The notes under the pieces: generated by a model
Told to the model about the DNA's origin: nothing
What the model saw: only the letters and a program-made list of their open reading frames with translations
The model's database searches: none
Translations under genes and position numbers: made by a program
Part shown: positions 1-64,000 of the stretch, in pieces
Position numbering within the stretch: position 1 is the first letter of the stretch
How the letters are laid out: every line of letters starts with the position of its first letter
Origin: Candidatus Tectomicrobia bacterium
Lineage (GTDB): Bacteria > UBA8248
Direction: 5' to 3'
DNA length: 64,000 nt
Assembly: GCA_016192135.1 (NCBI GenBank)
Contig: JACPUR010000018.1
Coordinates: 1 to 64,000 of the forward strand

Positions 1-1010
1 AAATCAACGCCCGGCTGAACTCCTGCCAGAGGGTCCAGCCCGCCGACCGGCGCGACGACTGCGTGCGCTCGGCCCTGGGATTGCCCCAGCCCCCGCCGCC
101 CGTTGCGGGGCACCCCTCCTGCAACCTCCTGCCTCCGCAGGAGCGGGGCCTCTGCGTCCAGCGCCTCAACGAACGCCGGGCCGCCTGCGACCGCCAGCCC
201 AACCCCCAGGCGCGCCAGGCCTGCTTCAGCGCCTTCAGCCAAATCAACGCCCGGCTGAACTCCTGCCAGAGGGTCCAGCCCGCCGACCGGCGCGACGACT
301 GCGTGCGCTCGGCCCTGGGAATCCCGCCACAGCCCGCCGGCGGCATCAACGTAGCGGCCATCTGCGGCCTCTTGCCTCCCCCGGAGCGCGGCCTCTGCGG
401 CCAGCGCTTCAACGACCAGCAGGCCAATTGCAACCGGCAACCGAACCCCCAGGCCCGCCAGGCCTGCCTGAATTCCTTCAACGCCCGCCTCGGCAACTGC
501 CCCCGGGTGGCCCCCGCCCAGCGCGACGACTGCGTGAGAGCGGGCCTGGGGCTCCCCCGGCCCGCCGCCATCAACGTAGCGGCCACCTGCGGACTCCTGC
601 CTCCCCCGGAGCGCGGCCTCTGCAGCCAGCGCATCAACGAGCGGCAAGGGGCCTGCAACCGCCAGCCCAACCCCCAGGCGCGCGAGGCCTGTATCCGCTC
701 CCTCGCCACCCGCCTGGAGAGCTGCCCCCGGGTGGCTCCGGCGCAGCGCGACGACTGCGTGCGCTCGGCCCTGGGCCTGCCCCAGCCCGCCGGCGGCATC
801 AACGTCGCGGCCACCTGCGGCCTCCTGCCTCCCCCGGAGCGCGGCCTCTGCGGCCAGCGCATCAACGAGCGGCAAGGGGCCTGCAACCGCCAGCCCAACC
901 CCCAGGCGCGCGAGGCCTGCGTCCGCTCCCTCGCCAGCCGCTTGGAGAGCTGCCCCCGGGTGGCTCCCGCCCAGCGCGACGATTGCGTGCGCTCGGCCCT
1001 GGGGCTCGGT
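1..1010 (+). repeat. Tandem coding repeats, period about 225-240 bp
   Basis: Bases 1-80 are identical to bases 241-320, exactly 240 bp apart. Further degenerate copies of the unit begin near 358, 586 and 814. The repeat is in frame, so copy-number changes would add or remove whole six-cysteine units. Confidence 0.85.
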
Positions 1011-1157
1011 TCTCCCGTGACAGGCCAGCTGAATTCCCTTCGCGGCCAGCTCAACAACATCCGTGCCCAGGCCCAAAGGCTCTGCGGACAGATGCCGCCG
1101 CAGGAGCGGGCCGCCTGCGTCCGCAGTCTCTATCCCCCGGCCCCTCCGTCGAACTAG
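1..1157 (+). CDS. Cys-rich tandem-repeat protein, 5' partial
   Basis: The reading frame is already open at base 3, so the true start and any signal peptide lie outside the window. The visible part holds four complete units of about 75-80 residues plus a partial one at the left edge. Each unit runs from C-x-LLPP-x-ERGLC through NRQPNPQAR-x-AC to SC and RDDCVR, giving six cysteines per unit. A short tail with three more cysteines precedes the stop. Six evenly spaced cysteines suggest disulfide pairing in an exported protein, but no family is recognised. The units are nearly identical at DNA level, pointing to recent amplification. Function unknown. Confidence 0.7.
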   Translation, partial: INARLNSCQRVQPADRRDDCVRSALGLPQPPPPVAGHPSCNLLPPQERGLCVQRLNERRAACDRQPNPQARQACFSAFSQINARLNSCQRVQPADRRDDCVRSALGIPPQPAGGINVAAICGLLPPPERGLCGQRFNDQQANCNRQPNPQARQACLNSFNARLGNCPRVAPAQRDDCVRAGLGLPRPAAINVAATCGLLPPPERGLCSQRINERQGACNRQPNPQAREACIRSLATRLESCPRVAPAQRDDCVRSALGLPQPAGGINVAATCGLLPPPERGLCGQRINERQGACNRQPNPQAREACVRSLASRLESCPRVAPAQRDDCVRSALGLGSPVTGQLNSLRGQLNNIRAQAQRLCGQMPPQERAACVRSLYPPAPPSN

Positions 1158-1363
1158 GCGGCCGGAAGGTTCGATCCGCCGGAAGGTTCGATCCGCCGTT
1201 TCATGAAGCCGGCCCCCGCGCCCCCGGGCGCGGGGGCCGGCCCGCTTCGGGCAGCGGCCGCTTGGCCCGTTCCCGGAATTGCCTGCGGGCCTTATCCCGT
1301 GGAGAATGGGGCCTCCCGCGTTGCCGGGGATTTTCCAAGCCGCCAGAAGATAAAGGAGTCCGG

Positions 1364-2773
1364 ATGCGCCGCGCGCTGGGCCTGCTCCTCCTATGGACCG
1401 TCCTTCTCGCCACCTCCCTCTCGTGGGCGGGCGGGGGCGGCGCCGAATCGCCGCTCCTCCGGGTGCCCTGGAAGGTGACCGAGCACCGCCTCCCGAACGG
1501 GATGCGGGCCCTCCTCCTTCCCGACAAGCGCGCCCCGGCCGTGGTCTTCCTGGTCTGGTACCAGGTGGGCAGCCGCGAGGAGCGGGCCGGGAAGACCGGC
1601 CTCGCCCACCTCCTCGAGCACATGATGTTCCGGGGGACGAAGGAGCGCTCGGGCAAGGAGTTCAGCAACCTCATCAAGCGGAACGGCGGCAGCCACAACG
1701 CCTTCACCAGCTACGACTACACCGCCTACTACGAGCGGATGCCCGCCGACCGGCTCGAGCTCGTCATGCAGCTCGAGGCCGACCGCATGGTGAACCTCGA
1801 GCTAAGGAAGGAGGACTTCGAGCCGGAGAAGAACGTGGTGCTCGAGGAGCGCCGCACCCGGACCGACGACTCCCCGACCTCCCTGCTCTTCGAGCAGGTC
1901 CAGGCGGCCGCCTTTACCGCCCATCCCTACCGCAACCCCATCATCGGCTGGGAGAGGGACATCCGCTCCCTCGGGCTGGACGACCTGCGGGAGTTCTACC
2001 GGCGCTACTACGACCCGGCGAACGCCATCGCCGTCATCGTGGGGGATTTCGAGCCGGAGCAGGCCGTCCGCCTGCTGGAGAAGCACTTCGGCCCCGTCCC
2101 CACCCGCAAGCCCGCCGGGCGGCCCGCGTTCCAGCAGAACGCCGAGCGGGTGGAGCGGCGCGTCGTCGTCCGGAAGGAGGCGGAACTGCCCTACCTCTCC
2201 ATGGCCCATCACGCCCCCCACTGGAAGAGCGGGGACGGCCACGCCCTCGCCATGCTCGAGGCCGTCCTGGGCGGAGGGGAGACGAGCCGCCTCCACCAGC
2301 GCCTCGTGCGCAGGGACCAGATCGCCCTGAGCGCCGGGGCCGACTACACCTACATCTCCGTGGACCCGGGCCTCTTCTATCTCTTCGCCCAGCCCGTCCC
2401 CGGCAAGAAAGCCGAGGAGGTCGAGCGCGCCATCCAGGAGGAGCTGGACCGCCTCATCAAGGAGGGCGTCACCCGGGAGGAGCTGGACCGCGCCCTGCGC
2501 AGCGTGGAGGCGCAGACCGTCTTCTCCATGGACAATCCCTTCTACCGGGCCATGCTCCTGGGCCGGGCGGCCGTGGCGGGCGACTGGCGGCTGGTGGAGA
2601 GCTTCCTGCCGGGGCTCGCCAAGGTGAAGCCCGAGGATGTCGTGCGGGTGGCGAAGGCCTACCTCGGCCCCGAGGCGCGGACGACGGGGGTGCTGGTGCC
2701 GCTGCCCCTGGAGCGGAAGCCCCGGCGGCCTCCCGCGAGCCTGCCTCACGGCCCAGCCGACGGAGGGCGGTGA
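1364..2773 (+). CDS. M16 family zinc metallopeptidase, catalytic subunit
   Basis: Predicted periplasmic protease of the pitrilysin/M16 family, 469 aa. Starting at ATG 1364 gives an N-terminal signal peptide (hydrophobic residues about 5-21). The inverted zinc motif HLLEH is at residues 82-86, and a downstream VVLEERR segment supplies the third (Glu) ligand. A second M16 domain fills the C-terminal half. A longer in-frame extension back to 428 runs antisense-like through the previous gene and lacks a signal peptide, so it was rejected. The next gene starts 4 bp after the stop and encodes an M16 homologue without the zinc motif. Paired M16 proteins of this kind usually form a heterodimer in which only this subunit cuts peptides. 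Confidence 0.92.
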   Translation: MRRALGLLLLWTVLLATSLSWAGGGGAESPLLRVPWKVTEHRLPNGMRALLLPDKRAPAVVFLVWYQVGSREERAGKTGLAHLLEHMMFRGTKERSGKEFSNLIKRNGGSHNAFTSYDYTAYYERMPADRLELVMQLEADRMVNLELRKEDFEPEKNVVLEERRTRTDDSPTSLLFEQVQAAAFTAHPYRNPIIGWERDIRSLGLDDLREFYRRYYDPANAIAVIVGDFEPEQAVRLLEKHFGPVPTRKPAGRPAFQQNAERVERRVVVRKEAELPYLSMAHHAPHWKSGDGHALAMLEAVLGGGETSRLHQRLVRRDQIALSAGADYTYISVDPGLFYLFAQPVPGKKAEEVERAIQEELDRLIKEGVTREELDRALRSVEAQTVFSMDNPFYRAMLLGRAAVAGDWRLVESFLPGLAKVKPEDVVRVAKAYLGPEARTTGVLVPLPLERKPRRPPASLPHGPADGGR

Positions 2774-2776
2774 GCC

Positions 2777-4123
2777 ATGCCTGCGACGAGAGAACGCCTC
2801 TTCCGCGCCTTTTTCCTGGCCCTCCTCCTCGCCGGGCTCCTGGCCCCGGGCGCGTCCCGGGCCGCCCTGCGCTACGACCGCGAGGAGCTGCCGGGAGGGG
2901 CGGTGCTGCTGGTCAAGGAATCGCCCGAGCTCCCGATGGTCAACGTCCAGATCTCGCTCGACGCGGGGAGCCGCCGCGAGCCCCCCGGCAAGGCGGGGCT
3001 GGCCCAGATGACGGCCAGCCTCCTCGCGCGGGGCGCCGCGGGCAAGAACGCCCTGGAGATCGCCAAGCTGAACGACGCCCTCGGCGGCGGCGCGGGGGTG
3101 AGCGCCGGGAGGGACCACGTCACGGCCTCCCTCAAGGTCCTCACCCGCGACCTGGAGGAGGGCGCCGGGCTCCTGGCCGACATCCTGCGGCGGCCGGCGT
3201 TCCCCCCCGATGAGATCGAGAAGACCCGGAGCCAGACCCTCGGCTCGCTGCGCAAGCAGCAGGACCGGCCCGGCTACCTGGCCGGCTTGGCCTTCCGGCG
3301 GGAGCTGTACGGGAACACCGCCGAGGGGAGGCAGGTGGAGGGGAGCCCGGAAACAGTCCCCCTGATCCGCCGGGAGGACATCCAGGCCTTCCACCGGAAC
3401 TGGTACGGCATGAAGGGCGCCATCTTCGTCTTCGTGGGGGACATCACCCTCCAGCGGGCCCGCGACATCGTGCTTCAGCACTTCCAGGGCTGGGAGGCGA
3501 AGGGGGGAGAAGCCCCCAGCCCTCCCCTGCCGCCCGCGCCCAAGGGCCTGAAGGCGGTCAAGGTCGACCGCCCCCTCACCCAGGCCACCGTGGTGCTCGG
3601 GAACCGCTCCCTCACGAGGAAGAACCCCGACTTCTACGCCGCCCGCGTGATGAACTACATCCTCGGCGGCGGGGGCTTCGAGAGCTGGCTGATGAACAAC
3701 CTGCGCGAGCAGAAGGGCCTCGTCTACGGCGTCTACAGCATGTTCGAGTCGGACGCCGACTCGGGGCTGTGGCGGCTCGTCCTCCAGACCAAGAACGAGA
3801 GCGCCAACCAGGCCATCGACGAGTCCCTCGTGGAGGTGCGGCGGATGCAGGAATCCGGCATCTCCGAGCAGCAGCTCGAGGAGGCGAAAGCGTTCATCAC
3901 CGGCAGCTTCGCCACCCAGTTCTCCTCCTCCGGCCGCATCGCGGACTTCATCCTCTCCGTCGAGCGGCTGGGCTTCGACCCCGGCTACGCCGACCGCTAC
4001 CCCCAGCTCATCCGCGCCGTCACCCGCGAGCAGGTCCAGGAGGCGGCGCGCAAGCACATCAAACTGGACGAGGCCGTTCTCGCGGTGGTGGGGAACATGG
4101 CCGAGGCGAAGCTCAAGCGTTGA
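2777..4123 (+). CDS. M16 family peptidase-like, non-catalytic subunit
   Basis: 448 aa with an N-terminal signal peptide (residues about 9-27). It has the M16 fold, but the position of HxxEH reads QMTAS (in GLAQMTAS), so zinc cannot be bound. The C-terminal half keeps the conserved Arg...Tyr segment (REQKGLVYG) that helps hold substrate in the partner subunit. This complements the upstream catalytic protein, as in two-subunit M16B enzymes. The 4-bp spacing implies co-translation. Inferred role: substrate-clamping half of a periplasmic peptidase. Confidence 0.9.
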   Translation: MPATRERLFRAFFLALLLAGLLAPGASRAALRYDREELPGGAVLLVKESPELPMVNVQISLDAGSRREPPGKAGLAQMTASLLARGAAGKNALEIAKLNDALGGGAGVSAGRDHVTASLKVLTRDLEEGAGLLADILRRPAFPPDEIEKTRSQTLGSLRKQQDRPGYLAGLAFRRELYGNTAEGRQVEGSPETVPLIRREDIQAFHRNWYGMKGAIFVFVGDITLQRARDIVLQHFQGWEAKGGEAPSPPLPPAPKGLKAVKVDRPLTQATVVLGNRSLTRKNPDFYAARVMNYILGGGGFESWLMNNLREQKGLVYGVYSMFESDADSGLWRLVLQTKNESANQAIDESLVEVRRMQESGISEQQLEEAKAFITGSFATQFSSSGRIADFILSVERLGFDPGYADRYPQLIRAVTREQVQEAARKHIKLDEAVLAVVGNMAEAKLKR

Positions 4124-4166
4124 CCCCGGTCCCGCGCGAGGCGCCCGGCCGGCAGGGAGGAGACGG

Positions 4167-4562
4167 ATGAAGCGCAGCGTCATTCAGCCCCAGGGGGTGG
4201 CCAAGCCGGCCGGCCACTACTCCCACGGCGTCATCGTCGAGGACGCCCGCCGCACCCTCTACGTGGCCGGGCAGGTCGCCCTCGACGAGGCCGGGAAGCT
4301 CGTGGGGGCGGGCGACATCGAGGCCCAGACGCGCCAAGTCATGCGGAACATCCAGCGGGTGGTGGAGGCGGCGGGCGGGCGGATGGAGGACGTCGCCAAG
4401 ACCACCGTGTTCACCACCAGGCTCGAGTACCGGGGGCCCATCGGCAAGGTCCGCCAGGAGTTCTTCAAGGGCGCCCCTCCGGGCAACACATTCCTGGTGA
4501 TATCGAGCCTCGCCGACCCCGGCTTCCTGGTCGAGATCGAGGCCATCGCGCCCCTGCCCTAG
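4167..4562 (+). CDS. RidA-family protein (YjgF/YER057c/UK114), atypical
   Basis: 131 aa, the normal length for RidA proteins, with the family features GQVALDEAGKLVG near residues 35-47 and the C-terminal VEIEAIA. Classical RidA hydrolyses reactive imines/enamines released by PLP enzymes and needs a conserved Arg in an R-[ST]-x-V-E-V segment. Here that segment reads GNTFLVISS, so the Arg is missing. The protein may therefore be a non-deaminase subfamily member. A Shine-Dalgarno GGAGG precedes ATG 4167. It lies between the M16 pair and yqeY, on the same strand. Two other RidA proteins in this window (8520-8906 and 51625-52017) keep the Arg. Confidence 0.85.
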   Translation: MKRSVIQPQGVAKPAGHYSHGVIVEDARRTLYVAGQVALDEAGKLVGAGDIEAQTRQVMRNIQRVVEAAGGRMEDVAKTTVFTTRLEYRGPIGKVRQEFFKGAPPGNTFLVISSLADPGFLVEIEAIAPLP

Positions 4563-4622
4563 GGTAAACGCCCCACTTTACAAGGGACGCGCGCTTTGCC
4601 AACGTGAACGGCGGAGGGGACA

Positions 4623-5072
4623 ATGGCGGGAATCCGGGAGCGCCTCGCGGAAGACATGAAGGCCGCCATGCGGGAGAAGAACGAGCTTCGCCTCGGCACC
4701 GTCCGCATGATCCGCTCCGAGATACTGAACAAGGACAAGGAGCACGGCGTGGAGGCGGGCGAGGAGGACATCCTCAAAGTCCTCCAGGGGATGGTCAAGA
4801 AGCGGGAGGAGGCGGCCGAGCAGTTCGAGAAGGGGGGCCGGCCCGAGCTCGCCCGGAAGGAACGCGCGGAGGCTGTCATCGTGCAGTCCTACCTCCCCGT
4901 GCAGGTGAGCGACGACGAGCTGCGCGCGGCCGCGCGGACCGCCATCGCCGAGACCGGCGCCTCCACGATGAAGGACATGGGCAAGGTCATGGGCGTCCTC
5001 TCCAAGCGCCTGTCGGGGCGGGCCGCCGGCGGCCGGATCAGCCAGGCGGTGAAGGAGCTGCTAGGTGGATGA
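4623..5072 (+). CDS. yqeY: YqeY/GatB-related domain protein
   Basis: 149 aa, typical of stand-alone YqeY proteins related to the tail domain of the amidotransferase subunit GatB, a tRNA-associated helical fold. The sequence begins with a helical MAGIRERLAEDMKAAMRE stretch and ends with the characteristic GKVMGVL...G-x-I-S-x-x-VKELLGG. It probably acts on tRNA or translation quality, but the exact reaction is unknown for the family. Its last 8 bp overlap the GTG start of the following cupin gene, suggesting translational coupling. Confidence 0.88.
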   Translation: MAGIRERLAEDMKAAMREKNELRLGTVRMIRSEILNKDKEHGVEAGEEDILKVLQGMVKKREEAAEQFEKGGRPELARKERAEAVIVQSYLPVQVSDDELRAAARTAIAETGASTMKDMGKVMGVLSKRLSGRAAGGRISQAVKELLGG

Positions 5073-5472
5073 GTCCTGGGACGAAGGCGTGAAGCCGGCC
5101 TACCGCATCGAGAACGTGATCAGCGCCCTGGGCTGCGGGCCCGAGGTGGAGGAGATCGCCTCCATCCTCTCGGAGCGCGAGTACCGCATCTTCGAGGTGG
5201 AGCAGCCGCCCGGCGCCTTCATCCCCTACCACGCCCACGAGGAGGAGGAGGCCATCGTCGTCCTCGACGGCCGGATGCAGTTCAACGTCGAGGAGGAGCT
5301 CGTCCCCCTCCGGAAGGGCGAGATGATCACCATCCGCGCCGAGGCCGTCCACGCCGCCGCCACCGTCGGCCGCCGCGCGGCCAGGCTCCTCATCGCCTTC
5401 GCCCAGGCGGCGAAGCCCGCGCCGGAGCCCGGCTGGGAGGCCGAGGACGAGGACGACTCCCGCGGCGCTTGA
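5065..5472 (+). CDS. Cupin domain protein
   Basis: 135 aa with a single cupin barrel. Motif 1 is seen in YHAHEEEEAIVVLDGRMQF, and motif 2 lies around LRKGEMITIRAEAVHAA. The two His and one Glu of motif 1 and the His of motif 2 could hold a metal. The start is GTG 5065, inside the end of yqeY, which keeps all of the cupin domain. The acidic tail (EDEDD) is low-complexity. Substrate unknown: small stand-alone cupins include dioxygenases, isomerases and sensors. Confidence 0.78.
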   Translation: MDESWDEGVKPAYRIENVISALGCGPEVEEIASILSEREYRIFEVEQPPGAFIPYHAHEEEEAIVVLDGRMQFNVEEELVPLRKGEMITIRAEAVHAAATVGRRAARLLIAFAQAAKPAPEPGWEAEDEDDSRGA

Positions 5473-5938
5473 GCCCAGCGTCCCCTACTTCGCCTACGGG
5501 GCCAACCTCTCCCTCGCGGCCATGCGCCGCCGTTGCCCGCGCGGCGAGCCCCTGGGCGCCGCCCGCCTGGGCGGCCACGCCCTCCGCATCGCCCTGCCCC
5601 TCGATCACCCGCCCGGCCAAGGCTTCGCCACCGTCGTCCCCGCCCCGGGCGCCTTCGTGCCGGGGGCCCTCTTCCGGCTCGGCCCGGGCGACCTCGCGGC
5701 CCTCGACGCCTACGAGGACTGCCCCGCCCTCTACCTCCGCGAGGAGCTCCCCGTCGAGGACCTCTCGGCCCCGGGCGGGAGCCGCGAGGTGCGCGCGGCG
5801 CTCTACCGGATGCGCGGGCCCCTGCGCCCCGCCCGCCCCCGCCCCGATTACGTCCAGACGCTGCGGGAGGGCTACACGGATTTCGGCCTGCCGCTGGAGG
5901 CGTTGGAGGCGGCGCTTGGGGAGGCGGGAATTCCGTAG
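5471..5938 (+). CDS. Gamma-glutamylcyclotransferase-like (GGCT) protein, start unclear
   Basis: The reading frame contains the diagnostic GGCT opening YFAYGANLS at 5486-5512, the mid-domain Y-E-D-C-P segment and a C-terminal Y-x-x-x-L-x-x-G-Y, giving a domain of about 150 aa. The family releases 5-oxoproline from gamma-glutamyl peptides or folds like such enzymes. The first usable start in frame is ATG 5522, which would cut off the substrate-loop motif. No ATG, GTG or TTG lies in frame upstream of the motif within the overlap with the cupin gene. Either a rare start codon, a frameshift from the cupin, or a sequence error is involved. The coordinate given is the end of the cupin frame, not a proven start. 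Confidence 0.65.
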   Translation, partial: EPSVPYFAYGANLSLAAMRRRCPRGEPLGAARLGGHALRIALPLDHPPGQGFATVVPAPGAFVPGALFRLGPGDLAALDAYEDCPALYLREELPVEDLSAPGGSREVRAALYRMRGPLRPARPRPDYVQTLREGYTDFGLPLEALEAALGEAGIP

Positions 5939-6030
5939 GGGCAGGCCCCCGCGCGACGCGTCGCGCGGAGGCCCCAAATTCGACGCCTGTCCCTCGGCCA
6001 AGGGCGGCCACGGGGGGCCGCCCTACATAT
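5935..6030. repeat. GTAGGGGC-type palindromic repeat cluster
   Basis: It begins with GTAGGGGCAGGC and ends with GGGGGGCCGCCCTAC. Inside is a perfect GCGCGACG/CGTCGCGC palindrome at about 5950-5965. It belongs to the dispersed repeat family found in most longer gaps of this window. Confidence 0.7.
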
Positions 6031-6093
6031 GCCTTGCCCTCCGTCCGTGCCGGGAATAGGATACCCTCTGCCACCTGTAAAGGAACCTCCGCC

Positions 6094-6744
6094 ATGACGT
6101 CCCGCCTCCTCATCCTGACCGCTTGGATCGCGCTCGCCCCCGCCGCGCTCGGCGGGTGCGCCTCGACCGAGATCGCCAAGGGGGACGTGCTGCGGGTGGA
6201 CCGCCGCGAGCTCCCGGCCGAGGGCCAGGGCCACCGCCTCCTCCACCGGGGCCCCGGGGCGGGCGCGATGGCCCTCGAGACGGTGCGCCTCTGCCCCGTG
6301 CAGGAGCGGCGCATCTACCAGGAGGTGGAGGTGCGGCGGGAGTCGGCCGCCCTCGCCGCCGTCAGCGGGGTGGGGTGCGGCGTCCAGAAGTTCGGCGAGA
6401 TCGCCAACCTCACCACGGGCCGCAACGTCGTCAACCGCTCGAGCTGCACCGGCGAGAGCTTCACCGGCCGCCAGCTCACCGGCCGCACCATCGAGGGCCC
6501 CTGGGAGATCGTCCGCCGCGAGCCCTGCGGGGCGGGCGAGCCCCCGCGCGCGGGGGAGCGGCTCGGCCTCTTCGTCATCCGTAGCGGGGAGCGGCGCGAG
6601 TACGCGCTCGGCGGGGGCGGGCGCTTCCAGGTCTCGGCGGACGACCTGGCCAAGCTCCGCATCTACTTCACGCTGCTCAAGGACATCGAGGTCGAGGCCT
6701 CCCACGCGGGGAAGACCTGGCGGCAGAAGATCGACCTCGAATAG
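6094..6744 (+). CDS. Predicted lipoprotein of unknown function
   Basis: 216 aa. ATG 6094 gives a lipoprotein signal peptide ending in the lipobox LGGC (Cys about residue 22), so the protein should be anchored in the membrane facing the periplasm. No known domain is recognised. The body holds four to five scattered cysteines, a SCTGESFTGRQLTGRT segment and a polar C-terminus ending in a beta-rich IEVEASHAGKTW. A much longer in-frame extension upstream overlaps the GGCT gene and lacks coding character. It is convergent with the following gene, whose 3' end is 3 bp away. Confidence 0.7.
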   Translation: MTSRLLILTAWIALAPAALGGCASTEIAKGDVLRVDRRELPAEGQGHRLLHRGPGAGAMALETVRLCPVQERRIYQEVEVRRESAALAAVSGVGCGVQKFGEIANLTTGRNVVNRSSCTGESFTGRQLTGRTIEGPWEIVRREPCGAGEPPRAGERLGLFVIRSGERREYALGGGGRFQVSADDLAKLRIYFTLLKDIEVEASHAGKTWRQKIDLE

Positions 6745-6747
6745 GCG

Positions 6748-7008
6748 TCACCCGTTCAGCCACCAGATGAAAAGGACGGCCAGGCCGATCAGGATGGCCA
6801 CCGCCGCGAGATCGGAGAGGACGCTCCGCTTCTCGTCGTACTGGCCCGAGATGATGCCCTTCCGGTCGATGCTCCCCCCGCAGGACGGGCACGCCACGGC
6901 CGAGGGGCCGAAGACGACGAAGCCCGCCGCCTCCCCGAGCACCTGATCTGCCTCGCTCTTGGTCAGCAGCGCGTTGCAGTGCGGACAGCGGAACTGCGGG
7001 TTCGCCAT
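6748..7008 (-). CDS. Zinc-ribbon membrane-anchored small protein
   Basis: 86 aa. Two Cys pairs (FRCPHCNALL near residue 8 and ACPSCGGSID near residue 40) form a zinc-ribbon-like knuckle. The C-terminal 20 residues are one hydrophobic segment ending in WWLNG, so the ribbon would face the cytoplasm and the tail would sit in the inner membrane. A GGGGGAGGG ribosome site precedes the ATG. Function unknown. The layout resembles small zinc-ribbon proteins attached to membranes by their tail. Confidence 0.75.
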   Translation of the reverse strand: MANPQFRCPHCNALLTKSEADQVLGEAAGFVVFGPSAVACPSCGGSIDRKGIISGQYDEKRSVLSDLAAVAILIGLAVLFIWWLNG

Positions 7009-7150
7009 CGCGCCCTCCCCCGGGCTTCCTGGTCAGACCACGCCGACCCGTCTTTTGATGGGCTTTTTCCGTCAATAACCGTTACTAAGCGTTATTTCCC
7101 CCCTCCTTGAACTTGCGCCCATCAGTTCCCGTGACGGGCGTTTTTCATGC

Positions 7151-7370
7151 GCTTTTCCCCTTAATTTCCCTCAATATCCCTCAATTTCCGCGACGGGCAC
7201 CAGCCCTTTCTCCCCCCCGACGGGATTTTTCCCGTAGGGGCGAACCTCGTGTTCGCCCGTCCTTTCAGGGGGGGCGATGACAAGCATCGCCCCTACGGAC
7301 GCGCCCCCCGGGGCGAATATACGTCCTCCGCCCGGAAGGCCACTTACCCCATTTTCGCGCAATTTCGCGC
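7151..7370 (+). repeat. Composite repeat element, copy 1 (10-bp phased units plus conserved block)
   Basis: Units at 7151, 7161, 7171 and 7181 each follow the pattern NNNNTTTCCC or NCAATWTCCC with an exact 10-bp period. The block at 7301-7370 contains GCGAATATACG, TTACCCCATTTTCGCGC and AATTTCGCGC and closely matches 62241-62311. Copy 2 also has four 10-bp units, at 62131-62170. Confidence 0.7.
7233..7298. repeat. GTAGGGGC-type palindromic repeat
   Basis: A pair of inverted GTAGGGGC/GCCCCTAC ends flanks internal palindromes (GCGAACCTCGTGTTCGC and GCGATGACAAGCATCGC). The same two cores occur in reversed order at 33943-34018. Confidence 0.8.
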
Positions 7371-7441
7371 ACCTTCATGCACCGGGGAAAAAGATGGCAT
7401 GACAGGCAAGTGACTTTCCCGGCGGGAAGGGCGGGCCGCAA

Positions 7442-8011
7442 TCAGATTTTGTTCCCGGAGAGCCAGGCGATGACCTCTCCGGCGTTCCTGTCGGGCGGAA
7501 AGACGGGATAGAAGACCTTTTCTATCCCGCCGTCCCGGAGGATGAGCGTCAGGCGCTTGAGCAGCGTCATCCCCCCGAACTCGAAGACGGGCAGCCGGAG
7601 CGCCCCGGCGAAGGCGAGTTCCGCATCGCTTAAAAGCTCAAAGGGCAGGTGGAGCCGGTCCCGCGCCTCGCGCTGCTGGTCCGCCGGCTGGGCGCTCAGG
7701 CCGAGCACCCCCGCGCCGAGCGTTTTGATCTCCTCGAAGTGATCCCGGAACGCACAGGACTGCGGCGTGCACCCCCGCGCGCCCGGAATCTCGTTCCACC
7801 CCACGGAGCGTTTCTTTGCGGGATCCCCCGTGCGCGGGTAGCAATAGACAACCGTCCGGCCGGGCAGGGCGCTCAGGTCCACCCTCCCGCCCCCCGTCGA
7901 GGGAAGCTGGACCGCGGGCAGCCTCATCCCCGGCAGATGATCGCACGCACCATCGTCCACCGGAACGGGGAGATTGTCCGGGAGCTTATATAGGTCCTCG
8001 GTTCCGGACAT
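7442..8011 (-). CDS. Peroxiredoxin, AhpC/TSA (PrxQ/BCP-like)
   Basis: 189 aa thioredoxin-fold protein. The active-site region YCYPRTG...GCTPQSCAFRD (residues about 56-90) gives a peroxidatic Cys followed five residues later by a resolving Cys, as in PrxQ/BCP enzymes that reduce peroxides with thioredoxin. The N-terminal 30 residues, before LPAVQLP, are an extension. The usual aspartate-rich loop of BCP is replaced by DPAKKRSVGWNEIPGARG, so it belongs to a divergent group. Ordinary cysteines are used, not selenocysteine. GGGAGA precedes ATG 8011. Confidence 0.88.
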   Translation of the reverse strand: MSGTEDLYKLPDNLPVPVDDGACDHLPGMRLPAVQLPSTGGGRVDLSALPGRTVVYCYPRTGDPAKKRSVGWNEIPGARGCTPQSCAFRDHFEEIKTLGAGVLGLSAQPADQQREARDRLHLPFELLSDAELAFAGALRLPVFEFGGMTLLKRLTLILRDGGIEKVFYPVFPPDRNAGEVIAWLSGNKI

Positions 8012-8085
8012 GGGTTTTCTCCCATGAGTCGGGATTCCGGTTTCCTGGGGGAAACGGGCCCGGCCCCGGGGGCCGCTCTCCCCGC

Positions 8086-8457
8086 TCAGCTCCCTGTCGG
8101 CACCACCCCTGCCGGCTCGACCATCAGGATCACGCTCCGCTCGGGGGCCCGCGTGCGGTGCATGACCCCGCGCGGCACGGTGAACCCCTGCCGCGGCGCG
8201 AGCTCCACCGTCCGGCCCTCCAGATCGATCACGAACCGGCCCTCGACGACGTAGAAGAACTCGTCCTCCTCATCGTGCTTGTGCCAGTGGAACTCCCCCT
8301 GCATGACGCCCAGGCGCACCACGCTGTCGTTGACCCGGCAGAGCGTCTGGTTGTACCAGGGGTCCTTGCAGGCGTCGGCGAGCGCCTGGACGTCGAAGCG
8401 CTCCAGGGGGCCGAAACGGACATCGAGGTTGATCGCATACTTGGCTTGAGCGTCCAT
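8086..8457 (-). CDS. Cupin domain protein
   Basis: 123 aa from ATG 8457, chosen because GGGGAGG stands six bases upstream. Longer in-frame starts at 8472 and 8523 lack this. Motif 1 reads EFHWHKHDEEDEFFYVVEGRF, with three His and Glu positioned for metal binding. Motif 2 is around GFTVPRGVMHRT. The pattern matches small cupins often annotated as mannose-6-phosphate-isomerase-like, although the substrate is unknown. It follows the RidA gene in the same direction (about 62 bp), suggesting one transcript. Confidence 0.8.
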   Translation of the reverse strand: MDAQAKYAINLDVRFGPLERFDVQALADACKDPWYNQTLCRVNDSVVRLGVMQGEFHWHKHDEEDEFFYVVEGRFVIDLEGRTVELAPRQGFTVPRGVMHRTRAPERSVILMVEPAGVVPTGS

Positions 8458-8519
8458 GCAGGGCCTCCCCATATAAATTTTCCGCGCCGGAAGACGGCCC
8501 GCCCGGACGGGCTTCCTCC

Positions 8520-8906
8520 TCAATCCCGGATGACCGCGACCGCCTCGATCTCGACCAGGAACTTGGGCGAGGCGAGCTTGGCCTCGACGGTGGTGCGGCC
8601 CGGCTTGTCCTTGCCGAAGACCTCAGCGTAGACCTCGTTCATGGCGGCGAAGTCCCCGATGTCCCGGAGGAAGACCGTGGTCTTCATCACGTCGGCCAGG
8701 GTGGCGCCCCCCTCCCGGAGCACGGCCTCGACGTTCTTCAAGACCTGCCGGGTCTGGGCACGCACGTCCCCCTCGCCGATGACGTTGTTGTCCCGGTCCA
8801 CCGCCACCTGGCCCGCCGTGAAGACGAAGGGCCCGCGCTTCGTCCCCGGCACATAAGGGTAAGGGGGGACGCGCACGCTGGCGGGCTGAAGCTGGATCTT
8901 GGGCAT
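8520..8906 (-). CDS. RidA-family protein
   Basis: 128 aa, full RidA length. The conserved Arg is present in GRTTVEAKLA, and the C-terminal Glu is in FLVEIEAVAV, as in imine/enamine deaminases of the YjgF/YER057c/UK114 family. GGAGGAG lies seven bases before ATG 8906. It is the first gene of a minus-strand pair with the cupin. Inferred role: removal of reactive enamines, or a related hydrolase in a degradation pathway. Confidence 0.88.
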   Translation of the reverse strand: MPKIQLQPASVRVPPYPYVPGTKRGPFVFTAGQVAVDRDNNVIGEGDVRAQTRQVLKNVEAVLREGGATLADVMKTTVFLRDIGDFAAMNEVYAEVFGKDKPGRTTVEAKLASPKFLVEIEAVAVIRD

Positions 8907-9021
8907 CTGGGTACTCCTCCTTGGATTCGGGACGCGCAGGATTTATTCTACTTTGAACCACCCCCCCAAGACCTCCCCCCCTGAGGGGGGAAGGAAGCTC
9001 CGCCCCCCCTTTGGGGGGAGG

Positions 9022-9043
9022 GTCGGGTCCATGCGGACCCGAC
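9022..9043. terminator. Strong hairpin in gap before TSUP gene
   Basis: Perfect 9-bp inverted repeat GTCGGGTCC/GGACCCGAC with a 4-base loop. It lies in a G/C-run-rich gap (8907-9145) without a T-tract, so it may be repeat DNA rather than a true terminator. Confidence 0.4.
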
Positions 9044-9145
9044 AGAGGCCCGATGGGGGGATTAAAAAAATCCTGTCTATGCCCGCATTTTACCGTTTTT
9101 CACACGTCTTCGCGCAAGGGGGGCCGGCGCGGCCGGGGAGGATGA

Positions 9146-9508
9146 ATGGACTTTTACGCCTGGATACTGCTGCTGCTGGGGTTCACCGCCGGGACGCTCA
9201 ATTCCTCGATCGGCCTGGGCTGGGGGGTCATCAACATTCCCGTCCTCATGATGCTGCCCACCCTCACCGCCCGGCAGGCCGTGGCCCTCTCGATCGTGAC
9301 CGGAATCTTCGCGAACGGGGCGGCCACCCTGGAGAACACCCGCCACGGGCTGGTGCACTGGAACTACGCGCTCATGATGGGGCTGGGAGGCATCGGGGGC
9401 GGGGTGCTCGGAGCCTATTTCCTGCGCAACCTGCCCGCCCTCACCCTCAAGCGCATCATCGGCGCCCTGGTGATCGTTTTGGGGGCGAGGATGCTGCTGG
9501 GGCGATGA
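9146..9508 (+). CDS. TSUP (TauE/SafE) family membrane protein, half-length
   Basis: 120 aa with about four hydrophobic segments. It carries the TSUP signature G-x-x-x-G-x-x-NSSIGLGWG near residues 12-26 and a second GLGGIGGGVLGAYF segment near residue 82. Typical TSUP permeases (sulfonate/sulfite or other anion export) have about 250 aa and two such halves. This gene encodes one half with a clean start (GGGGAGG six bases upstream) and stop, so it probably acts as a dimer. The region after the stop has no second half. Confidence 0.78.
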   Translation: MDFYAWILLLLGFTAGTLNSSIGLGWGVINIPVLMMLPTLTARQAVALSIVTGIFANGAATLENTRHGLVHWNYALMMGLGGIGGGVLGAYFLRNLPALTLKRIIGALVIVLGARMLLGR

Positions 9509-9520
9509 CGGGCGAGGTAC

Positions 9521-9693
9521 GTAGGGGCGCACGGCCGTGTGCCCCTACAGATTCGTATCGCTGGCAATTCTTGGGCGCCGGCTGCCACCGGCGGCAATCC
9601 TCTGCCCTGTCCGCCTGTAGGGGCGTATTGCAATACGCCCCTACGGCAACCTCGGCGTATTCGTCCGTAGGGGCGGGGCGTGCCTCGCCCTAC
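9521..9693. repeat. Three GTAGGGGC-type palindromes
   Basis: Copies at 9521-9548 (core GCACGGCCGTGTGC), 9617-9644 (core GTATTGCAATAC, perfect palindrome) and 9667-9693. The GTATTGCAATAC core recurs at 42174-42201. Confidence 0.85.
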
Positions 9694-9742
9694 AAAATCC
9701 GCTCCTTCACCTCCGAACCAGCCCCATCAAACTTCTCCCCGC

Positions 9743-9765
9743 CCACCTGATCCCCTTCCAGACCG
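9743..9765 (+). repeat. attL, 23-bp direct repeat
   Basis: Starts CCACCTGATCCCC and ends CCAGACCG. It is identical to 25740-25762 next to the integrase, and the bases flanking the two copies differ. The repeat is not part of a recognisable tRNA. Confidence 0.88.
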
Positions 9766-9973
9766 GATTGGGGCACGACTCACGAGGGAGGAAAAAGACA
9801 GGAAAATCAATGAGACGAGGCAATGTGTGATAGCATCGTTTGACCTGGGATGTCGCTTAGAGGCAACCCCGGCGCAACAAAGCGGAACATGAGCAATTGG
9901 TGCGGGGGGAGGCTGGCGAGTGCCAACTTCCCCCCGCCATCACCCTTCCGGAGCCCGCGAGGAGCCGCGGACG

Positions 9974-10585
9974 ATGAAAACCCCACAACGGCCCCGCCTC
10001 ACATTCGACCTCCGGAAACCCATCGGTCCCCAGGTTCTGCAGCAGTATTTTCGGGTCCTTCACGAGATGAATGGGGGCGACCCAATACCCGACCGTCTGC
10101 ATCCCTACAATTGGCCCGACCCCATCCGTGAAATAGCCGAACGGGTAAGAGGGGAGCCTCTGCCCTCAGACCCAGATGCCACTGTCCCATGCGAGCCCTT
10201 TGATGCGGTGCTCCTGAGCGTTCGGGAAGTCCTTTCGGACATCGCCAACTTGGGGTTGCAGAAATCGCTGCGCGGCCTCCGGGCCGGGGCATCGTCTCAT
10301 GCCGGGGTAGAAATAGCCTGGAAGTCGGTCAACCGAATGATCGATGGATCCCGGGGAGCAACCCTCCGCGTCCGAGGAGGGACGATCCGCACGGCAGGAC
10401 GGCTTGGGAGCCTCGTTGTCGGCGTTGTCGAATCCCTGAAAGCGAGTGGATTCAAGACGGGGGAAGCCTACATTGCGGCCTCGGAAATCCTGGCCTACTT
10501 CGCCCCCGAGCTATTCCCTAAGGCCCCCACCCGTGAATGGGTGGGCCGGACCTACCGAAAGCATCAGCGACCTACCATCACATAA
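9974..10585 (+). CDS. Prophage hypothetical protein
   Basis: 203 aa from ATG 9974 (GAGGAG ten bases upstream), the first gene inside attL. It has no recognised domain. The protein is mainly helical in character, with a basic C-terminus (RTYRKHQRPTIT). It stands upstream of the HTH and replication genes and may belong to the replication or early module. Confidence 0.55.
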   Translation: MKTPQRPRLTFDLRKPIGPQVLQQYFRVLHEMNGGDPIPDRLHPYNWPDPIREIAERVRGEPLPSDPDATVPCEPFDAVLLSVREVLSDIANLGLQKSLRGLRAGASSHAGVEIAWKSVNRMIDGSRGATLRVRGGTIRTAGRLGSLVVGVVESLKASGFKTGEAYIAASEILAYFAPELFPKAPTREWVGRTYRKHQRPTIT

Positions 10586-10659
10586 AGACCCCTCTTTTAC
10601 CTCACCACCTCGCATAACTGCACTTTTATGACCTCGATATTCGAGCATGCCCTCCCTTA

Positions 10660-10691
10660 CGTTGATGGGCGGTGATAGTCGTTCATCAACG
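10660..10691. promoter_or_regulatory. Inverted repeat, possible operator
   Basis: CGTTGATG (10660-10667) and CATCAACG (10684-10691) form 8-bp arms 16 bp apart, just upstream of the HTH gene start. A second small inverted repeat CTCGA-TAT-TCGAG lies at about 10633-10645. Both could bind a regulator encoded in the element. Confidence 0.4.
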
Positions 10692-10703
10692 ATGGGGGCG
10701 GAA

Positions 10704-10943
10704 ATGGAGAGGATGTTAAGCGTTGAAGAGGTAGCGAAGCTTTTGGGTGTTGCCCCAGGGACGATCTACCGCCGCCTGAAACTTGGCGGCGTTGGTCTCC
10801 CGGCTTTCGTCCGGGTGGGCGTGCAGTGGCGCACGCCCGAGGGCGAAGTTCGTAGGTTCATTGATTCACAGCTTGAGGCGATGCGCCAAGTCGAAGCACA
10901 TGCCGACGTCCAGCCGGCAGCGGTTGGCGAAGGGGCCAGGTAA
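10704..10943 (+). CDS. HTH DNA-binding protein, excisionase/MerR-like
   Basis: 79 aa from ATG 10704. MLSVEEVAKLLGVAPGTIYRRLK is a classic helix-turn-helix of the excisionase (HTH_17) type near the N-terminus, followed by a winged PAFVRVGVQWRTPEGEVRRF. Starts at 10692 or 10713 are also possible. The stop (TAA 10941) overlaps the next ATG by one base. Probably a regulator or accessory factor for replication or excision. Confidence 0.72.
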   Translation: MERMLSVEEVAKLLGVAPGTIYRRLKLGGVGLPAFVRVGVQWRTPEGEVRRFIDSQLEAMRQVEAHADVQPAAVGEGAR

Positions 10944-11590
10944 TGCCTCCCCGCTACGGCAACCTCCCCAACACGCCCGAGCTGCGAGAGGCGCTCAGCA
11001 CCTCGGATCGCGGGCTCCGGTGGCGAGTCTTGCTCGCAGCTTGCGTGGGTCGCGATTTCGAGTCGGGGGAGGTCTTTGGCTGGCGCGCTGGGGTCATGCG
11101 AACTGTCGGGCTTGACCCCGAGGACAAGGCGGATTCGGCGACCTTTGCCCGCGCCGTACGTTGGCTCGAGGAGAGGGGATTGGGTCACCGCACCAGAGGC
11201 GGCCGCGGCTTTGTTCTGCCCTGGAAAATCCAACCCTCAGAGCTACCCCAACCCTCAGAGCTACTACAACCCCTAGAGCTAGTAAATGGTAGCCATGGGG
11301 GCTTGGCGGCAAAGCTCCAGGGGCTAGGAAATGGTAGCCTCCAGGGCTACAGGGTTCATAACCCCGAACAGAAAGATCTTTCAGGGCCGGGAGCCGCTGC
11401 GCCCCGTGGGGGCGCGGCTCCGGCTGAAGAGCCAAAAAAATCTGAACAAAAAACATTCGCCGAAGTCCGCGCTGAGGTCCAAGCCACCCCGCCCTTCGCG
11501 CGCCCGACGGCGGCCCGCAAGTTGGCCGCTCTCCATGGTTTTGAGCCGGCAGAACTGCTCGCCGAGAATGGCGCGGAGGTGGCCCGATGA
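10943..11590 (+). CDS. Putative phage replication initiator (lambda O-like organisation)
   Basis: 215 aa. Residues about 20-95 look like a winged-helix DNA-binding domain (GLRWRVLLAACV ... TFARAVRWLEERGLGHRTRGGRGFVLPW). The middle part consists of six-residue repeats QPSELP/QPSELL/QPLELV encoded by three exact 18-bp DNA iterons (11231-11284). An AT-richer segment and a C-terminal helical domain follow. Initiator genes of lambda type carry the origin iterons inside the coding sequence, and this layout matches. Homology itself cannot be shown here. It is coupled to both neighbours by TAATG and ATGA overlaps. Confidence 0.6.
   Translation: MPPRYGNLPNTPELREALSTSDRGLRWRVLLAACVGRDFESGEVFGWRAGVMRTVGLDPEDKADSATFARAVRWLEERGLGHRTRGGRGFVLPWKIQPSELPQPSELLQPLELVNGSHGGLAAKLQGLGNGSLQGYRVHNPEQKDLSGPGAAAPRGGAAPAEEPKKSEQKTFAEVRAEVQATPPFARPTAARKLAALHGFEPAELLAENGAEVAR
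11231..11340 (+). repeat. Three 18-bp iterons plus a repeated 17-mer: candidate replication origin
   Basis: Iterons start at 11231, 11249 and 11267, each CAACCCYNAGAGCTA-like with an exact 18-bp period. Two copies of GCTAGKAAATGGTAGCC follow near 11278 and 11324. AT-richer DNA lies downstream (11351-11460). They lie inside the putative initiator gene. Confidence 0.65.
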
Positions 11591-11934
11591 CCACGACCCG
11601 CATGGCCGAGGTCAGGGCACTCGCCTTCGAGCTCGCCTCGATGGAGCGAGAAGCGAGAAATGCTCGCCTCACGTCGGTCGAAAGAGAGCGTGGCCGCACC
11701 TTCCGGGTCGCCGTCGTGGACGCCATCCTCGAACTCCGGCCGGAGCTAAATCGGGCGAATCGGCCCCAGGCTCGGGAGGCTGAGATCCGGGCGGCCGCGG
11801 AGAAGCTCCTCGAGCTGGAGCGCGAGGAGCGTAGAGCCCACCTGACGAAGCTCGGGGTCGCCCACGGGGTCGGATTTCAACGCCAGGTCTGCGATGCTCT
11901 GATCGGGTTACTCGCCCAGCGAGTTGCCTCATGA
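11587..11934 (+). CDS. Prophage hypothetical protein with internal duplication
   Basis: 115 aa, overlapping the initiator by ATGA. It consists of two similar halves of about 43 residues: VRALAFELASMEREARNARL (residues about 9-28) is matched by IRAAAEKLLELEREERRAHL (residues about 67-86), and each is followed by a similar V-DAILEL/CDALIGLL helix. A charged helical hairpin is likely. Position next to the initiator suggests a role in replication, such as loader or accessory protein, but this is inference. Confidence 0.6.
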   Translation: MTTTRMAEVRALAFELASMEREARNARLTSVERERGRTFRVAVVDAILELRPELNRANRPQAREAEIRAAAEKLLELEREERRAHLTKLGVAHGVGFQRQVCDALIGLLAQRVAS

Positions 11935-12209
11935 CGGCCTCCCGGCCCGAGTGGCCCGCCTTCATGAGCCCCTCCACGGCGGCCCGTTTCGCCGACGTCA
12001 GCCGGCGGACCATCTTCCGCTGGATCGAGGATGGCTTGCCCTGCGCGAGGGTCAACAAGGTGGTTCGGATCCGCATGGAGGCTCTCGAGGCCTGGCTCGC
12101 CGGCCAGAGCCCCGAGGAGGAGATCAGCCCCGCCGCTCGCGCGGCGGCAGCGGAGCTCCTGGGCCGCATCGGGAAGGGTCTCGCCGGCGCGGGGAAGGCG
12201 GGGCGATGA
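11931..12209 (+). CDS. HTH protein, excisionase-type
   Basis: 92 aa, overlapping the previous gene by ATGA. STAARFADVSRRTIFRWIEDGL is an HTH_17/MerR-like motif, followed by the wing ARVNKVVRIRMEALEAWLAG typical of excisionase-family DNA-binding domains. An Ala-rich tail ends in GKAGR. It separates the replication genes from the structural genes, so it may control the switch between them. Confidence 0.72.
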   Translation: MTASRPEWPAFMSPSTAARFADVSRRTIFRWIEDGLPCARVNKVVRIRMEALEAWLAGQSPEEEISPAARAAAAELLGRIGKGLAGAGKAGR

Positions 12210-12300
12210 AAGCAATTTTCGCAACCCAGGCGGTGGGGAAACGCGAAAAAGTCCGGTCCAAGGGCGGGATCCACTTCCCCATCGAAAGGGAGGGCGCCTG

Positions 12301-13920
12301 ATGGGCCTCCCCGCGTTTTTCTACGCGACCCCCGTCGGAGACGACACCACGGTCCGGGTCTCGTGCCAGCGCGAGCCCATCGCCGGCTTCGTCACCAAGA
12401 CGGGCTCGGGCTCCGCCGTCATGAGCTTCTCCGTCGACGCCCAGGGCTCCTCCATGAGGACCCTGCGCGGCTACGAGATCGAGGAGTACATCGTCCAGGT
12501 CAACGACGTGAGCGGCGGGACCGAGGTGGGCCAGGCCAAGTTCCGCTGGCGCCGAGCCTCGGACTCGACATGGCAAGCCTCCGGCGTCACCACCTCGGTA
12601 TCCGCGGTCGCCCTCTCCGACGGGGTCTCGGTCTGGTGGACAGCGGGCAGCGGGGCCGACTTCGCGTCGAAGGACGAGTGGCGGTTCCGGCTCGTCCACC
12701 CGTGGGGAAAGGGCCGGCTCTTCTCCCGGGACCCCAACACGAAGTGGAGGAGCGGCCTGGCGGGGGCGACGGCGGCCCAAAGCGCGTACGTGAGCCTCGA
12801 CTGGGGGGCGTCCCAGACCTTCGACGCGATCATCCTGCACGACCACAACCTGACCAGCGCGGCCGTCCTCACTCTCAAGGGCTACACCGGGACGGACCCC
12901 GAGCCCTTCCTGGATGATTTTCAAATCATGAAGGTGCGGGCCGACGGAACCAGCTACGACGACAAAACCCGCCAGGGGCTCAACGAGGATGGGGCAAACC
13001 TGGGCTTCTCCCCACAGGGCGCCTCCACCTTCTACGACTTCATCGGCCGACGGGCCGCCTTCACCACGATCACCGTTGCCGGGATCGCGGCCGCGGCCGT
13101 CTTCACCGGCTCCGGAGCGATGCAGCTCGTCGTCCAGTACTGGAACGGCTCCGCGTGGACCGCCGTCTCGAACCTGACCGACGGGACCGCCTCGGGGGGG
13201 GACACCTGCCAGCAGGACGGGACCGTCACCTTCGACCTGCCGGGCGACTGGGCGGCCGGGGGCAGCTTCCCGGCCGGGGCCGCGAACGACGACGTCCCGG
13301 AGTTCTACTACGTCCGGATCTCGGTCGTCCCCACCGTGGACAAGGTGGTCACGACCATCGACGACGCGGAGCGGACCGTCCCCTACGCGATCACCGCCGC
13401 CTCCTTCACCGAGACCCTCACGTGGGAGACGGGGACCATCCTGCACCGCACCACCGGGACCCGCACGGCCCGCTCCGTCCGCTTGGTGATTCAAGATGGT
13501 GGCAACACCGACGTCTACCACCAGATCCATGAGTTCTTCGTGGGGACCGAGACGGAGCTCTCGACGGCGGCCCCCCAGGAGGAGACGCGGAGCCACGATC
13601 CGATCACCTCGGTGCGCACCCTCGTCTCGGGGGCCGATCACGAGGTGCTGGGGAACGTGACCCGGCCCGTCTCGCTCCGGCTCCGGCTCTCCGACGCCGA
13701 CCGGAACTCGCTCCTCGAGGTCCACGCAGACTGCTTCGACTCGGTGGGGGCCCGGCTCAAGCCCTTCTTCTTCGCCCAGGACCGGGACGGGGCCGGGGCC
13801 GACCTCGTCCTGGCGGTCTTCGCGGGGCCCGTCCGCACCCTCAACGATCTCGGGATCGGATCGGCGGCCCGCTGGGAGGTCGAGCTCGAGCTCGAGGAGG
13901 CAGTGAAAGGGAGGAGCTGA
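12301..13920 (+). CDS. Putative phage virion/tail structural protein
   Basis: 539 aa from ATG 12301 with GGGAGGG six bases upstream. The sequence is rich in Thr, Ser, Val and aromatic residues, as in beta-structured virion proteins. A jelly-roll-like region (YVSLDWGASQTFDAIILHDHN, near residue 160) resembles galactose-binding folds. A second region (QYWNGSAWTAV...DGTVTFDLPGDWA...YYVRI) resembles carbohydrate- or baseplate-like phage domains. It sits directly before the tape measure gene. No specific family is certain. Confidence 0.6.
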   Translation: MGLPAFFYATPVGDDTTVRVSCQREPIAGFVTKTGSGSAVMSFSVDAQGSSMRTLRGYEIEEYIVQVNDVSGGTEVGQAKFRWRRASDSTWQASGVTTSVSAVALSDGVSVWWTAGSGADFASKDEWRFRLVHPWGKGRLFSRDPNTKWRSGLAGATAAQSAYVSLDWGASQTFDAIILHDHNLTSAAVLTLKGYTGTDPEPFLDDFQIMKVRADGTSYDDKTRQGLNEDGANLGFSPQGASTFYDFIGRRAAFTTITVAGIAAAAVFTGSGAMQLVVQYWNGSAWTAVSNLTDGTASGGDTCQQDGTVTFDLPGDWAAGGSFPAGAANDDVPEFYYVRISVVPTVDKVVTTIDDAERTVPYAITAASFTETLTWETGTILHRTTGTRTARSVRLVIQDGGNTDVYHQIHEFFVGTETELSTAAPQEETRSHDPITSVRTLVSGADHEVLGNVTRPVSLRLRLSDADRNSLLEVHADCFDSVGARLKPFFFAQDRDGAGADLVLAVFAGPVRTLNDLGIGSAARWEVELELEEAVKGRS

Positions 13921-13996
13921 TGGCAACCCCCGCGGCAAGGCGGTGCGAAAAGGGCCGGAATCAGGGCCATGAACCTTTTGAGGAAGGAATGCCCGA

Positions 13997-16900
13997 GTGA
14001 GCACACAATTGAAATTCCAAGTCGGGGCGGACATCTCCCCGGCCGTCGCTCAGCTCGCGCGGCTCAAAGGGGTCGCGGCCGAAAGCTTCCGTGGCATGAG
14101 TTCGGCCATGTCGCCGATCACCTCCCTCTTCAAGGGCATGGCCTCAGCCATCGGAAACGTCGTCACCACCATGCTCGGGATGCTGGGGGCCCAGGGCCTC
14201 TCCGCCCTCATCGGTAAGGTCGCCGACTTCGCCAGGGGGGCCGTCGAGACCGCGGGCAGCGTCGAGGCCCTCCAGCTCCGCCTCAGCGTCATGCTGGGGA
14301 GCACCGAGGCCGCCTCCGCCGCCTTCGACAAGTTCCAGTCCGTGGCCGCCAAGGTCCCCTTCTCGCTCGAGCAGGTCATCCAGAGCGGGGTCCAGCTCCA
14401 GGCCTTCCTGACGGGGACCGGCTTCAAGGCGGAGGACCTCTCCGAGGGCATGGCGGATCTCGCCGCCTTCATGGGGGTCGACATGACCCTGGCCTCCCAG
14501 AGCTTCGGGCGGGCCATGGCCCAGGGCGCCGGCGCCGCCGACATTCTGCGGGAGCGGGGCGTCCTCAACGTCATCCGCGCCTTCCGCGACATGCGGGGCG
14601 AGATGAAGGACATCACCGAGATCTCGATCGAGGAGTTCCGCCGGGATCTCATCGATCTCGTCACGAACCCCACCCACGGCATCGCGGGGATGAGCGACAA
14701 GCTGGCCTCGACCTGGGGGGGCGTCCTCTCCATGCTCGAGGACGCCATGTTCGAGCTCAAGCGCGGGATCGGGGACGCGCTCCTTCCCACCCTCAAGGAG
14801 CTCGTCAACGAGACCATCATCCCGGCCGTGAAGGCGACGTCGCAATGGGTCAAGGAAAACCAGGAGCTGATCAAGACCGACTTTATCGAATGGTTGAAGC
14901 GGTCAGTGGCCATCGGAAAGGAGATGGCTACCTGGCTCGGCGACGTCGTCGGATTCGTCACGAAGTGGACCGGCATCCAGGCCGCCTCCCGGGCCGTATG
15001 GGAGGCGAACGAGTCAGCCATCGACACCTGGGGCAAGACCCTCGTTGCGGGGGGCGCCACCCTCGAAGAGTTCACCACGATCATGAGGGAGAAGGGCGTC
15101 AAGGGCACCAACGAGATGATCCAGGTCATGGCCCGTGCCGGCGTCGGGGCGGGGAAGCTCACGCTCGAGTTCAAGAAAGCCGTCCGGGACATGCCCGACA
15201 TCCTGGATGAGCAGGACGTCACCGCCGCGGACCGGTCCCAGCTCGACAAGCTGCTGGGAGAGCGGGCCGCCTTCGAGCGGAAGAAGCTCCGGATCGCTTC
15301 TGAGGTCCAGGCCCAGATCAACGCCCTCGCGGGGGACGGCACCGCCATCTACAAGGTCGAGCTCGAGAAGCAGGTCGGGGAACTCAAGTCAAAGAACGTC
15401 ACCGAGATCGACGCCCGCCGGCTCGCCGCGGCCCAGCGGGAGGCCGTCGAGCGCAAAGTCACGGCCACCATCGCCGGCCTGCGGGGGGACGAGGAGGCCA
15501 CCTTCCGGCTCGGGCTCCAGAAGGAGCTGGCCGATCTCGGGAAGCAGGGGGTCTCGAAGGGGCTCCTCAAGCAGTACGAGACGGCCCGCCTCACCGACTT
15601 CGCGAAGAAGCAGCGTCAGGAGGAGGAGAAGATCCGGGACGACGCCATGAAGCAGTTCCAGGCCGAGACCGACGCCCGGATGAAGATGGGGGAGGACCTC
15701 CTCGAGTTCGTCACCGAGGGGGCGAAAAAGGCGGATCACGAGATCCGCCTCATCGACGGAGGCTACACCGAGTGGGTCCGCCGGGAGCGCCAGAAGCGGC
15801 GGGAGGCCATCGAGGCCGAGTACGGTGCCTCCGAGAGCACGGCCCGGCTCTTCGCCGCCCGCGAGAAGCAGGTGATCCGGGACGCCCAGGCCGACATCGC
15901 CGCGGCCTACGGGGACACGACCGCACAGGCCGAGGTCCAGGTCCGGAAGAAGTTTGAGGCGGTCCTCGCCGCCACCTTGGACGAGCGCACGGCCACCGCC
16001 GCGGCCGAGGCCGAGAAGCTCCGGCTCTCCCGGGGCTTCTTCGACGGGTTCAGCCAGGGCCTCATTGAGCTGCGCCAGCGGACCTCGGACTTCGCCTCGA
16101 TCTCGAAGGGCTTCATCATCTCCGCCTTCGACGCGAGCCGCCGCTTCCTGAGCGACGGCTTCTTCTCCGCCCTCACCGGGGACTTCAAAGCGCTCGAGAA
16201 GCTCCCCCAGCAGTTCGCCAACTCCATGATCCGGGCGTTCGCCGACATGAGCGCCCAGCTCGTCACCAACACCGCCTTCCAGTTCCTGTTCGGGACGGCC
16301 GGCAAGACGGGGGGCGGGGGGGGCAGCCAGGTCGCCACCTTCGGGGGCGTGCTGGGCGGGCTCGGCCAGATGCTGGGCTTCGGCGGGGGGCAGGGCGGGG
16401 GCGGGTTCGACTTCCTCAAGACCGGCTCCAGCATCCTCGGCCTCTTCACCGGCGGGGTCGGGGGCGCCCTCCTCGCCGGCGGGCTCGGCCTGGCCGGCGG
16501 ATTCGGCCTCAGCAAGCTCTTCGGGGGGAAGGACGACCCCTTCAAGGGCACCAACATGAGCGGGGCCATCACCGGCCAGATCCAGCAGGCCGCGGCGAAC
16601 CTCCTGATCGCCAAGGGGATCGCCCCGGACCAGGCCAGGCTCAACCAGATCGCGAACGAGTACTTCGCCTTCGCCGGATCGGACAACATGGACCTCTTCG
16701 GCGCCTTCATGGCGTCGGGGCGGCTCAACGACCTGCTGCGGGCCAAGTTCCCCGGCTTCAAGCGCGGCGGCTTCTTCGACGTCGGCGGGGTGGGCGGGCC
16801 CGACTCCCAGCTCATCGCCTTCCTCGCCAGCCCGGGCGAGCGCGTCTCCGTGCGTCCTCCGGGTGGAGACCATGTGGCCGGTGGCGGATCCGCCACCTAC

Positions 16901-17029
16901 AACGTCACGGTGAACGTGAGCGGGCAGAACCTATCCGACCCTGAGGCCGTCGCGCGGGCCGTCGGAAGGGAGATGCGGAGCGAGCTCTCGCGGCTCGACC
17001 GGAGGACCCTCGCGCCCGTCCAGAGGTAG
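13997..17029 (+). CDS. Phage tail tape measure protein
   Basis: 1010 aa, starting at GTG 13997 with AGGAAGG nine bases upstream. The N-terminal region (residues about 1-250) has the tape-measure pattern with hydrophobic helices (FARGAVETAGSVEALQLRL, FAAFMGVDMTLASQSFGRAM-like stretches). A long charged coiled coil occupies about residues 400-680. A Gly-rich hydrophobic segment (GSSILGLFTGGVGGALLAGG) lies near residue 815, and the C-terminus ends YNVTVNVSGQNL and SELSRLDRR. Tape measure proteins set siphophage tail length and help DNA entry. It is the clearest evidence for a tail module. Confidence 0.88.
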   Translation: MSTQLKFQVGADISPAVAQLARLKGVAAESFRGMSSAMSPITSLFKGMASAIGNVVTTMLGMLGAQGLSALIGKVADFARGAVETAGSVEALQLRLSVMLGSTEAASAAFDKFQSVAAKVPFSLEQVIQSGVQLQAFLTGTGFKAEDLSEGMADLAAFMGVDMTLASQSFGRAMAQGAGAADILRERGVLNVIRAFRDMRGEMKDITEISIEEFRRDLIDLVTNPTHGIAGMSDKLASTWGGVLSMLEDAMFELKRGIGDALLPTLKELVNETIIPAVKATSQWVKENQELIKTDFIEWLKRSVAIGKEMATWLGDVVGFVTKWTGIQAASRAVWEANESAIDTWGKTLVAGGATLEEFTTIMREKGVKGTNEMIQVMARAGVGAGKLTLEFKKAVRDMPDILDEQDVTAADRSQLDKLLGERAAFERKKLRIASEVQAQINALAGDGTAIYKVELEKQVGELKSKNVTEIDARRLAAAQREAVERKVTATIAGLRGDEEATFRLGLQKELADLGKQGVSKGLLKQYETARLTDFAKKQRQEEEKIRDDAMKQFQAETDARMKMGEDLLEFVTEGAKKADHEIRLIDGGYTEWVRRERQKRREAIEAEYGASESTARLFAAREKQVIRDAQADIAAAYGDTTAQAEVQVRKKFEAVLAATLDERTATAAAEAEKLRLSRGFFDGFSQGLIELRQRTSDFASISKGFIISAFDASRRFLSDGFFSALTGDFKALEKLPQQFANSMIRAFADMSAQLVTNTAFQFLFGTAGKTGGGGGSQVATFGGVLGGLGQMLGFGGGQGGGGFDFLKTGSSILGLFTGGVGGALLAGGLGLAGGFGLSKLFGGKDDPFKGTNMSGAITGQIQQAAANLLIAKGIAPDQARLNQIANEYFAFAGSDNMDLFGAFMASGRLNDLLRAKFPGFKRGGFFDVGGVGGPDSQLIAFLASPGERVSVRPPGGDHVAGGGSATYNVTVNVSGQNLSDPEAVARAVGREMRSELSRLDRRTLAPVQR

Positions 17030-17047
17030 AGATTGTGGAGGTTGACG

Positions 17048-17446
17048 ATGGCAAAGAATGTGACACCTGAAATCGCAGAGCTGTGGGAACAAATGGTCGC
17101 GGTCGAGACCAAGTTACGGGCCCGGCCATTCGGGAAGCGGTCCAAGGAAGAGCGGGACGGCATCTCCGCCGAGATTCTGGGAATCCAGGCGGACCTGCAG
17201 CTCCATGCACCGCGCACCCTCTGGGATGTCGCGGTGTTCATCAAGATCGGCCAGGCCTGCGTCCTCAGCCAGTTTCAGCGGGCCGCATCCAAGTTGGAGC
17301 CCGGCGAGGCCCAGCAGATTCGAGAGGGCCTCGAGATCATTGAGGCTGCATGGACGGCAGTCCGGAAGATGGCGGAGGCGGAGGAGTTCGCCGGGCGCGA
17401 CTCCAGCGCAGGCAAGGCGCCTACGGACAAGGAAAACAAGGGCTGA
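17048..17446 (+). CDS. Prophage hypothetical protein
   Basis: 132 aa from ATG 17048, chosen because GGAGG lies six bases upstream. A longer reading from 17033 has no ribosome site. It has mixed helical content (TPEIAELWEQMVAVETKLRAR) and a polar, Lys/Glu-rich tail. It lies right after the tape measure gene, where tail assembly chaperones or minor tail proteins often occur, but no similarity is recognised. Confidence 0.55.
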   Translation: MAKNVTPEIAELWEQMVAVETKLRARPFGKRSKEERDGISAEILGIQADLQLHAPRTLWDVAVFIKIGQACVLSQFQRAASKLEPGEAQQIREGLEIIEAAWTAVRKMAEAEEFAGRDSSAGKAPTDKENKG

Positions 17447-17477
17447 GTCATTTCTCACACAAAGAGGGGATCGGAGA

Positions 17478-17759
17478 ATGGATCCGAAGACCTGCAGAAA
17501 GCGCTTGCACCTCGCGCTGCGCACCATTTCCCAGGACACCCTGGTGAAGCACGCGGGGTTGCGGCTGAATTTCGGCCCCAATGACCTGACGGACGTGAAA
17601 TTGACCCCGGCGCCGAAGGGCTCCGAGGGCATCAACTTTGGTTCCTTTCAGCAGGCCATGGCAGCGGCCGTGGACGCTCTGACCGAGGAAGCCCTTGGCA
17701 AGGGCAGATCGGTTTCGTTGACCTTCGCCGATGGCAAGGTGGCGACAGAAATTCTCTGA
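17478..17759 (+). CDS. Prophage hypothetical protein
   Basis: 93 aa from ATG 17478 with GGAG close upstream. No domain is recognised. It begins MDPKTCRKRLHLALRTIS and ends in a short beta-like VSLTFADGKVATEIL. Part of the same plus-strand run as the tail genes. Confidence 0.5.
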   Translation: MDPKTCRKRLHLALRTISQDTLVKHAGLRLNFGPNDLTDVKLTPAPKGSEGINFGSFQQAMAAAVDALTEEALGKGRSVSLTFADGKVATEIL

Positions 17760-17792
17760 CCACAGAGGCGCGGAAGCGCCGGGAGGAAACAG

Positions 17793-18149
17793 ATGAGCAC
17801 AGAGCTTGAGCGACGGAACGCCGTCCTCGGCATGGACGTCTTCGGTGGTCACCTCGAGGAGAAGAACGCACCTGCGGAAACTGACCGCGAGCTCGAGCAC
17901 AAGAAGCTCGGCGCCCGGCTCCTCCGGGAGTCCGGCCTGCCGCAGTCGGTTCTCAGCTCCCTCTTCCTCCAACAGGTCTCCGAGGCGTCCGACGAGGCGG
18001 CGATAAGGGCCCTCATCGAGGACCGCCGCCTGGCCACGCTGCCGGCGGACTCGGCCCGCAAGCGAGCTGCCATCTCGCTGCCCGTATTTGGCGGCCCCCT
18101 TCGCGAGGATGAGCGGGAGTTCGCGATCCGGGAGGGGCTCATCAGGTAG
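17793..18149 (+). CDS. Prophage hypothetical protein
   Basis: 118 aa, preceded by AGGAAA. Helical, with a charged middle (ETDRELEHKKLGARLLRESG) and a second helix near SEASDEAAIRALIEDRRLA. No family recognised. Confidence 0.5.
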   Translation: MSTELERRNAVLGMDVFGGHLEEKNAPAETDRELEHKKLGARLLRESGLPQSVLSSLFLQQVSEASDEAAIRALIEDRRLATLPADSARKRAAISLPVFGGPLREDEREFAIREGLIR

Positions 18150-18433
18150 TCGGCGCGGCGGACTTTCGCCATCGAGGCCAGCGAATGATGCCGCGGTGCG
18201 CACCCCGAAACCCCTGCCGGGATGGCCTCCCCGGCGGGGGTGGACGGGCCGAATCCCTCCCCGCCGCCCCTGTGGGATCGTCCATCTTCCTCCGATGGAC
18301 GGTCCCCCGAAGGGCAGGGGCGGCGGGCCAGGGAGGCCCCTGGGGACAGCGGGACGCGAAGCCTACCGAGGATCGGGTGACGATGGGGCCGCGGCACTGA
18401 AAAGCGCGCGCGTTTTAGAATGGGGGCAAGAAA

Positions 18434-18952
18434 TTGGCACAGCCGCAGCCAGTGAACCTCACGGCGAATTTGCCCGAGTTCAACCGGTTCGTCGACGGCG
18501 TGATCGCGAAGCTGGGGGATCCCCGCGGCGAGGTACTGGACCGGACCCTCCGCGCCATCGCCCTCAAGCTGCTCGACCGGATCATCAAGAAGAGCCCGGT
18601 CGACACGGGCCGCTCCCGGGCCGCCTGGTACGTCGCCATCCGGCGGCTCGGGGGGAGCGGGAACCCGGGGGGCGACCCCAAGGCCGTAGAGGACGGGCTG
18701 GCCAAGGGCGATCTCCGGTGGGGGGGCGGCTGGCTCCGGCCCCGCTTCATCGAGGTCATCAACGGGGTCAACTATGCGATCTGGCTCGAGATGGGCCACT
18801 CCCGGCAGGCCCCCTCGGGGATGGTGCGGATCTCGATGCTTGAGATGGCAGGCCGCCGGGAGATGGAAAAGGAGCTGATGGAGAACATCCGCACAGCCTG
18901 GCTCACCGAGTCGCGCAAGGTATCGAGCGGACTCACGGGCCGCACTTTTTAG
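18434..18952 (+). CDS. HK97 gp10-like minor tail/head-tail joining protein
   Basis: 172 aa, starting at TTG 18434. The diagnostic block KKSPVDTGRSRAAW (residues about 55-68) followed by INGVNYAIWLEMGHSRQAPSG (residues about 112-132) matches HK97 gp10-type proteins that complete the neck or tail. In ordinary siphophages this gene comes before the major tail protein and tape measure gene. Here it comes after, so the module is rearranged. Confidence 0.78.
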   Translation: MAQPQPVNLTANLPEFNRFVDGVIAKLGDPRGEVLDRTLRAIALKLLDRIIKKSPVDTGRSRAAWYVAIRRLGGSGNPGGDPKAVEDGLAKGDLRWGGGWLRPRFIEVINGVNYAIWLEMGHSRQAPSGMVRISMLEMAGRREMEKELMENIRTAWLTESRKVSSGLTGRTF

Positions 18953-18962
18953 GGAGATGAGT

Positions 18963-19694
18963 ATGCGAATTGACCTGGACCGCCCCGATCTGTACTTCCC
19001 GATCCTGGAGCTCGAGGACGTCGGCGAGGAGAGGCTCGCCGAGCTGGGCGCTCGCCGGTTCCATGACGCCAGCGGTGAGATCATCATCGATCCGACGAGC
19101 CTGGAGCGCTACGGCGCCGGGCGCTGCTTCGAGAGGTTGGGGTCTCCCCTCGAGGCCGCCTTCCGGGCATGGTGCTCGCGGGAGTGCTTGTTCGATCAGA
19201 TTCGTCGAGAGGTCCCACCGATCGCTGCCGCCTGTCGCGGGGCCAAGGCGGAGGCGAGGCAGTTCGAGGGGCACCTTGTCGTCCCGGTCTCCCAGCTCAC
19301 GGACCCGCGCGAGGCCCTCGAGATGTATCAGGAGCGGCAACGGATGGAGCTTGACCGCCTCCTCAAGGAGAGGTTCCTGTCCGCCGGCGGGATCCATATG
19401 GACCCCAGCGCCGGGCTGTCGATGATCGGCGAGCGAATCGTCGGCTCCATCATGGAAGATGAAGCCCTTCACGGCATCATCCAGCGAATCCTCATCGCAA
19501 AAGTGGCCATGCAGTCGCTTCCGGAGGATCGCCCCGCCCGCCAGCCCTCCTACGATCCCGCTTCCCGGTCCACGGAGCGCGAGGCGGCGAGGGCGGCCGT
19601 CCGGGAGGCGGAGGCGGCTTACGCGGCGTTCTGGCGGCCCATCCTCGGGCGCTTCCTGGCGGAGCTGACCCGCAGGCCCGCGCCTGTCGCGTAA
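18963..19694 (+). CDS. Prophage hypothetical protein
   Basis: 243 aa from ATG 18963, since GGGAG is six bases upstream (ATG 18957 has no room for a site). It begins MRIDLDRPDLYFPILELEDV. The middle holds CFERLGSPLEAAFRAWC and a charged helix EMYQERQRMELDRLLKERF, and the C-terminus is Ala/Arg-rich and helical. No recognised family. Confidence 0.55.
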   Translation: MRIDLDRPDLYFPILELEDVGEERLAELGARRFHDASGEIIIDPTSLERYGAGRCFERLGSPLEAAFRAWCSRECLFDQIRREVPPIAAACRGAKAEARQFEGHLVVPVSQLTDPREALEMYQERQRMELDRLLKERFLSAGGIHMDPSAGLSMIGERIVGSIMEDEALHGIIQRILIAKVAMQSLPEDRPARQPSYDPASRSTEREAARAAVREAEAAYAAFWRPILGRFLAELTRRPAPVA

Positions 19695-19804
19695 GAATCG
19701 GCTGGCCCCCCGGCCCGCCGGCGGTCCCTTCCTCGGTCGCCGGCGCGGAGGGGTTGGGGTGACCCCGGGGGGGCCGGCTTCTTCCTGCAAATGGAGGGTT
19801 GACC

Positions 19805-20257
19805 ATGGCACGGGCAATTTCCGGAGCGGAGCGCGCCCGGGTTGCGTCCGACCCCTTCGCATTGGCGGCCCTGGAACGCGCCCCACTGCCGGACCTCGGG
19901 ACGCTCCCCGAATTGGCGGATGAGCCGGCCACGGAGTCTCCCAGGCTTGCCGTCCTCTCCCGAGGAATGCGGCGGGCCGTCCGGAGTTCCCAGAGGGTGC
20001 CGGTGGTAGGGGACCTCGGCGAGGAAGTGTGTGAGGTCGGTCGTGTCGAGGGCTCGGACGTCAAGTATCCCATCCGGGCCGCGCTGGCCCGCTATAAGGA
20101 CGGAAGTCTCCGCGTCGGGCTCAACAGGGTCCTCGACTCAGCAAAGGGGCTCGTCAACTTCCGGCTCGGGCGGATGGACGCTGACGAGGCGCTGGGCGTG
20201 GCCAAGCTCCTCACCAGGGCCGCCAAGATGATGAAGAGCCGAAGGAGGAAGCGATGA
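19805..20257 (+). CDS. Prophage hypothetical protein
   Basis: 150 aa from ATG 19805 with GGAGGG six bases upstream. The C-terminal half (RRAVRSSQRVPVVGD ... ALARYKDGSLRVGLNRVLDS) looks ordered and ends in a basic KMMKSRRRKR. It overlaps the next gene by ATGA. Function unknown. Confidence 0.52.
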   Translation: MARAISGAERARVASDPFALAALERAPLPDLGTLPELADEPATESPRLAVLSRGMRRAVRSSQRVPVVGDLGEEVCEVGRVEGSDVKYPIRAALARYKDGSLRVGLNRVLDSAKGLVNFRLGRMDADEALGVAKLLTRAAKMMKSRRRKR

Positions 20258-20619
20258 GTTTTGACGCGAGTTCCCATATATCGCGCGCGGAAGGTCAAAA
20301 CCCATTCGAGCCGACACCCGCCCAGCTCGCGTTCACCGAGGCGGCCTTGGCCGCGGCCAAGGGCGATCCGGTCCCGCTGGTCAACCTCCGCAATGGTGGT
20401 TTGGCCCTAAAAGATTGGGCGTCGTGGCTCATCACCGTGCCGGGGTTCCAGGAATCGCTGACCGAGCGCCTCGAGTTGCGGAACGGAAAGCGTGCCGCCG
20501 CCTTCGCCCGGGCAGTCACCACCGCCTTCGGCTGCACGCGGAACCAGGGCCGGGGGTTCGCTCAAGCCCTGGGGGCTGGCGACAAGGTTTTCTACGCCAT
20601 CCCGCGCGCGCTGCTCTAA
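20254..20619 (+). CDS. Prophage hypothetical protein
   Basis: 121 aa with an ATGA overlap to the upstream gene. It has a helical N-terminus (TPAQLAFTEAALAAAKGD) and a C-terminal stretch with Phe/Gly and two Arg. No domain recognised. The tight spacing shows co-translation. Confidence 0.5.
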   Translation: MSFDASSHISRAEGQNPFEPTPAQLAFTEAALAAAKGDPVPLVNLRNGGLALKDWASWLITVPGFQESLTERLELRNGKRAAAFARAVTTAFGCTRNQGRGFAQALGAGDKVFYAIPRALL

Positions 20620-20624
20620 TTTTC

Positions 20625-20654
20625 TTGACAGAGGGGATCGCGCTTGACTATAGA
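20625..20654 (+). promoter_or_regulatory. Candidate promoter (TTGACA-18-TATAGA)
   Basis: A consensus -35 box TTGACA (20625-20630) is followed after 18 bp by TATAGA (20649-20654). It would start an RNA near 20661, just within or before the two-helix membrane protein gene, if translation begins at ATG 20680 rather than TTG 20644. Confidence 0.35.
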
Positions 20655-20919
20655 GCAAAAAGCCTCCCGCCCGGAAGGCATGCAAGATGCACGGTCCGCT
20701 CCCGCTCTCTTCGGACGCGATCTTGGCGAGGCAGCCGCGGAGTGGTTGCTCCTCACCATCGTGCTCTTCATCCTCGCCCCCGTCGCGGCTGGCTTCGCCT
20801 GGGCCTGGAACCTCGCCGCTCCCTTCCTCTCCCTGCCCCCGCTCCACCCCGCCTGGCTGCTCGCCCTCTTCGGCCTCATCCTCGCATCAAGGGCGGTCGG
20901 GCTCCGTGGCAGTCTTTAA
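20644..20919 (+). CDS. Small two-helix membrane protein, holin-like
   Basis: 91 aa from TTG 20644 (GAGGGG upstream), or 79 aa from ATG 20680. Two hydrophobic segments (about residues 34-55 and 66-84) are separated by a short loop, with a charged N-terminus. This size and topology fit class II holins, but similar small membrane proteins have other roles and no lysin gene is next to it. Confidence 0.5.
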   Translation: MTIEQKASRPEGMQDARSAPALFGRDLGEAAAEWLLLTIVLFILAPVAAGFAWAWNLAAPFLSLPPLHPAWLLALFGLILASRAVGLRGSL

Positions 20920-21280
20920 GAGCCTGACCCACGCCCTCGCCTGGTACTACGCCGAGCGCCTCCGGGCGGGGGCGCCCTCCGCTCTCCGCTTCGACCCTGA
21001 CGCGCTTCTCCACCGCTCCCGGCCGGGCCCGCGGGACGAGCACCTCGTCAAGATGTGCGACGTCGCGCAGCTCGTCGAGCAGGAGACGGACTACACCCAG
21101 AAGGTGCTTTTCATGTTTTACGGCTTCGACCTGGAGGCCCGCCAGATCGCGGAGGAGCTCAAGAAGACCGAGGCCGGGATTGAGGGCACCATCCAGCGGG
21201 CCCGGCGCTCGCTGCGGTACGAGATGGAAATCAGGGGGCTCATTCCGAATGGTGAGCGATGGGGCCGCCACCGGGCCTGA
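20906..21280 (+). CDS. Sigma-70 region 4-like / antiterminator-type regulator
   Basis: 124 aa, start GTG 20906 overlapping the previous gene. The C-terminal part, QIAEELKKTEAGIEGTIQRA followed by RRSLRYEM, has the shape of a sigma region 4 helix-turn-helix. The preceding LVEQETDYTQKVLFMFYGFD resembles the helix before it in phage late-gene sigma-like regulators. Inferred role: control of late element genes. The start is chosen because an upstream extension runs through another gene. Confidence 0.55.
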   Translation: MAVFKSLTHALAWYYAERLRAGAPSALRFDPDALLHRSRPGPRDEHLVKMCDVAQLVEQETDYTQKVLFMFYGFDLEARQIAEELKKTEAGIEGTIQRARRSLRYEMEIRGLIPNGERWGRHRA

Positions 21281-21515
21281 TGACCGCTGGCTGGTGGGCT
21301 GGAAGGAGATCGCGGCCTACCTGGGCCGGCCCATCGACACGGTGAAGAACTGGGGCCGGGCGGGCAAGCTGCCCGTGTGGAGACCCGTCCCTGGGAGCAT
21401 GCCCCAGATCCGGGCCTCAACTCTCGATCGGCTCCTGCGGGAGGGGACGGCCACAGCGGAGGCCGCCCCCACCCGCCCCGATCCGCCCCGGGTCGTGGCG
21501 CGGCGGGCCCGATGA
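21249..21515 (+). CDS. HTH DNA-binding protein
   Basis: 88 aa, ATG 21249, overlapping the sigma-like gene by 32 bp. VGWKEIAAYLGRPIDTVKNWGRAGKLPV is a helix-turn-helix of the excisionase/terminase-small-subunit type. The tail is Pro/Arg-rich. It could be a regulator or a terminase small subunit-like protein, but no large subunit follows. Confidence 0.62.
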   Translation: MVSDGAATGPDDRWLVGWKEIAAYLGRPIDTVKNWGRAGKLPVWRPVPGSMPQIRASTLDRLLREGTATAEAAPTRPDPPRVVARRAR

Positions 21516-21688
21516 GCTACTACCTGATCGACGGGCCCCTCCCCATGGCGCCCCTGTCCGAATGGGAGGACTTCCGCCAGCGACTCGAAAAACTGCCATC
21601 GGAGAACCCAGAGGTGGCCCAGCAAAAGACGCTCGCCGACGAGATGATCGCCCGGCTCAAGCTCCTTAGGCGCTCGAGCGGACCCTGA
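21512..21688 (+). CDS. Small prophage protein
   Basis: 58 aa, ATGAGC start at 21512 overlapping the HTH gene stop. No domain recognised. Its 3' end overlaps the convergent minus-strand gene by 23 bp. Confidence 0.45.
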   Translation: MSYYLIDGPLPMAPLSEWEDFRQRLEKLPSENPEVAQQKTLADEMIARLKLLRRSSGP

Positions 21689-21923
21689 CAGCGGGTCCAG
21701 GAGGCGCACCCGGCTCCGGCGCTGCCCGTCCCTCCAGGGCCTTTTCGATGCGGCGCTGACTCTTGAGGATAGCCGCGAGGATCTCCTCCGAGCGCTCCAT
21801 TGAGCTCACCATCCGGTTGTATTTGTAGAACCAGCACCAGAACTCCCGCAGGACCAGGAACAGAAGGAAACCCAGGGCAAGGAGAAAGATGACGAGCCCC
21901 CAGATGCCACCCGGGCCATTCAT
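21666..21923 (-). CDS. Single-pass small membrane protein
   Basis: 85 aa. Residues 5-26 are one hydrophobic helix, followed by FWCWFYKYNRMVSSMERSEEILAAI, a Trp/Tyr interface and amphipathic helix seen in many small uncharacterised bacterial membrane proteins. It is the only minus-strand gene in the element. An upstream GGAGGTCC site on the minus strand supports the start. Such opposed genes in prophages are sometimes expressed in the lysogen. Confidence 0.6.
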   Translation of the reverse strand: MNGPGGIWGLVIFLLALGFLLFLVLREFWCWFYKYNRMVSSMERSEEILAAILKSQRRIEKALEGRAAPEPGAPPGPAVRVRSSA

Positions 21924-22029
21924 GGCGGACCTCCGCTGATGGGGTTGGACCGGCGCATTGAATTATCGGATAGTACCAGGAAACGAGCCTTCGGAAATAG
22001 GCTCGGACACAACCCTGGAGGATGATGTC

Positions 22030-22398
22030 ATGCGCGCCCTGATTCTAGGTATGGTCTTAATTCTCTTCCCCGTTGGCGCTTTCGGCGCCTGGGTCAACGC
22101 CTGCGAAGATCCGCAATGGCAGAGCACGGCGAGCCAATATTGCAAATGTGTTGGGCGCCAAGTGTGGCACGATTCCGAGGGAATCCGGCGTCTGATGCAG
22201 GCTGGCCGGAGCATCCCTCCGGTGGGCAGCGTCATAGGGGTGGCCTGGCGGCCCAAGGGCAGCCTCATCTCCAAGGATGGCCGGACAACGCCACGAAATG
22301 CTTTCTACTACATCGTGGACGACGGGCGGCCGGACCCCTTCCTAAAGAATCCTCGTGAATCGGTCTTTGAGGGGGGGGCGCGGCTATGGTGCCGATAG
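22030..22398 (+). CDS. Small exported Cys-containing prophage protein
   Basis: 122 aa from ATG 22030 (GGAGG seven bases upstream) with a clear signal peptide (MRALILGMVLILFPVGAFGA). The mature part has four to five cysteines (NACEDP, YCKCVG, LWCR) and no recognised domain. It overlaps the next secreted-protein gene by 13 bp. A pair of exported proteins is unusual cargo and may alter the host envelope. Confidence 0.62.
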   Translation: MRALILGMVLILFPVGAFGAWVNACEDPQWQSTASQYCKCVGRQVWHDSEGIRRLMQAGRSIPPVGSVIGVAWRPKGSLISKDGRTTPRNAFYYIVDDGRPDPFLKNPRESVFEGGARLWCR

Positions 22399-22655
22399 CT
22401 CTGATCCTCGCGATCCTCGCCCTGGCGCCCCAGGCGTTTGCCGCGGAGGCCCAGGAGCCCCGCCGGGTAGACCTCTTCGACAAGGACTCCCGCCGGACCG
22501 GCCATGCCGTGATCGAGCCGGAGACGGGCCGGGTGGACCTCTACGACGCGAAGAGCCGGCGCCAGGGCTACGGGAAGGTGCAGCCCGGCGGCGGGCTGGA
22601 GCTCTTCGACCTCAAGGGAAACCGGCTCCAGGGCGTCCGGCCTTCTCTCAGGTAA
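22386..22655 (+). CDS. Small exported protein with three short repeats
   Basis: 89 aa with a signal peptide ending AFA-A (about residue 19). The mature part has three similar motifs, VDLFDKDSRRTG, VDLYDAKSRRQG and LELFDLKGNRLQG, about 20 residues apart, as in small beta-repeat proteins. Function unknown. Confidence 0.62.
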   Translation: MVPIALILAILALAPQAFAAEAQEPRRVDLFDKDSRRTGHAVIEPETGRVDLYDAKSRRQGYGKVQPGGGLELFDLKGNRLQGVRPSLR

Positions 22656-22966
22656 GGAATCCAGCCCCCGATTCTGGGGGCTTTCCATCCTCCCCTGCGC
22701 CCCGGTTGCGCTTCCCCTCGAAATCCGCCCCTCAGCGCCCCGATCTCCCCAACCCCCTCCCTACCCTCACCCCCTCCCCGCAACCTCGCTCCTGTAAACG
22801 CGCGCGTTCGTAATTCGGGGCGTTCCGTGAGGGTCCTGACCCCCGCTTCGCGCAACGTGCCGGCTACTTACCACTACATCCGAGTTCCCCACAAAAATAT
22901 TTCGTGCACTCCTGATGCTATAATGCTATATTCATAGCATCACACTTCCCCGCCCCCAGAGGGGAC
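22656..22966. other. Gap with palindrome and AT-rich operator/promoter
   Basis: No gene. The left part is C-rich. A palindrome AACGCGCGCGTT lies at 22797-22808. From about 22880 the sequence turns AT-rich and contains the operator described separately. It separates the exported-protein genes from the regulator cluster before the integrase. Confidence 0.6.
22914..22941 (+). promoter_or_regulatory. Operator with direct and inverted repeats over a -10 box
   Basis: GATGCTAT (22914-22921) and ATAGCATC (22934-22941) form 8-bp arms, and ATGCTAT is repeated directly at 22923-22929. A perfect TATAAT (22919-22924) sits inside the operator. The -35 is weak. A repressor binding here would block transcription of 22967 onward, toward the integrase. 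Confidence 0.6.
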
Positions 22967-23350
22967 ATGAAAACCGCGAGCTTCTTCTCCTACGACGGCC
23001 CCGGGCGCATCTCGATCGCCCGATGGGCGCCGCGAGGCCAGGGCGGCCTCCCGAAGTACCGCCCCCTGCAGGTATCCGCCGCGATGATGCGGATGGAGCC
23101 CGAGCCGTTCCGGCTGGCCTACGCCCGGGACGTGCTCTCGAAGCTCGATCCCCACCAGGTCTGGGACGAGCTCTGCGCCCTGGCCCAACCCCATGAACCC
23201 ATCCTGCTGTGCTGGGAGAGGCCCCCCATCGTCTGGCCCTCCCACTGGTGCCACCGCCGCGACGTGGCGGAATGGCTCGAGTCGGGGCTCGGGGTCGAAA
23301 TCCCCGAGATCGCCGCACCTGAGCCGCCGAAGGAGCAGATCCATGCCTGA
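22967..23350 (+). CDS. DUF488-family protein
   Basis: 127 aa. The C-terminal block LLCWERPPIVWPSHWCHRRDVAEWLE (positions about 85-110) is the DUF488 signature, which carries conserved Cys and His. The N-terminus (ASFFSYDGPGRISIARWAPRG) fits too. DUF488 proteins are small, often near phage or mobile DNA, and biochemically uncharacterised. First gene after the operator at 22914. Confidence 0.72.
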   Translation: MKTASFFSYDGPGRISIARWAPRGQGGLPKYRPLQVSAAMMRMEPEPFRLAYARDVLSKLDPHQVWDELCALAQPHEPILLCWERPPIVWPSHWCHRRDVAEWLESGLGVEIPEIAAPEPPKEQIHA

Positions 23351-23534
23351 GACGCTTGCCGACACCCCGCCCGAACGAGAGGAAGGCCCCGTGGCCGAGA
23401 AGCAGCTTGCCATTCGAATCCCCGAGGAGCTCCACCGCCGCTTCCGCCTCGAGTGCGTGCGGCGGGGGGTCTCCATGCGGGATGTGCTCGAGGAGGCGAT
23501 TCGGAAATTCCTGGCCGGAAAACGCGGGCGATGA
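23343..23534 (+). CDS. Ribbon-helix-helix (RHH) DNA-binding protein
   Basis: 63 aa from ATG 23343, overlapping the DUF488 gene by 8 bp. KQLAIRIPEELHRRFRLECV followed by RRGVSMRDVLEEAIRKFL is a typical ribbon-helix-helix fold (CopG/Arc/ParD class). Probably a dimeric repressor. A candidate for binding the operator at 22914. Confidence 0.75.
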   Translation: MPETLADTPPEREEGPVAEKQLAIRIPEELHRRFRLECVRRGVSMRDVLEEAIRKFLAGKRGR

Positions 23535-23616
23535 GCCCCCGGCACGGAGCCGCGGCGCCGCCGGCGCGGTTCCCGGCCGATTCCATCATGCGGTCCGGCG
23601 GAAGAGGAGAGCACAC

Positions 23617-23931
23617 ATGAGCGTCCAGGTTGACTCGTGTGGAAACAGAGTAGTGGTCGATCCCGTCGTGGATGCCGTCACGGGCTTTTTCGCCGGCCGC
23701 GTCCCGAGGAAGAAGCTCGACAAGACCCTGGCCGGCCCCTGCAACGGCCTCGGTAGCGTGCTGGCCCTGCTCAAGCTGGCCGAGTGGGCCGCCCTCCAGT
23801 CCGGCGACCAAAAGCTCCTGAATCTGTGTCTCTTCAAGGCGTGTCAGTCGGAGATTTCGGAAGGCGAGGCCGATGTCGTTCTCGCCATGTTCCGGGAAGT
23901 GGAGAGTGTTGCATGCCTGAGCGCCTCCTGA
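23617..23931 (+). CDS. Prophage hypothetical protein
   Basis: 104 aa from ATG 23617 with AGAGGAG eight bases upstream. Helical after residue 15, with PCNGLGSVLALLKLAEWAAL and CLFKACQSEISEGEADVVLA. Three to four cysteines. No family recognised. Confidence 0.5.
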   Translation: MSVQVDSCGNRVVVDPVVDAVTGFFAGRVPRKKLDKTLAGPCNGLGSVLALLKLAEWAALQSGDQKLLNLCLFKACQSEISEGEADVVLAMFREVESVACLSAS

Positions 23932-24188
23932 CTACGGCGGAGGTCGCCGAGAGGATCCAACGCCGGCCCGAGTGGGTCCGGGAACAGGCGAAGCTGCGCC
24001 GCATCCCCGCGATCCGGCTGGGACGCCACTACCGGTTCCGCCCGTCGGCGATCGAGGCCTGGCTCAGGGATCAGGAGACCGCGCAGCCGCCAACGAGGAC
24101 GCAGTTGATTCGGAGGGCCGCGGGGGCCGCCATCGCCGACGTGTACGGCATCCCCCGGGCCCGCCGGCAGAGGAGAAAGAACAGGTGA
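23913..24188 (+). CDS. Excisionase-like HTH protein
   Basis: 91 aa from ATG 23913, overlapping the previous gene by 19 bp. LLTTAEVAERIQRRPEWVREQ followed by the wing RIPAIRLGRHYRFRPSAIEAWL matches excisionase-type HTH_17 proteins. Two genes before the integrase is the usual place for xis, so recombination directionality is the likely role. A basic C-terminus (RARRQRRKNR) fits DNA binding. Confidence 0.75.
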   Translation: MPERLLTTAEVAERIQRRPEWVREQAKLRRIPAIRLGRHYRFRPSAIEAWLRDQETAQPPTRTQLIRRAAGAAIADVYGIPRARRQRRKNR

Positions 24189-24580
24189 AAAATCCAAGAG
24201 GCAGATGGGCGGAAGCTTTTCTGGTGGAGAGCCCCAGTGAAATCGAGGCCAAGTCCCACTTCGATCGGCTCTACTTCGAGGTCCTGGCGAGAAGAGAAAT
24301 GGCGGATGAGCTGCGGCGCTCCGCCGAGGAAACATACTTGGCCGCCGTGAATGAAGAGAGCGAGGCGGAGCAGTTTCGAATTGTGGCCCAGATGCTCGGG
24401 CCGGTCATGGTGCTTGCGGGGCTGTCGAGCAGCGACCCCACCGCAAATCACCGGCTACAAATGGACATCCGGGGCCGCCTCGCGGAAAGGAAGGGGACTC
24501 TGAGCGAGCAGGAAGTGAATGCCCTGGCAGCGGTGGCCTCGGAGGCCCAACGAGTTGCCAAGATGCTTTCGGCCGCCTGA
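24185..24580 (+). CDS. Prophage hypothetical protein
   Basis: 131 aa from GTG 24185, which overlaps the xis-like stop (GTGA). Strongly helical with many Glu and Arg (FEVLARREMADELRRSAEET). No recognised domain. Co-translated with xis-like and integrase genes. Confidence 0.5.
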   Translation: MKNPRGRWAEAFLVESPSEIEAKSHFDRLYFEVLARREMADELRRSAEETYLAAVNEESEAEQFRIVAQMLGPVMVLAGLSSSDPTANHRLQMDIRGRLAERKGTLSEQEVNALAAVASEAQRVAKMLSAA

Positions 24581-24592
24581 GAGGAGGATTCT

Positions 24593-25747
24593 ATGGGAGT
24601 AAAGCTCCGCGAACGGCCCCCCGGCTCCGGTGTCTGGTGGGTCTACGTCAACCACAAGCGCAAGAGATGGTCGAAAAAAGTGGGCGACAAGAAGGCCGCC
24701 CAAGAGGTGAAGCGCATCACCGAGGCTCAGCTTGCCCTGGGGCAGTTGCCATCGGGAGGACCCGATCAGATCCCGACCTTCAAGGAGTACGCTCAGGGCT
24801 GGGTGGAGAAGTACGGCGAGGTTATTCTGAGGCCGAGTACCCTCGACAATTACCGGCGCCATCTCAAAAACCACATCTACCCGAAGATCGGGGAAATGCC
24901 TCTCGACAAGGTTGAGAAGCGCCATGTCCGCGAACTCTTGGTAGAGCTGATGGCGGGCCACAAGAGCAAGAGCGCCCTTACAATACTGGGCCCGCTGCGC
25001 CGCATCCTGAGTTCAGCGGAAGAGGACGAGCTCATCAAGAAGAACCCAGCCCGGAACCTGGGAAGGGGAATCAATAAGGGGGAGAAATCAAAAGGGGCCG
25101 ACCCCTTCACCGAAGATGAGGCGGACAGATTCCTGGCCGCCCTCTTGGAGCACTTCCCAGAGTGGCACCCCTTCTACTTCACGGCCCTCCGTACCGGCGC
25201 CCGGGTGGGCGAGATCGCCGGGCTCAAGTGGGAGGACATCGATTTCCGAGCCCGGGCGATCACGATCCGGCGCACCTACAGCAAGCGCCGCCAGGGACCA
25301 CCCAAAACGGGAGAAGAACGCACCATTGACTTGAGCCAGGAGCTCGGCGTTGTCTTGACAGATCACCTCGAGGCCCAATTGAAAGCGGCCAGAGAAACGG
25401 GCAGGACGCCAGGGTGGGTGTTCGCCGATGCCGCCGGCCGACCAGTTGACTACGCGAAAGGCCGGGAGGTCTACGAGAAGGCCCTCAAGAGGGCTGGGGT
25501 CCGCTACCGGCCCCAGCACCAGATCCGGCACACCGTCGCATCCGTTCTTCTGAGCAAGGGCGTCCCCGTCCTGGCCGTCTCAAAGCTGCTGGGACATGCC
25601 TCCGCAAAGATGACCCTCGACACCTACGGTAAATGGCTGCCCCAGCCAGGCGGGCGAGTCGTGGACCGCCTGGACACCCCTACCGAAACAACCGAACGCG
25701 ACCCAGACGCAACCAACCTCGAAAAAGTGCCGTCCCTAGCCACCTGA
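24593..25747 (+). CDS. int: Tyrosine recombinase / phage integrase
   Basis: 384 aa with three domains: an N-terminal arm-binding AP2-like region (VWWVYVNHKRKRWSKKVGD), a SAM-like core-binding domain (residues about 62-155) and a catalytic domain. Active-site residues are visible: Arg204 (RTGARVGE), Lys238, His309 and Arg312 (HQIRH), His335 (LLGHAS) and Tyr345 (TLDTYGKW). It would recombine attP with attB. The stop codon lies inside the right 23-bp repeat, so integration recreates the end of this gene. Confidence 0.95.
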   Translation: MGVKLRERPPGSGVWWVYVNHKRKRWSKKVGDKKAAQEVKRITEAQLALGQLPSGGPDQIPTFKEYAQGWVEKYGEVILRPSTLDNYRRHLKNHIYPKIGEMPLDKVEKRHVRELLVELMAGHKSKSALTILGPLRRILSSAEEDELIKKNPARNLGRGINKGEKSKGADPFTEDEADRFLAALLEHFPEWHPFYFTALRTGARVGEIAGLKWEDIDFRARAITIRRTYSKRRQGPPKTGEERTIDLSQELGVVLTDHLEAQLKAARETGRTPGWVFADAAGRPVDYAKGREVYEKALKRAGVRYRPQHQIRHTVASVLLSKGVPVLAVSKLLGHASAKMTLDTYGKWLPQPGGRVVDRLDTPTETTERDPDATNLEKVPSLAT

Positions 25748-25762
25748 TCCCCTTCCAGACCG
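25740..25762 (+). repeat. attR, 23-bp direct repeat
   Basis: Identical to 9743-9765. The TGA stop of the integrase (25745-25747) is within it. To the right the chromosomal sequence resumes before the DUF971 gene. Confidence 0.88.
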
Positions 25763-25831
25763 AAAGGAGAAGGAGGCTGCTCGCTCAGGTGGGGCAGGCG
25801 GCGGGGCCGGCCTGGGGGGCGCGTTCGTCCT

Positions 25832-26188
25832 TCATCGGGATTTCTCCTCGGCCTCTAGGGATTCGCGGGCGCGGGCGGGGTCGATCTCGTACAAGTAGTC
25901 GAAGGAGTAGATGCCCATCTTGCAGCCGCCCCGCCAGGAGAACTGGATGGCGTAGCGGCCCACCATCTGGGCGTCGTCGAGCTGGGCGGGGCCGGTGGGC
26001 CCGGTGATGACCGCGAGCGGGTTGCGCTCGCGCTCGGCGCGCTTCTCGCGGCAGTTGGCGCAGGGGCACATGGCCATCAGGTAGTCGAAGCCGAAGACGG
26101 ACTTCCGCCCGCCGGCCCACTCGACCCGGAACTCGCGGCCGGCCTTGTCCACCGTCAGATCGACGGGCTTAGGGTATTCCTCGGGCAT
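25832..26188 (-). CDS. DUF971 (GBBH-like N-terminal domain) protein
   Basis: 118 aa, the full length of stand-alone DUF971 proteins. The domain resembles the N-terminal zinc-binding part of gamma-butyrobetaine hydroxylase. A Cys cluster, MCPCANC (residues about 40-46), and downstream GRYAIQFSWRGGCKMGIYSFDYL are the family hallmarks. In other bacteria such proteins occur with Mrp-type Fe-S carriers, though the role is unsettled. It is 42 bp downstream of the selenoprotein DsbA gene on the same strand. Confidence 0.88.
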   Translation of the reverse strand: MPEEYPKPVDLTVDKAGREFRVEWAGGRKSVFGFDYLMAMCPCANCREKRAERERNPLAVITGPTGPAQLDDAQMVGRYAIQFSWRGGCKMGIYSFDYLYEIDPARARESLEAEEKSR

Positions 26189-26230
26189 TTCCTGCCACCT
26201 TCCTTCCCGCAGTCTGCTCTTGGCGGCGGC

Positions 26231-26884
26231 CTACTTCTGCCCGGTGTACTTGGCGTACTTCTTCCGGGACTCCTCGGCCAGCCGGGCCGAGACGGGGGTC
26301 TTGATCTCGAGGAGGTAGGGCCGCTCGGCCGAGGTGGCGCGGACGGCGTCGAAGAGGCCCTCGTCGTCCTTCCCCTCCCAGTCCCCCGCCTCGAGCTTCA
26401 CGAAGGCCGGCTTCCCGCCGCCGAAGTAGAGGGTGGGGACGCCGAAGACGCCCTCGGCCGCCGCCTCCTCGTGGTCCTGGGCGATGAGCGGGATGGCCGC
26501 CCCGCTCTTCATGTCCTCCTCCCAGCGGGCCACGTCGAGACCCACCTCGGCGGCGATGTCGCGGAGGATGAGCTGGTTCGTGATGTCCTTCTTGTCCACG
26601 TGCTTGGCGCGGTGGAGGGCCAGGTGGTAGCGGGCGAACGCGTCCTCCCCCTGGAGCCCGGCGCACTTGGCCGCCTCGTGGGAGGGGATGTCGCGGCTGG
26701 GGAAGGTCTTGTCCTCCCACGCCTTCCACTCGGGGCCGCGCGCCTCGGCGAAGTTCATCTGCTCGAGGACGAACGCCTTGTAGGTCACCTTCAGGTCCTT
26801 GCGCTTCCTCTCAAGACGGGTGAGCCACTCCGTGGCCCGGTAGGCGTAGGGTCAAACGTAGCAGTTCCACATGGTCACGTTCAT
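26231..26884 (-). CDS. DsbA-family selenoprotein (FrnE-like), Sec at codon 11
   Basis: 217 aa if the in-frame TGA at 26854-26852 is read as selenocysteine. The usual gene model would begin only at 26788, after the active site. Reading from ATG 26884 (AAGGAG six bases upstream) gives MNVTMWNCYV-U-PYAYRATEW, which aligns with the CPWCY active site of DsbA/FrnE proteins. The body then continues with the FrnE-type helical insert and the cis-Pro loop GVPTLYFGG near residue 165. The second position of the motif is Ala, while a Cys stands three residues before the Sec (C8-x-x-U11). A SECIS-like hairpin follows at 26822-26838. Likely role: thiol-disulfide exchange. Alternative: a broken gene. Confidence 0.82.
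26822..26838 (-). promoter_or_regulatory. SECIS-like hairpin of DsbA selenoprotein 1
   Basis: Seven-base stem GGGCCAC/GTGGCTC with loop GGA, beginning 14 bases after the TGA and with its loop 21-23 bases after it. A G is in the first loop positions, as bacterial SECIS elements require. Confidence 0.6.
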
Positions 26885-27154
26885 CGCGCGCTCCTTTCGG
26901 GGGATGGCCCGCCCTGGATGCCCTTCCATTATGGCACAGGGGGATTTTTGCCCCAAGCTAAGGTAAAGGCCGCAAAGGTTACAGAATCACTCATGTAATT
27001 TTTCGTTAATATCACCTGCCTATATTGACAAATGCCCGAAAGGCTGGCATATTTTACCAGTATTTAAAAGCGAGTTAGTTTTAATTGAGCGGAATCATCT
27101 AAATTCATTCTATATCAATCGGTTGCAGCGGCCCATCCTAGCCCCGGAGCGGAC
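26885..27154. promoter_or_regulatory. AT-rich divergent control region
   Basis: The part from 26985 to 27120 is far richer in A/T than the surroundings. It separates the minus-strand selenoprotein gene from the plus-strand hemD-cobA-nir operon and carries a good promoter (27025-27053). No operator is recognised with confidence. Confidence 0.6.
27025..27053 (+). promoter_or_regulatory. Sigma-70 type promoter for hemD-cobA-nir operon
   Basis: Perfect -35 TTGACA (27025-27030), 17-bp spacer and -10 CATATT (27048-27053). Transcription would begin near 27060 and leave a leader of about 95 bases before ATG 27155. Confidence 0.6.
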
Positions 27155-27979
27155 ATGGGCATCCTCGCAGGGAAGACCGTGGTCATCACCGGCCAGCGCC
27201 GCGGCGCGGAGATGGCCGAGATGGTCCGCCGCCTGGGCGGGGAGCCCCGCCTCGTCCCGACCGTCAACCTGCGGTTCGAGGAGGCGAAGGAAGAGGCCGG
27301 GCGCCTCGCCCGCCTGGTGCTGGAGGGAGTGGACGCCGCCGTCTTCTACACCGGGGTGGGCGCGAGGGCCGTGGCCGCCGCCTCGGATCGGCTGGGCCGA
27401 AAGGAAGCCTTCCTGGACGCCCTGCGGAAGGCCTGGGTCCTCTCCCGGGGCCGGAAAGCCCTCCGCGCCCTGCGCGAGATCGGCCGCCCCCCCGACGCGG
27501 AAGCCGAGCCCGGCACCACCGAGGGCGTGATCGAAGCCCTCGCGGGCAGGGACTTGGACGGCCGCCGCGTCTGGGTCCAGACCCCCGGCGCCCTGCCCCG
27601 GGGCCTGGGCGAATACGTCGAGGCGCGCGGGGGCCGCCTGCTGCACGGCTCGCCCTATCGCTTCTTGCCCCCCGAGGACCCGGCCGCCCTCCAGTCCCTC
27701 ATCGAGGATCTGGCCGCCGGCCGGCCCGACGCCGCCACGTTCACCAGCCCTCCCGCCGTCCACAACCTCTTCCTCGCGGCGGACGACGCCGGCTGCGCCG
27801 AGGCGCTCGCCGAGGCGCTGGGAAGGAAGATCCTCACCGCGTCCATCGGCCCGGTCACCTCCGCCGCGCTCCGGGAGCACGGCGTGGAGCCGGGCGTCGA
27901 GTCGCCCACCCAGCGGATGGGCGATCTCCTCCACCAGGCCGCCGGCGCCCTGAGCGCCGCCCCAGCGAGGCCAAGCTGA
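27155..27979 (+). CDS. hemD: Uroporphyrinogen-III synthase
   Basis: 274 aa with the bilobal HemD fold: KTVVITGQRRGAEMAEMVRRLGG opens lobe 1, and FTSPPAVHNLF and ASIGPVTSAALREHGV are the lobe 2 signatures near residues 197 and 231. It closes hydroxymethylbilane to uroporphyrinogen III. It stands first in an operon with SUMT (3 bp away), the siroheme-dependent reductase and the chelatase, so its product feeds siroheme synthesis. Confidence 0.88.
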   Translation: MGILAGKTVVITGQRRGAEMAEMVRRLGGEPRLVPTVNLRFEEAKEEAGRLARLVLEGVDAAVFYTGVGARAVAAASDRLGRKEAFLDALRKAWVLSRGRKALRALREIGRPPDAEAEPGTTEGVIEALAGRDLDGRRVWVQTPGALPRGLGEYVEARGGRLLHGSPYRFLPPEDPAALQSLIEDLAAGRPDAATFTSPPAVHNLFLAADDAGCAEALAEALGRKILTASIGPVTSAALREHGVEPGVESPTQRMGDLLHQAAGALSAAPARPS

Positions 27980-27981
27980 AC

Positions 27982-28859
27982 ATGCCCAGAGACCTCTCCT
28001 TCTCCCCGGAGCCCTCCCTCGGGAAAGTCGCCATCGTCGGCGCGGGCCCGGGGGACCCCGACCTGCTCACCCTCCGCGCCGCCCGGCTCATCGGCCAGGC
28101 GGGGGCGGTGGTGCACGATCGCCTTCTCTCCCCGGAAATCCTCGATCTCTGCTCCGATGACTGCCGCGTGATCTACGCGGGGAAGTCGCCGGGGTGCCAC
28201 GCCCTCCGCCAGGAGGAGATCAACGATCTCCTCGTCTCGCTGGCCCGGGAGGGGCTCGACGTGGTGCGCCTGAAGGGGGGCGACCCCTTCGTCTTCGGCC
28301 GCGGGGGCGAGGAGGCCGAAGCCCTGGCCGCCGCGGGGATTCCCTATGAGGTCGTGCCGGGCGTCACCTCCGCCGTCGCGGCCCCGGCCTTCGCGGGCAT
28401 CCCGGTCACCCACCGGGGGCTCGCCGCCTCGGTCACTTTCGTCACCGCCCACGAGGACCCGGCCAAGGAATCGGGCCAGGTGGACTACGCCCACCTGGCC
28501 CGCGCCAAGGGCACCCTCGTCTTCCTGATGGGGGCGCGCGCCGTGGGCCGCATCGCCCGGAGCCTCCTCTCGAATGGCATGGCGGCCGCGACGCCCGTGG
28601 CCATCGTCGAGAACGGCTCGACCCCCCGCCAGCGCACCCTCCGCTGCCGCCTCGGGGAGGCGGCCCGCCTCGCCGAGCGCGAGGAGGTGGCCTCGCCCGC
28701 CGTGGTGGTGGTGGGGGAGGTGGCCGCCCTGGCCGATTCCCTCGCCTGGTTCCAGCCCGAGGCCGCCGCCGATATGCCCTGGTGCCGGCCCGTCCCCGAT
28801 CCCGAAACCGCTGCCGGCCGCGCCTCCGTGGCGCGGCCCGAAACCCACGTGAGGACGCC

Positions 28860-28863
<4 letters not shown>
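27982..28863 (+). CDS. cobA: Uroporphyrinogen-III C-methyltransferase (SUMT)
   Basis: 293 aa. It carries the SAM-binding opening VAIVGAGPGDPDLLTLRAAR, the VRLKGGDPFVFGRGGEEAEAL motif (about residue 95) and the VPGVTSAVAAPAFAGIPVTHRG motif. The enzyme methylates uroporphyrinogen III twice with SAM to precorrin-2, the branch point to siroheme and cobalamin. The stop overlaps the reductase ATG (ATGA). The last 40 residues are a variable tail. Confidence 0.93.
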
Positions 28864-30680
<1,817 letters not shown>

Positions 30681-30718
30681 TTGAGCGGGATATCGCAGCG
30701 CCGCCGGGAGAACGCCGG

Positions 30719-31120
30719 ATGAACCCATCCGAGCCCAGGCTCGCCGTCCTCCTCCTGGGCCACGGGAGCAAGGCCGAGGGGGCGAACGAGGCCATGCACC
30801 GGGTCGAGGCCGACCTCCGGGCCCAGCACCCGGGGTGGATCGTCGCCTCCGCCTTCCTGGAGATCAACCATCCCTCCATCCCCGAGGGCATCGACCTCTG
30901 CGCCCGGCGGGGGGCGGAGCGCATCATCCTCCTCCCCTACTTCCTGCATCTCGGGAACCACGTCGCCCAGGACCTCCCCCGCCTCATGGCCGAGGGCCAG
31001 GCCCGCCACCCCGGCCTCGAGATCACCCTGGGGCCTCACCTCGGCTACCACCCCAAGCTCGCCGAGATCGCCGAGGAGCGGCTGCGGGAGGCGATGGAGG
31101 GGGTCCACGCCAAGAGGTAG
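30719..31120 (+). CDS. sirB: Sirohydrochlorin chelatase, short CbiX/SirB type
   Basis: 133 aa, the size of small CbiX proteins. AVLLLGHGSKAEGANEAM is the N-terminal chelatase motif with the metal-binding His, and ERIILLPYFLHLGNHVAQDLP supplies the second His cluster. It inserts iron (or cobalt) into sirohydrochlorin. As the last gene of the operon, it completes siroheme for the reductase just upstream. Confidence 0.88.
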   Translation: MNPSEPRLAVLLLGHGSKAEGANEAMHRVEADLRAQHPGWIVASAFLEINHPSIPEGIDLCARRGAERIILLPYFLHLGNHVAQDLPRLMAEGQARHPGLEITLGPHLGYHPKLAEIAEERLREAMEGVHAKR

Positions 31121-31135
31121 GGGCCATTTCACGCC

Positions 31136-31210
31136 GTAGGGGCGTGTGGCATACGCCCCGGCCCAAGCCTGCCATTCATCCCTAGGGGCGGGTTTCAAAC
31201 CCGCCCCTGC
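31136..31210. repeat. GTAGGGGC-type palindromes
   Basis: Two copies, 31136-31160 (core GTGTGGCATACG) and 31182-31210 (core GGGTTTCAAACCC). The second core recurs at 33446-33474 and 60508-60536. Confidence 0.8.
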
Positions 31211-31222
31211 ATAACCACCACG

Positions 31223-31247
31223 GGCCGCGCGAGCGGCCTTTTCTTTT
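31223..31247 (+). terminator. Rho-independent terminator after the siroheme operon
   Basis: Stem GGCCGC/GCGGCC, loop GCGA, then TTTTCTTTT. A nearly identical hairpin and tail stand at 32274-32300, so the two flank the toxin-antitoxin genes. Confidence 0.75.
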
Positions 31248-31286
31248 GGGCCTTGCGGCCTATCCGCCAATGGCGTATGCTGACAC

Positions 31287-31604
31287 ATGCGCTTCATCGA
31301 GACGCCGGTCTTCACGAAGATCATCCTCGATCTCATGGACGACGAGGATTACCGTCGGCTCCAATTGGCCTTGCTATTCAGGCCCGAGCAGGGCGCCCTC
31401 ATCCGGGGCGGCGGCGGGCTCCGGAAGATCCGGTGGGGCGCGCGGGACGAAGGAAAGCGGGGCGGGGCTCGCGTCATCTATTTCTGGCACAAAGGGGAGG
31501 AGACGATTTACATGCTCCTCGCCTACTCGAAGCGCGACCAGGAAGACCTGACGCCCGCTCAACTAAAAATCCTGAGCCGCCTGGTGCGGGAGGAGTTCAA
31601 GTGA
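31287..31604 (+). CDS. higB: RelE/HigB-type toxin
   Basis: 105 aa with the RelE-superfamily HigB pattern: MRFIETPVFTKIILDLMDDED at the start, IRGGGGLRKIRWGARDEGKRGGARVIYFW in the core (basic residues for ribosome-bound mRNA cleavage) and a YMLLAYSKRDQEDLT-type helix near the end. Its stop overlaps the antitoxin GTG. Together they form a type II toxin-antitoxin pair of the higB-first order. Confidence 0.88.
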   Translation: MRFIETPVFTKIILDLMDDEDYRRLQLALLFRPEQGALIRGGGGLRKIRWGARDEGKRGGARVIYFWHKGEETIYMLLAYSKRDQEDLTPAQLKILSRLVREEFK

Positions 31605-31891
31605 GGACCCAGGAGTTCAACCAACTGGTCAAGAGCGTCAAGCAGGCGGGGAAAATCCGGCGCGGCAAGATGAAGGCCGGGCGCACCTTCTCCTTCCGGC
31701 CCGCCGACGTGAAGGCCATCCGGACCGGGCTCAAGAAATCCCAGGCTGAGTTCGCCCTGATGATCGGGGTGAGCGTCGCGACGCTCCAGAACTGGGAGCA
31801 GGGCCGCCGCCAGCCCGAGGGCCCGGCCCGCGCCCTCCTCAAGGTGGCGGCGGAGAACCCCAAGGCGGTCGAGCGGGCGCTGAGCGCGTAG
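31601..31891 (+). CDS. higA: HigA-type antitoxin, XRE helix-turn-helix
   Basis: 96 aa from GTG 31601 (GTGA overlap with the toxin). The Cro/CI helix-turn-helix, VKAIRTGLKKSQAEFALMIG and then VSVATLQNWEQGRRQPEGPA, is central. The N-terminus should wrap the toxin. It would repress its own promoter with the toxin bound. Confidence 0.88.
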   Translation: MRTQEFNQLVKSVKQAGKIRRGKMKAGRTFSFRPADVKAIRTGLKKSQAEFALMIGVSVATLQNWEQGRRQPEGPARALLKVAAENPKAVERALSA

Positions 31892-31908
31892 GCTGGCGGA
31901 GAGGTCGA

Positions 31909-32154
31909 ATGGCGGCGAGCCTGAAGTTCACATACGACCGCGACGCCGACATCCTCCACATCGACAAGCACTCCCCATACGCGGCGCAGGAGTCGGAGGA
32001 GCTGGGGGACGAGATCGTCGCGCGCCTCAACCCCGAGGCGGGCGAGGTCGAGAACCTCGAAATCCTCTTCTTCTCGACGCGGCTCCTGCGCAAGGACGCC
32101 TTCGAGCTCCCCGTCGCGGCCGACCTCCGGCTGCCGGGAAAGGACGGGGGCTGA
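31909..32154 (+). CDS. DUF2283 family protein
   Basis: 81 aa. KFTYDRDADILHIDKHSPYA and ELGDEIVARLNPEAGEVENLEI match DUF2283, small proteins found near toxin-antitoxin and mobile genes. Function unknown. It is 17 bp downstream of the antitoxin and probably in its transcript. Confidence 0.78.
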   Translation: MAASLKFTYDRDADILHIDKHSPYAAQESEELGDEIVARLNPEAGEVENLEILFFSTRLLRKDAFELPVAADLRLPGKDGG

Positions 32155-32170
32155 AAAGGGTTCCACCCAG

Positions 32171-32254
32171 TGTCATTCCGAGCGCAGCGAGAAATCTTCG
32201 CGCCTCGCTACGCGCGTAGATTCTTCACTCCATTGCGCTCCGTTCAGAATGACG
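32171..32254. repeat. TCATTCYGAGCG-type inverted repeat
   Basis: It begins TGTCATTCCGAGCGCAGCGA and ends with the inverted CCGTTCAGAATGACG. Between them are the mirrored AAATCTTCG/TAGATTCTTC halves. Related copies are at 35354, 37398, 39444 and 63883. Confidence 0.8.
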
Positions 32255-32273
32255 TCTTTTCCCTTAGTAACTT

Positions 32274-32300
32274 GGCCGCACGGGCGGCCTTTTCTTTTTT
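32274..32300 (+). terminator. Rho-independent terminator after the toxin-antitoxin operon
   Basis: Stem GGCCGC/GCGGCC, loop ACGG, followed by TTTTCTTTTTT. Copy-like to 31223-31247. Confidence 0.75.
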
Positions 32301-32357
32301 CTACACAACATGAAACAATGAAAAAACGATAAAGGTTCTGTCGTGGGAGCCGAACAC

Positions 32358-33182
32358 ATGGAATTACTATTAGCTTTCCTGATGGGAGTCACCTCATCTG
32401 CTGTTGTTGCCTACGTCGTCTATCGCAAACAGCGCCGTGAGTCACTCCAGGCGGAGGCTGCACTTCTTCAACGTCTTGCCGAACACGGTGAAGTCCTAGG
32501 CTTCGCGGCAGCTACTTCCCTACAAGCGGTAGGGTCTACCGAAAGACTGGAGCGCGACGTCTCCATTCTTCGTCGTCAAGTAACGACTGCTCTCGATTCG
32601 GGCGAGACGGTGCGGCGCGATCATGTCGATCTGGCGCGAGGCCTGCTTGCAAGTAATTTTTCGCTGGACGAACGTACACTCAAAGAGCTTCATAGCTTGC
32701 TACTGGGACGAGAACTTGACTACGCAGGGCAATTTCGTGACATCCTCGTAAGGGTTGGTGGATCGTCGCTAGAAACTGACGGCCTCGCATCTGTGCCTGA
32801 GCCAGATCAGGTACGGCAGCAACTTGCCGCGGTACTAGAAGCTTGGGCACAGGCAGTTATGGTGGCATCTGCTTTGCCGCCCAAGGAACGCCTCGATCAC
32901 ATTTTGCGTTTCCATATCGGATTACTACAGGTACATCCATTTTTTGACGGCAATGGACTTCTCGCTCGCGTACTTTTAGCAGTCCACACGGAAGAACATC
33001 TGGGCATTAGAGTCATGCTTCCAAGGCGTGACGCCGCCTATTTCCGCGCCTTACGTCAAGCCAGCCAAGGAAATTATGATGATCTCCTTCGTTACGTAAA
33101 AATAAAAATGGACGACGCGGTCCAACATCGGCTCCCAGCGGACGGAGCGCCGAGCGACCGCGCGGGAAAGGAGGCGTCATGA
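32358..33182 (+). CDS. Membrane-anchored Fic/DOC-domain protein, low GC, altered motif
   Basis: 274 aa from ATG 32358 (GGGAG upstream). A hydrophobic helix (residues 4-22) anchors the N-terminus, and a coiled-coil-like stretch follows (30-90). The Fic motif HPFFDGNGLLAR is at residues 193-204, with Leu in place of the usual Arg after GNG. Fic enzymes transfer AMP or other groups to proteins, and the missing Arg may alter substrate or activity. The DNA is visibly AT-richer than neighbouring genes until the last 60 bases, which suggests transfer. The stop overlaps the next gene (ATGA). Confidence 0.82.
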   Translation: MELLLAFLMGVTSSAVVAYVVYRKQRRESLQAEAALLQRLAEHGEVLGFAAATSLQAVGSTERLERDVSILRRQVTTALDSGETVRRDHVDLARGLLASNFSLDERTLKELHSLLLGRELDYAGQFRDILVRVGGSSLETDGLASVPEPDQVRQQLAAVLEAWAQAVMVASALPPKERLDHILRFHIGLLQVHPFFDGNGLLARVLLAVHTEEHLGIRVMLPRRDAAYFRALRQASQGNYDDLLRYVKIKMDDAVQHRLPADGAPSDRAGKEAS

Positions 33183-33442
33183 AGCGTAAAGGCCGCGCCC
33201 GGGCGGACGACCTGCGGGCCGAGTACGCGTTCGACTACGCCAAGGCGGTGCGCGGGAAGTACCACCGCCGCCTGCTGCGGGAAGGGGCGAACGTGGCCGT
33301 GCTGGAACCGGACGCGGCGGAGAAATTCCGCGATTCCGCCGCTGTCAACGACGCCCTGCGGTCGCTGCTTCAGGTGTCCGATTCGACCCGCCGCCTGACC
33401 GCGCGCCCCAAGCGAAAGGCGCGCAAGACGGATGCCGCTTAG
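33179..33442 (+). CDS. Small antitoxin-like protein
   Basis: 87 aa. The pattern DDLRAEYAFDYAKAVRGKYH...VAVLEPDAAEKFRDSAAVNDALRSLL is common in small bacterial proteins found next to toxin genes, and it is probably an antitoxin or its remnant. It is high-GC, unlike the Fic gene it overlaps by 4 bp. Confidence 0.65.
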   Translation: MKRKGRARADDLRAEYAFDYAKAVRGKYHRRLLREGANVAVLEPDAAEKFRDSAAVNDALRSLLQVSDSTRRLTARPKRKARKTDAA

Positions 33443-33445
33443 CCA

Positions 33446-33474
33446 GCAGGGGCGGGTTTGAAACCCGCCCCTAC
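33446..33474. repeat. GTAGGGGC-type palindrome
   Basis: A near-perfect palindrome AGGGGCGGGTTT-G-AAACCCGCCCCT between two convergent genes. It may also act as a terminator. Same core as 31182-31210. Confidence 0.85.
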
Positions 33475-33480
33475 ATTTTC

Positions 33481-33888
33481 TCAATCCCCTACCCCTTCCC
33501 CCCCCGGATACCGCTTCTCGGCCTCCTCGGCCCCCGCGGCGAGGTTGTAGTCCTGGTCGAGGTTGCCGTCCCCGGCGGGGAACTTGACGGTGAAGAAGGT
33601 GGCCCCGCCCTCGAGGGCGCGGCTGCGGTGGTGGGTGAAGCGGGGGATGTGGATGAGGTCGCCGGGCCCGACGATCTTCTCCTCGCCGCCCAGGATGTAG
33701 TGGAGTCTGCCTTCCAGGATGAGGGTGAACTGCTCCTCGTTCGGGTGCATGTGGAGCGGGGGGCCCTCCCCGGCGGGCTTGGTGACGACCCCCGCCTTCA
33801 TGAACTCCCCGGTCACGGTCTTGGCGGTGATGGCGGGGTTCACGTTGCTGTGCTTCTCCTTCATCCCGGCGATCTCGTAGAAGGGCAC
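33481..33888 (-). CDS. Cupin domain protein
   Basis: 135 aa from GTG 33888 (AGGAGA seven bases upstream). Motif 1 is PPLHMHPNEEQFTLILEGRLHY with metal-binding His and Glu, and motif 2 is GDLIHIPRFTHH. It resembles small cupins of secondary or aromatic metabolism. Next in the same direction are the dehydrogenase and acetamidase genes upstream, so it may belong to that catabolic group. Confidence 0.82.
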   Translation of the reverse strand: MPFYEIAGMKEKHSNVNPAITAKTVTGEFMKAGVVTKPAGEGPPLHMHPNEEQFTLILEGRLHYILGGEEKIVGPGDLIHIPRFTHHRSRALEGGATFFTVKFPAGDGNLDQDYNLAAGAEEAEKRYPGGEGVGD

Positions 33889-33942
33889 CGCGGGTCTCCT
33901 CTGCCGGCGGGGGTCAGGGATCAGATTCGGGCCTTGACGCTT

Positions 33943-34018
33943 CCGTAGGGGCGATGCTTGTCATCGCCCGCCTTGGAAGGGCGCCGCCCGGGGCGAACAC
34001 GAGGTTCGCCCCTACGGA
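33943..34018. repeat. GTAGGGGC-type repeat pair
   Basis: It contains the cores GCGATGCTTGTCATCGC and GCGAACACGAGGTTCGC between inverted GTAGGGGC ends, the mirrored arrangement of 7233-7298. Confidence 0.8.
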
Positions 34019-34098
34019 CCCTCACCCCAACCCTCTCCCATGGGGAGAGGGAGCAAGGCGCCACCCCTCCCGAGACAACGCCTATTGAACCTCCCCCC

Positions 34099-35223
34099 CT
34101 AGTTCAAATCCTCGAACGTGGCCGCGTCGGGGGGCAGGGCCACCGCCTTGCCGCGCCGGGCCGAGAGGTCCATCGCCTTGGTGAGGACGAGGTTGCGGTG
34201 GCCCTCCGCGGCGGTGGCGTGGGGGGTGTCGAGGCCGGTGTGGACCCGGGCGAACCAGGCGTTCGTCTCCTCGCGCATGGGGCCCCAGAGCTGGCCCAGG
34301 GCGATGTCCCCGGGCGGGTAGCTGGTCAGGAAGTCCACGTTGCGCTTCACCTCGGGGCTGTAGCCCGCGGGCTGGCCCTTCTCGGAGGCGAGCACCAAGT
34401 CGCGGTGGGTGTCGTCGATGGTGAGGACGCCCTCGGTGCCCACGATGCCGATCTCGAGGCTGTAGACCGAGCCCGGCCACACGACCGGGAGCGCCCAGTT
34501 GATGGACATGCTCCAGATGGTGCCGTCTTCGAACGTGAAGAGGCCGAAGGTGGCGTCCTTGGTGCCGCAGGAGACGCCGATGGCCTTGTCCACCGAGCGG
34601 GCGTAGATCTCGACGGGCTTCTTGCCCTCGAGGAGCCACATGCAGATGTCGAGGCTGTGGGTGCCCGAGACCACCATGGGGGTGAGGACGGAGCGGTTCT
34701 CGGTCTTGGCCACGGTGGCGATGGGGACGAGGCGGTTCATGAAGGCGCGGGTGGTGACCGAGGTCACGTCGCCCAGCTGGCCGGTGCGCACCCTCTCCTT
34801 CGCCACGAGGAAGCGGCGGCGGAAGCGCTGGGTGTAGCCCACCACGGCGTCGATCCCGGCGTCCTGGATGGCCTTGAGCACCCGGGCCGAGTCCTTCACG
34901 TTCGTGGCGAGGGGCTTCTCGATCATCATCTGGTGCCCGCGCTCGACGGAGGCGAGGATGGGGCCGACGTGCTCGTTCTCCTCGGTGGCGATGATGGAGG
35001 CGTTCACCTCGGGCCGGGCGAGGAGCTCCTTGTAGTCCTTGGTGAAGAAGTCGGCCTTCACGTCCTCGGCCAGCCTGCGGCCCGCCTTCTCGTCGATGTC
35101 GCAGAGCCCCAGCCACTCGACGCCGGGGTAGTCCCGGGCGAACTCCCCCCGGATGCGGCCCACCTTGCCGCAGCCGACCATGGCCAGGCCGATGGGCTTT
35201 TTTCCATTCCTTTGCGCGCTCAT
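34099..35223 (-). CDS. Gfo/Idh/MocA family oxidoreductase
   Basis: 374 aa. N-terminal Rossmann fold with LAMVGCGKVGRIRGEFARD, a conserved EKPLATN (MIEKPLATN, near residue 103) that bears the NAD-contacting Lys, and a C-terminal beta-sheet substrate domain. The family oxidises or reduces sugars, inositols and related alcohols with NAD(P). It stands just downstream of the three acetamidase/formamidase genes and may share a degradation pathway, though substrate is unknown. Confidence 0.9.
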   Translation of the reverse strand: MSAQRNGKKPIGLAMVGCGKVGRIRGEFARDYPGVEWLGLCDIDEKAGRRLAEDVKADFFTKDYKELLARPEVNASIIATEENEHVGPILASVERGHQMMIEKPLATNVKDSARVLKAIQDAGIDAVVGYTQRFRRRFLVAKERVRTGQLGDVTSVTTRAFMNRLVPIATVAKTENRSVLTPMVVSGTHSLDICMWLLEGKKPVEIYARSVDKAIGVSCGTKDATFGLFTFEDGTIWSMSINWALPVVWPGSVYSLEIGIVGTEGVLTIDDTHRDLVLASEKGQPAGYSPEVKRNVDFLTSYPPGDIALGQLWGPMREETNAWFARVHTGLDTPHATAAEGHRNLVLTKAMDLSARRGKAVALPPDAATFEDLN

Positions 35224-35291
35224 CCGATGCTCCCTATCGATGAATTCCGACCTTCCGAAAGAAAATCGTCAAGCCCGTCATGCGGGAGGAA

Positions 35292-35352
35292 CCGTAGGGG
35301 CAGGCCCCCGTGCCTGCCCCCCGCCGGGGCGGCCACAGTGGGCCGCCCCTAC
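35292..35352. repeat. GTAGGGGC-type repeat pair
   Basis: GTAGGGGCAGGC...GCCTGCCCC followed by GGGGCGGCCAC...GGGCCGCCCCTAC. Same family as 5935-6030. Confidence 0.75.
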
Positions 35353-35353
35353 A

Positions 35354-35417
35354 GATTCCAAAAGCAGATTCTTCGCGGAGTTTACCCTGAGCGCAAGCGC
35401 AGGGCTCAGAATGACGG
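35354..35417. repeat. TCATTCYGAGCG-type half repeat
   Basis: It reads GCAGATTCTTCGCGGAGTTT and ends GGGCTCAGAATGACGG. This is one arm of the second repeat family, in the opposite orientation to 39444-39549. Confidence 0.7.
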
Positions 35418-35451
35418 CCTTTCGCCGTCCCGGTATCGCTCTCCTCTCCCC

Positions 35452-36387
35452 CTACCCCACCACCGCCTTGGGCAGCATGGCGTGGACGCCCTTGTACCCG
35501 TTCACGATCTGGGTCACCCGCAGGTCCACCGCGAGGCTGCAGAGCGTGTAGGCGTCGTCCCGGCCCATGCCCCTGAGCTCCCCGAGGAAGCTGATCGTCT
35601 CCCGGAGCGCCATCTTGGCCGCGTTGTCGAGGATGGGGTCGAAGCCCATGAGGATGTGGTGCGTGGGCGTCTCGGCACGGGGAGATTTCAGCTTCAGGTC
35701 CTTGCGGAGGCGGACCTCGAAGGTGCCCATCAGGCCCGTCTCGACCGCCGTGAGGCAGCATTCGCCGTCCCCCTGGCAGCCGTGGCCGTCTCCGACCGAG
35801 AGCCGCGCGCCCTCGTTGAAGACCGGGAGATAGAGCACCGTCCCGGCCACCAGCTCCTTGTTGTCGAGGTTCCCGCCCCAGGCCCCGGGGGGCATGGAGG
35901 GGACCTGCCCCATCGCGGGGAGGGGCGCCACCCCGATGTTCCCGAAGAAGGGGGCGAGCGGCACGTTCACCCCCGCGCCCCAACCGCAGGTGCGCCGCCC
36001 GAGGTCGATGTCCACGATGCGCTTGACGGTGTAGGGGAAGTCGGCCGGCAGGCCTCCGGCCAGGGGGTGGAACTGGTTGTAGCCCCAGTCGTAACGCGGC
36101 TGGATGTCCTTGATTCGGATCTCCAGCGCGTCCCCGGGACGGGCGCCCCGCACGGCCACCGGCCCCGTCATCATGTGGGGGCCCGGGCCCTGCGGGATCT
36201 TCTCCAGGATGGCGCGCAGGGCCTCCGAGGCGCGGCTCCCCACCTTCTCCACGTGCTCCTTGCGCCCGGACTCGGTGCCCACGACCAAGGTGTCGCCCGA
36301 GTCGATGGTCATGAGGGGCGGGAGCCCGGCGTCGTAGTAGCCCCAGTGGACGGTGTCGGGTCCGGCGATCAGTTCGTGGCGCGCCAT
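35452..36387 (-). CDS. Acetamidase/formamidase family protein (paralogue 3)
   Basis: 311 aa from ATG 36387 (GGGAGA six bases upstream). FmdA/AmdA fold: ARPGDALEIRIKDIQPR (near residue 90), a Gly-rich GDGHGCQGDGE (near 190) that holds the active-site residues, and a C-terminal YTLCSLAVDLRVTQIVNG. Such enzymes hydrolyse formamide or small amides to ammonia and acid. It begins 10 bp after its neighbour's stop. The closest relatives in the window are the next two genes. Confidence 0.9.
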   Translation of the reverse strand: MARHELIAGPDTVHWGYYDAGLPPLMTIDSGDTLVVGTESGRKEHVEKVGSRASEALRAILEKIPQGPGPHMMTGPVAVRGARPGDALEIRIKDIQPRYDWGYNQFHPLAGGLPADFPYTVKRIVDIDLGRRTCGWGAGVNVPLAPFFGNIGVAPLPAMGQVPSMPPGAWGGNLDNKELVAGTVLYLPVFNEGARLSVGDGHGCQGDGECCLTAVETGLMGTFEVRLRKDLKLKSPRAETPTHHILMGFDPILDNAAKMALRETISFLGELRGMGRDDAYTLCSLAVDLRVTQIVNGYKGVHAMLPKAVVG

Positions 36388-36397
36388 GGTGTCTCCC

Positions 36398-37333
36398 CTA
36401 TCCAAACAGCGCCTTGGGCAGCATGGCGTGGACGCCCTTGACCCCGTTTACGATCTGGGTCACCCGCAGGTCCACCGCCAGGCTGCAGAGCGTATAGGCG
36501 TCGTCCCGGCTCATCCCCTTGAGTTCCCCGAGGAAGCTGATCGTCTCCCGGAGCGCCATCTTGGCGGCGTTGTCGAGCAGGGGATCGAAGCCCATGAATA
36601 TCCAGTGCGCGGCCGTCTCGGCGCGGGGGGTGGAGAGCTTCATGTCCTTGCGCACGATGAGCTCGAACTCGCCCGTCATGGCCGTCTCGATGGCCGAGAG
36701 GCAGCTCTCGCCGTCCCCCTGGCAGCCGTGGCCGTCCCCCGCCGCGAAGAGCGCCCCCTCGACGAAGACCGGGAAATAGACCGTCGCCCCGGCCCCGAGC
36801 TCCTTGTTGTCGAGGTTCCCGCCCCAGACGCCGGGCGGCATGGAGGGCACCCGCCCCATCGAGGGAGGGGGCGCGACGCCGAAGTTCCCGAAGAAGGGCG
36901 CGAGCGGCACCTTCACCCCGGCGCCCCAGTCCCCCGTCCCGGCCTTGGCGTCGAGCTTCACGATCACGAGCCGGGTGTGGGGGAAGTCCTCCGGGAGCCC
37001 TCCCAGGAGGGGCCGCACCACGTTGAAGCCCCAGTCGTAGCGCAGGCGGACGTCCCGGATGCGGACCTCGAGCACGTCCCCGGGCATGGCTCCCTGGACG
37101 GCGACCGGCCCGGTCAGGATGTGCCCGCCCAGGTCGCGCTCCCCGTTCTCGACGATGTCCCGGAGCTCCGGGGAGGCCAATTTCTCGATGGGGCCCTCCA
37201 GCGTTCGGACCCCGGGCTCGGCGTGGATGACCACCGTGTCCCCCGAAGCGGCGGTGAGAACCGGCTTTTTCTTCGGACAGTAATAGCCCCAGTTCACCGT
37301 CTTGGCGGTCGCGGTCAGCTCGTGCCGGGCCAT
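36398..37333 (-). CDS. Acetamidase/formamidase family protein (paralogue 2)
   Basis: 311 aa starting at MARHEL, like its neighbour. It carries the same blocks as the two paralogues: TGPVAVQGAMPGDVLEVRIRDV, GDGHGCQGDGESCLSAIE and YTLCSLAVDLRVTQIVNGV. Near-equal length and strong similarity show tandem duplication. Amide specificity cannot be told, and divergence between copies suggests different substrates. Confidence 0.9.
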   Translation of the reverse strand: MARHELTATAKTVNWGYYCPKKKPVLTAASGDTVVIHAEPGVRTLEGPIEKLASPELRDIVENGERDLGGHILTGPVAVQGAMPGDVLEVRIRDVRLRYDWGFNVVRPLLGGLPEDFPHTRLVIVKLDAKAGTGDWGAGVKVPLAPFFGNFGVAPPPSMGRVPSMPPGVWGGNLDNKELGAGATVYFPVFVEGALFAAGDGHGCQGDGESCLSAIETAMTGEFELIVRKDMKLSTPRAETAAHWIFMGFDPLLDNAAKMALRETISFLGELKGMSRDDAYTLCSLAVDLRVTQIVNGVKGVHAMLPKALFG

Positions 37334-37397
37334 GGGATCTCCTGGAGATGAATTACACCGATCAGGGGCTCATCCTTTCCAAAGGACCACCCCGCCT

Positions 37398-37480
37398 GTC
37401 ATTCTGAACGGAGCGAAGCGGAGTGAAGAATCTTCGCGTGCGGCCACTCACGAAGATTCCTCGCTGCGCTCGGAATGACA
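37398..37480. repeat. TCATTCYGAGCG-type inverted repeat
   Basis: TGTCATTCTGAACGGAGCGAAG and CGCTGCGCTCGGAATGACA end the element as inverted arms, with GAATCTTCGCGTG and ACGAAGATTCC inside. Confidence 0.8.
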
Positions 37481-37504
37481 CCAAAATCGAGCCAGCCTGT
37501 CCCC

Positions 37505-38440
37505 CTACTCGAACAGCGCCTTGGGCAGCATGGCGTGGACGCCCTTCACGCCGTTCACGATCTGGGTCACCCGCAGGTCCACCGCCAGGCTGCACAGCGT
37601 ATAGGCGTCGTCCCGGCTCATGCCCTTCCACTCGCCCAAAAACTTGATCGTCTCGCGCAGGGCCGTCTTGGCCGCGTTGTCGAGGATGGGGTCGAAGCCC
37701 ATGAGGATCCAGTGGGTGGCCGTCTCGGCGCGCGGGAGGGCGAGCTTCAGGTCCTTGCGGAGGATGAACTCGATGGTGCCGGTCAGGCCCATCTCGATGC
37801 CGTTGATGTTGGCCTCGCCGTCCCCCTGGCAGCCGTGGCCGTCCCCCGCCGAGAAGAGCGCCTCCTCGTTGAAGACGGGGAGGTAGACGATCGAGCCCGC
37901 GCCGAACTCCTTGTTGTCGGTGTTGCCGCCCCAGGCCCCCGGGGGGGAGGTGGGGATCACCCCGAGCTGGGCGGGGGGGGCGACGCCGAAGTTCCCGAAG
38001 AAGGGGGAGAGCGGCACCTTCACCCCCGCCCCCCAGTCCCCCGTCCAGGACCCCTTGTCCACCTCGACGATGGAGAGGTGGACGTAGGGGAAATCCTCGG
38101 GCAGCCCGCCCACCAGGGGGCGGAAGCCGTTGTAGCCCCAGTCGTAGCGCGGCTGGATGTCCCGGAAGCGCACCTCGAGCACGTCCCCCGGCCTTGCGCC
38201 CCGGATGGCCACCGGCCCCGTCATGATGTGGGCCCCTCCCGCCGGGGCCTGGGTTTCGAGGATCGTCTTGAGCGCGGGGGAGATGCGCCCCGCCATCTTT
38301 TGGAGGAGGTCCTTGCGGCCCGACTCGGTGTGGATGACGAGGGTGTCGCCCGGGTCGATGCTCAGCACGGGCTTCAGCGCCGCCGAATAGAAACCCCAGT
38401 GCACGTTGTCCGGCCGGGTGATCAGTTCATGGATGGCCAA
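37505..38440 (-). CDS. Acetamidase/formamidase family protein (paralogue 1)
   Basis: 311 aa from TTG 38440, chosen because GAGGAGG lies six bases upstream and the length then equals the two paralogues. A longer frame to 38536 adds Arg-rich residues without a site. Same diagnostic segments: TGPVAIRGARPGDVLEVRFRD and GDGHGCQGDGEANINGIE. First of the three-gene tandem set, separated from the second by a repeat element. Confidence 0.9.
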   Translation of the reverse strand: MAIHELITRPDNVHWGFYSAALKPVLSIDPGDTLVIHTESGRKDLLQKMAGRISPALKTILETQAPAGGAHIMTGPVAIRGARPGDVLEVRFRDIQPRYDWGYNGFRPLVGGLPEDFPYVHLSIVEVDKGSWTGDWGAGVKVPLSPFFGNFGVAPPAQLGVIPTSPPGAWGGNTDNKEFGAGSIVYLPVFNEEALFSAGDGHGCQGDGEANINGIEMGLTGTIEFILRKDLKLALPRAETATHWILMGFDPILDNAAKTALRETIKFLGEWKGMSRDDAYTLCSLAVDLRVTQIVNGVKGVHAMLPKALFE

Positions 38441-38551
38441 CGGTTGCCTCCTCGGGAACCGGAAAGGGAGCCGCGGGAATCGGTATCGGGCCGAAACAGG
38501 ACAGAGGACTCTACCATCCGGGGCGGAAGGGATCAAAAAGCGGGGGGCCCC

Positions 38552-39316
38552 TCAGCCCAGAGCCGCCCCGGCCAGGGTGGGGAGGATATCCCCAGCCCGC
38601 CCGCGCAGCAGGGCGTGGGCATGGGCGTCGAGGCGGGTGGGGCCCTCGTTCACGATGATGAGGCGGCCCCCGCGCAGGAGGGCCCGCTCCGGCAGGGCCC
38701 CCGCCGGGCGCACCGCGAGGGAGGAGCCCACCACCAGGAAGACCTCGGCCGCGTCCGCCCCCGCCACCGCCCGCTCCAGGCGCTCGGGGGGGATGGGCTG
38801 GCCGAAGAAGACGGCGTCCGGCTTGAGGGGCTCCCCGCACCCCCGGCAGCGGGGGATCTCCTCCCCCGCCTCGACCCGGGCCTGCACCTCCGGGCGCGGC
38901 ACCTTCCCCCCGCAGCCCACGCACACGCAGGCGTGGCTCGTCCCGTGCATCTCGACGATTCGTCCGGGCGCGTGGCCCGCCTTCTGGTGGAGGCCGTCCG
39001 TGTTCTGGGTGACGAGGAGGGAGAGGCGGCCCGCCCCGTCCAGGCGGGCCAGGGCCCCGTGGCCGGGCGAGGGCTCGGCCCCGCTCACGAGCCGCCAGCC
39101 CTCCCGGGCGGCGGCCCAGTAGCGGCGGCGGACCTCCTCCGATCCCAGCCAGCGGCGGATGTCGAAGTCCTTGGGATCGAAGCGGCTCCAGATGCCGTTC
39201 CGGGAGCGGAAGTCCGGGATGCCGCTCTCGGTGCTGATCCCGGCCCCGGTCAGGCAGACCGTCGCGGAGGACTCCCGGAGCCAGCCCGCCGCAAGCTCGA
39301 ACGCCCGCGTCTCCAT
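38552..39316 (-). CDS. cobB: Sirtuin, NAD-dependent protein deacylase
   Basis: 254 aa. All sirtuin motifs are visible: GAGISTESGIPDFRS (NAD binding, near residue 24), TQNTDGLHQKAG (near 104), catalytic His in EMHG, zinc-binding C-x2-C pairs (CVGC and CRGC), and GSSLAVRPAGALP. It removes acyl groups from lysines in metabolic enzymes, producing nicotinamide and O-acyl-ADP-ribose. The start has GGAG upstream on the minus strand. Confidence 0.93.
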   Translation of the reverse strand: METRAFELAAGWLRESSATVCLTGAGISTESGIPDFRSRNGIWSRFDPKDFDIRRWLGSEEVRRRYWAAAREGWRLVSGAEPSPGHGALARLDGAGRLSLLVTQNTDGLHQKAGHAPGRIVEMHGTSHACVCVGCGGKVPRPEVQARVEAGEEIPRCRGCGEPLKPDAVFFGQPIPPERLERAVAGADAAEVFLVVGSSLAVRPAGALPERALLRGGRLIIVNEGPTRLDAHAHALLRGRAGDILPTLAGAALG

Positions 39317-39443
39317 CCGGGGCTCCTTTAGGGAAAGGACGCGCCCCGTTGGAAGCGGGCGCGCGGCGGGTGATATGGTACGCGAGCCCCTGGCGCGAAG
39401 CCAAGCAAGGAAAGGTGGCGGATTTGACGCGACTTTCTCTGAT

Positions 39444-39549
39444 TGTCATTCCGAGCCCTGCGCTTGCGCTCAGGGTAAACTCCGCGAGGAATCTTCGTGA
39501 GTTGCCACCTGCGTAGATTCCTCGGTCGCCGTGCTCCCTCGGAATGACG
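39444..39549. repeat. TCATTCYGAGCG-type inverted repeat
   Basis: TGTCATTCCGAGCCCTGCGC at the left and TCCCTCGGAATGACGA at the right form the ends. Internal AGGAATCTTCG and GTAGATTCCTCGG are inverted halves. Confidence 0.75.
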
Positions 39550-39598
39550 AGCTCAAGGGCCAATGGAAACTACGCCTGTCGCTTTCCGAGGACCCCTC

Positions 39599-40372
39599 AT
39601 GCCCTCCCTCCCCCGCCTCTCCCTCGCCGCCTGCCTCCTCGGGGCCCTCCTCGCCGGCTGCGCGCCCGGCTCCACCGTCAGCGACGAGGCCTGGAAGGCG
39701 CTCTCCGACTCCATCCAGAAGGAGTTCGACCTCCTCGTCCAGGAGTTCGACGCCCTCGACGCCCGGGGCGACCTCGAGCTCTGCCAGCCCGTCCAGTTCG
39801 CCGTGGCCCGCTTCGCGGTCTACCAGGTAATCGAGGAGAGGCGGGCCTCCGACCTGACCCAGCTCACGCGGCTCATCACGCGGGCGCGCCGGGCGCTGCG
39901 CTTCCCCCAGCAGGCCCTGCGGGACAAGCAGTGCGTGGACAGCGACGGGGACGGGCTGACCGACCTGGAGGAGGTCCGGGTCCATAAGACCCACCCCGGC
40001 AAGGCCGACACGGACGGGGACGGCCTCCAGGACGGGGACGAGGTGCGCCGCCACCGCACCGACCCCCTCAAGCTCGACACCGACGGCGACCTGCTGGGGG
40101 ACGGCGAGGAGGCGCTCTTCTACAAGACCTCGCCCCTGCGCGCGGACTCGGACGGGGACGGCTACCCCGACGGCCTGGAGGTCTTCCTCGGGAGCGATCC
40201 CCTCGACCCCTGCTCCCTCCCCAAGGGGCAGGAGGACAAGCGGCTCCCCGGGCCCTACACCCAGTGCCGCCCGAGGCCCCCGGGCGCCGCGCCGCCCCCC
40301 CGGCCCTTCGCGCCGAAGCCCGCGCCGCGGGCGCCGGGCGGCCTTCCCGCCCCGCCTTCATCCGTGCGATGA
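39599..40372 (+). CDS. Lipoprotein with thrombospondin type-3-like calcium repeats
   Basis: 257 aa from ATG 39599. Lipobox LLAGC near residue 21 marks an outer or inner membrane lipoprotein. Residues about 122-205 hold four DxDGDGLxD-type calcium loops ([52 protein letters not shown]), as in TSP3 and OmpA-associated proteins. The C-terminus is Pro-rich. No peptidoglycan domain is attached, so role is unknown. Probably calcium-dependent structure at the cell surface. Confidence 0.85.
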
Positions 40373-40419
40373 TGCGCGGGGAACCGGACACATCTCAGCG
40401 GACTCATTCGGAGGCGGAA

Positions 40420-42108
40420 ATGGCACAGCGGGTGCGGCTCAACCAATACAGCAGCCGGGTGACGGAACCCCTCTCCCAGGCGGCCTCCCAGGCCATGCTG
40501 CACGGGGCGGGCCTGGACGAGCAAGACATGAAGCTGCCCCAGGTGGGCATCGTGAGCATGTGGTGGGAGGGCAACTCCTGCAACTTCCACCTGAACGACC
40601 TGGCCAGGCTCATCAAGGAGAGCGTGAACGAAGGCAAGAAGATGGTGGGCCTGTGCTTCAACACCATCGGGGTGAGCGACGGCATCTCGATGGGGACCGA
40701 GGGCATGAAGTACTCCCTCCAGTCGCGCGACATCATCGCCGACTCCATCGAGACGGTGGTGGCCGCCCAGTGGTACGACGCGGTCATCACCGTCCCCGGC
40801 TGCGACAAGAACATGCCCGGCTCGGTCATCGCCATGGGCCGGCTGAACCGCCCCGGCCTCATGGTCTATGGGGGCACCATCAGCCCGGGCTTCCTGGACG
40901 GGCGGAAGCTCGACGTCGTCTCCGCCTTCCAGGCCTACGGCGAGTACATCGCCGGGCAGATCGGGGAGAAGGAGCTCAAGGACGTCATCCGGCACTCCTG
41001 CCCCGGCGCGGGGGCCTGCGGGGGCATGTACACGGCCAACACCATGTCCTCCTCCATCGAGGCCCTGGGCATGAGCCTCCCCTACAGCTCCACCAACCCG
41101 GCCACGAGCAAGGAGAAGCGCAAGGAGTGCCTGAGCGCCGGGAAGGCCATCTACAACCTGATGGAGAAGGACATCCGCCCGCGCGACATCATGACGAAGA
41201 AGGCCTTCGAGAACGCCATCACCGTCGTCATGGCGCTCGGCGGCTCGACCAACGCCGTCATGCACTACATCGCCATCGCCAAGTCGGTGGGGGTGCGGCT
41301 CTCCCTGGACGACTTCCAGCGCATCAGCAACCGCACGCCCTACCTCGCCGACCTCAAGCCGAGCGGGAAGTACGTGATGGAGGACCTCCACGGCGTGGGC
41401 GGGCTCCCCGCCGTGCTCAAGATGCTCCTCAAGGAGGGCCTGCTGCACGGGGACTGCCTCACCGTCACCGGCCGCACCCTCGGCGAGAACATCGAGGCCC
41501 TCCCCGGCCTCAAGAGCGATCAGAAGATCATCTCCCCGCCCTCCCGGCCCCTCAAGAAGACCGGCCACCTGCAGATCCTCTACGGCAACCTCGCCACCGA
41601 GGGCGCCGTCGCCAAGATCACCGGCAAGGAGGGGGAGCGCTTCGAGGGCCCGGCGCGCGTCTTCGACTCCGAGGAAGCCGCGCTCAAGGGCCTCGAGCGG
41701 AAGAAGATCAAGAAGGGGGACGTGGTCGTCATCCGCTACGAGGGGCCCAAGGGCGGCCCCGGCATGCGCGAGATGCTCACCGTCACCGCCGCCATCATGG
41801 GCGCGGGCCTGGGCAACGACCTGGCCCTCATCACCGACGGGCGCTTCTCGGGCGGCACCCACGGCTTCGTGGTGGGCCACGTCACCCCGGAGGCCCAGAT
41901 GGGCGGCCTCCTCGCCCTGATCGAGAACGGGGACAAGATCGTCATCGACGCCCGGAAGCGCGCCCTGACGCTGGAGGTGCCCGCCGCCGAGATCCGGGCG
42001 CGGCGGAAGAAGTGGAAGGCGCCCGCCCTCAAGTTCAAGCGCGGCACCCTCTACAAGTACGCCAAGCTCGTCTCCTCGGCCTCGGAGGGCTGCGTCACGG
42101 ACGAGTGA
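40420..42108 (+). CDS. ilvD: Dihydroxy-acid dehydratase
   Basis: 562 aa from ATG 40420 (GGAGGCGG upstream). IlvD/Edd fold: GCDKNMPG (Fe-S Cys, near residue 128), [16 protein letters not shown] with the second Cys, and the C-terminal [12 protein letters not shown] and [20 protein letters not shown]. It dehydrates dihydroxyisovalerate and dihydroxy-methylvalerate in valine and isoleucine synthesis using an iron-sulfur cluster and Mg. It stands alone, not with other ilv genes, and is followed by a bidirectional terminator. Confidence 0.95.
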
Positions 42109-42128
42109 GGGAGCTGCCGCTGAAATGC

Positions 42129-42202
42129 ATAGGGGCGAGGCATGCCTCCCCCTACGGACGGAAGGGACGGTATGTAGGGGCGTATTGCAATACGCCCCTG
42201 CA
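42129..42202. repeat. Two GTAGGGGC-type palindromes
   Basis: 42129-42155 (core GAGGCATGCCTC) and 42174-42202 (core GTATTGCAATAC). The first core matches 60451-60478 and the second matches 9617-9644. Confidence 0.85.
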
Positions 42203-42233
42203 ATCGCGCGAACCCGCTAGCTCCACAACGAAA

Positions 42234-42257
42234 CGGGGGAGCCTTCCGGCTCCCCCG
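42234..42257. terminator. Bidirectional terminator between ilvD and the selenoprotein gene
   Basis: Perfect 10-bp stem CGGGGGAGCC/GGCTCCCCCG with loop TTCC, followed by CTTGCTTTCTT on the plus side and GTTTCGTTG on the minus side. It serves two convergent genes. Confidence 0.75.
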
Positions 42258-42285
42258 CTTGCTTTCTTCGGCCACGCGCCCCCGC

Positions 42286-42747
42286 CTATTTCTTCCGCCT
42301 CGCCGCGAGGAACTTCTCGAAGTACTTGGTGAGCGGGTTGGTGGTCCAGTCGAAGTTGAGCCTCTTGGCCACCTCGAGCGTCTCTTCCGCCGTCCAGTCC
42401 TGCGCCTCGGCCTCGTGCATCAGCGAGCAAACCCCGGCCCGCCCGAGGACCCTTCAGTGGACGAACACGGGCCCTTCCCGCTTGGCATCGGCGATGGCCC
42501 GGTTCACCTGGGCGGCGGATTCCTCGGCGATGGTCTGAGCCGTCAGGGGAATGTTGACGTAGTTCATTCCGAGGGACTCGATCAGGTCCTTCTCCTGCCC
42601 GGGGGGAAGGTGCACCTCCTCCTCGTTGGCGTCCCGGACGTTGATGATCGTCTTCACGCCCTTCTTGGCCAGCTCCTGCAGCTCCTCCGCCGTGGGCTGG
42701 CCGCCGAACGACAGCTTGTCCGATAGGTCACGGTATTGCATGGCCAT
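42286..42747 (-). CDS. Phosphatase-like (DUF442/DSP-type) selenoprotein, Sec at codon 98
   Basis: 153 aa if the in-frame TGA at 42456-42454 is selenocysteine. The usual model would stop after FVH. Before the TGA the protein reads LSFGGQPTAEELQELAKKGV and TIINVR, typical of the small cysteine-phosphatase family called DUF442. The catalytic loop becomes H97-U98-R-V-L-G-R-A-G, matching H-C-x4-R. The frame then continues 55 codons, EAEAQDWTAEETLEVAKRLN and on to a Lys-rich end, before a TAG. A SECIS-like hairpin lies at 42422-42443. Start ATG 42747 has GGAGGA upstream. A selenol nucleophile in this family is unusual. Alternatives: a point-mutated gene or a sequence error. Confidence 0.78.
42422..42443 (-). 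promoter_or_regulatory. SECIS-like hairpin of phosphatase-like selenoprotein
   Basis: Stem GGCGGGC/GCTCGCT (7 bp with two G-U pairs) with an eight-base loop beginning CG, starting 11 bases after the TGA. The spacing fits bacterial SECIS elements, although the loop is larger than in the other two. Confidence 0.5.
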
Positions 42748-42788
42748 GGATGGTTCCTCCGACGGACGCAGGGCCGAATGGGGGAGCG

Positions 42789-43631
42789 TCATCCCCGTTG
42801 CACGATCTCCCGGTAGCGCATGAGGCGCTTGATCCTGTCCTCGCTGCCCTCTCGCTGGCAGATGCCGATGAGGTTGTTGAGCATCCGCTCCACGATGCGG
42901 CGCGGCGGGGTCTCCTGCAGGAAGCGCAGGTCGAAATGATACCCCAGCCCGCGCACGATGGCGTCGCAGTCCTGCACGCTGAGCCGGCGGCCCCCCTCGA
43001 AGGGGTCGAGGAAGATGGGCCCCTCGGGCGCCTCGTACTTGACGATGAAGTGGCCCGGCATCCCCACCCCCCGGAAGGGGAGGTCCAGCCGCCGCCCCAG
43101 CATCAGGTAGACGGACGCGAGGGAGATGGGAATCCCCCGCCGCCGGTCGAGCACGCGGTTCATGTAGCTGTTCTTGGGATCATAATAGTTGTCCCGGTCG
43201 CCGTCGAAACGCAGCTCGCCGTGCAGGTACTCGGCCGTCCTCTCGACGATCTCCGCCGGCGCCGCCCCCTTCCCCAGCCGCAACCGCAGCGCCTCCGCCA
43301 TCCGATCGAGCTCCGCCTCCCACCGTCCCATGTCCTCGAGCGGATAGCCGTAGGAGGCCAGCAGGAAGACGCCCCGCTCCAGGTCCCCCTCCTCGGGAGC
43401 CGCGACGGCCCAATCGGCGAAAGCGCGCTCCAGCATCCGGTGGTGGTGGTCCTCCAGGGCGGGCGGAAGGACCGCCGGCCCCCGCCCCTCCCCGCGCAGC
43501 CGGAGGAGAAGCCGGTCCCGGTCCTCCTCGGAGAAGCCGGCGAGCTGGCGATCCAGGACGGCGGTGATGGAGGGGCGCTCATCCTCCAGCAGCAGGCAGA
43601 GGGCGCCGAGCTGGGCGTCGGTCAAGGGCAT
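42789..43631 (-). CDS. SirB1/transglutaminase-like protein
   Basis: 280 aa from ATG 43631 (GAGG upstream on the minus strand). The core NSYMNRVLDRRRGIPISLAS followed by YLMLGRRLDLPFRGVGMPGHFIVK is the SirB1 transglutaminase-like domain (residues about 165-210). The usual catalytic Cys is not obvious. An N-terminal helical domain (LTDAQLGALCLLLEDE) precedes it, and TPR-like helices follow. A promoter (TTGGGA-17-TATCAT) lies upstream. The phosphatase-like selenoprotein gene follows by 41 bp in the same direction. Confidence 0.82.
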   Translation of the reverse strand: MPLTDAQLGALCLLLEDERPSITAVLDRQLAGFSEEDRDRLLLRLRGEGRGPAVLPPALEDHHHRMLERAFADWAVAAPEEGDLERGVFLLASYGYPLEDMGRWEAELDRMAEALRLRLGKGAAPAEIVERTAEYLHGELRFDGDRDNYYDPKNSYMNRVLDRRRGIPISLASVYLMLGRRLDLPFRGVGMPGHFIVKYEAPEGPIFLDPFEGGRRLSVQDCDAIVRGLGYHFDLRFLQETPPRRIVERMLNNLIGICQREGSEDRIKRLMRYREIVQRG

Positions 43632-43968
43632 GGGGGCCTCCCTTCCCAGGCGACCGGGGAACTCCTTCCCTATGATAAGATCACCCGCGGCCATTCCCAA
43701 GTTGAAATTTTTGGCATTCCCGGTGGGGGCGATTGACAAGTTTCATTCATGGCTTGCCGCGCCCGCTCCCGCTTTTTTCACGCCAGGAGCCACCTCCGGC
43801 GGATTTCACATGATCCAAGCGGGCGGAGGAGAGAAAGCCGCCTATTGACGCAGCCCGAATCCCGGGCGCGTTTGGGGCTGCGGCGGCGGTTTTGTCGTGT
43901 GTAAGCGGGGAAAATCGAATCCGGAAGATCGGGTTAAACCCTTACCCGCCATCCGGCAGGAGGCACGC
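43632..43968. other. Gap with minus-strand promoter
   Basis: No gene is seen. The promoter for the SirB1-like gene is at 43672-43700. The right part leads to the chimeric pseudogene, which has an AGGAGG site at about 43957-43962. Confidence 0.6.
43672..43700 (-). promoter_or_regulatory. Promoter for SirB1-like gene and selenoprotein
   Basis: Minus-strand -35 TTGGGA (43700-43695), 17-bp spacer and -10 TATCAT (43677-43672). The RNA would start about 35 bases before ATG 43631. Confidence 0.5.
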
Positions 43969-44356
43969 GTGCCCACCTACGCCGACGTGGCCGCCAGGGC
44001 GCTGGCCCAGGCCGGAATCGAGTTCGTCTTCGGCGTCCCCGGCAGCCACGGTGACCGACGGGGACACCGCCAATTGGCAGAAGATTCTCGCCACGCTGCG
44101 CACCTGGGAGGTCGAGGCGCTCGTGCCGGGGCACGGCCCGGTGGTCCGGGGCAGGGAGAACGTCCACAAGGCGATCGACGCGCTGGACGCCTACTTCAAC
44201 GACCTGCGGGGCCAGGTCCGGGCCCTGATGCGCCAGGGGAAGAAGCTGGACGAGATCCAGAAGGCGGTGAACGTCGCGAAGTACGCCTCCTGGGGCCGGA
44301 AGAACGCGCTCGCGGGCACGATCAAGAAATTGTACGAGGAGCAGAGCGCGAACTAG
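43969..44356 (+). pseudogene. Chimeric remnant: TPP-enzyme N-terminus joined to metallo-beta-lactamase C-terminus
   Basis: From GTG 43969 (AGGAGG six bases upstream) the frame reads PTYADVAARALAQAGIEFVF and GVPGSH, the start of a thiamine-pyrophosphate enzyme such as acetolactate synthase. About base 44050 this similarity stops abruptly. Another frame then gives TDGDTANWQKILATLRTWEV and VPGHGPVV, the C-terminal region of a metallo-beta-lactamase-fold hydrolase, to a stop at 44356. The two parts are in different frames. A deletion that joined two genes is the simplest explanation. Confidence 0.75.
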
Positions 44357-45729
44357 CGCGCGAGCCCAGAATCGGCTCTGCCCTCGGAGACGGGCCGGCC
44401 CGCTTCACGGCCGAGGAGGCCCAGGGCCTCCTCGGCCGCCCGCTCTCCGCTCCGCACCGCCCCCTCCGCCGTGGCCGGGAGACCCGTGGCCGTCCAGTCC
44501 CCGGCGAGGAGGAGCCCCCGCGCCGGGGTCACCGGCCCGGGGCGGAATTCCTGCTCCTCCCAGCCGTTCGCCCAGGTCGCCGCCCGCTCCCGCACCACCC
44601 TCGCGCGCACCACCCGCCGCCCGGGCAGGAGCCTCCCCGCCGCCTCGCGCGCCGAGGCCTCGGCCTCCCCGCGCGGGAGCGCCGCCACCGAGTCCTCTCC
44701 CCCGGCCAGAAGGCAGACCGGGCCTTCGCTCCCGTAGGGGCGGAACAGCCAGTGCCAGGGCTCCCCGGCCAGGGCCTCGAAGGCAGGCCCCGGGCAGGGC
44801 CCGTCCAGCCACAGGTAGGCGCTCGCGATGGGTGAGGGCCGCAGGCGCCGGAGGTCCCGGAATGGGCGCTCTCCCCGCCAGGCCTCGGGCAGCAGGGGGC
44901 CCAGCGCCGGGGGGGGGACGGCGGCCACGACCGCCGCCGCTTCCACGAATTCCCCGTCCATGAGCCTCACCCCGCGCACCGAGCCTCCGCCGATCTCGAC
45001 TTCCCGCACCGGCCTCCCCCGGTCCACCCGCCCGCCCAGGCGCTCGAGGGCGGCCCCGGCCCGGTCCGCCCAGAAGGCGCCGAGGGGCGAGGGCGGCACG
45101 GCCAGCGACGCCCCGCCCGGACCCTCGCGGAAGGCCTCCCGCGCCACCCGGGCGAAGAGGGCGGCGCTCCCCGCGTCCAGCGGGAGGTTCAGCACGGCGC
45201 GCGCGAAGGGCTCCCAGAACCAGGCGCGGGCCTCCCTTCCCTGGCCGAGCCCGTCCAGCATGGCGGCGACGGAGCCTCCCGCCCCGCCTCCCGCGAGGAG
45301 CCGGCGGAGGCCGCGCGCGATCTCGAGCCTCGCCCCGAGCCCGGGGCCCCGCCAGCGCAGCAGCGCCAGCGCCTGGCGCAACCTCCCCCCCTCCGGCGGG
45401 AAGGCGAGGCGCGGCAGGCGCACTCCTCCCCGGTCCGCCGCGCGGAACGGGATGTCCAGCGCGGGAGGGAAACGCAGCTCCGCCCCCGCCCGCCCCAGGA
45501 AGGCGCGCAGGGCGGGGTTGGCCGCCATGACGAGGTGGGGCCCCCAGTCGAGGTCGAGGCCGGATCCGGGATCGCGGAAGCTCGATGCCCGGCCGCCCAG
45601 GCGCCGGCCCGCCTCGAACAGCCGCACCGGGACGCCGCGCTCCGCCAGGCGGAGGGCCGCCGAGAGGCCGGCGAACCCGGCGCCCACGACGACGGCGGCC
45701 CCGCGCGGGGGAGGAACGCCCCGAGTCAC
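44353..45729 (-). CDS. hpnE: Hydroxysqualene dehydroxylase-type FAD oxidoreductase
   Basis: 458 aa. It starts at GTG 45729, overlapping the stop of the fusion gene by GTGA. N-terminal dinucleotide-binding motif AVVVGAGFAGLSAALRLAER, then GRRLGGRASSF, and C-terminal GLLLAGDWTATGLPATAEGA with the FAD-contacting Gly-Asp. It converts hydroxysqualene to squalene as the third step of the HpnC/HpnD/HpnE route. Its coupling to HpnC-HpnD supports this assignment. Confidence 0.92.
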   Translation of the reverse strand: MTRGVPPPRGAAVVVGAGFAGLSAALRLAERGVPVRLFEAGRRLGGRASSFRDPGSGLDLDWGPHLVMAANPALRAFLGRAGAELRFPPALDIPFRAADRGGVRLPRLAFPPEGGRLRQALALLRWRGPGLGARLEIARGLRRLLAGGGAGGSVAAMLDGLGQGREARAWFWEPFARAVLNLPLDAGSAALFARVAREAFREGPGGASLAVPPSPLGAFWADRAGAALERLGGRVDRGRPVREVEIGGGSVRGVRLMDGEFVEAAAVVAAVPPPALGPLLPEAWRGERPFRDLRRLRPSPIASAYLWLDGPCPGPAFEALAGEPWHWLFRPYGSEGPVCLLAGGEDSVAALPRGEAEASAREAAGRLLPGRRVVRARVVRERAATWANGWEEQEFRPGPVTPARGLLLAGDWTATGLPATAEGAVRSGERAAEEALGLLGREAGRPVSEGRADSGLAR

Positions 45730-47906
45730 CGTTCCCAGTAGCAGTGGAAGGCTTCGAGGAGCTTGGACGCGGTCGAGAGGGGCGGGCGCCAGGGAGCCGG
45801 TGGGAAGCCGGCGGCGTCCATCTCCTCGAGCAGCCGGCGGTAGATGCGGCCCATGAGCCGGGCGGGGAAGAGCTTGTCCTTCGCGTCGGCGGGAAGATGC
45901 CCGTCCGCCTCCCGGTAGAACGCGCGGGCGCGATCCGCCTGGAAGCGGAGGAGCGCCACGACGCGCTCGTCGTAATCCCCGCGGCGGAAGGCGCCGGCGT
46001 CCACCCCGAAGCGCTCCAGGTCCTCCCGCGGGAGGTAGAGCCGCCCCGCCTGGGCGTCCCGCCACACGTCGCGCAGGATGTTGGTAAGCTGGAGGGCGAC
46101 CCCCAGGGCGCGGGCGTAGCGCTCCGCCGCCCCGGTGCGCACCCCGAAGACGCCCAGGCAGGCCAGCCCCACCGCCGAGGCCACCTTCTCGCAATAGGCC
46201 TCCAGGGCCGCGAAGTCCGCGAAGGGCCTTCCTTCGAGGTCCATCTCCACCCCCTCGCACACCGCGCGCAGGTGGCGGAGGGGGATGCCGAAGGCGGCGT
46301 CGGCGCGGGCGAGCTCCCGGAGGATGGGGTGGCGGCGCCCCCCCTCGTGGAAGCGCGCGAGGTCCTCCTGCCAGCAGGCGAGGCGGCGGCGCTTCGCCTC
46401 GGGCGCCCCCGGCGAATCGGCGATGTCGTCCACCACCCGGCAGAAGGCGTAGATGGCGTTCAGGGCGCGGCGGCGGTCGCGCGGCAGGGCGAAGAAGGCG
46501 AGGCGGAAGTTCGAGCGGCTCCGCCGCACCACCCAGCGGCAGTGGCGCGCCTCGGCCCGCTCCTGCCGGGCGGCGTCCGCGCGGCGGGCCAGGCGGCCCG
46601 CGGGCAGGAAGGCCGCCGCGAGGCAGGCCGCCCTGTCCCCGGGGCCGAGGCGGGGCGCCCCGCGCAGCACATCGAAGGAGGCCCGCTCGATGGCGTCGAG
46701 CGCCGCCGCCCCGCCCCGCCAGATGGCCCGGAGCTCCCGGCCCAGCCGCCCCCGAACCCTGGCGAGCGGGGGGAGCCCCCGGATCAGCAGGGCGCGGACC
46801 CGCCCCGCCTCGAAGACCATGAGCGCCCGGAGGGCCGGGCCCGCCGACTCCCCGCCCAGCTCCTCCTCGTCCACGCCGAAGGCCCGGAGGTCCTCCTGGG
46901 GGAGATAGACGACGCCCCGGAGGTAATCGGCCTTCACGTCCTGCAGATGGTTGGCGAGCTGGAGGGCGGTGCAGACGGCGTCCGAGGCGCGGAGCGTCTC
47001 GTCGTCCTTGAGCCCCCACATCTCCAGGATGATCCGCCCCACCGGATCGGCGGAGCGGCGGCAGTAGTCGAGGAGGGAGGCGTAGTCCGGGTAGCGCGCG
47101 ACCTCCACGTCCTGCCGGAAGGCCGAGAGAAGATCGCGGAAGGGCCGGAGGGAGAGGCGGCCCGCCCGGAGGGTTTCGGCGAGGGCGGCGAAGAGGCCCT
47201 CCCCCTTCCCCTCGGCCGCCGCCTCGAGCCTCCGCTCCATCTCCTCCAGGAGCGCGAGACGCTCCCCGGCGGGGGCGGCGCCGTCGGCGATGTCGTCGGC
47301 GGCCCGGGCGAAGGCGTAGACCGCCGCGACGTGCGGGCGCATCCGGACGGGAAGGAGCCAGGAGGCGACGGGGAAGTTCTCGTAGTGGAAGGCCGCCTGC
47401 TCCATGCAGCGCCGGAAGGCCTCCGCCCGCTCCTCTCCCCCGGCCTCCGCCCGCCGCGCCTTCCCGGCGAAGGAGGCGCTCCCGTTGGCCGCCCCATCCC
47501 CGCGGGCGCCTTCCTCGCGCAGCGCCTGGATGAGCGGGGCGTCCGCCGGGAGGAACTCGAACTGGCCGAGCCGGGCCGGGCGGACCCAGGCATGGCCGGC
47601 CACGCCGTGGTCCTTTCCCTCGCCCGCCTTCCACGCGCAGTCGTAGAAGCGGAGGTGGACCGTCCGGTCCGGGTAGGCGTGGCGGGTCTCCCAGCGCAGG
47701 GAGCCCACCTCGACCTCCACCTCCAGTTCCTCGCGCAGCTCCCGCGCCAGGGCCTCTTCGGGGGACTCGCCGTTCTCGACCTTCCCGCCCGGGAACTCCC
47801 AGAGGCCCGCCAGGTGTTTCCCCTCGGGGCGCCGGCAGATGAGGATCTCCTCCCCCCTGCGGACGACGGCCGCGACCACTTCGAGGGCTTCGGGTTCGAT
47901 CTTCAT
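45726..47906 (-). CDS. hpnC-hpnD: Nudix-HpnC-HpnD triple fusion (squalene biosynthesis)
   Basis: 726 aa with three domains. Residues 1-135: MutT-type Nudix hydrolase with the box GGKVENGESPEEALARELRE (G41 to about L61). Residues about 165-420: HpnC, with HYENFPVASWLLP (174-186) and the first DDIAD at 204-208, and a second Asp-rich segment (LQDVKADY). Residues about 460-726: HpnD, with SNFRLAFFALPRDRRRALNA and DDIAD (493-497), and LRDVWRDA. HpnC and HpnD convert two farnesyl diphosphates to presqualene diphosphate and hydroxysqualene. The fused Nudix domain has no standard role here. It is co-translated with hpnE. Confidence 0.9.
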   Translation of the reverse strand: MKIEPEALEVVAAVVRRGEEILICRRPEGKHLAGLWEFPGGKVENGESPEEALARELREELEVEVEVGSLRWETRHAYPDRTVHLRFYDCAWKAGEGKDHGVAGHAWVRPARLGQFEFLPADAPLIQALREEGARGDGAANGSASFAGKARRAEAGGEERAEAFRRCMEQAAFHYENFPVASWLLPVRMRPHVAAVYAFARAADDIADGAAPAGERLALLEEMERRLEAAAEGKGEGLFAALAETLRAGRLSLRPFRDLLSAFRQDVEVARYPDYASLLDYCRRSADPVGRIILEMWGLKDDETLRASDAVCTALQLANHLQDVKADYLRGVVYLPQEDLRAFGVDEEELGGESAGPALRALMVFEAGRVRALLIRGLPPLARVRGRLGRELRAIWRGGAAALDAIERASFDVLRGAPRLGPGDRAACLAAAFLPAGRLARRADAARQERAEARHCRWVVRRSRSNFRLAFFALPRDRRRALNAIYAFCRVVDDIADSPGAPEAKRRRLACWQEDLARFHEGGRRHPILRELARADAAFGIPLRHLRAVCEGVEMDLEGRPFADFAALEAYCEKVASAVGLACLGVFGVRTGAAERYARALGVALQLTNILRDVWRDAQAGRLYLPREDLERFGVDAGAFRRGDYDERVVALLRFQADRARAFYREADGHLPADAKDKLFPARLMGRIYRRLLEEMDAAGFPPAPWRPPLSTASKLLEAFHCYWER

Positions 47907-47935
47907 CGGATTCCCAAAAGGGTTGAACCTTCCGC

Positions 47936-48706
47936 CTATTCAGCCAGCGGCGCCAGCCGGGTTTCGAATATGGCCGGCTCGGCCTGGCGGAGCGCCTCGT
48001 CCAGCTCGATCTGGCTCTCGTAGCGGGCCGGAGGAAGGGTGAAGCCCGGGAACAAGAGCTGCATCGCCGCGGCCTGGAACGGCCAGGGGGCGATCTCCAG
48101 GGCTCCCTCGCGGGTCAGGCAGATCTTCATCCCGCCCCGCGTCAGGAACTGGACCTCCCCCGGGGGGGGCGATATCTCGGGCGCCCGGCACGCGATCAGG
48201 GAAAGGGTATCACACACCCGGAGGAGCCGTGCCGCCTCGTCCTTCAGGGAGGCCTCTTGGGGGCTGCTTTCCCTGAGCAACGCCTTCCGGCGCTCGCGCT
48301 CCTCCTCGGCGAAGCGGTCCAGCAGGGCCAGGTCCTCCTCGGGCGCGCCGGGGAGCGCCGCCTCCGCCAGCGAGGTGAAATGGAGGCTCACGAGGTAGCC
48401 CGAAAAGGGGCTGTGCGCCTCGCAGAAACGGATGCCCTCGGTCCAGGTGGAGACCGCCTCCTCCGCCGTCGCGGCGAAGAAGCTCTGGGGCAGGCCCGTC
48501 GCCAGGTCGATGCGGGGGGCGCTGTCGAGGCGGCACCAGCCGACGTCGTGGTTGTCGGCGGCGAAAAACAGGGAGTCGAGCAGGGCCGTTGGAAGGGCGG
48601 GGAGGGAGGGGGTGCCCTGCCAGCGGCGGACCAGGGTGCCCGCCGCGCGCGCGTGATCGTGCTGATGGATGAGCTGCACGCCTTCGCGCACGGGCCGGAT
48701 GATCAT
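47936..48706 (-). CDS. DUF3891 family protein
   Basis: 256 aa. MIIRPVREGVQLIHQHDHAR followed by AAGTLV, then LLDSLFFAADNHDVGWCRLD, match DUF3891, a helical family with conserved His and Asp reminiscent of HD-like proteins. Function unproven. It is 29 bp upstream of the squalene fusion gene on the same strand, so it may be the first gene of that operon. Confidence 0.85.
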   Translation of the reverse strand: MIIRPVREGVQLIHQHDHARAAGTLVRRWQGTPSLPALPTALLDSLFFAADNHDVGWCRLDSAPRIDLATGLPQSFFAATAEEAVSTWTEGIRFCEAHSPFSGYLVSLHFTSLAEAALPGAPEEDLALLDRFAEEERERRKALLRESSPQEASLKDEAARLLRVCDTLSLIACRAPEISPPPGEVQFLTRGGMKICLTREGALEIAPWPFQAAAMQLLFPGFTLPPARYESQIELDEALRQAEPAIFETRLAPLAE

Positions 48707-49171
48707 GGAGCCGCCTCGCTCGCCGCGGCCGGGGCCGGGGCGACGGGATGGAGGGTGCCAAGGGATACCCGGGCCGGGCCGGGAAGAAAAACCGACGGAT
48801 GGAGGTTCACGCGCCCCTGGAGCCGGCGCCGGGCCACTTTAGCAAGGGCCCCCGGCGGGGACAAGGCGCCCGGCGCGGATCCATTCCCGCACCAGCAACA
48901 ACCCTCCTCCACGGCCGCGGGGCCCGGGAACGCCGCCGCGGTGGAGGACGGGCGGCGCGGCCGAAGGCCGCTCCCCTGCCGAGCCGGTGCAGGTCAGGCC
49001 GGCGTAGGGGCGGTTCGCGAACCGCCCCTACGAAAATCACCCTCTGTCGTCCGTTCGCGTAGAGGCCGGCCCGAGCCCCTCCCTCCCCCCGGGCCTTGTC
49101 CCTGCCGGACCCCTGTGCTAGAAGCCGAACTTTGCGAAGCTCGCCTGCCCCGCGAGAGGAAGACCACGCGC
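48707..49171. other. Divergent gap before metX
   Basis: No convincing gene. It holds a perfect 28-bp GTAGGGGC palindrome at 49004-49031, identical to 63036-63063. A riboswitch for methionine or SAM was looked for and not recognised. Confidence 0.6.
49004..49031. repeat. Perfect GTAGGGGC palindrome
   Basis: Palindrome with core GGTTCGCGAACC between GTAGGGGC ends. Identical over 28 bp to 63036-63063. Confidence 0.9.
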
Positions 49172-50608
49172 ATGAGCACGCCCGCCCCCCATCTCCAGCC
49201 GGGCTCCGTCGGCCTGGTGGAGACGAAGCGCTATACGCTCCCCGGGCCCTTCCGCACCGAGTCGGGGCGGACGCTCGGCGAGGTGACCGTAGCCTATGAG
49301 ACCTACGGCCGCCTGAACGCCGCGGGCGACAACGCCGTCCTGATCATCCATGCCCTGACGGGCGACGCCCACGCGGCCGGCTGCCACGCCCCGGACGATC
49401 CCCGCCCCGGCTGGTGGGACCCCATGATCGGCCCGGGCAAGGCCCTCGACACGGCCCGGTACTTCGTCGTCTGCACGAACAACCTGGGCGGCTGCTCGGG
49501 CACCACCGGCCCCGCCTCCACCGACCCGGCCACGGGCCGGCCCTTCGGGATGCGTTTTCCGGTCGTGACGGTGGAGGACACCGTCCGCCTCCAGAAGCTC
49601 CTCCTGGACGCGCTGGGGGTGAAGCGGCTGCGGACGGTGGTGGGGGGCTCCCTCGCGGGGATGCAGACCCTGGAGTGGGGGCTGCGCTACAGCGCCTTCT
49701 GCGACTCCATCATCCCCGTGGCGGGGGCGGCGCGGCTCACCCCGATGGGGATCGCCTGGGACAAGATCGGCCGCTCGGCCATCATGGCCGACAACAACTG
49801 GATGGGCGGCGACTACCCCCCCGGCGCGGGACCCAAGCAAGGCCTGAGCGTGGCGCGCATGATCGGCCACATCACCTACCTGAGCGGCGTCATCATGGGG
49901 CACAAGTTCGGCCGGCGGGTGCGGGACGAGGGGCGGCTCCTCGAGGACGTGAACGCGCGCTTCGAGGTGGAGAGCTACCTGGAGCACCAGGGGGGGAAGT
50001 TCGTCGACCGCTTCGACGCCAACTCCTACATCTACCTCTCGCGCATGATGGACCTCTACGACTCCGCCGCGGGCTGGCCGAGCCTGGAGGCCTCGCTGGA
50101 GCGCCTCCGGACGAAGTGCATGCTCGTGTGCTTCATCTCGGACTGGCTCTACCCGCCCCAGTGCAGCATCCAGATCGCCGAGGCGCTGCAGCGCCTGGGG
50201 CGCGAGGTCGAGCTCCACACGGTGGAGTCCACCTACGGGCACGACGCCTTTCTGGTGCAGTACGATCAGCTCACCCGCATCGTCGGCGACTTCCTCCGCC
50301 GCGTGGAGCGGGGCGGCCCCGTCGGCCTGGGCGCCCTCCCCGTCCCCGCCGGGACCCGCCGGTTCGTCTTCACCTTCCCGAGGGACGAGGTGCGCAAGCC
50401 CGTCCTCTGGGAGCTGGGGCGGAAGTTCCCCATCGCCATCAACATCATCCAGGGGGACGTGAGTACCGAGTCCGGCTGGCAGGTCTGCGAGATCGACGGC
50501 TCGGAGGCGGACATCGCCCGGGCGGCCGCCTACATGCGCGAGCGCGGCATCTGGGTGGACCCGGGGGGCATCGACCCCATCGACCACGACCGGGCCGAGG
50601 TGGTATAA
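49172..50608 (+). CDS. metX: Homoserine O-acetyltransferase with fused C-terminal NIL-like domain
   Basis: 478 aa from ATG 49172. An alpha/beta hydrolase with oxyanion region IIHALTGDAHAAG, nucleophile Ser in GGSLAGMQTLEW (near residue 154), Asp in ISDWLYPPQ and His in YGHDAFL. It moves an acetyl (or succinyl) group to homoserine for methionine synthesis. The standard enzyme ends near residue 380. Here a further 85 residues (FTFPRDEVRKPVLWEL ... VCEIDGSEADIARAAAYMRE ... GIWVDP) match the ferredoxin-like NIL domain that binds methionine in MetN transporters. The start follows AGAGGAAGA. Confidence 0.9.
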   Translation: MSTPAPHLQPGSVGLVETKRYTLPGPFRTESGRTLGEVTVAYETYGRLNAAGDNAVLIIHALTGDAHAAGCHAPDDPRPGWWDPMIGPGKALDTARYFVVCTNNLGGCSGTTGPASTDPATGRPFGMRFPVVTVEDTVRLQKLLLDALGVKRLRTVVGGSLAGMQTLEWGLRYSAFCDSIIPVAGAARLTPMGIAWDKIGRSAIMADNNWMGGDYPPGAGPKQGLSVARMIGHITYLSGVIMGHKFGRRVRDEGRLLEDVNARFEVESYLEHQGGKFVDRFDANSYIYLSRMMDLYDSAAGWPSLEASLERLRTKCMLVCFISDWLYPPQCSIQIAEALQRLGREVELHTVESTYGHDAFLVQYDQLTRIVGDFLRRVERGGPVGLGALPVPAGTRRFVFTFPRDEVRKPVLWELGRKFPIAINIIQGDVSTESGWQVCEIDGSEADIARAAAYMRERGIWVDPGGIDPIDHDRAEVV

Positions 50609-50695
50609 ACCGGGAATCCGGACAGGCGCGCGGCGGCCCCACCCGGCGGCGGGAAGGCCCCTGCCCGCCTTTGGAGCCCCTTCGAGGAGGAGCGG

Positions 50696-51328
50696 ATGAG
50701 CCAGCTGGAAGAACCCATCATCGTCGTCAAGTACTCCGACTTCACCTGACCCTACTGCTACGTGGCCACCGTGGGTGGCTCCCCGATCCTGGAGAAGGAT
50801 CCCGACGTGAAGGTGGAGTGGGTGAGCTGGGAAGGGCGGCCCCCCGGCGCCCCGTTCGCGCCCTATACCCCCGAAAAGCGGCTCGAGAACTACGAGAAGG
50901 TCCACAAGCCCCTGGCGCAGAAGTACGGGGTGCCCATCGGCCCCGCCGGGAAGAACCTCCGCACCACCAGCGCCCACCTCGCCACCTACTACGCCCGGGA
51001 GCGGGGGAAGCTCCGCGAGTTCCGCGACCGGGTGTACAAGGCGCGCTGGGTGGAGGATCTGGACCTGGAGAGCCCGGACGTTCTCGCCAAGCTGGGCGAG
51101 GAGGTCGGGCTGGACGGGGCGGAGATCAAGAAGGTGGTGGCCGGGCAGCGCTACCTCGCCCTCCTGCACAGCCAGCGCGCCCAGGGGAAGAGCCTCGGCA
51201 TCTTCGGCATCCCCTCCTTCGCCGTGCGGGGGAAGATCTTCTGGGGGCAGGACGTGATCGAGGAGGTGCGCCAGGAGGTGGCCCGCCTCAAGCGGGAGCT
51301 CCTGGAGAAGCAGAAGCAGAGCGCCTGA
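50696..51328 (+). CDS. DsbA-family selenoprotein, Sec at codon 18 (U-P-Y-C)
   Basis: 210 aa if the TGA at 50747-50749 is selenocysteine. A normal model starts after it at GTG 50762. From ATG 50696 (GAGGAGG five bases upstream) the sequence is SQLEEPIIVVKYSDFT-U-PYCYVA, so U18-P-Y-C21 replaces the CxxC of DsbA. The cis-Pro loop GIFGIPSFAVRGKIFWGQ is near residue 172. It is a thioredoxin fold with a helical insert of the FrnE/2-hydroxychromene isomerase type, and so likely a thiol-disulfide oxidoreductase or isomerase. A SECIS-like hairpin is at 50764-50780. Rho-independent terminator at 51351. Confidence 0.88.
50764..50780 (+). promoter_or_regulatory. SECIS-like hairpin of DsbA selenoprotein 2
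   Basis: Stem GGCCACC/GGTGGCT (7 bp) with loop GTG, centred 22-24 bases after the TGA. The loop starts with G-U, as in bacterial SECIS elements. The position and stem resemble the hairpin of selenoprotein 1. Confidence 0.7.
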
Positions 51329-51350
51329 GCCGCGGCGTTAGAAACCAAAG

Positions 51351-51377
51351 GGGCCCCGGAGACGGGGCCCTTTTTTT
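51351..51377 (+). terminator. Rho-independent terminator
   Basis: Stem GGGCCCCG/CGGGGCCC with loop GAGA, followed by seven T. Confidence 0.9.
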
Positions 51378-51624
51378 CGTGATCTACGGACGCAATGGCG
51401 CGGCGGACACCGCTTTGCCTATCGGGAATGGAATCTCTTCTCCCTCCCCCTCCGGGGAGGACCCAAGAACCGGTGGAGTAAAGTGCCACCCATGTGCCCG
51501 GTCTGATCTGTCACCCATGTGGCAGGTTGCACAGTGGGGGAGCACCGCCAGGGGCATCTCCCTCCCCCTACCCCCTCCCGGAAGGGAGGAGAAAATTCAA
51601 ATGCGCCTTGAGATTGGCGAACCG

Positions 51625-52017
51625 CTATCCAGGAATCAGCACCACCGCCTCGATCTCGACGATGTCGTCCTGGTTGAGGGCGCGGACCTCGACGATGGTG
51701 CGGGCGGGAAGATCCTTCCCGAAATATTCCTCGAACAGGCGGTTCACGGCCGGCCGGTGGGCCTTCATGTCGGTGACGTAGACCGTGGTGGTGAGGAAGC
51801 CGGCCATCGAGGCCCCGGCCGCCTCGGCGATGGCCTTGAGATTCTCGAGCGCCTGCCGCGCGCGGGCCTCGATGCGTGGTTCGGTGAGTTCCCCGGTGGC
51901 CGGGACGATGCCCCGCTGCCCGGCGATGAAGAGGAGGTTCCCGGCCCGGCGGGCCTGGGCGAAGGGCCCCGTGGGTGCCGGCGCCCGGGGGGTGGAGACG
52001 GTCTCGGGATGCGTCAA
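51625..52017 (-). CDS. RidA-family protein
   Basis: 130 aa from TTG 52017, with no clear ribosome site. The family core is RAGNLLFIAGQRGIVPATGEL and the conserved Arg-Glu-containing RTIVEVRALN with VEIEAVVLIP. Third RidA homologue in the window, and like 8520-8906 it keeps the catalytic Arg, unlike 4167-4562. Likely a reactive imine/enamine hydrolase. Confidence 0.85.
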   Translation of the reverse strand: MTHPETVSTPRAPAPTGPFAQARRAGNLLFIAGQRGIVPATGELTEPRIEARARQALENLKAIAEAAGASMAGFLTTTVYVTDMKAHRPAVNRLFEEYFGKDLPARTIVEVRALNQDDIVEIEAVVLIPG

Positions 52018-52039
52018 GCGCGCGTCCGGGGCGGAGAGG

Positions 52040-52267
52040 CTATTTCTTCTTCGCCTTGGCCGGAGCCTCGGCCGGGAAGGCGACCTTGAGCCACTGCTGG
52101 GCGAACAGGGCCGCGGTGTCCGCGTCCTTGCCGGGGATGAAGGCGATGGGCTCGGGCGGCCGGCTCCCGTCCGGCTCGGTCATGTAGAGGTCCCCGCCGG
52201 GGCCGTACAGGTCGTGCCGGCGGGGCTCCAGGATGTATCTCACCCCGTTGTGCGTCAACTCGGGCAT
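52040..52267 (-). CDS. Small hypothetical protein
   Basis: 75 aa. MPELTHNGVRYILEPRRHDL followed by GGDLYMTEPDGSRP, and a Lys-rich C-terminus (AKAKKK). No family recognised. Same strand as the RidA gene 23 bp downstream. Confidence 0.55.
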   Translation of the reverse strand: MPELTHNGVRYILEPRRHDLYGPGGDLYMTEPDGSRPPEPIAFIPGKDADTAALFAQQWLKVAFPAEAPAKAKKK

Positions 52268-52426
52268 GTCGCGCTTCTTCCTCCGCGAAAGGCCATGAAC
52301 GGGCGGATGAACCGCCCCGGGAGCGGGGGCAATATAACGAAAGGCCGTTCCCCCGTAAACCCAGGCCCCGCCCCCCCCTTCCCGGCTTGAACCCCGCCGG
52401 GCGTTATGATAAAGCGCTTGGAGCTT

Positions 52427-52501
52427 GGGCCGTTAACTCAGCGGAAGAGTGCCATCCTCACACGGTGGAAGTCGCTGGTTCGAATCCAGCACGGCCCACC
52501 A
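52427..52501 (+). tRNA. tRNA-Val (CAC anticodon)
   Basis: A full cloverleaf can be drawn: acceptor GGGCCGT/ACGGCCC, D stem ACTC/GAGT, anticodon stem CCATC/GGTGG with loop CTCACAC, T arm GCTGG-TTCGAAT-CCAGC, and CCA encoded at 52499-52501. The middle of the seven-base anticodon loop is CAC, reading GUG valine codons. Confidence 0.95.
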
Positions 52502-52899
52502 CGCCTTCCTCCCTCGCGGCATCCGGAAATCCACGCCTCCCCCGGCCGGCCCCCGGATTCGAGGAGCGTTTTGCGCGCGGCGCGTGTTTGAGGGGATGAG
52601 GCCTGCGAGCGTGCGGCTCCGCCCGCGCCGCCAAAAACGATGCTTCCGTCCGGGATTCCGGTTCGGGTCTTATTCGGATTGATTCGGCGCCCTTGGACCT
52701 TCAGAATGGAGGCTGGGTTCCCGCCGTGAACCCGCCGCTTCTCCTCATCGTTCCGAGGCCGTGGAAGTCTATGCAGGCCGCCGCGAGCCAGCCCTGGCAC
52801 ATGCTGGGGCCGGAGGGAGATTGCCTCTCCCCCTGGCCGGCCCCATGCGCTTCCGTCCCGTTTCCGACCCTCCCCGCCCGCCCCGGCGCCTGATCCGGC
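52502..52899. other. Gap after tRNA-Val
   Basis: No credible gene. The sequence is mixed GC with a less GC-rich patch at 52640-52700. No integrase or repeat adjacent to the tRNA is seen. Confidence 0.55.
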
Positions 52900-54231
52900 A
52901 TGAATAAGCCCCGGAGAGTCCTGTCTCTGTTCGACACGGTTTCCATTATCGTGGGCATCGTGATCGGGGCGGGCATTTTCCGGCTGCCGAGCCTGGTCGC
53001 CTCTCAGCTGGGCGGCGAGGCGGCCATCCTGACGGCGTGGGCGGCGGGCGGCCTCATCTCCATCGTGGGCGCCCTCTGCATCGCCGAGCTCGCGACCGCC
53101 TATCCCCATCCCGGCGGGGAGTATCATTTCCTCACCCGAGCCTACGGGCGCGACTGCGGGTTCATGTTCGCCTGGGCCCGGATGACGGTGGTGCAGACGG
53201 GGAGCATCGCCCTGCTCGCCTACATCTTCGGCGACTACGCCGCGCAGCTTCTTCCCCTCGGGCCGCACGGGACATCCCTCTACGCCGTCGCGGCCATCCT
53301 GTTCCTGACCGCCGTCAACTTGATCGGCATCCGGCAGACGAAGCTCGTCCAGAACCTCCTGTTCGCGGCGACCATCCTGGGCCTCCTGTGCGTGATCGGA
53401 GGCGCGTTCCTGACGCCCGCGGCGCCGGCCGGGCGCGCCTCCGCCCCGGCCGCCACGCCCTCCGGCGTGGGCCTCGCGATGATCTTCATCCTCCTCACCT
53501 ACGGCGGCTGGAACGAGGCGGCCTACGTCTCCGCCGAGGTGAAGGACGGCCCGCGCAACATGGTACGGGGACTCCTCCTCGGCCTGGGCGTGATCACCCT
53601 GTTCTACGTGGCCGTGAACTTCGCCTACCTCCGGGTGCTGGGGGTCTCCGGGGTGGCGGGGTCCAAGGCGCTGGCGAGCGATTTCATGCGCGGGATCTTC
53701 GGCGAGGCGGGGGTCGTCTTCATGTCCTTCCTCATCCTGGCGATCGTCCTGGCGTCGCTGAACGTCACCGTACTGACCGGCGCCCGGACGAACTTCGCCT
53801 TGGGCCGCGACTTCCCGGCGTTCGGCTTCCTCTCCCACTGGAGCTCCGGGGGAGGGGCGCCGGTGCGGGCGCTCCTGGTGCAGGGGGCGATCGCGCTGAC
53901 GCTGGTCCTGCTGGGCGCCTTCAGCCGCCGGAACATCGAGCTGGTGGTGGACTATCTCTCCCCCGTCTTCTGGCTCTTCTTCCTGCTGACGGCCATCTCG
54001 CTGTTCGTCCTGCGCAGGCGCGAGCCCGGCGCCGAGCGCCCCTTCCGCGTGCCGCTCTACCCGGTCACCCCGGCCCTCTTCTGCCTCACCAGCGCCTATC
54101 TGCTGTACTCCAGCCTGAACTACACGGGGGCGGGGGCGCTCGTCGGGGTGGGCGTGCTCATCCTTGGGATTCCCTTTCTCGCCTGGGCGCGCAGACGGCC
54201 GGCGCCCGCGGAAACGACAACCGCCGCTTGA
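52900..54231 (+). CDS. APC-family amino-acid permease
   Basis: 443 aa with about 12 hydrophobic helices. FDTVSIIVGIVIGAGIFRLP is the helix-1 substrate motif, and ELATAYPHPGGEYHFL follows near residue 63. It moves amino acids, polyamines or similar cations across the inner membrane with a proton or by exchange. Substrate unknown. It overlaps nothing and is followed 31 bp later by the exported methyltransferase gene. Confidence 0.92.
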   Translation: MNKPRRVLSLFDTVSIIVGIVIGAGIFRLPSLVASQLGGEAAILTAWAAGGLISIVGALCIAELATAYPHPGGEYHFLTRAYGRDCGFMFAWARMTVVQTGSIALLAYIFGDYAAQLLPLGPHGTSLYAVAAILFLTAVNLIGIRQTKLVQNLLFAATILGLLCVIGGAFLTPAAPAGRASAPAATPSGVGLAMIFILLTYGGWNEAAYVSAEVKDGPRNMVRGLLLGLGVITLFYVAVNFAYLRVLGVSGVAGSKALASDFMRGIFGEAGVVFMSFLILAIVLASLNVTVLTGARTNFALGRDFPAFGFLSHWSSGGGAPVRALLVQGAIALTLVLLGAFSRRNIELVVDYLSPVFWLFFLLTAISLFVLRRREPGAERPFRVPLYPVTPALFCLTSAYLLYSSLNYTGAGALVGVGVLILGIPFLAWARRRPAPAETTTAA

Positions 54232-54262
54232 TGGCGGCGACTCTCCCGAAAGGAGCCTGCGC

Positions 54263-55090
54263 ATGAAACGGAGAATCCGGCTCGTCCCGTCCGTCCTGGT
54301 CCTGCTCGCCGCGCTGGCCGCCCTGCCGTTCGGCGCCGCCGCCGCCCCCGGCCCGGCCCTCGACATCCACTTCGTCCCGACGCCCGAGGATGCCGTCAAG
54401 AGGATGCTCGAGATGGCCGAGGTGAAGCCCTCGGACGTCGTCTACGACCTGGGCTCCGGCGACGGCCGGATCGTCATCTCGGCGGTGCGCGACTTCAAGG
54501 CGCGCAAGGGCATCGGCGTTGACCTGGACCCGGTGCGCGTCCAGGAGGGCATCGCGAACGCCAAGGCCGCCGGCGTGAGCGACCGCGTCCAGTTCATCGA
54601 AGGGAACGTCTTCAAGGTCGACTTCAGCGAGGCGACCGTCGTGACCATGTACCTGCTCACGCGCATCAACATCGACCTCAGGCCGCGCATCCTGAACGAA
54701 CTGAGGCCCGGCACGCGCGTGGTCTCGCACCAGTTCGACATGGGGGACTGGGAGCCGGACGAAACCGAACACGTGGGGAAGGCGACCCTCTACGCCTGGA
54801 CCGTCCCGGCCAAGGTCGAGGGCAGCTGGAAATGGGAGATGGACGGGAACGGCTACCAGCTCCAGATCGAGCAGCGGTACCAGAAGGTATCGGGGAATCT
54901 GAGCGGCGGCGGGCCGGGGGCCCCCATCCGCTACGGGCTGATCAAAGGGGACCGCCTCACCTTCGAAGCTCCCGTGCGGGGCGGCGGCACCATGCGCTTC
55001 GACGGCAAAGTGGTGGGCAAGGACGCCATCGAGGGCATCGTCAGCGCCGGCGGGTCGAGCCAGAAAATCGTCGCCCGGCGGGCGAACTGA
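54263..55090 (+). CDS. Exported class I SAM-dependent methyltransferase-like protein
   Basis: 275 aa from ATG 54263 (AGGAG upstream), with a signal peptide ending AAA-AP (about residue 28). Then comes a class I methyltransferase core: DVVYDLGSGDGRIVISAVRD (SAM site, near residue 57), GIGVDLDPVRVQEG and IEGNVFKVDF. The C-terminal 100 residues have beta-type repeats (YQLQIEQRYQKVSG, TMRFDGKVVG). SAM is not known to be available in the periplasm, so the enzyme may stay membrane-anchored in the cytoplasm or act in an unusual way. Confidence 0.85.
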   Translation: MKRRIRLVPSVLVLLAALAALPFGAAAAPGPALDIHFVPTPEDAVKRMLEMAEVKPSDVVYDLGSGDGRIVISAVRDFKARKGIGVDLDPVRVQEGIANAKAAGVSDRVQFIEGNVFKVDFSEATVVTMYLLTRINIDLRPRILNELRPGTRVVSHQFDMGDWEPDETEHVGKATLYAWTVPAKVEGSWKWEMDGNGYQLQIEQRYQKVSGNLSGGGPGAPIRYGLIKGDRLTFEAPVRGGGTMRFDGKVVGKDAIEGIVSAGGSSQKIVARRAN

Positions 55091-55289
55091 GGGCCGGGCG
55101 GGGGGCGCGCGGCGAGGGCCCGAGAAAATAACCGCCTGGGCAGATGCATCTTTACACCAAATTCACGCTCCTGCGGGTTTTTTTCCCTCCTCCTCCGGGG
55201 GAGGGCTGGGTGGGGGAATGCCGCCGAGCCGCTTCCCTCCCCCTGCCCCCTCCCGGAGGGAGGGGGAGGTTGAGCGGGCACGGGAGCCT

Positions 55290-56342
55290 TCAGGCAGCCA
55301 AGCCCTTCAGCAGGTCCCGGATCTCCACCGGGCGCCCCGTCCCGGCCGAGAGGCAGGAGCCCTCCACCAGGGCCAGGGCGTAAAGGCCCTCCTCCGGCCC
55401 CGTCTCGGGCGCCTTCCCGGTCCGCACGCAGTCCGCGAACTCCTCCAGCTCGTCCTGGATCATCTCCGTCATCTGGGGCAGGACCACCGGCACGAAGCCC
55501 GCCTTCCCCTTGGGCTGGAGAGTGAGGACCGTCTCCTGGTTCGTCCGCTCGGCGAGGGTGGTGTTCTCCCGGTGCATCTCGAGCGCGAGGATGCCCTCCG
55601 TCCCGTGGACGCGCACGGAGTACGCCCCCGAGGTCACGAAGCTGCACGCGATGGAGGAGAGCCCGCCCCCCTCGTGCTCGACGATGGTCATCGTCACGTC
55701 GTCGATCTCGGCCGGCGTGGCCAACCTCTTGTGCACCCCGGTGACGCGGACCGGGCGGCCCATCAGGTAATTAAGCGTGTCGCAGTGGTGGACCCCCATC
55801 TGCATCAGCGGCCCGCCCGGGCACTCGGCCCGGAAGAAGCGCCAGCGGTCCGGGCCCATGGTGAGGCCCGCCGGGTTGGTGAAGGCGGCCTCCGCCCAGA
55901 GCGGGCGCCCCACGGCCCCCTCGTCCATCATCCGGCGCATCACGCGGTGGCCGGCCGCCCGGCGGTAGCAGTGGCCCACGGCGAGCACCTTCCCCGAGGC
56001 GCGCCAGGCCTCCAGCACCGGCCCGGCCTCGGCCAGGGTGTTGGTGAGGGGCTTCTCCACCCAGACGTGCTTCCCGGCCCGGAGCGCGGCCTGGATCTGC
56101 CCGGCGTGGGCGCTGTTCGGCGTCGTGATCAATATGCCCTCGATGGACTTGTCTTTCAAAATCTCCTCGAAGCTCCCCGCCTCGGCGCAGCCGTGCGACT
56201 TCGCGAAGGCGGCGCGCTTCCCGGGATTGCGCGTGAAGCACGCGGCGATCTCCAGCCTGGAGCTGTTCTTCACGGCCGTCCCGATGGGGGTGGACCACCA
56301 GCCGATGCCCACGAGGGCGGTCTTGACCGGGGTGTGGCTCAT
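55290..56342 (-). CDS. Gfo/Idh/MocA family oxidoreductase
   Basis: 350 aa from ATG 56342 (GAGGAGG upstream). Rossmann motif TALVGIGWWSTPIG, then VWVEKPLTNTLAEA near residue 96 (NAD-contacting Lys), and a C-terminal substrate domain with GGPLMQMGVHHCDTL. It probably oxidises a sugar or polyol. Separate from the other dehydrogenase at 34099. Confidence 0.9.
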   Translation of the reverse strand: MSHTPVKTALVGIGWWSTPIGTAVKNSSRLEIAACFTRNPGKRAAFAKSHGCAEAGSFEEILKDKSIEGILITTPNSAHAGQIQAALRAGKHVWVEKPLTNTLAEAGPVLEAWRASGKVLAVGHCYRRAAGHRVMRRMMDEGAVGRPLWAEAAFTNPAGLTMGPDRWRFFRAECPGGPLMQMGVHHCDTLNYLMGRPVRVTGVHKRLATPAEIDDVTMTIVEHEGGGLSSIACSFVTSGAYSVRVHGTEGILALEMHRENTTLAERTNQETVLTLQPKGKAGFVPVVLPQMTEMIQDELEEFADCVRTGKAPETGPEEGLYALALVEGSCLSAGTGRPVEIRDLLKGLAA

Positions 56343-56456
56343 CCTCTCCTCCTCGAAAATCGTTCGTGACGGGATGCGGGCACGATACCACGCGCCCCGC
56401 TCCCCGAGAACCGAATGCCGCGCCGGAGTATAATCGCCGGAGAGGAGGACGACCCG

Positions 56457-56810
56457 ATGCGGCCCCGCCGGATTCTCGCCGCCGCCCTGCTGGCCGCCGC
56501 CCTGCCCGGGGGCGCCTGGGCCGGGGTGAGCGCCGCCAACTTCCGGAGGGAAGGCCTGACCGGCCACGCCGACGTGACCTACACGAACGACTCGGAGGCG
56601 GTGCTCTCCTCGGTCAAGGTCGAGTGCGTCCCCCCCGGCGTCACCGACCGCCGCCGGCACCTCAACCTCTACTTCTCCAACCACCTGGGGGGCGGCCTCC
56701 CGCCCGGCTACGCCGAGACCCGCTCCGTCTCCTTCCCCCTGCCGGACGAAACGGCCCGGCCCGAGGACCTCTCCTGCGAGGCCCACGAGCTGCCCGTCAA
56801 ATTGCCCTAG
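56457..56810 (+). CDS. Small exported protein of unknown function
   Basis: 117 aa from ATG 56457, preceded by AGAGGAGG. Signal peptide to about residue 21 (ALPGGAWAG). Mature part is beta-like, with two cysteines (VECVPP and LSCEAHE) that may pair. A TATAAT sits at 56429-56434. No recognised family. Convergent with priA, whose stop is 11 bp beyond. Confidence 0.62.
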   Translation: MRPRRILAAALLAAALPGGAWAGVSAANFRREGLTGHADVTYTNDSEAVLSSVKVECVPPGVTDRRRHLNLYFSNHLGGGLPPGYAETRSVSFPLPDETARPEDLSCEAHELPVKLP

Positions 56811-56821
56811 GCTTCCTCCCC

Positions 56822-59386
56822 TCACAGCAAATTCTGTGGGTCCACGTCCACGATGAGCTGGACGGAGCGCGGCGCCTTCTCCCGCCCGAACGCCTCCATC
56901 AGGGCGCGCACCGCCTCGCCCAGCCGGCCCGAGGTGCGGCTCTTGAGGAGCATGTGCCGCCGCCACAGCCCCCGCACACGCTCCAGGGGCGCGGGCGCGG
57001 GCCCCAGGAACTCGACTTCCCCTCCCGCCCCCGCCGGGCGGGCGCCCTGCTTCTCCAGGAAGCGGCGGCTCCACTCACCGGCGCGGGCGGCCGCCGCCTC
57101 CTCCTTCGCCTCGAAGCGCAGCCGCGCGAGCCTGCGGAAGGGGGGATAGCCCGCCCGCTCCCGGGCCGCGATCTCCTTGGCGTAGAAGCCGGCGTAATCG
57201 TGCTCCCGGGCGCAGGCCACGGCGTAGTGCTCGGGGCGGAAGGTCTGGATGACCGCCTCCCCCGGCAGCTCCGCCCGCCCGGCCCGGCCCGCGACCTGGG
57301 TCAGGAGCTGGAAGGTGCGCTCCGAGGCCCGGAAGTCGGGCAGGTGGAGCCCCACGTCGGCCAGCACCACCCCGACGAGGGTCACCCTCGGGAAATCGTG
57401 CCCCTTGGCCGCCATCTGGGTGCCGATGAGCACGTCCGCCTCCCCGCGCCGCACCGAGGCGAGGAGGCGGTCGTAGTCCCCCGGCTTCTTCACGGTGTCG
57501 CGGTCCATGCGCACCAGGCGCGCCTCCGGGAAGCGCGCCCGGGCCGCCTCCTCCACCCGCTCGGTGCCCAGGCCGAAGTAGCCCACCCGCCCGCTCCCGC
57601 ACGCGGGGCACAGGCCGGGCGGCCGGGACTCGGCGTCGCAGAGGTGGCAGCGCAGCCGGCCCCCTCCCTCGCGGTGGAAGGTCAAGGGCGCGGAGCAGTT
57701 CGGACACTCGACCGCCGCGCCGCAGTCACGGCAGAGGAGGATGGAGGAGAACCCCCGGCGGTTGAGGAAGAGGAGCGCCTGCTCCCCCCTCTCCAGTCGC
57801 TCGCGGATGGCCCGGGAGAGATCGGCGCCGAGGAGGAGCGGCGTCCTCGCGTCCTTCCCCGGCTCCTTGCGGAGGTCCACCACCCGCACCCCGGGCAGGG
57901 GCCGCCCCCCGGGGCGCGCGGGGAGCTCCTTCAGGCGGTACTTCCCCTGCCGCGCGTTGTGGTAGCTCTCGACCGAGGGAGTGGCCGAGCCGAGCACCAC
58001 CGGGACGCCCAGGCGCCGCGCCCGCACGATGGCGGCGTCGCGGGCGTGGTAGCGGGGGGACTCCTCCTGCTTGTAGGAAGCGTCGTGCTCCTCGTCCACG
58101 GCGATGAAGCCGAGGCTCCTCACCGGGGCGAAGACCGCCGAGCGCGTGCCCACCACGACGGAGGCCTCCCCCTTCCAGGCCCGCCGCCACTCCCCCTCCC
58201 GCCGCCGCTCGGGGTAGGCGCTGTGGAGGCAGGCGGCGCGGTCCCCGAACCGGGCCCGGAAGCGCCCGAGGAGCTGGGGCGTCAAGCCGATCTCGGGCAC
58301 GAGGACGAGGGAGCCCCGGCCCATGCGCGCGGCCTCCTCCGCGAGGCGCAGATACACCTCGGTCTTGCCGCTCCCCGTCACCCCGTGCAGGAGGGTGACG
58401 GAGAACTTCCCCTCGCGAAGGTCCCCCGCCACGGCCTCGAAGGCGTCCCGCTGCGCTGGATTGAGGATGGGCGGAGAGGATGGGGCCTCCTCACCCTCGC
58501 CCGGGGCGGGGGCTCCGGGAGGTACCACGTCCTCCTCGAGGCGCACCGCCCCCCGCTTCGCCAGGGCGGCGCAGGCCGCCCGCGCGCCGGGCGCGGCCGC
58601 CTCCAGCTCCCGCAGCGGCATCCGGCCCTCCGGCGCCGCCGCGAGCGCCTCCAGGGCGGCGGACTGGCGGGGGGCCTTCTTGCGGAGCTTCTCCATCTCC
58701 CCGGGAGGGAGCGGAGCGAGGAGCCGGGCCATCCGGATGGTGAGGGGCGCGGCGCCCTCCTTCTCCTCGGTTACCCGCTCGGCCAGGCCCGCCGCCTCCA
58801 GGCGCTCCAGCTCGGCCCGCGCCCCCCGGCCCAGCGCCGCCGCGAGGGCGTCCCCGGTGCGGGGGCCCTTGCGCAGCCCCGCGAGCAGGCGCGCGCGCGG
58901 GCTCCCGCCCGCCTCCATGCCCGGGAGGCCCAGCCCCGCCGCCTCGAGGACGGCCTCGCGCCGGCCCTCCTCGGTCAGGCGGAAGCGGGTCTGGACCCGC
59001 CGCTCGGGGAGGCCGGGCAGCGCGGCCCGGATGGCCTCCCCCCAGCCGCAGCAGTAGTAGGAGGCGATCCAGCGCGTCAGCTCCAGCATCTCCGGGCCGA
59101 TGAGGGGCTCGTCCTCCAGCGTCTCGATGATGTCCTTCAAGTTCTTGGGGTCGAGCCCGGCGGGGGGAGCCCCGGCGGGCGGCGCGGCGACGTAGCCCGT
59201 CACCTTGCGCGAGCCCAACGGCACCCACACCCTGAGGCCGGGCGCGAGCCGCCCCGCGAGGGCGGGGGAGGCGCGGTAGGTCAGGGTGTCGAGCTGGGGG
59301 ACGTTGAGGGCCACCTCGACGTAGCGCGCGTCCCGCCCCGCCTCGGCGGGGCGGGAGGGGCGGAGGGTGTACTTCACGGCGCCCAT
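56822..59386 (-). CDS. priA: Primosomal protein N' (PriA helicase)
   Basis: 854 aa. The N-terminal 3'-end-binding domain is followed by the helicase core with Walker A GVTGSGKTEVYLRLAEE, DEEH (VDEEHDASYKQEE) and helicase motifs near GSATPSVESYHN. The zinc region has eight cysteines between CRDCGAAVECPNC and CHLCD and CPACGSG. It reloads the replicative helicase at stalled forks. It starts 4 bp after the dehydratase gene stop, so they form one transcript. Confidence 0.94.
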   Translation of the reverse strand: MGAVKYTLRPSRPAEAGRDARYVEVALNVPQLDTLTYRASPALAGRLAPGLRVWVPLGSRKVTGYVAAPPAGAPPAGLDPKNLKDIIETLEDEPLIGPEMLELTRWIASYYCCGWGEAIRAALPGLPERRVQTRFRLTEEGRREAVLEAAGLGLPGMEAGGSPRARLLAGLRKGPRTGDALAAALGRGARAELERLEAAGLAERVTEEKEGAAPLTIRMARLLAPLPPGEMEKLRKKAPRQSAALEALAAAPEGRMPLRELEAAAPGARAACAALAKRGAVRLEEDVVPPGAPAPGEGEEAPSSPPILNPAQRDAFEAVAGDLREGKFSVTLLHGVTGSGKTEVYLRLAEEAARMGRGSLVLVPEIGLTPQLLGRFRARFGDRAACLHSAYPERRREGEWRRAWKGEASVVVGTRSAVFAPVRSLGFIAVDEEHDASYKQEESPRYHARDAAIVRARRLGVPVVLGSATPSVESYHNARQGKYRLKELPARPGGRPLPGVRVVDLRKEPGKDARTPLLLGADLSRAIRERLERGEQALLFLNRRGFSSILLCRDCGAAVECPNCSAPLTFHREGGGRLRCHLCDAESRPPGLCPACGSGRVGYFGLGTERVEEAARARFPEARLVRMDRDTVKKPGDYDRLLASVRRGEADVLIGTQMAAKGHDFPRVTLVGVVLADVGLHLPDFRASERTFQLLTQVAGRAGRAELPGEAVIQTFRPEHYAVACAREHDYAGFYAKEIAARERAGYPPFRRLARLRFEAKEEAAAARAGEWSRRFLEKQGARPAGAGGEVEFLGPAPAPLERVRGLWRRHMLLKSRTSGRLGEAVRALMEAFGREKAPRSVQLIVDVDPQNLL

Positions 59387-59390
59387 CCCC

Positions 59391-60368
59391 TCATCCCCCC
59401 GCCGCGGGCGGGACGCCGCCCGAGAGGATGACGCGCAGCATCTCGCCCGTGATGTTGCGCCCGCTCAGGACGGCGCCCACCGTCTTCCCCCCGAGGTCCA
59501 GCTTGAGGGCGGCGGCGGTCGAGGCGGCCCCCGCCCCCTCGGCGACCGCCCGCGCCTCGAAGGCGAGGAGGCGGATGGCCCCGCACATCTCCTCCTCCGT
59601 CACGAGCACCACGTCGTCCACCCACCGCTGGAGCATCTGGAAAGTGAGCTCGTAGGGGAAGCGCGTGGCGAGGCCGTCGGCGAAGGTCCGGGGCGAGGGC
59701 TGGGGGCGCGGCGCCCCGGCCCGGAAGCTCTCGTGGAAGGCCGGGGCCCCCGCCGCCTGGACCCCGATGACGCGGACGGCCGGGTTCACCGTCTTGGCCG
59801 CGAGGGCCGAGCCGCACACCCCGCTCCCGCCCCCGAGGGGCACGAGCAGCAAGTCGAGCCCCGGCTCCTCCTCCAGCATCTCCAGGGCCTGGGTGGCCAC
59901 CCCGGCGATGAGCAGGGGCTCGTTCGCCGAGTGAACGTAGCGCATCCCCCGCTCCCCCGCCTGGGCCTCGCACCACTCGCGGGCGTCGTCGAAGTCCCGG
60001 CCCTTCAAGACGACCTCCGCCCCCAGCGCCCGCATGGCGGCGATCTTGTCCGGGTTCGAGCCCTCGGGCGCGGCGACGAGCACCCGGGCGCCGAAGGCCC
60101 GCCCGGCCCAGGCGATGGACTGGCCGTGATTGCCCGTCGAGGCGGTGATGAGGCCCCGCGCCCGCTCCTCCGGGGAGAGGGCCGAAACCAGGTTCACGCC
60201 CCCCCGCACCTTGAAGGCGCCGATGGGCTGCATGGACTCGAACTTGAGCAGGAAGCGGCCCCCGGTGCGCCGGGAGAGGGCCGGGATCTCCAGGAAGGGC
60301 GTCGGGCGCAGGTGGGGCGCGATGCGCCGGCGGGCGGCGAGGACGTCCTGGAAGGTGGGCTCGCGCAT
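59391..60368 (-). CDS. Threonine/serine dehydratase-like PLP enzyme
   Basis: 325 aa from ATG 60368. Fold type II PLP enzyme: the Lys in ESMQPIGAFKVRGG (near residue 48) binds PLP, with STGNHGQS and the phosphate-loop GGGSGVCGSA. Family members deaminate threonine or serine to 2-oxo acids or are related racemases. The short C-terminus lacks the regulatory ACT-like domain of biosynthetic threonine dehydratase, so a catabolic or racemase role is likely. Its stop lies 4 bp before priA ATG. Confidence 0.88.
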   Translation of the reverse strand: MREPTFQDVLAARRRIAPHLRPTPFLEIPALSRRTGGRFLLKFESMQPIGAFKVRGGVNLVSALSPEERARGLITASTGNHGQSIAWAGRAFGARVLVAAPEGSNPDKIAAMRALGAEVVLKGRDFDDAREWCEAQAGERGMRYVHSANEPLLIAGVATQALEMLEEEPGLDLLLVPLGGGSGVCGSALAAKTVNPAVRVIGVQAAGAPAFHESFRAGAPRPQPSPRTFADGLATRFPYELTFQMLQRWVDDVVLVTEEEMCGAIRLLAFEARAVAEGAGAASTAAALKLDLGGKTVGAVLSGRNITGEMLRVILSGGVPPAAGG

Positions 60369-60750
60369 GGGGGCTCCGGGATCGGGCGTCCCTGTCTTAT
60401 ACCAGACCTGCCCGTTTCCCATCCTCCCGGCCGGTGGGCCATCTGGGTCCGTAGGGGCGAGGCATGCCTCGCCCCTACGAAATTTCATCCCCTGGCATCC
60501 GCTTCCGCGGGGGCGGGTTTCAAACCCGCTCCCGCGGACGCACCGGACAATCGCAGGGGCGGCCCCCCGTGGCCGCCCTGGGGCAGGCCATCTTTTCGGG
60601 TCCCCGAATCGGCCCGCCGATTCGGGATGAGGGGCCTGCCCCTACAGACGAAATTCCTCCTGCCGGAGCTGCCCTCCCCGAAACACCTCATTGACCCCGC
60701 CTCGGGGGGCTCCCTACAATGCGAGCCTAGACTGCGTGGGAGGATCCGCC
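60369..60750. other. Gap with several palindromes
   Basis: No gene. GTAGGGGC-type palindromes occupy 60451-60478, 60508-60536 and 60554-60646. The rest is unremarkable up to the GGGAGG site of the next gene. Confidence 0.65.
60451..60646. repeat. Three GTAGGGGC-type repeats
   Basis: 60451-60478 (core GAGGCATGCCTC), 60508-60536 (core GGGTTTCAAACCC) and 60554-60646, a longer mosaic that ends GGGGCCTGCCCCTAC. The middle copy matches 31182-31210. Confidence 0.8.
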
Positions 60751-61080
60751 ATGAAAAGCGCGCTCGAGCTGGCGATGGAGAAAACCTCCGCCATCGGGGC
60801 CAAGGCCCGCGAGGAGCTGGCCAAGCTCTCGCCCGCCCAGCGGGCCGAGATCGAGAAGCTCAAGAAGGTGTACGAGGGGAAGACCGCCGAGAAGGACGTG
60901 ATGTTCCAGCAGGAGGCCATGAAGCTCACCGGCGGAATCCCCCTGGAGATGGCGTCGCGGGCGCTCCCGCCCGAGCTGGCCGAGAAGCTCGGGCAGCTCC
61001 GCGAGAAGCTCAAGGCGGACAAGGAGGCCATCGAGGCCGAGCGCGACCAGAAGATCGAGGCGGCCAAGAAGGATGGCTAG
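60751..61080 (+). CDS. Small coiled-coil hypothetical protein
   Basis: 109 aa from ATG 60751 (GGGAGG seven bases upstream). Rich in Lys, Glu and Ala (IEKLKKVYEGKTAEKD, EKLGQLREKLKADKEAIEAE), pointing to long helices or a coiled coil. No family recognised. The DUF362 gene follows after 3 bp. Confidence 0.62.
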   Translation: MKSALELAMEKTSAIGAKAREELAKLSPAQRAEIEKLKKVYEGKTAEKDVMFQQEAMKLTGGIPLEMASRALPPELAEKLGQLREKLKADKEAIEAERDQKIEAAKKDG

Positions 61081-61083
61081 CGG

Positions 61084-62052
61084 ATGAGCCTTGTCGCCGC
61101 CGTCCGCTGCGAGGGCTACGAGCGCGCGCACGTCGAGGAGGCGGTGGGCCGGCTCCTCGAGCTCCTGGGGGGCGCGGCCCGCTTCGCCCGGGCCGGGGAG
61201 CGCCTCCTCCTCAAGCCCAACCTCCTGAAGGGCGCCCCGCCCGAGCGGGCCGTCACCACCCATCCCGAGGTGCTGCGCGCCGCCATCGGGGCGCTCCGCG
61301 CCGCTGCCCCCGATCTCAGGCTCCGCGTCGGGGACAGCCCCGCCTGGGGCGGCTTCGAGGCCTCCGCCGAGGCGGCGGGCCTCGCGGCCATCTGCCGGGA
61401 GACAGGGGCCGCCCTCACGCCCTTCGCCGGAGGCGTGAAGACCCCCAACCCCAAGGGCCAGGTGTACGACCACCTCGTCCTCGCCCGCGAGGCGGTCGAG
61501 AACGGCGGCCTCATCAACCTCCCCAAGCTCAAGACCCATGTCCAGCTCTACATGACGGGCGCCGTGAAGAACCTCTTCGGCTGCGTGGCCGGCAAGCGCA
61601 AGGCCTGGTGGCACTTCAAGGCGGGGAACTACCAGGACTACTTCCCCCTCATGCTCGTCGAGACGGCCCGGCTCCTGGGGGCGCGCCTGCACCTCCTGGA
61701 CGCGGTGCTCGCCATGGAGGGGAACGGCCCCGCGAACGGTGTCCCCCGCCCCATGGGCCTGCTCCTGGCCTCCGAGGACCCGGTGGCCCTCGACCGGGTG
61801 GCGGTCGAAGCCGCCGGGCTCGACCCCGCCCGCCTGCGCACCCTCGAGGCCGCCCGCCTGCTGGGATGGGGGGAGACCCATCTCGCCAAGATCGAGATCG
61901 CCGGCCTTCCCCTCACCGAGGCCCGCCTGGCCCGCCCCCTGGCCGAGCCCCGGATGATCCCCATCGGCTTCAGCCTCCCCCGGGTGGTCAAGAGCACCCT
62001 CAAGCAGCAGTGGCTCCTGCGGGTCGAGGAGCCCCTGCGGCGGATCTCGTAA
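61084..62052 (+). CDS. DUF362 domain protein
   Basis: 322 aa. GERLLLKPNLLKGAPPERAVTTHPEV near residue 40, LINLPKLKTHVQLYMTGAVKNLFGCV near residue 142 and GLLLASEDPVALDRVAVEAAGL near residue 225 are typical of DUF362. Some members carry a ferredoxin-like Fe-S domain, but this one does not. Function unknown, possibly redox or Fe-S related. Confidence 0.87.
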   Translation: MSLVAAVRCEGYERAHVEEAVGRLLELLGGAARFARAGERLLLKPNLLKGAPPERAVTTHPEVLRAAIGALRAAAPDLRLRVGDSPAWGGFEASAEAAGLAAICRETGAALTPFAGGVKTPNPKGQVYDHLVLAREAVENGGLINLPKLKTHVQLYMTGAVKNLFGCVAGKRKAWWHFKAGNYQDYFPLMLVETARLLGARLHLLDAVLAMEGNGPANGVPRPMGLLLASEDPVALDRVAVEAAGLDPARLRTLEAARLLGWGETHLAKIEIAGLPLTEARLARPLAEPRMIPIGFSLPRVVKSTLKQQWLLRVEEPLRRIS

Positions 62053-62496
62053 GAAATTTTGGTTTTATCCCAAGATATTCGAGAAAATCCTGTAAAATCG
62101 GTCCATTTCCCGCCTTATCCCTGCCTTTTTAAAAGGTGAAATTCGGTGAAATATCGTGAAAATCGGTGAACGCTCAGGCTTCCAGAGGAGCGGGGGATGC
62201 TTCATGTGAGCGGGAAACCGCCCCCCCCGCGGTTGGGCCGCGCGCCCCCGGCGGTGAATATACGCCCCCGGGCGGGAAAGCCATTTACCCCATTTTCGCG
62301 CAATTTCGCGCTGGTTCCGCCATTTTCACCTCATGGATTAGAATCCGGGGGCATCCCGGGCAGGGCCAAAAAAGAGGGGGCCTTTGGGCCGCACCGCCCG
62401 CCCCGGCCCGCGCCGTACGCCCGGGGAAAGGAATCCCCCACCCCAGCGGGCGCCCCCCATGCCGCAAGCGGCGGGCCGCCCGGGAGGAGGCCCATC
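62053..62496. other. AT-rich gap with composite repeat and control region for doxX
   Basis: No gene. The first 120 bases are AT-rich with four 10-bp units at 62131-62170. The conserved block of the composite repeat is at 62241-62311. The rest (62330-62480) leads to the GGAGGAGG site before DoxX. Confidence 0.65.
62131..62311 (+). repeat. Composite repeat element, copy 2 (10-bp phased units plus conserved block)
   Basis: Four 10-bp units ending GTGAA begin at 62131, 62141, 62151 and 62161. The block at 62241-62311 contains GTGAATATACG, TTACCCCATTTTCGCGC and AATTTCGCGC and matches 7301-7370 almost base for base. Confidence 0.7.
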
Positions 62497-62874
<378 letters not shown>

Positions 62875-62906
62875 GGCGCCGGTCGCAGGAGTGGCCGGCC
62901 GATTCC

Positions 62907-63063
62907 GTAGGGGCGGACCCTCCTTCGGAGGCCGAAGCCTCCTACGGAGGGCGAAGGCCTCGTGCTCGCCCTCATCCCCCCGCCACGGGGCGAATACAAG
63001 ATTCGCCCCTACAGGTGGATCATTAACCGGTGCCCGTAGGGGCGGTTCGCGAACCGCCCCTAC
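62907..63063. repeat. GTAGGGGC-type repeats
   Basis: A mosaic at 62907-63012 (ends GGGGCGAATACAAG and ATTCGCCCCTAC) and a perfect 28-bp palindrome at 63036-63063, identical to 49004-49031. Confidence 0.8.
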
Positions 63064-63091
63064 ACCCGCCATGCCGCCGGCCCTTGCTGTA

Positions 63092-63865
63092 TCAAATATT
63101 CGATCGGCTCTGGCCCCCGTCCACGGCCCAGCAGGCGCCGTGGACGAGGCTGGCGCGGGGGCTCACCATGAACACCGCCGCCGCGGCCAGCTCCTCGGGC
63201 CGGCCGAAGCGCCCGAGCGGGAGGTCCGAGTCGATGAAGCCCTTCAAGCCGTCCGGGGCCTCCTTCACCCGGCGGTCCCAGCTCCCGCCCGGGAAGAGGA
63301 TGCTGCCGGGGGCGATGGCGTTCACCCGGATGTTGTCCTTGGCCACCTGCTGGGCCAGGGCCTTCGAGAAGCCGATGAGGGCGGCCTTGGAGGCGTTGTA
63401 GGTGGCCGAGCCGCCCCCCTCCCGGCCGTAGATGGAGGCCACGTTCAGGATGGAGCCCCCGCCCCGCTTCCTCATCTCCGGGATGGCGAGGCGCGAGAGC
63501 GCCACGGCGTGGAAGAGGTTGGTGCCGAAGGCGGCCCGCCAGTCCTCCTCCGTGAGGTCTACCACCGCGCCCGGCCTCGCCCCGCCCGCGTTGTTGACGA
63601 GAATGTCCACCCCGCCGAAGGCCTCCAGCGTCCTTTTCAGGAAGGCCTCGGGGACGCCCGGCGCGGTGATGTCCCCCTGGAAGCCGACCGCGGAGCCCTC
63701 CCGGATGGCGTTCAGCTCTTTCACCGCCTCATTCAGGCGCGCCTCCCCCCGGGCGCCCACCGCGACCCGGCAGCCCTCCCCGGCCAGCCCGCGCGCGATG
63801 TGGTAGCCCAGCCCCCGGCTCCCGCCGGAGATCATGGCGGCCTTGCCCTGGAGCATGAGGTCCAT
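63092..63865 (-). CDS. Short-chain dehydrogenase/reductase (SDR)
   Basis: 257 aa from ATG 63865 (GGAGGG about eight bases upstream). Cofactor motif GGSRGLGYHIARGLAGEG near the start, NNAGG near residue 86, and catalytic YNASKAAL with a Ser in NVASIYG. C-terminal SPRASLVHGACWAVDGGQS is the classical SDR ending. It reduces or oxidises an alcohol or ketone with NAD(P). Substrate unknown. Confidence 0.92.
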   Translation of the reverse strand: MDLMLQGKAAMISGGSRGLGYHIARGLAGEGCRVAVGARGEARLNEAVKELNAIREGSAVGFQGDITAPGVPEAFLKRTLEAFGGVDILVNNAGGARPGAVVDLTEEDWRAAFGTNLFHAVALSRLAIPEMRKRGGGSILNVASIYGREGGGSATYNASKAALIGFSKALAQQVAKDNIRVNAIAPGSILFPGGSWDRRVKEAPDGLKGFIDSDLPLGRFGRPEELAAAAVFMVSPRASLVHGACWAVDGGQSRSNI

Positions 63866-63882
63866 GGGGATACCCTCCACCC

Positions 63883-63972
63883 GTCATTCTGAGCGACCAT
63901 GGGGAGCGAAGAATCCGCTTCTGGCTCTGGCGTCAAAACAAAAGCAGATGCTTCGCTGCGCTCAGCATGACG
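63883..63972. repeat. TCATTCYGAGCG-type inverted repeat
   Basis: GTCATTCTGAGCGACC at the left and GCGCTCAGCATGACGG at the right. Inner halves GAAGAATCCGC and GCAGATGCTTCGC are inverted. Part of a GTAGGGGC repeat follows at 63981-63992. Confidence 0.75.
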
Positions 63973-64000
63973 GCAAAAACGCCGCCCCTACAGATGTGAC

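Follow-up and report, generated by a model that had tools for sequence, protein, structure and literature searches.

We observed that a gene on the minus strand of the window (the whole 64,000-nucleotide stretch of DNA analysed here) carries an in-frame UGA at 42456-42454 that, judging from its homologues, almost certainly encodes selenocysteine (Sec) at the catalytic cysteine position of a stand-alone DUF442 protein. The initial annotation had raised the possibility of a new selenoprotein family, and the comparison with known families bears this out. As read from its sequences, Sec-DUF442 is a selenoprotein family with no entry in NCBIfam or in the 2026 inventory, which has 119 prokaryotic selenoprotein families and subfamilies and whose Table 1 holds no DUF442 or PTP-fold entry (PMC13188914). 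NCBIfam (June 2026) had no selenoprotein model for it, and the 22 members that we collected all matched just two sulfurtransferase models. Searches within deep-Sep and a 2022 review turned up neither phosphatase nor DUF442, most subscription literature lying outside this search. The family may be identical with the GOS 'hypothetical protein GOS_A', of which there are two Sec sequences. The PTP/DSP fold, for which we found no entry in the 2026 list, thereby gains a selenoprotein family. Overall, we consider it probable that the protein is a Sec-dependent enzyme handling sulfane sulfur or persulfides.

The Sec-DUF442 gene and its homologues

The minus-strand frame runs from an ATG at 42747 to a TAG at 42288-42286 and contains a single in-frame TGA, at the position of the DUF442 catalytic cysteine. 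It translates as MAMQYRDLS...GPVFVH-TGA-RVLGRAGVCSL...RRKK-TAG, with 97 residues before the TGA (ending in FVH) and 55 after it (beginning with RVLGRAG), that is, 153 residues including Sec98 (42454-42456). Re-reading the sequence confirmed the TGA, the 55 further codons and the TAG at 42286 that had been described earlier. A ribosome-binding site, GGAGG, can be read 8 nt 5' of the ATG (42756-42760, minus strand). The upstream gene on the same strand, a conserved neighbour of the Transglut_core2 family (42789-43739), lies 41 bp before the Sec gene; since it terminates in TGA, UGA is also an ordinary stop in this genome. Gene finders that terminate at UGA would truncate such proteins at about 97 residues, with the catalytic loop incomplete.

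A search of related genomes yielded 22 homologues from 16 genomes, 37-74% identical (the window itself apart); the named records are MAGs of Nitrospinota or "Ca. Tectomicrobia", and some are called just 'bacterium'. TGA was found in the same column in 22/22. The earlier proposal, that Sec stands in place of the catalytic Cys, had been open to the objection that homologues might end at the TGA; the result favoured the proposal, since all 22 share the frame through it. Distant homologues outside the phylum carry Cys at the Sec site (e.g. HCKSGLRSG and HCASSNRVG), and every one of those inspected there (L092-L105) had Cys. In most pairs compared, dN fell below dS both before and after the TGA, indicating purifying selection past it.

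The catalytic loop, H97-U98-x4-R103 (42439-42459, minus strand), is marked by columns 98 and 103, which are invariant over the Sec and Cys homologues, and by the structure model described below. Another cysteine, Cys107 (codon at 42427-42429, minus strand), is invariant in the window's Sec clade, and is absent from the Cys homologues and from a second Sec clade.

The SECIS hairpin and the Sec-decoding machinery

A SECIS-like hairpin had been noted 11-32 bases downstream of the TGA. We found it at +11 to +32 (42443-42422, minus strand), where the consensus fold of the window's clade gives a 7-bp stem and an 8-nt loop, CGGGGUUU, with the apical G expected of a bacterial SECIS. Folded alone, the window's hairpin showed no stability beyond that of shuffled sequences (66 nt, z = +1.8; 29 nt, z = -1.0), and it was therefore judged by comparative tests; base-pair counts are uninformative in this clade because the stem is nearly invariant. 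Synonymous difference over codons 100-108 was 0.103, against a median of 0.458, and conserved fourfold and sixfold codons were fixed in 4/5 cases within the hairpin and 0/16 outside it (Fisher p = 8e-4). The loop starts at +18, a spacing shared with the SelD genes of these genomes. With TGA in 22/22 homologues, dN below dS on both sides and a synonymous freeze confined to the hairpin, the conserved TGA is not due to chance.

We further looked for the selA, selB, selC and selD genes, as the initial annotation had recommended. In the window's genome, selA and selB share a contig, some 0.9 kb from each other, and a tRNA-Sec with anticodon TCA (UCA) is present, so that the absence of sel genes and tRNA-Sec, which would have spoken against Sec, was not what we found. 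The one part missing was selD: the window's own assembly (96.8% complete) gave no match that passed the cut-off. Among 17 relatives, 14 have a selD that passes, with one TGA in each copy. Its absence here is probably an assembly gap. A weak selD candidate (L042) was rejected; it shares its frame with a stretch resembling thiamine-phosphate synthase and, by eye, looks like ThiL. As read from these sequences, the UGA is decoded by SelB and tRNA-Sec together with the SECIS hairpin just 3' of it.

A second Sec lineage outside the phylum

One weak match of a wide search came from a genome that does not belong to the window's phylum; there the catalytic codon is again TGA (LIH-TGA-MAGTRAAV). A search of its relatives (the lineage being L118/L120-L139, from genomes G280, G412, G425 and others) gave 14 intact copies and one broken copy with TGA at this site, and five with Cys (TGC or TGT). 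The loop motif is H-U-AGGT-R. The stem showed changes on both sides in 4/6 pairs, and its covariation score was reached by 0/500 shuffles. A GGUC loop at +21 to +24 was present in 14/14 TGA copies and in 0/5 Cys copies (Fisher p = 9e-5, kinship ignored). tRNA-Sec was found in the one genome of this lineage that was examined. The conserved TGA, the Cys homologues, the sel genes, the frozen hairpin and this second TGA lineage with a covarying hairpin together argue for a selenoprotein family.

The tree kept the two groups of Sec proteins apart (supports 97/87 for the window's clade and 100/99 for the second lineage), and Cys forms appeared on more than one branch within the second lineage. The simplest reading of these sequences would be that Sec originated separately twice in DUF442 proteins, the deep tree being unsure owing to long branches. 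The closely related Sec and Cys forms of the second lineage are a natural set for asking what selenium brings to an enzyme on the PTP/DSP fold.

Fold and predicted function

The AlphaFold2 model of the window's protein had a pLDDT of 91.7, and Foldseek matched it to DUF442 and other PTP-fold structures (2f46, TpbA and 3gxh; TM about 0.7-0.8). Sec98 sits between strand 94-97 and helix 102-115, the usual position of the nucleophile. As in the PTP/DSP phosphatases (TpbA, 4r0s; Tk-PTP, 5z5a), the fold places an Arg-closed anion loop after the central strand. Pfam gave PTP-NADK as the top match, above its cut-off, and PF04273 (BLH_phosphatase/DUF442) at 31.6 against a cut-off of 26.1, while the match to Rhodanese was just E = 0.2. 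The TIGR01244 sulfurtransferase model scored 45.8, under its curated cut-off of 85.85; all 22 members matched this model and that of Blh, at scores that, where seen, fall below the cut-offs.

The family resembles DUF442/BLH_phosphatase, TIGR01244 and the Blh ST domain in fold, in the six-residue loop from nucleophile to Arg and in significant profile matches for all 22 members. It differs from them in having Sec for Cys, in standing alone rather than fused to an ETHE1-type dioxygenase, and in scoring under the curated cut-offs of TIGR01244 and Blh. The DUF442 domain of Blh, itself of PTP fold, takes sulfur from thiosulfate and gives it to cyanide; GSH, too, can serve as acceptor for the ST domain (PMC5823870). 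Within this group, Blh is the one protein for which such activity is known. Rhodanese-like selenoproteins (PF00581 forms 1-5 of the 2026 inventory) are likewise predicted to transfer sulfur, with Sec as the nucleophile in several forms; unlike Sec-DUF442, they have the rhodanese fold.

The protein had been annotated as phosphatase-like, which holds for the fold and not for the predicted function. The loop U98-RVLG-R103 is a six-residue U-x4-R, as in all 22 homologues, none of which has the C-x5-R phosphatase loop, and in their alignment no Asp or Glu is invariant at residues 60-97 that could be a general acid. A review of human rhodaneses gives active loops of Cx4R/T or Cx5R, the latter in Cdc25 phosphatases (PMC10135228), a length rule that derives from the rhodanese fold and not the PTP fold. 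Because the loop has six residues, no general acid is conserved and the closest relative assayed, the DUF442 domain of Blh, has sulfurtransferase activity, phosphatase activity is disfavoured, and the name 'phosphatase' is probably wrong as to function, the likeness to PTPs being one of fold only. The same loop, the Blh activity, the matches to sulfurtransferase models, the absence of an invariant acid and the Sec-OsmC gene found just before paralogues in five genomes favour transfer of sulfane sulfur or persulfide. Against it stand the PTP fold, the PTP-type family at the top of the Pfam matches, the sulfurtransferase scores under their cut-offs, the rhodanese origin of the loop-length rule and the missing selD. 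On balance we prefer sulfur transfer, by a little, to a phosphatase or another redox role.

For such an enzyme we propose that Sec98 would open a six-residue anion-binding loop closed by Arg103, with the selenolate as nucleophile. The selenolate would take sulfane sulfur from thiosulfate, a persulfide or a polysulfide to form an Se-S intermediate, from which sulfur would be handed to a thiol acceptor; the substrate would be persulfide or sulfane sulfur and not phosphate. Cys107, invariant in the window's clade, might assist there in resolving the intermediate, a part that would be dispensable in the second clade.

Cys107 also bears on the best-surviving alternative, a redox enzyme (a reductase of peroxides, disulfides or oxidised thiols) acting through Sec98, with Cys107 as resolving partner in the window's clade. 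This cysteine is present in 22/22 Sec proteins and missing from the Cys homologues, the paralogues described below sit behind a Sec-OsmC gene, and the majority of known selenoproteins are redox-active. However, the second Sec clade has no equivalent Cys, the model puts Cys107 in the helix after the loop, and fixation of its codon is owed in part to the SECIS element. We regard this role as possible but rather unlikely. A U98-C107 selenenylsulfide as the general mechanism was set back because the second clade is without Cys107.

A true Sec phosphatase, in which the selenolate, in the role of the PTP/DSP cysteine, attacks a phosphoester to form an Se-phosphate intermediate, would fit the PTP fold, the best structural matches (2f46, TpbA and 3gxh) and the PTP-NADK and BLH_phosphatase scores over cut-off. 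It is unlikely, as U-x4-R is one residue shorter than the C-x5-R loop of, for example, TpbA (HCKHGNNR), the general acid is not invariant and the closest relative with a tested activity transfers sulfur. An extended form of this idea, that Sec arose at least twice as a PTP-fold nucleophile and that one or more of the clades are true selenium-dependent phosphatases acting by way of Se-phosphate, we consider distinctly improbable.

One second-lineage copy has selA and selB some 2.3 kb away, as might be expected of a selenium carrier in which Sec, or its Cys counterpart, holds a perselenide and passes selenium to SelD. This is very improbable, however, since such a locus was seen just once, the neighbours are unrelated at most loci, and a Sec enzyme feeding Sec synthesis would depend on itself. 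That the gene encodes no selenoprotein, the TGA being a pseudogene lesion, a sequencing error or a normal stop codon that ends a 97-residue protein, could draw on the missing selD and the insignificant lone-sequence hairpin, but is in practice already refuted by the recurrence of this TGA in 22 copies spread over 16 assemblies and in 14 of the second lineage, by purifying selection 3' of the TGA and by the covarying SECIS of the second lineage.

Gene neighbourhood and the OsmC-like partner

At 15 loci, including the window, the gene adjoins the Transglut_core2 gene and a gene that we take, by eye, to be dihydroxy-acid dehydratase-like. In five genomes, a second copy begins about 22 bp after a same-strand OsmC-like gene with a TGA of its own, ...MATGF-U-LLT (L053, L055, L056, L058 and L059). 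The OsmC-like family is a known selenoprotein family (NF041052, UxxT). From this arrangement, Sec-OsmC and the Sec-DUF442 paralogue are probably co-transcribed as a two-selenoprotein operon in the five genomes, and the linkage suggests a role in thiol/persulfide or hydroperoxide stress. Both are bacterial selenoproteins of the same genomes, with OsmC directly upstream at these loci, but their folds are unrelated; the OsmC-like protein is a partner and not a relative. Genes of the metallo-beta-lactamase fold also lie nearby, which is reminiscent of Blh, without a fusion.

The window's genome has three OsmC-like homologues with in-frame TGA. OsmC-like selenoproteins are greatly expanded in the window's phylum, with an in-frame TGA in nearly all matches (genomes G000-G017); one match, G002:C69:6135-6683, carries two. 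Through the linkage, a candidate selenoprotein for handling sulfur or persulfides is connected with this Sec-OsmC family, so expanded in these uncultured bacteria.

The gene tree and synteny were in conflict for some genera, whose Transglut_core2/IlvD-locus copies cluster with paralogues that another genus has at the OsmC locus (L011-L016, the same loci as L054, L060, L061, L063 and L064, against L004-L010). Either an old duplication with loss or a replacement would account for this.

Elsewhere in the window, overlapping plus-strand frames at 43892-44356 first resemble the beginning of a TPP enzyme (TPP_enzyme_N, E = 0.0017, under the cut-off) and then, in another frame, read like the end of a metallo-beta-lactamase-fold protein, which may be a remnant or an assembly join. 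Three similar tandem genes on the minus strand at 35452-38536 look, by eye, like acetamidase/formamidase paralogues.
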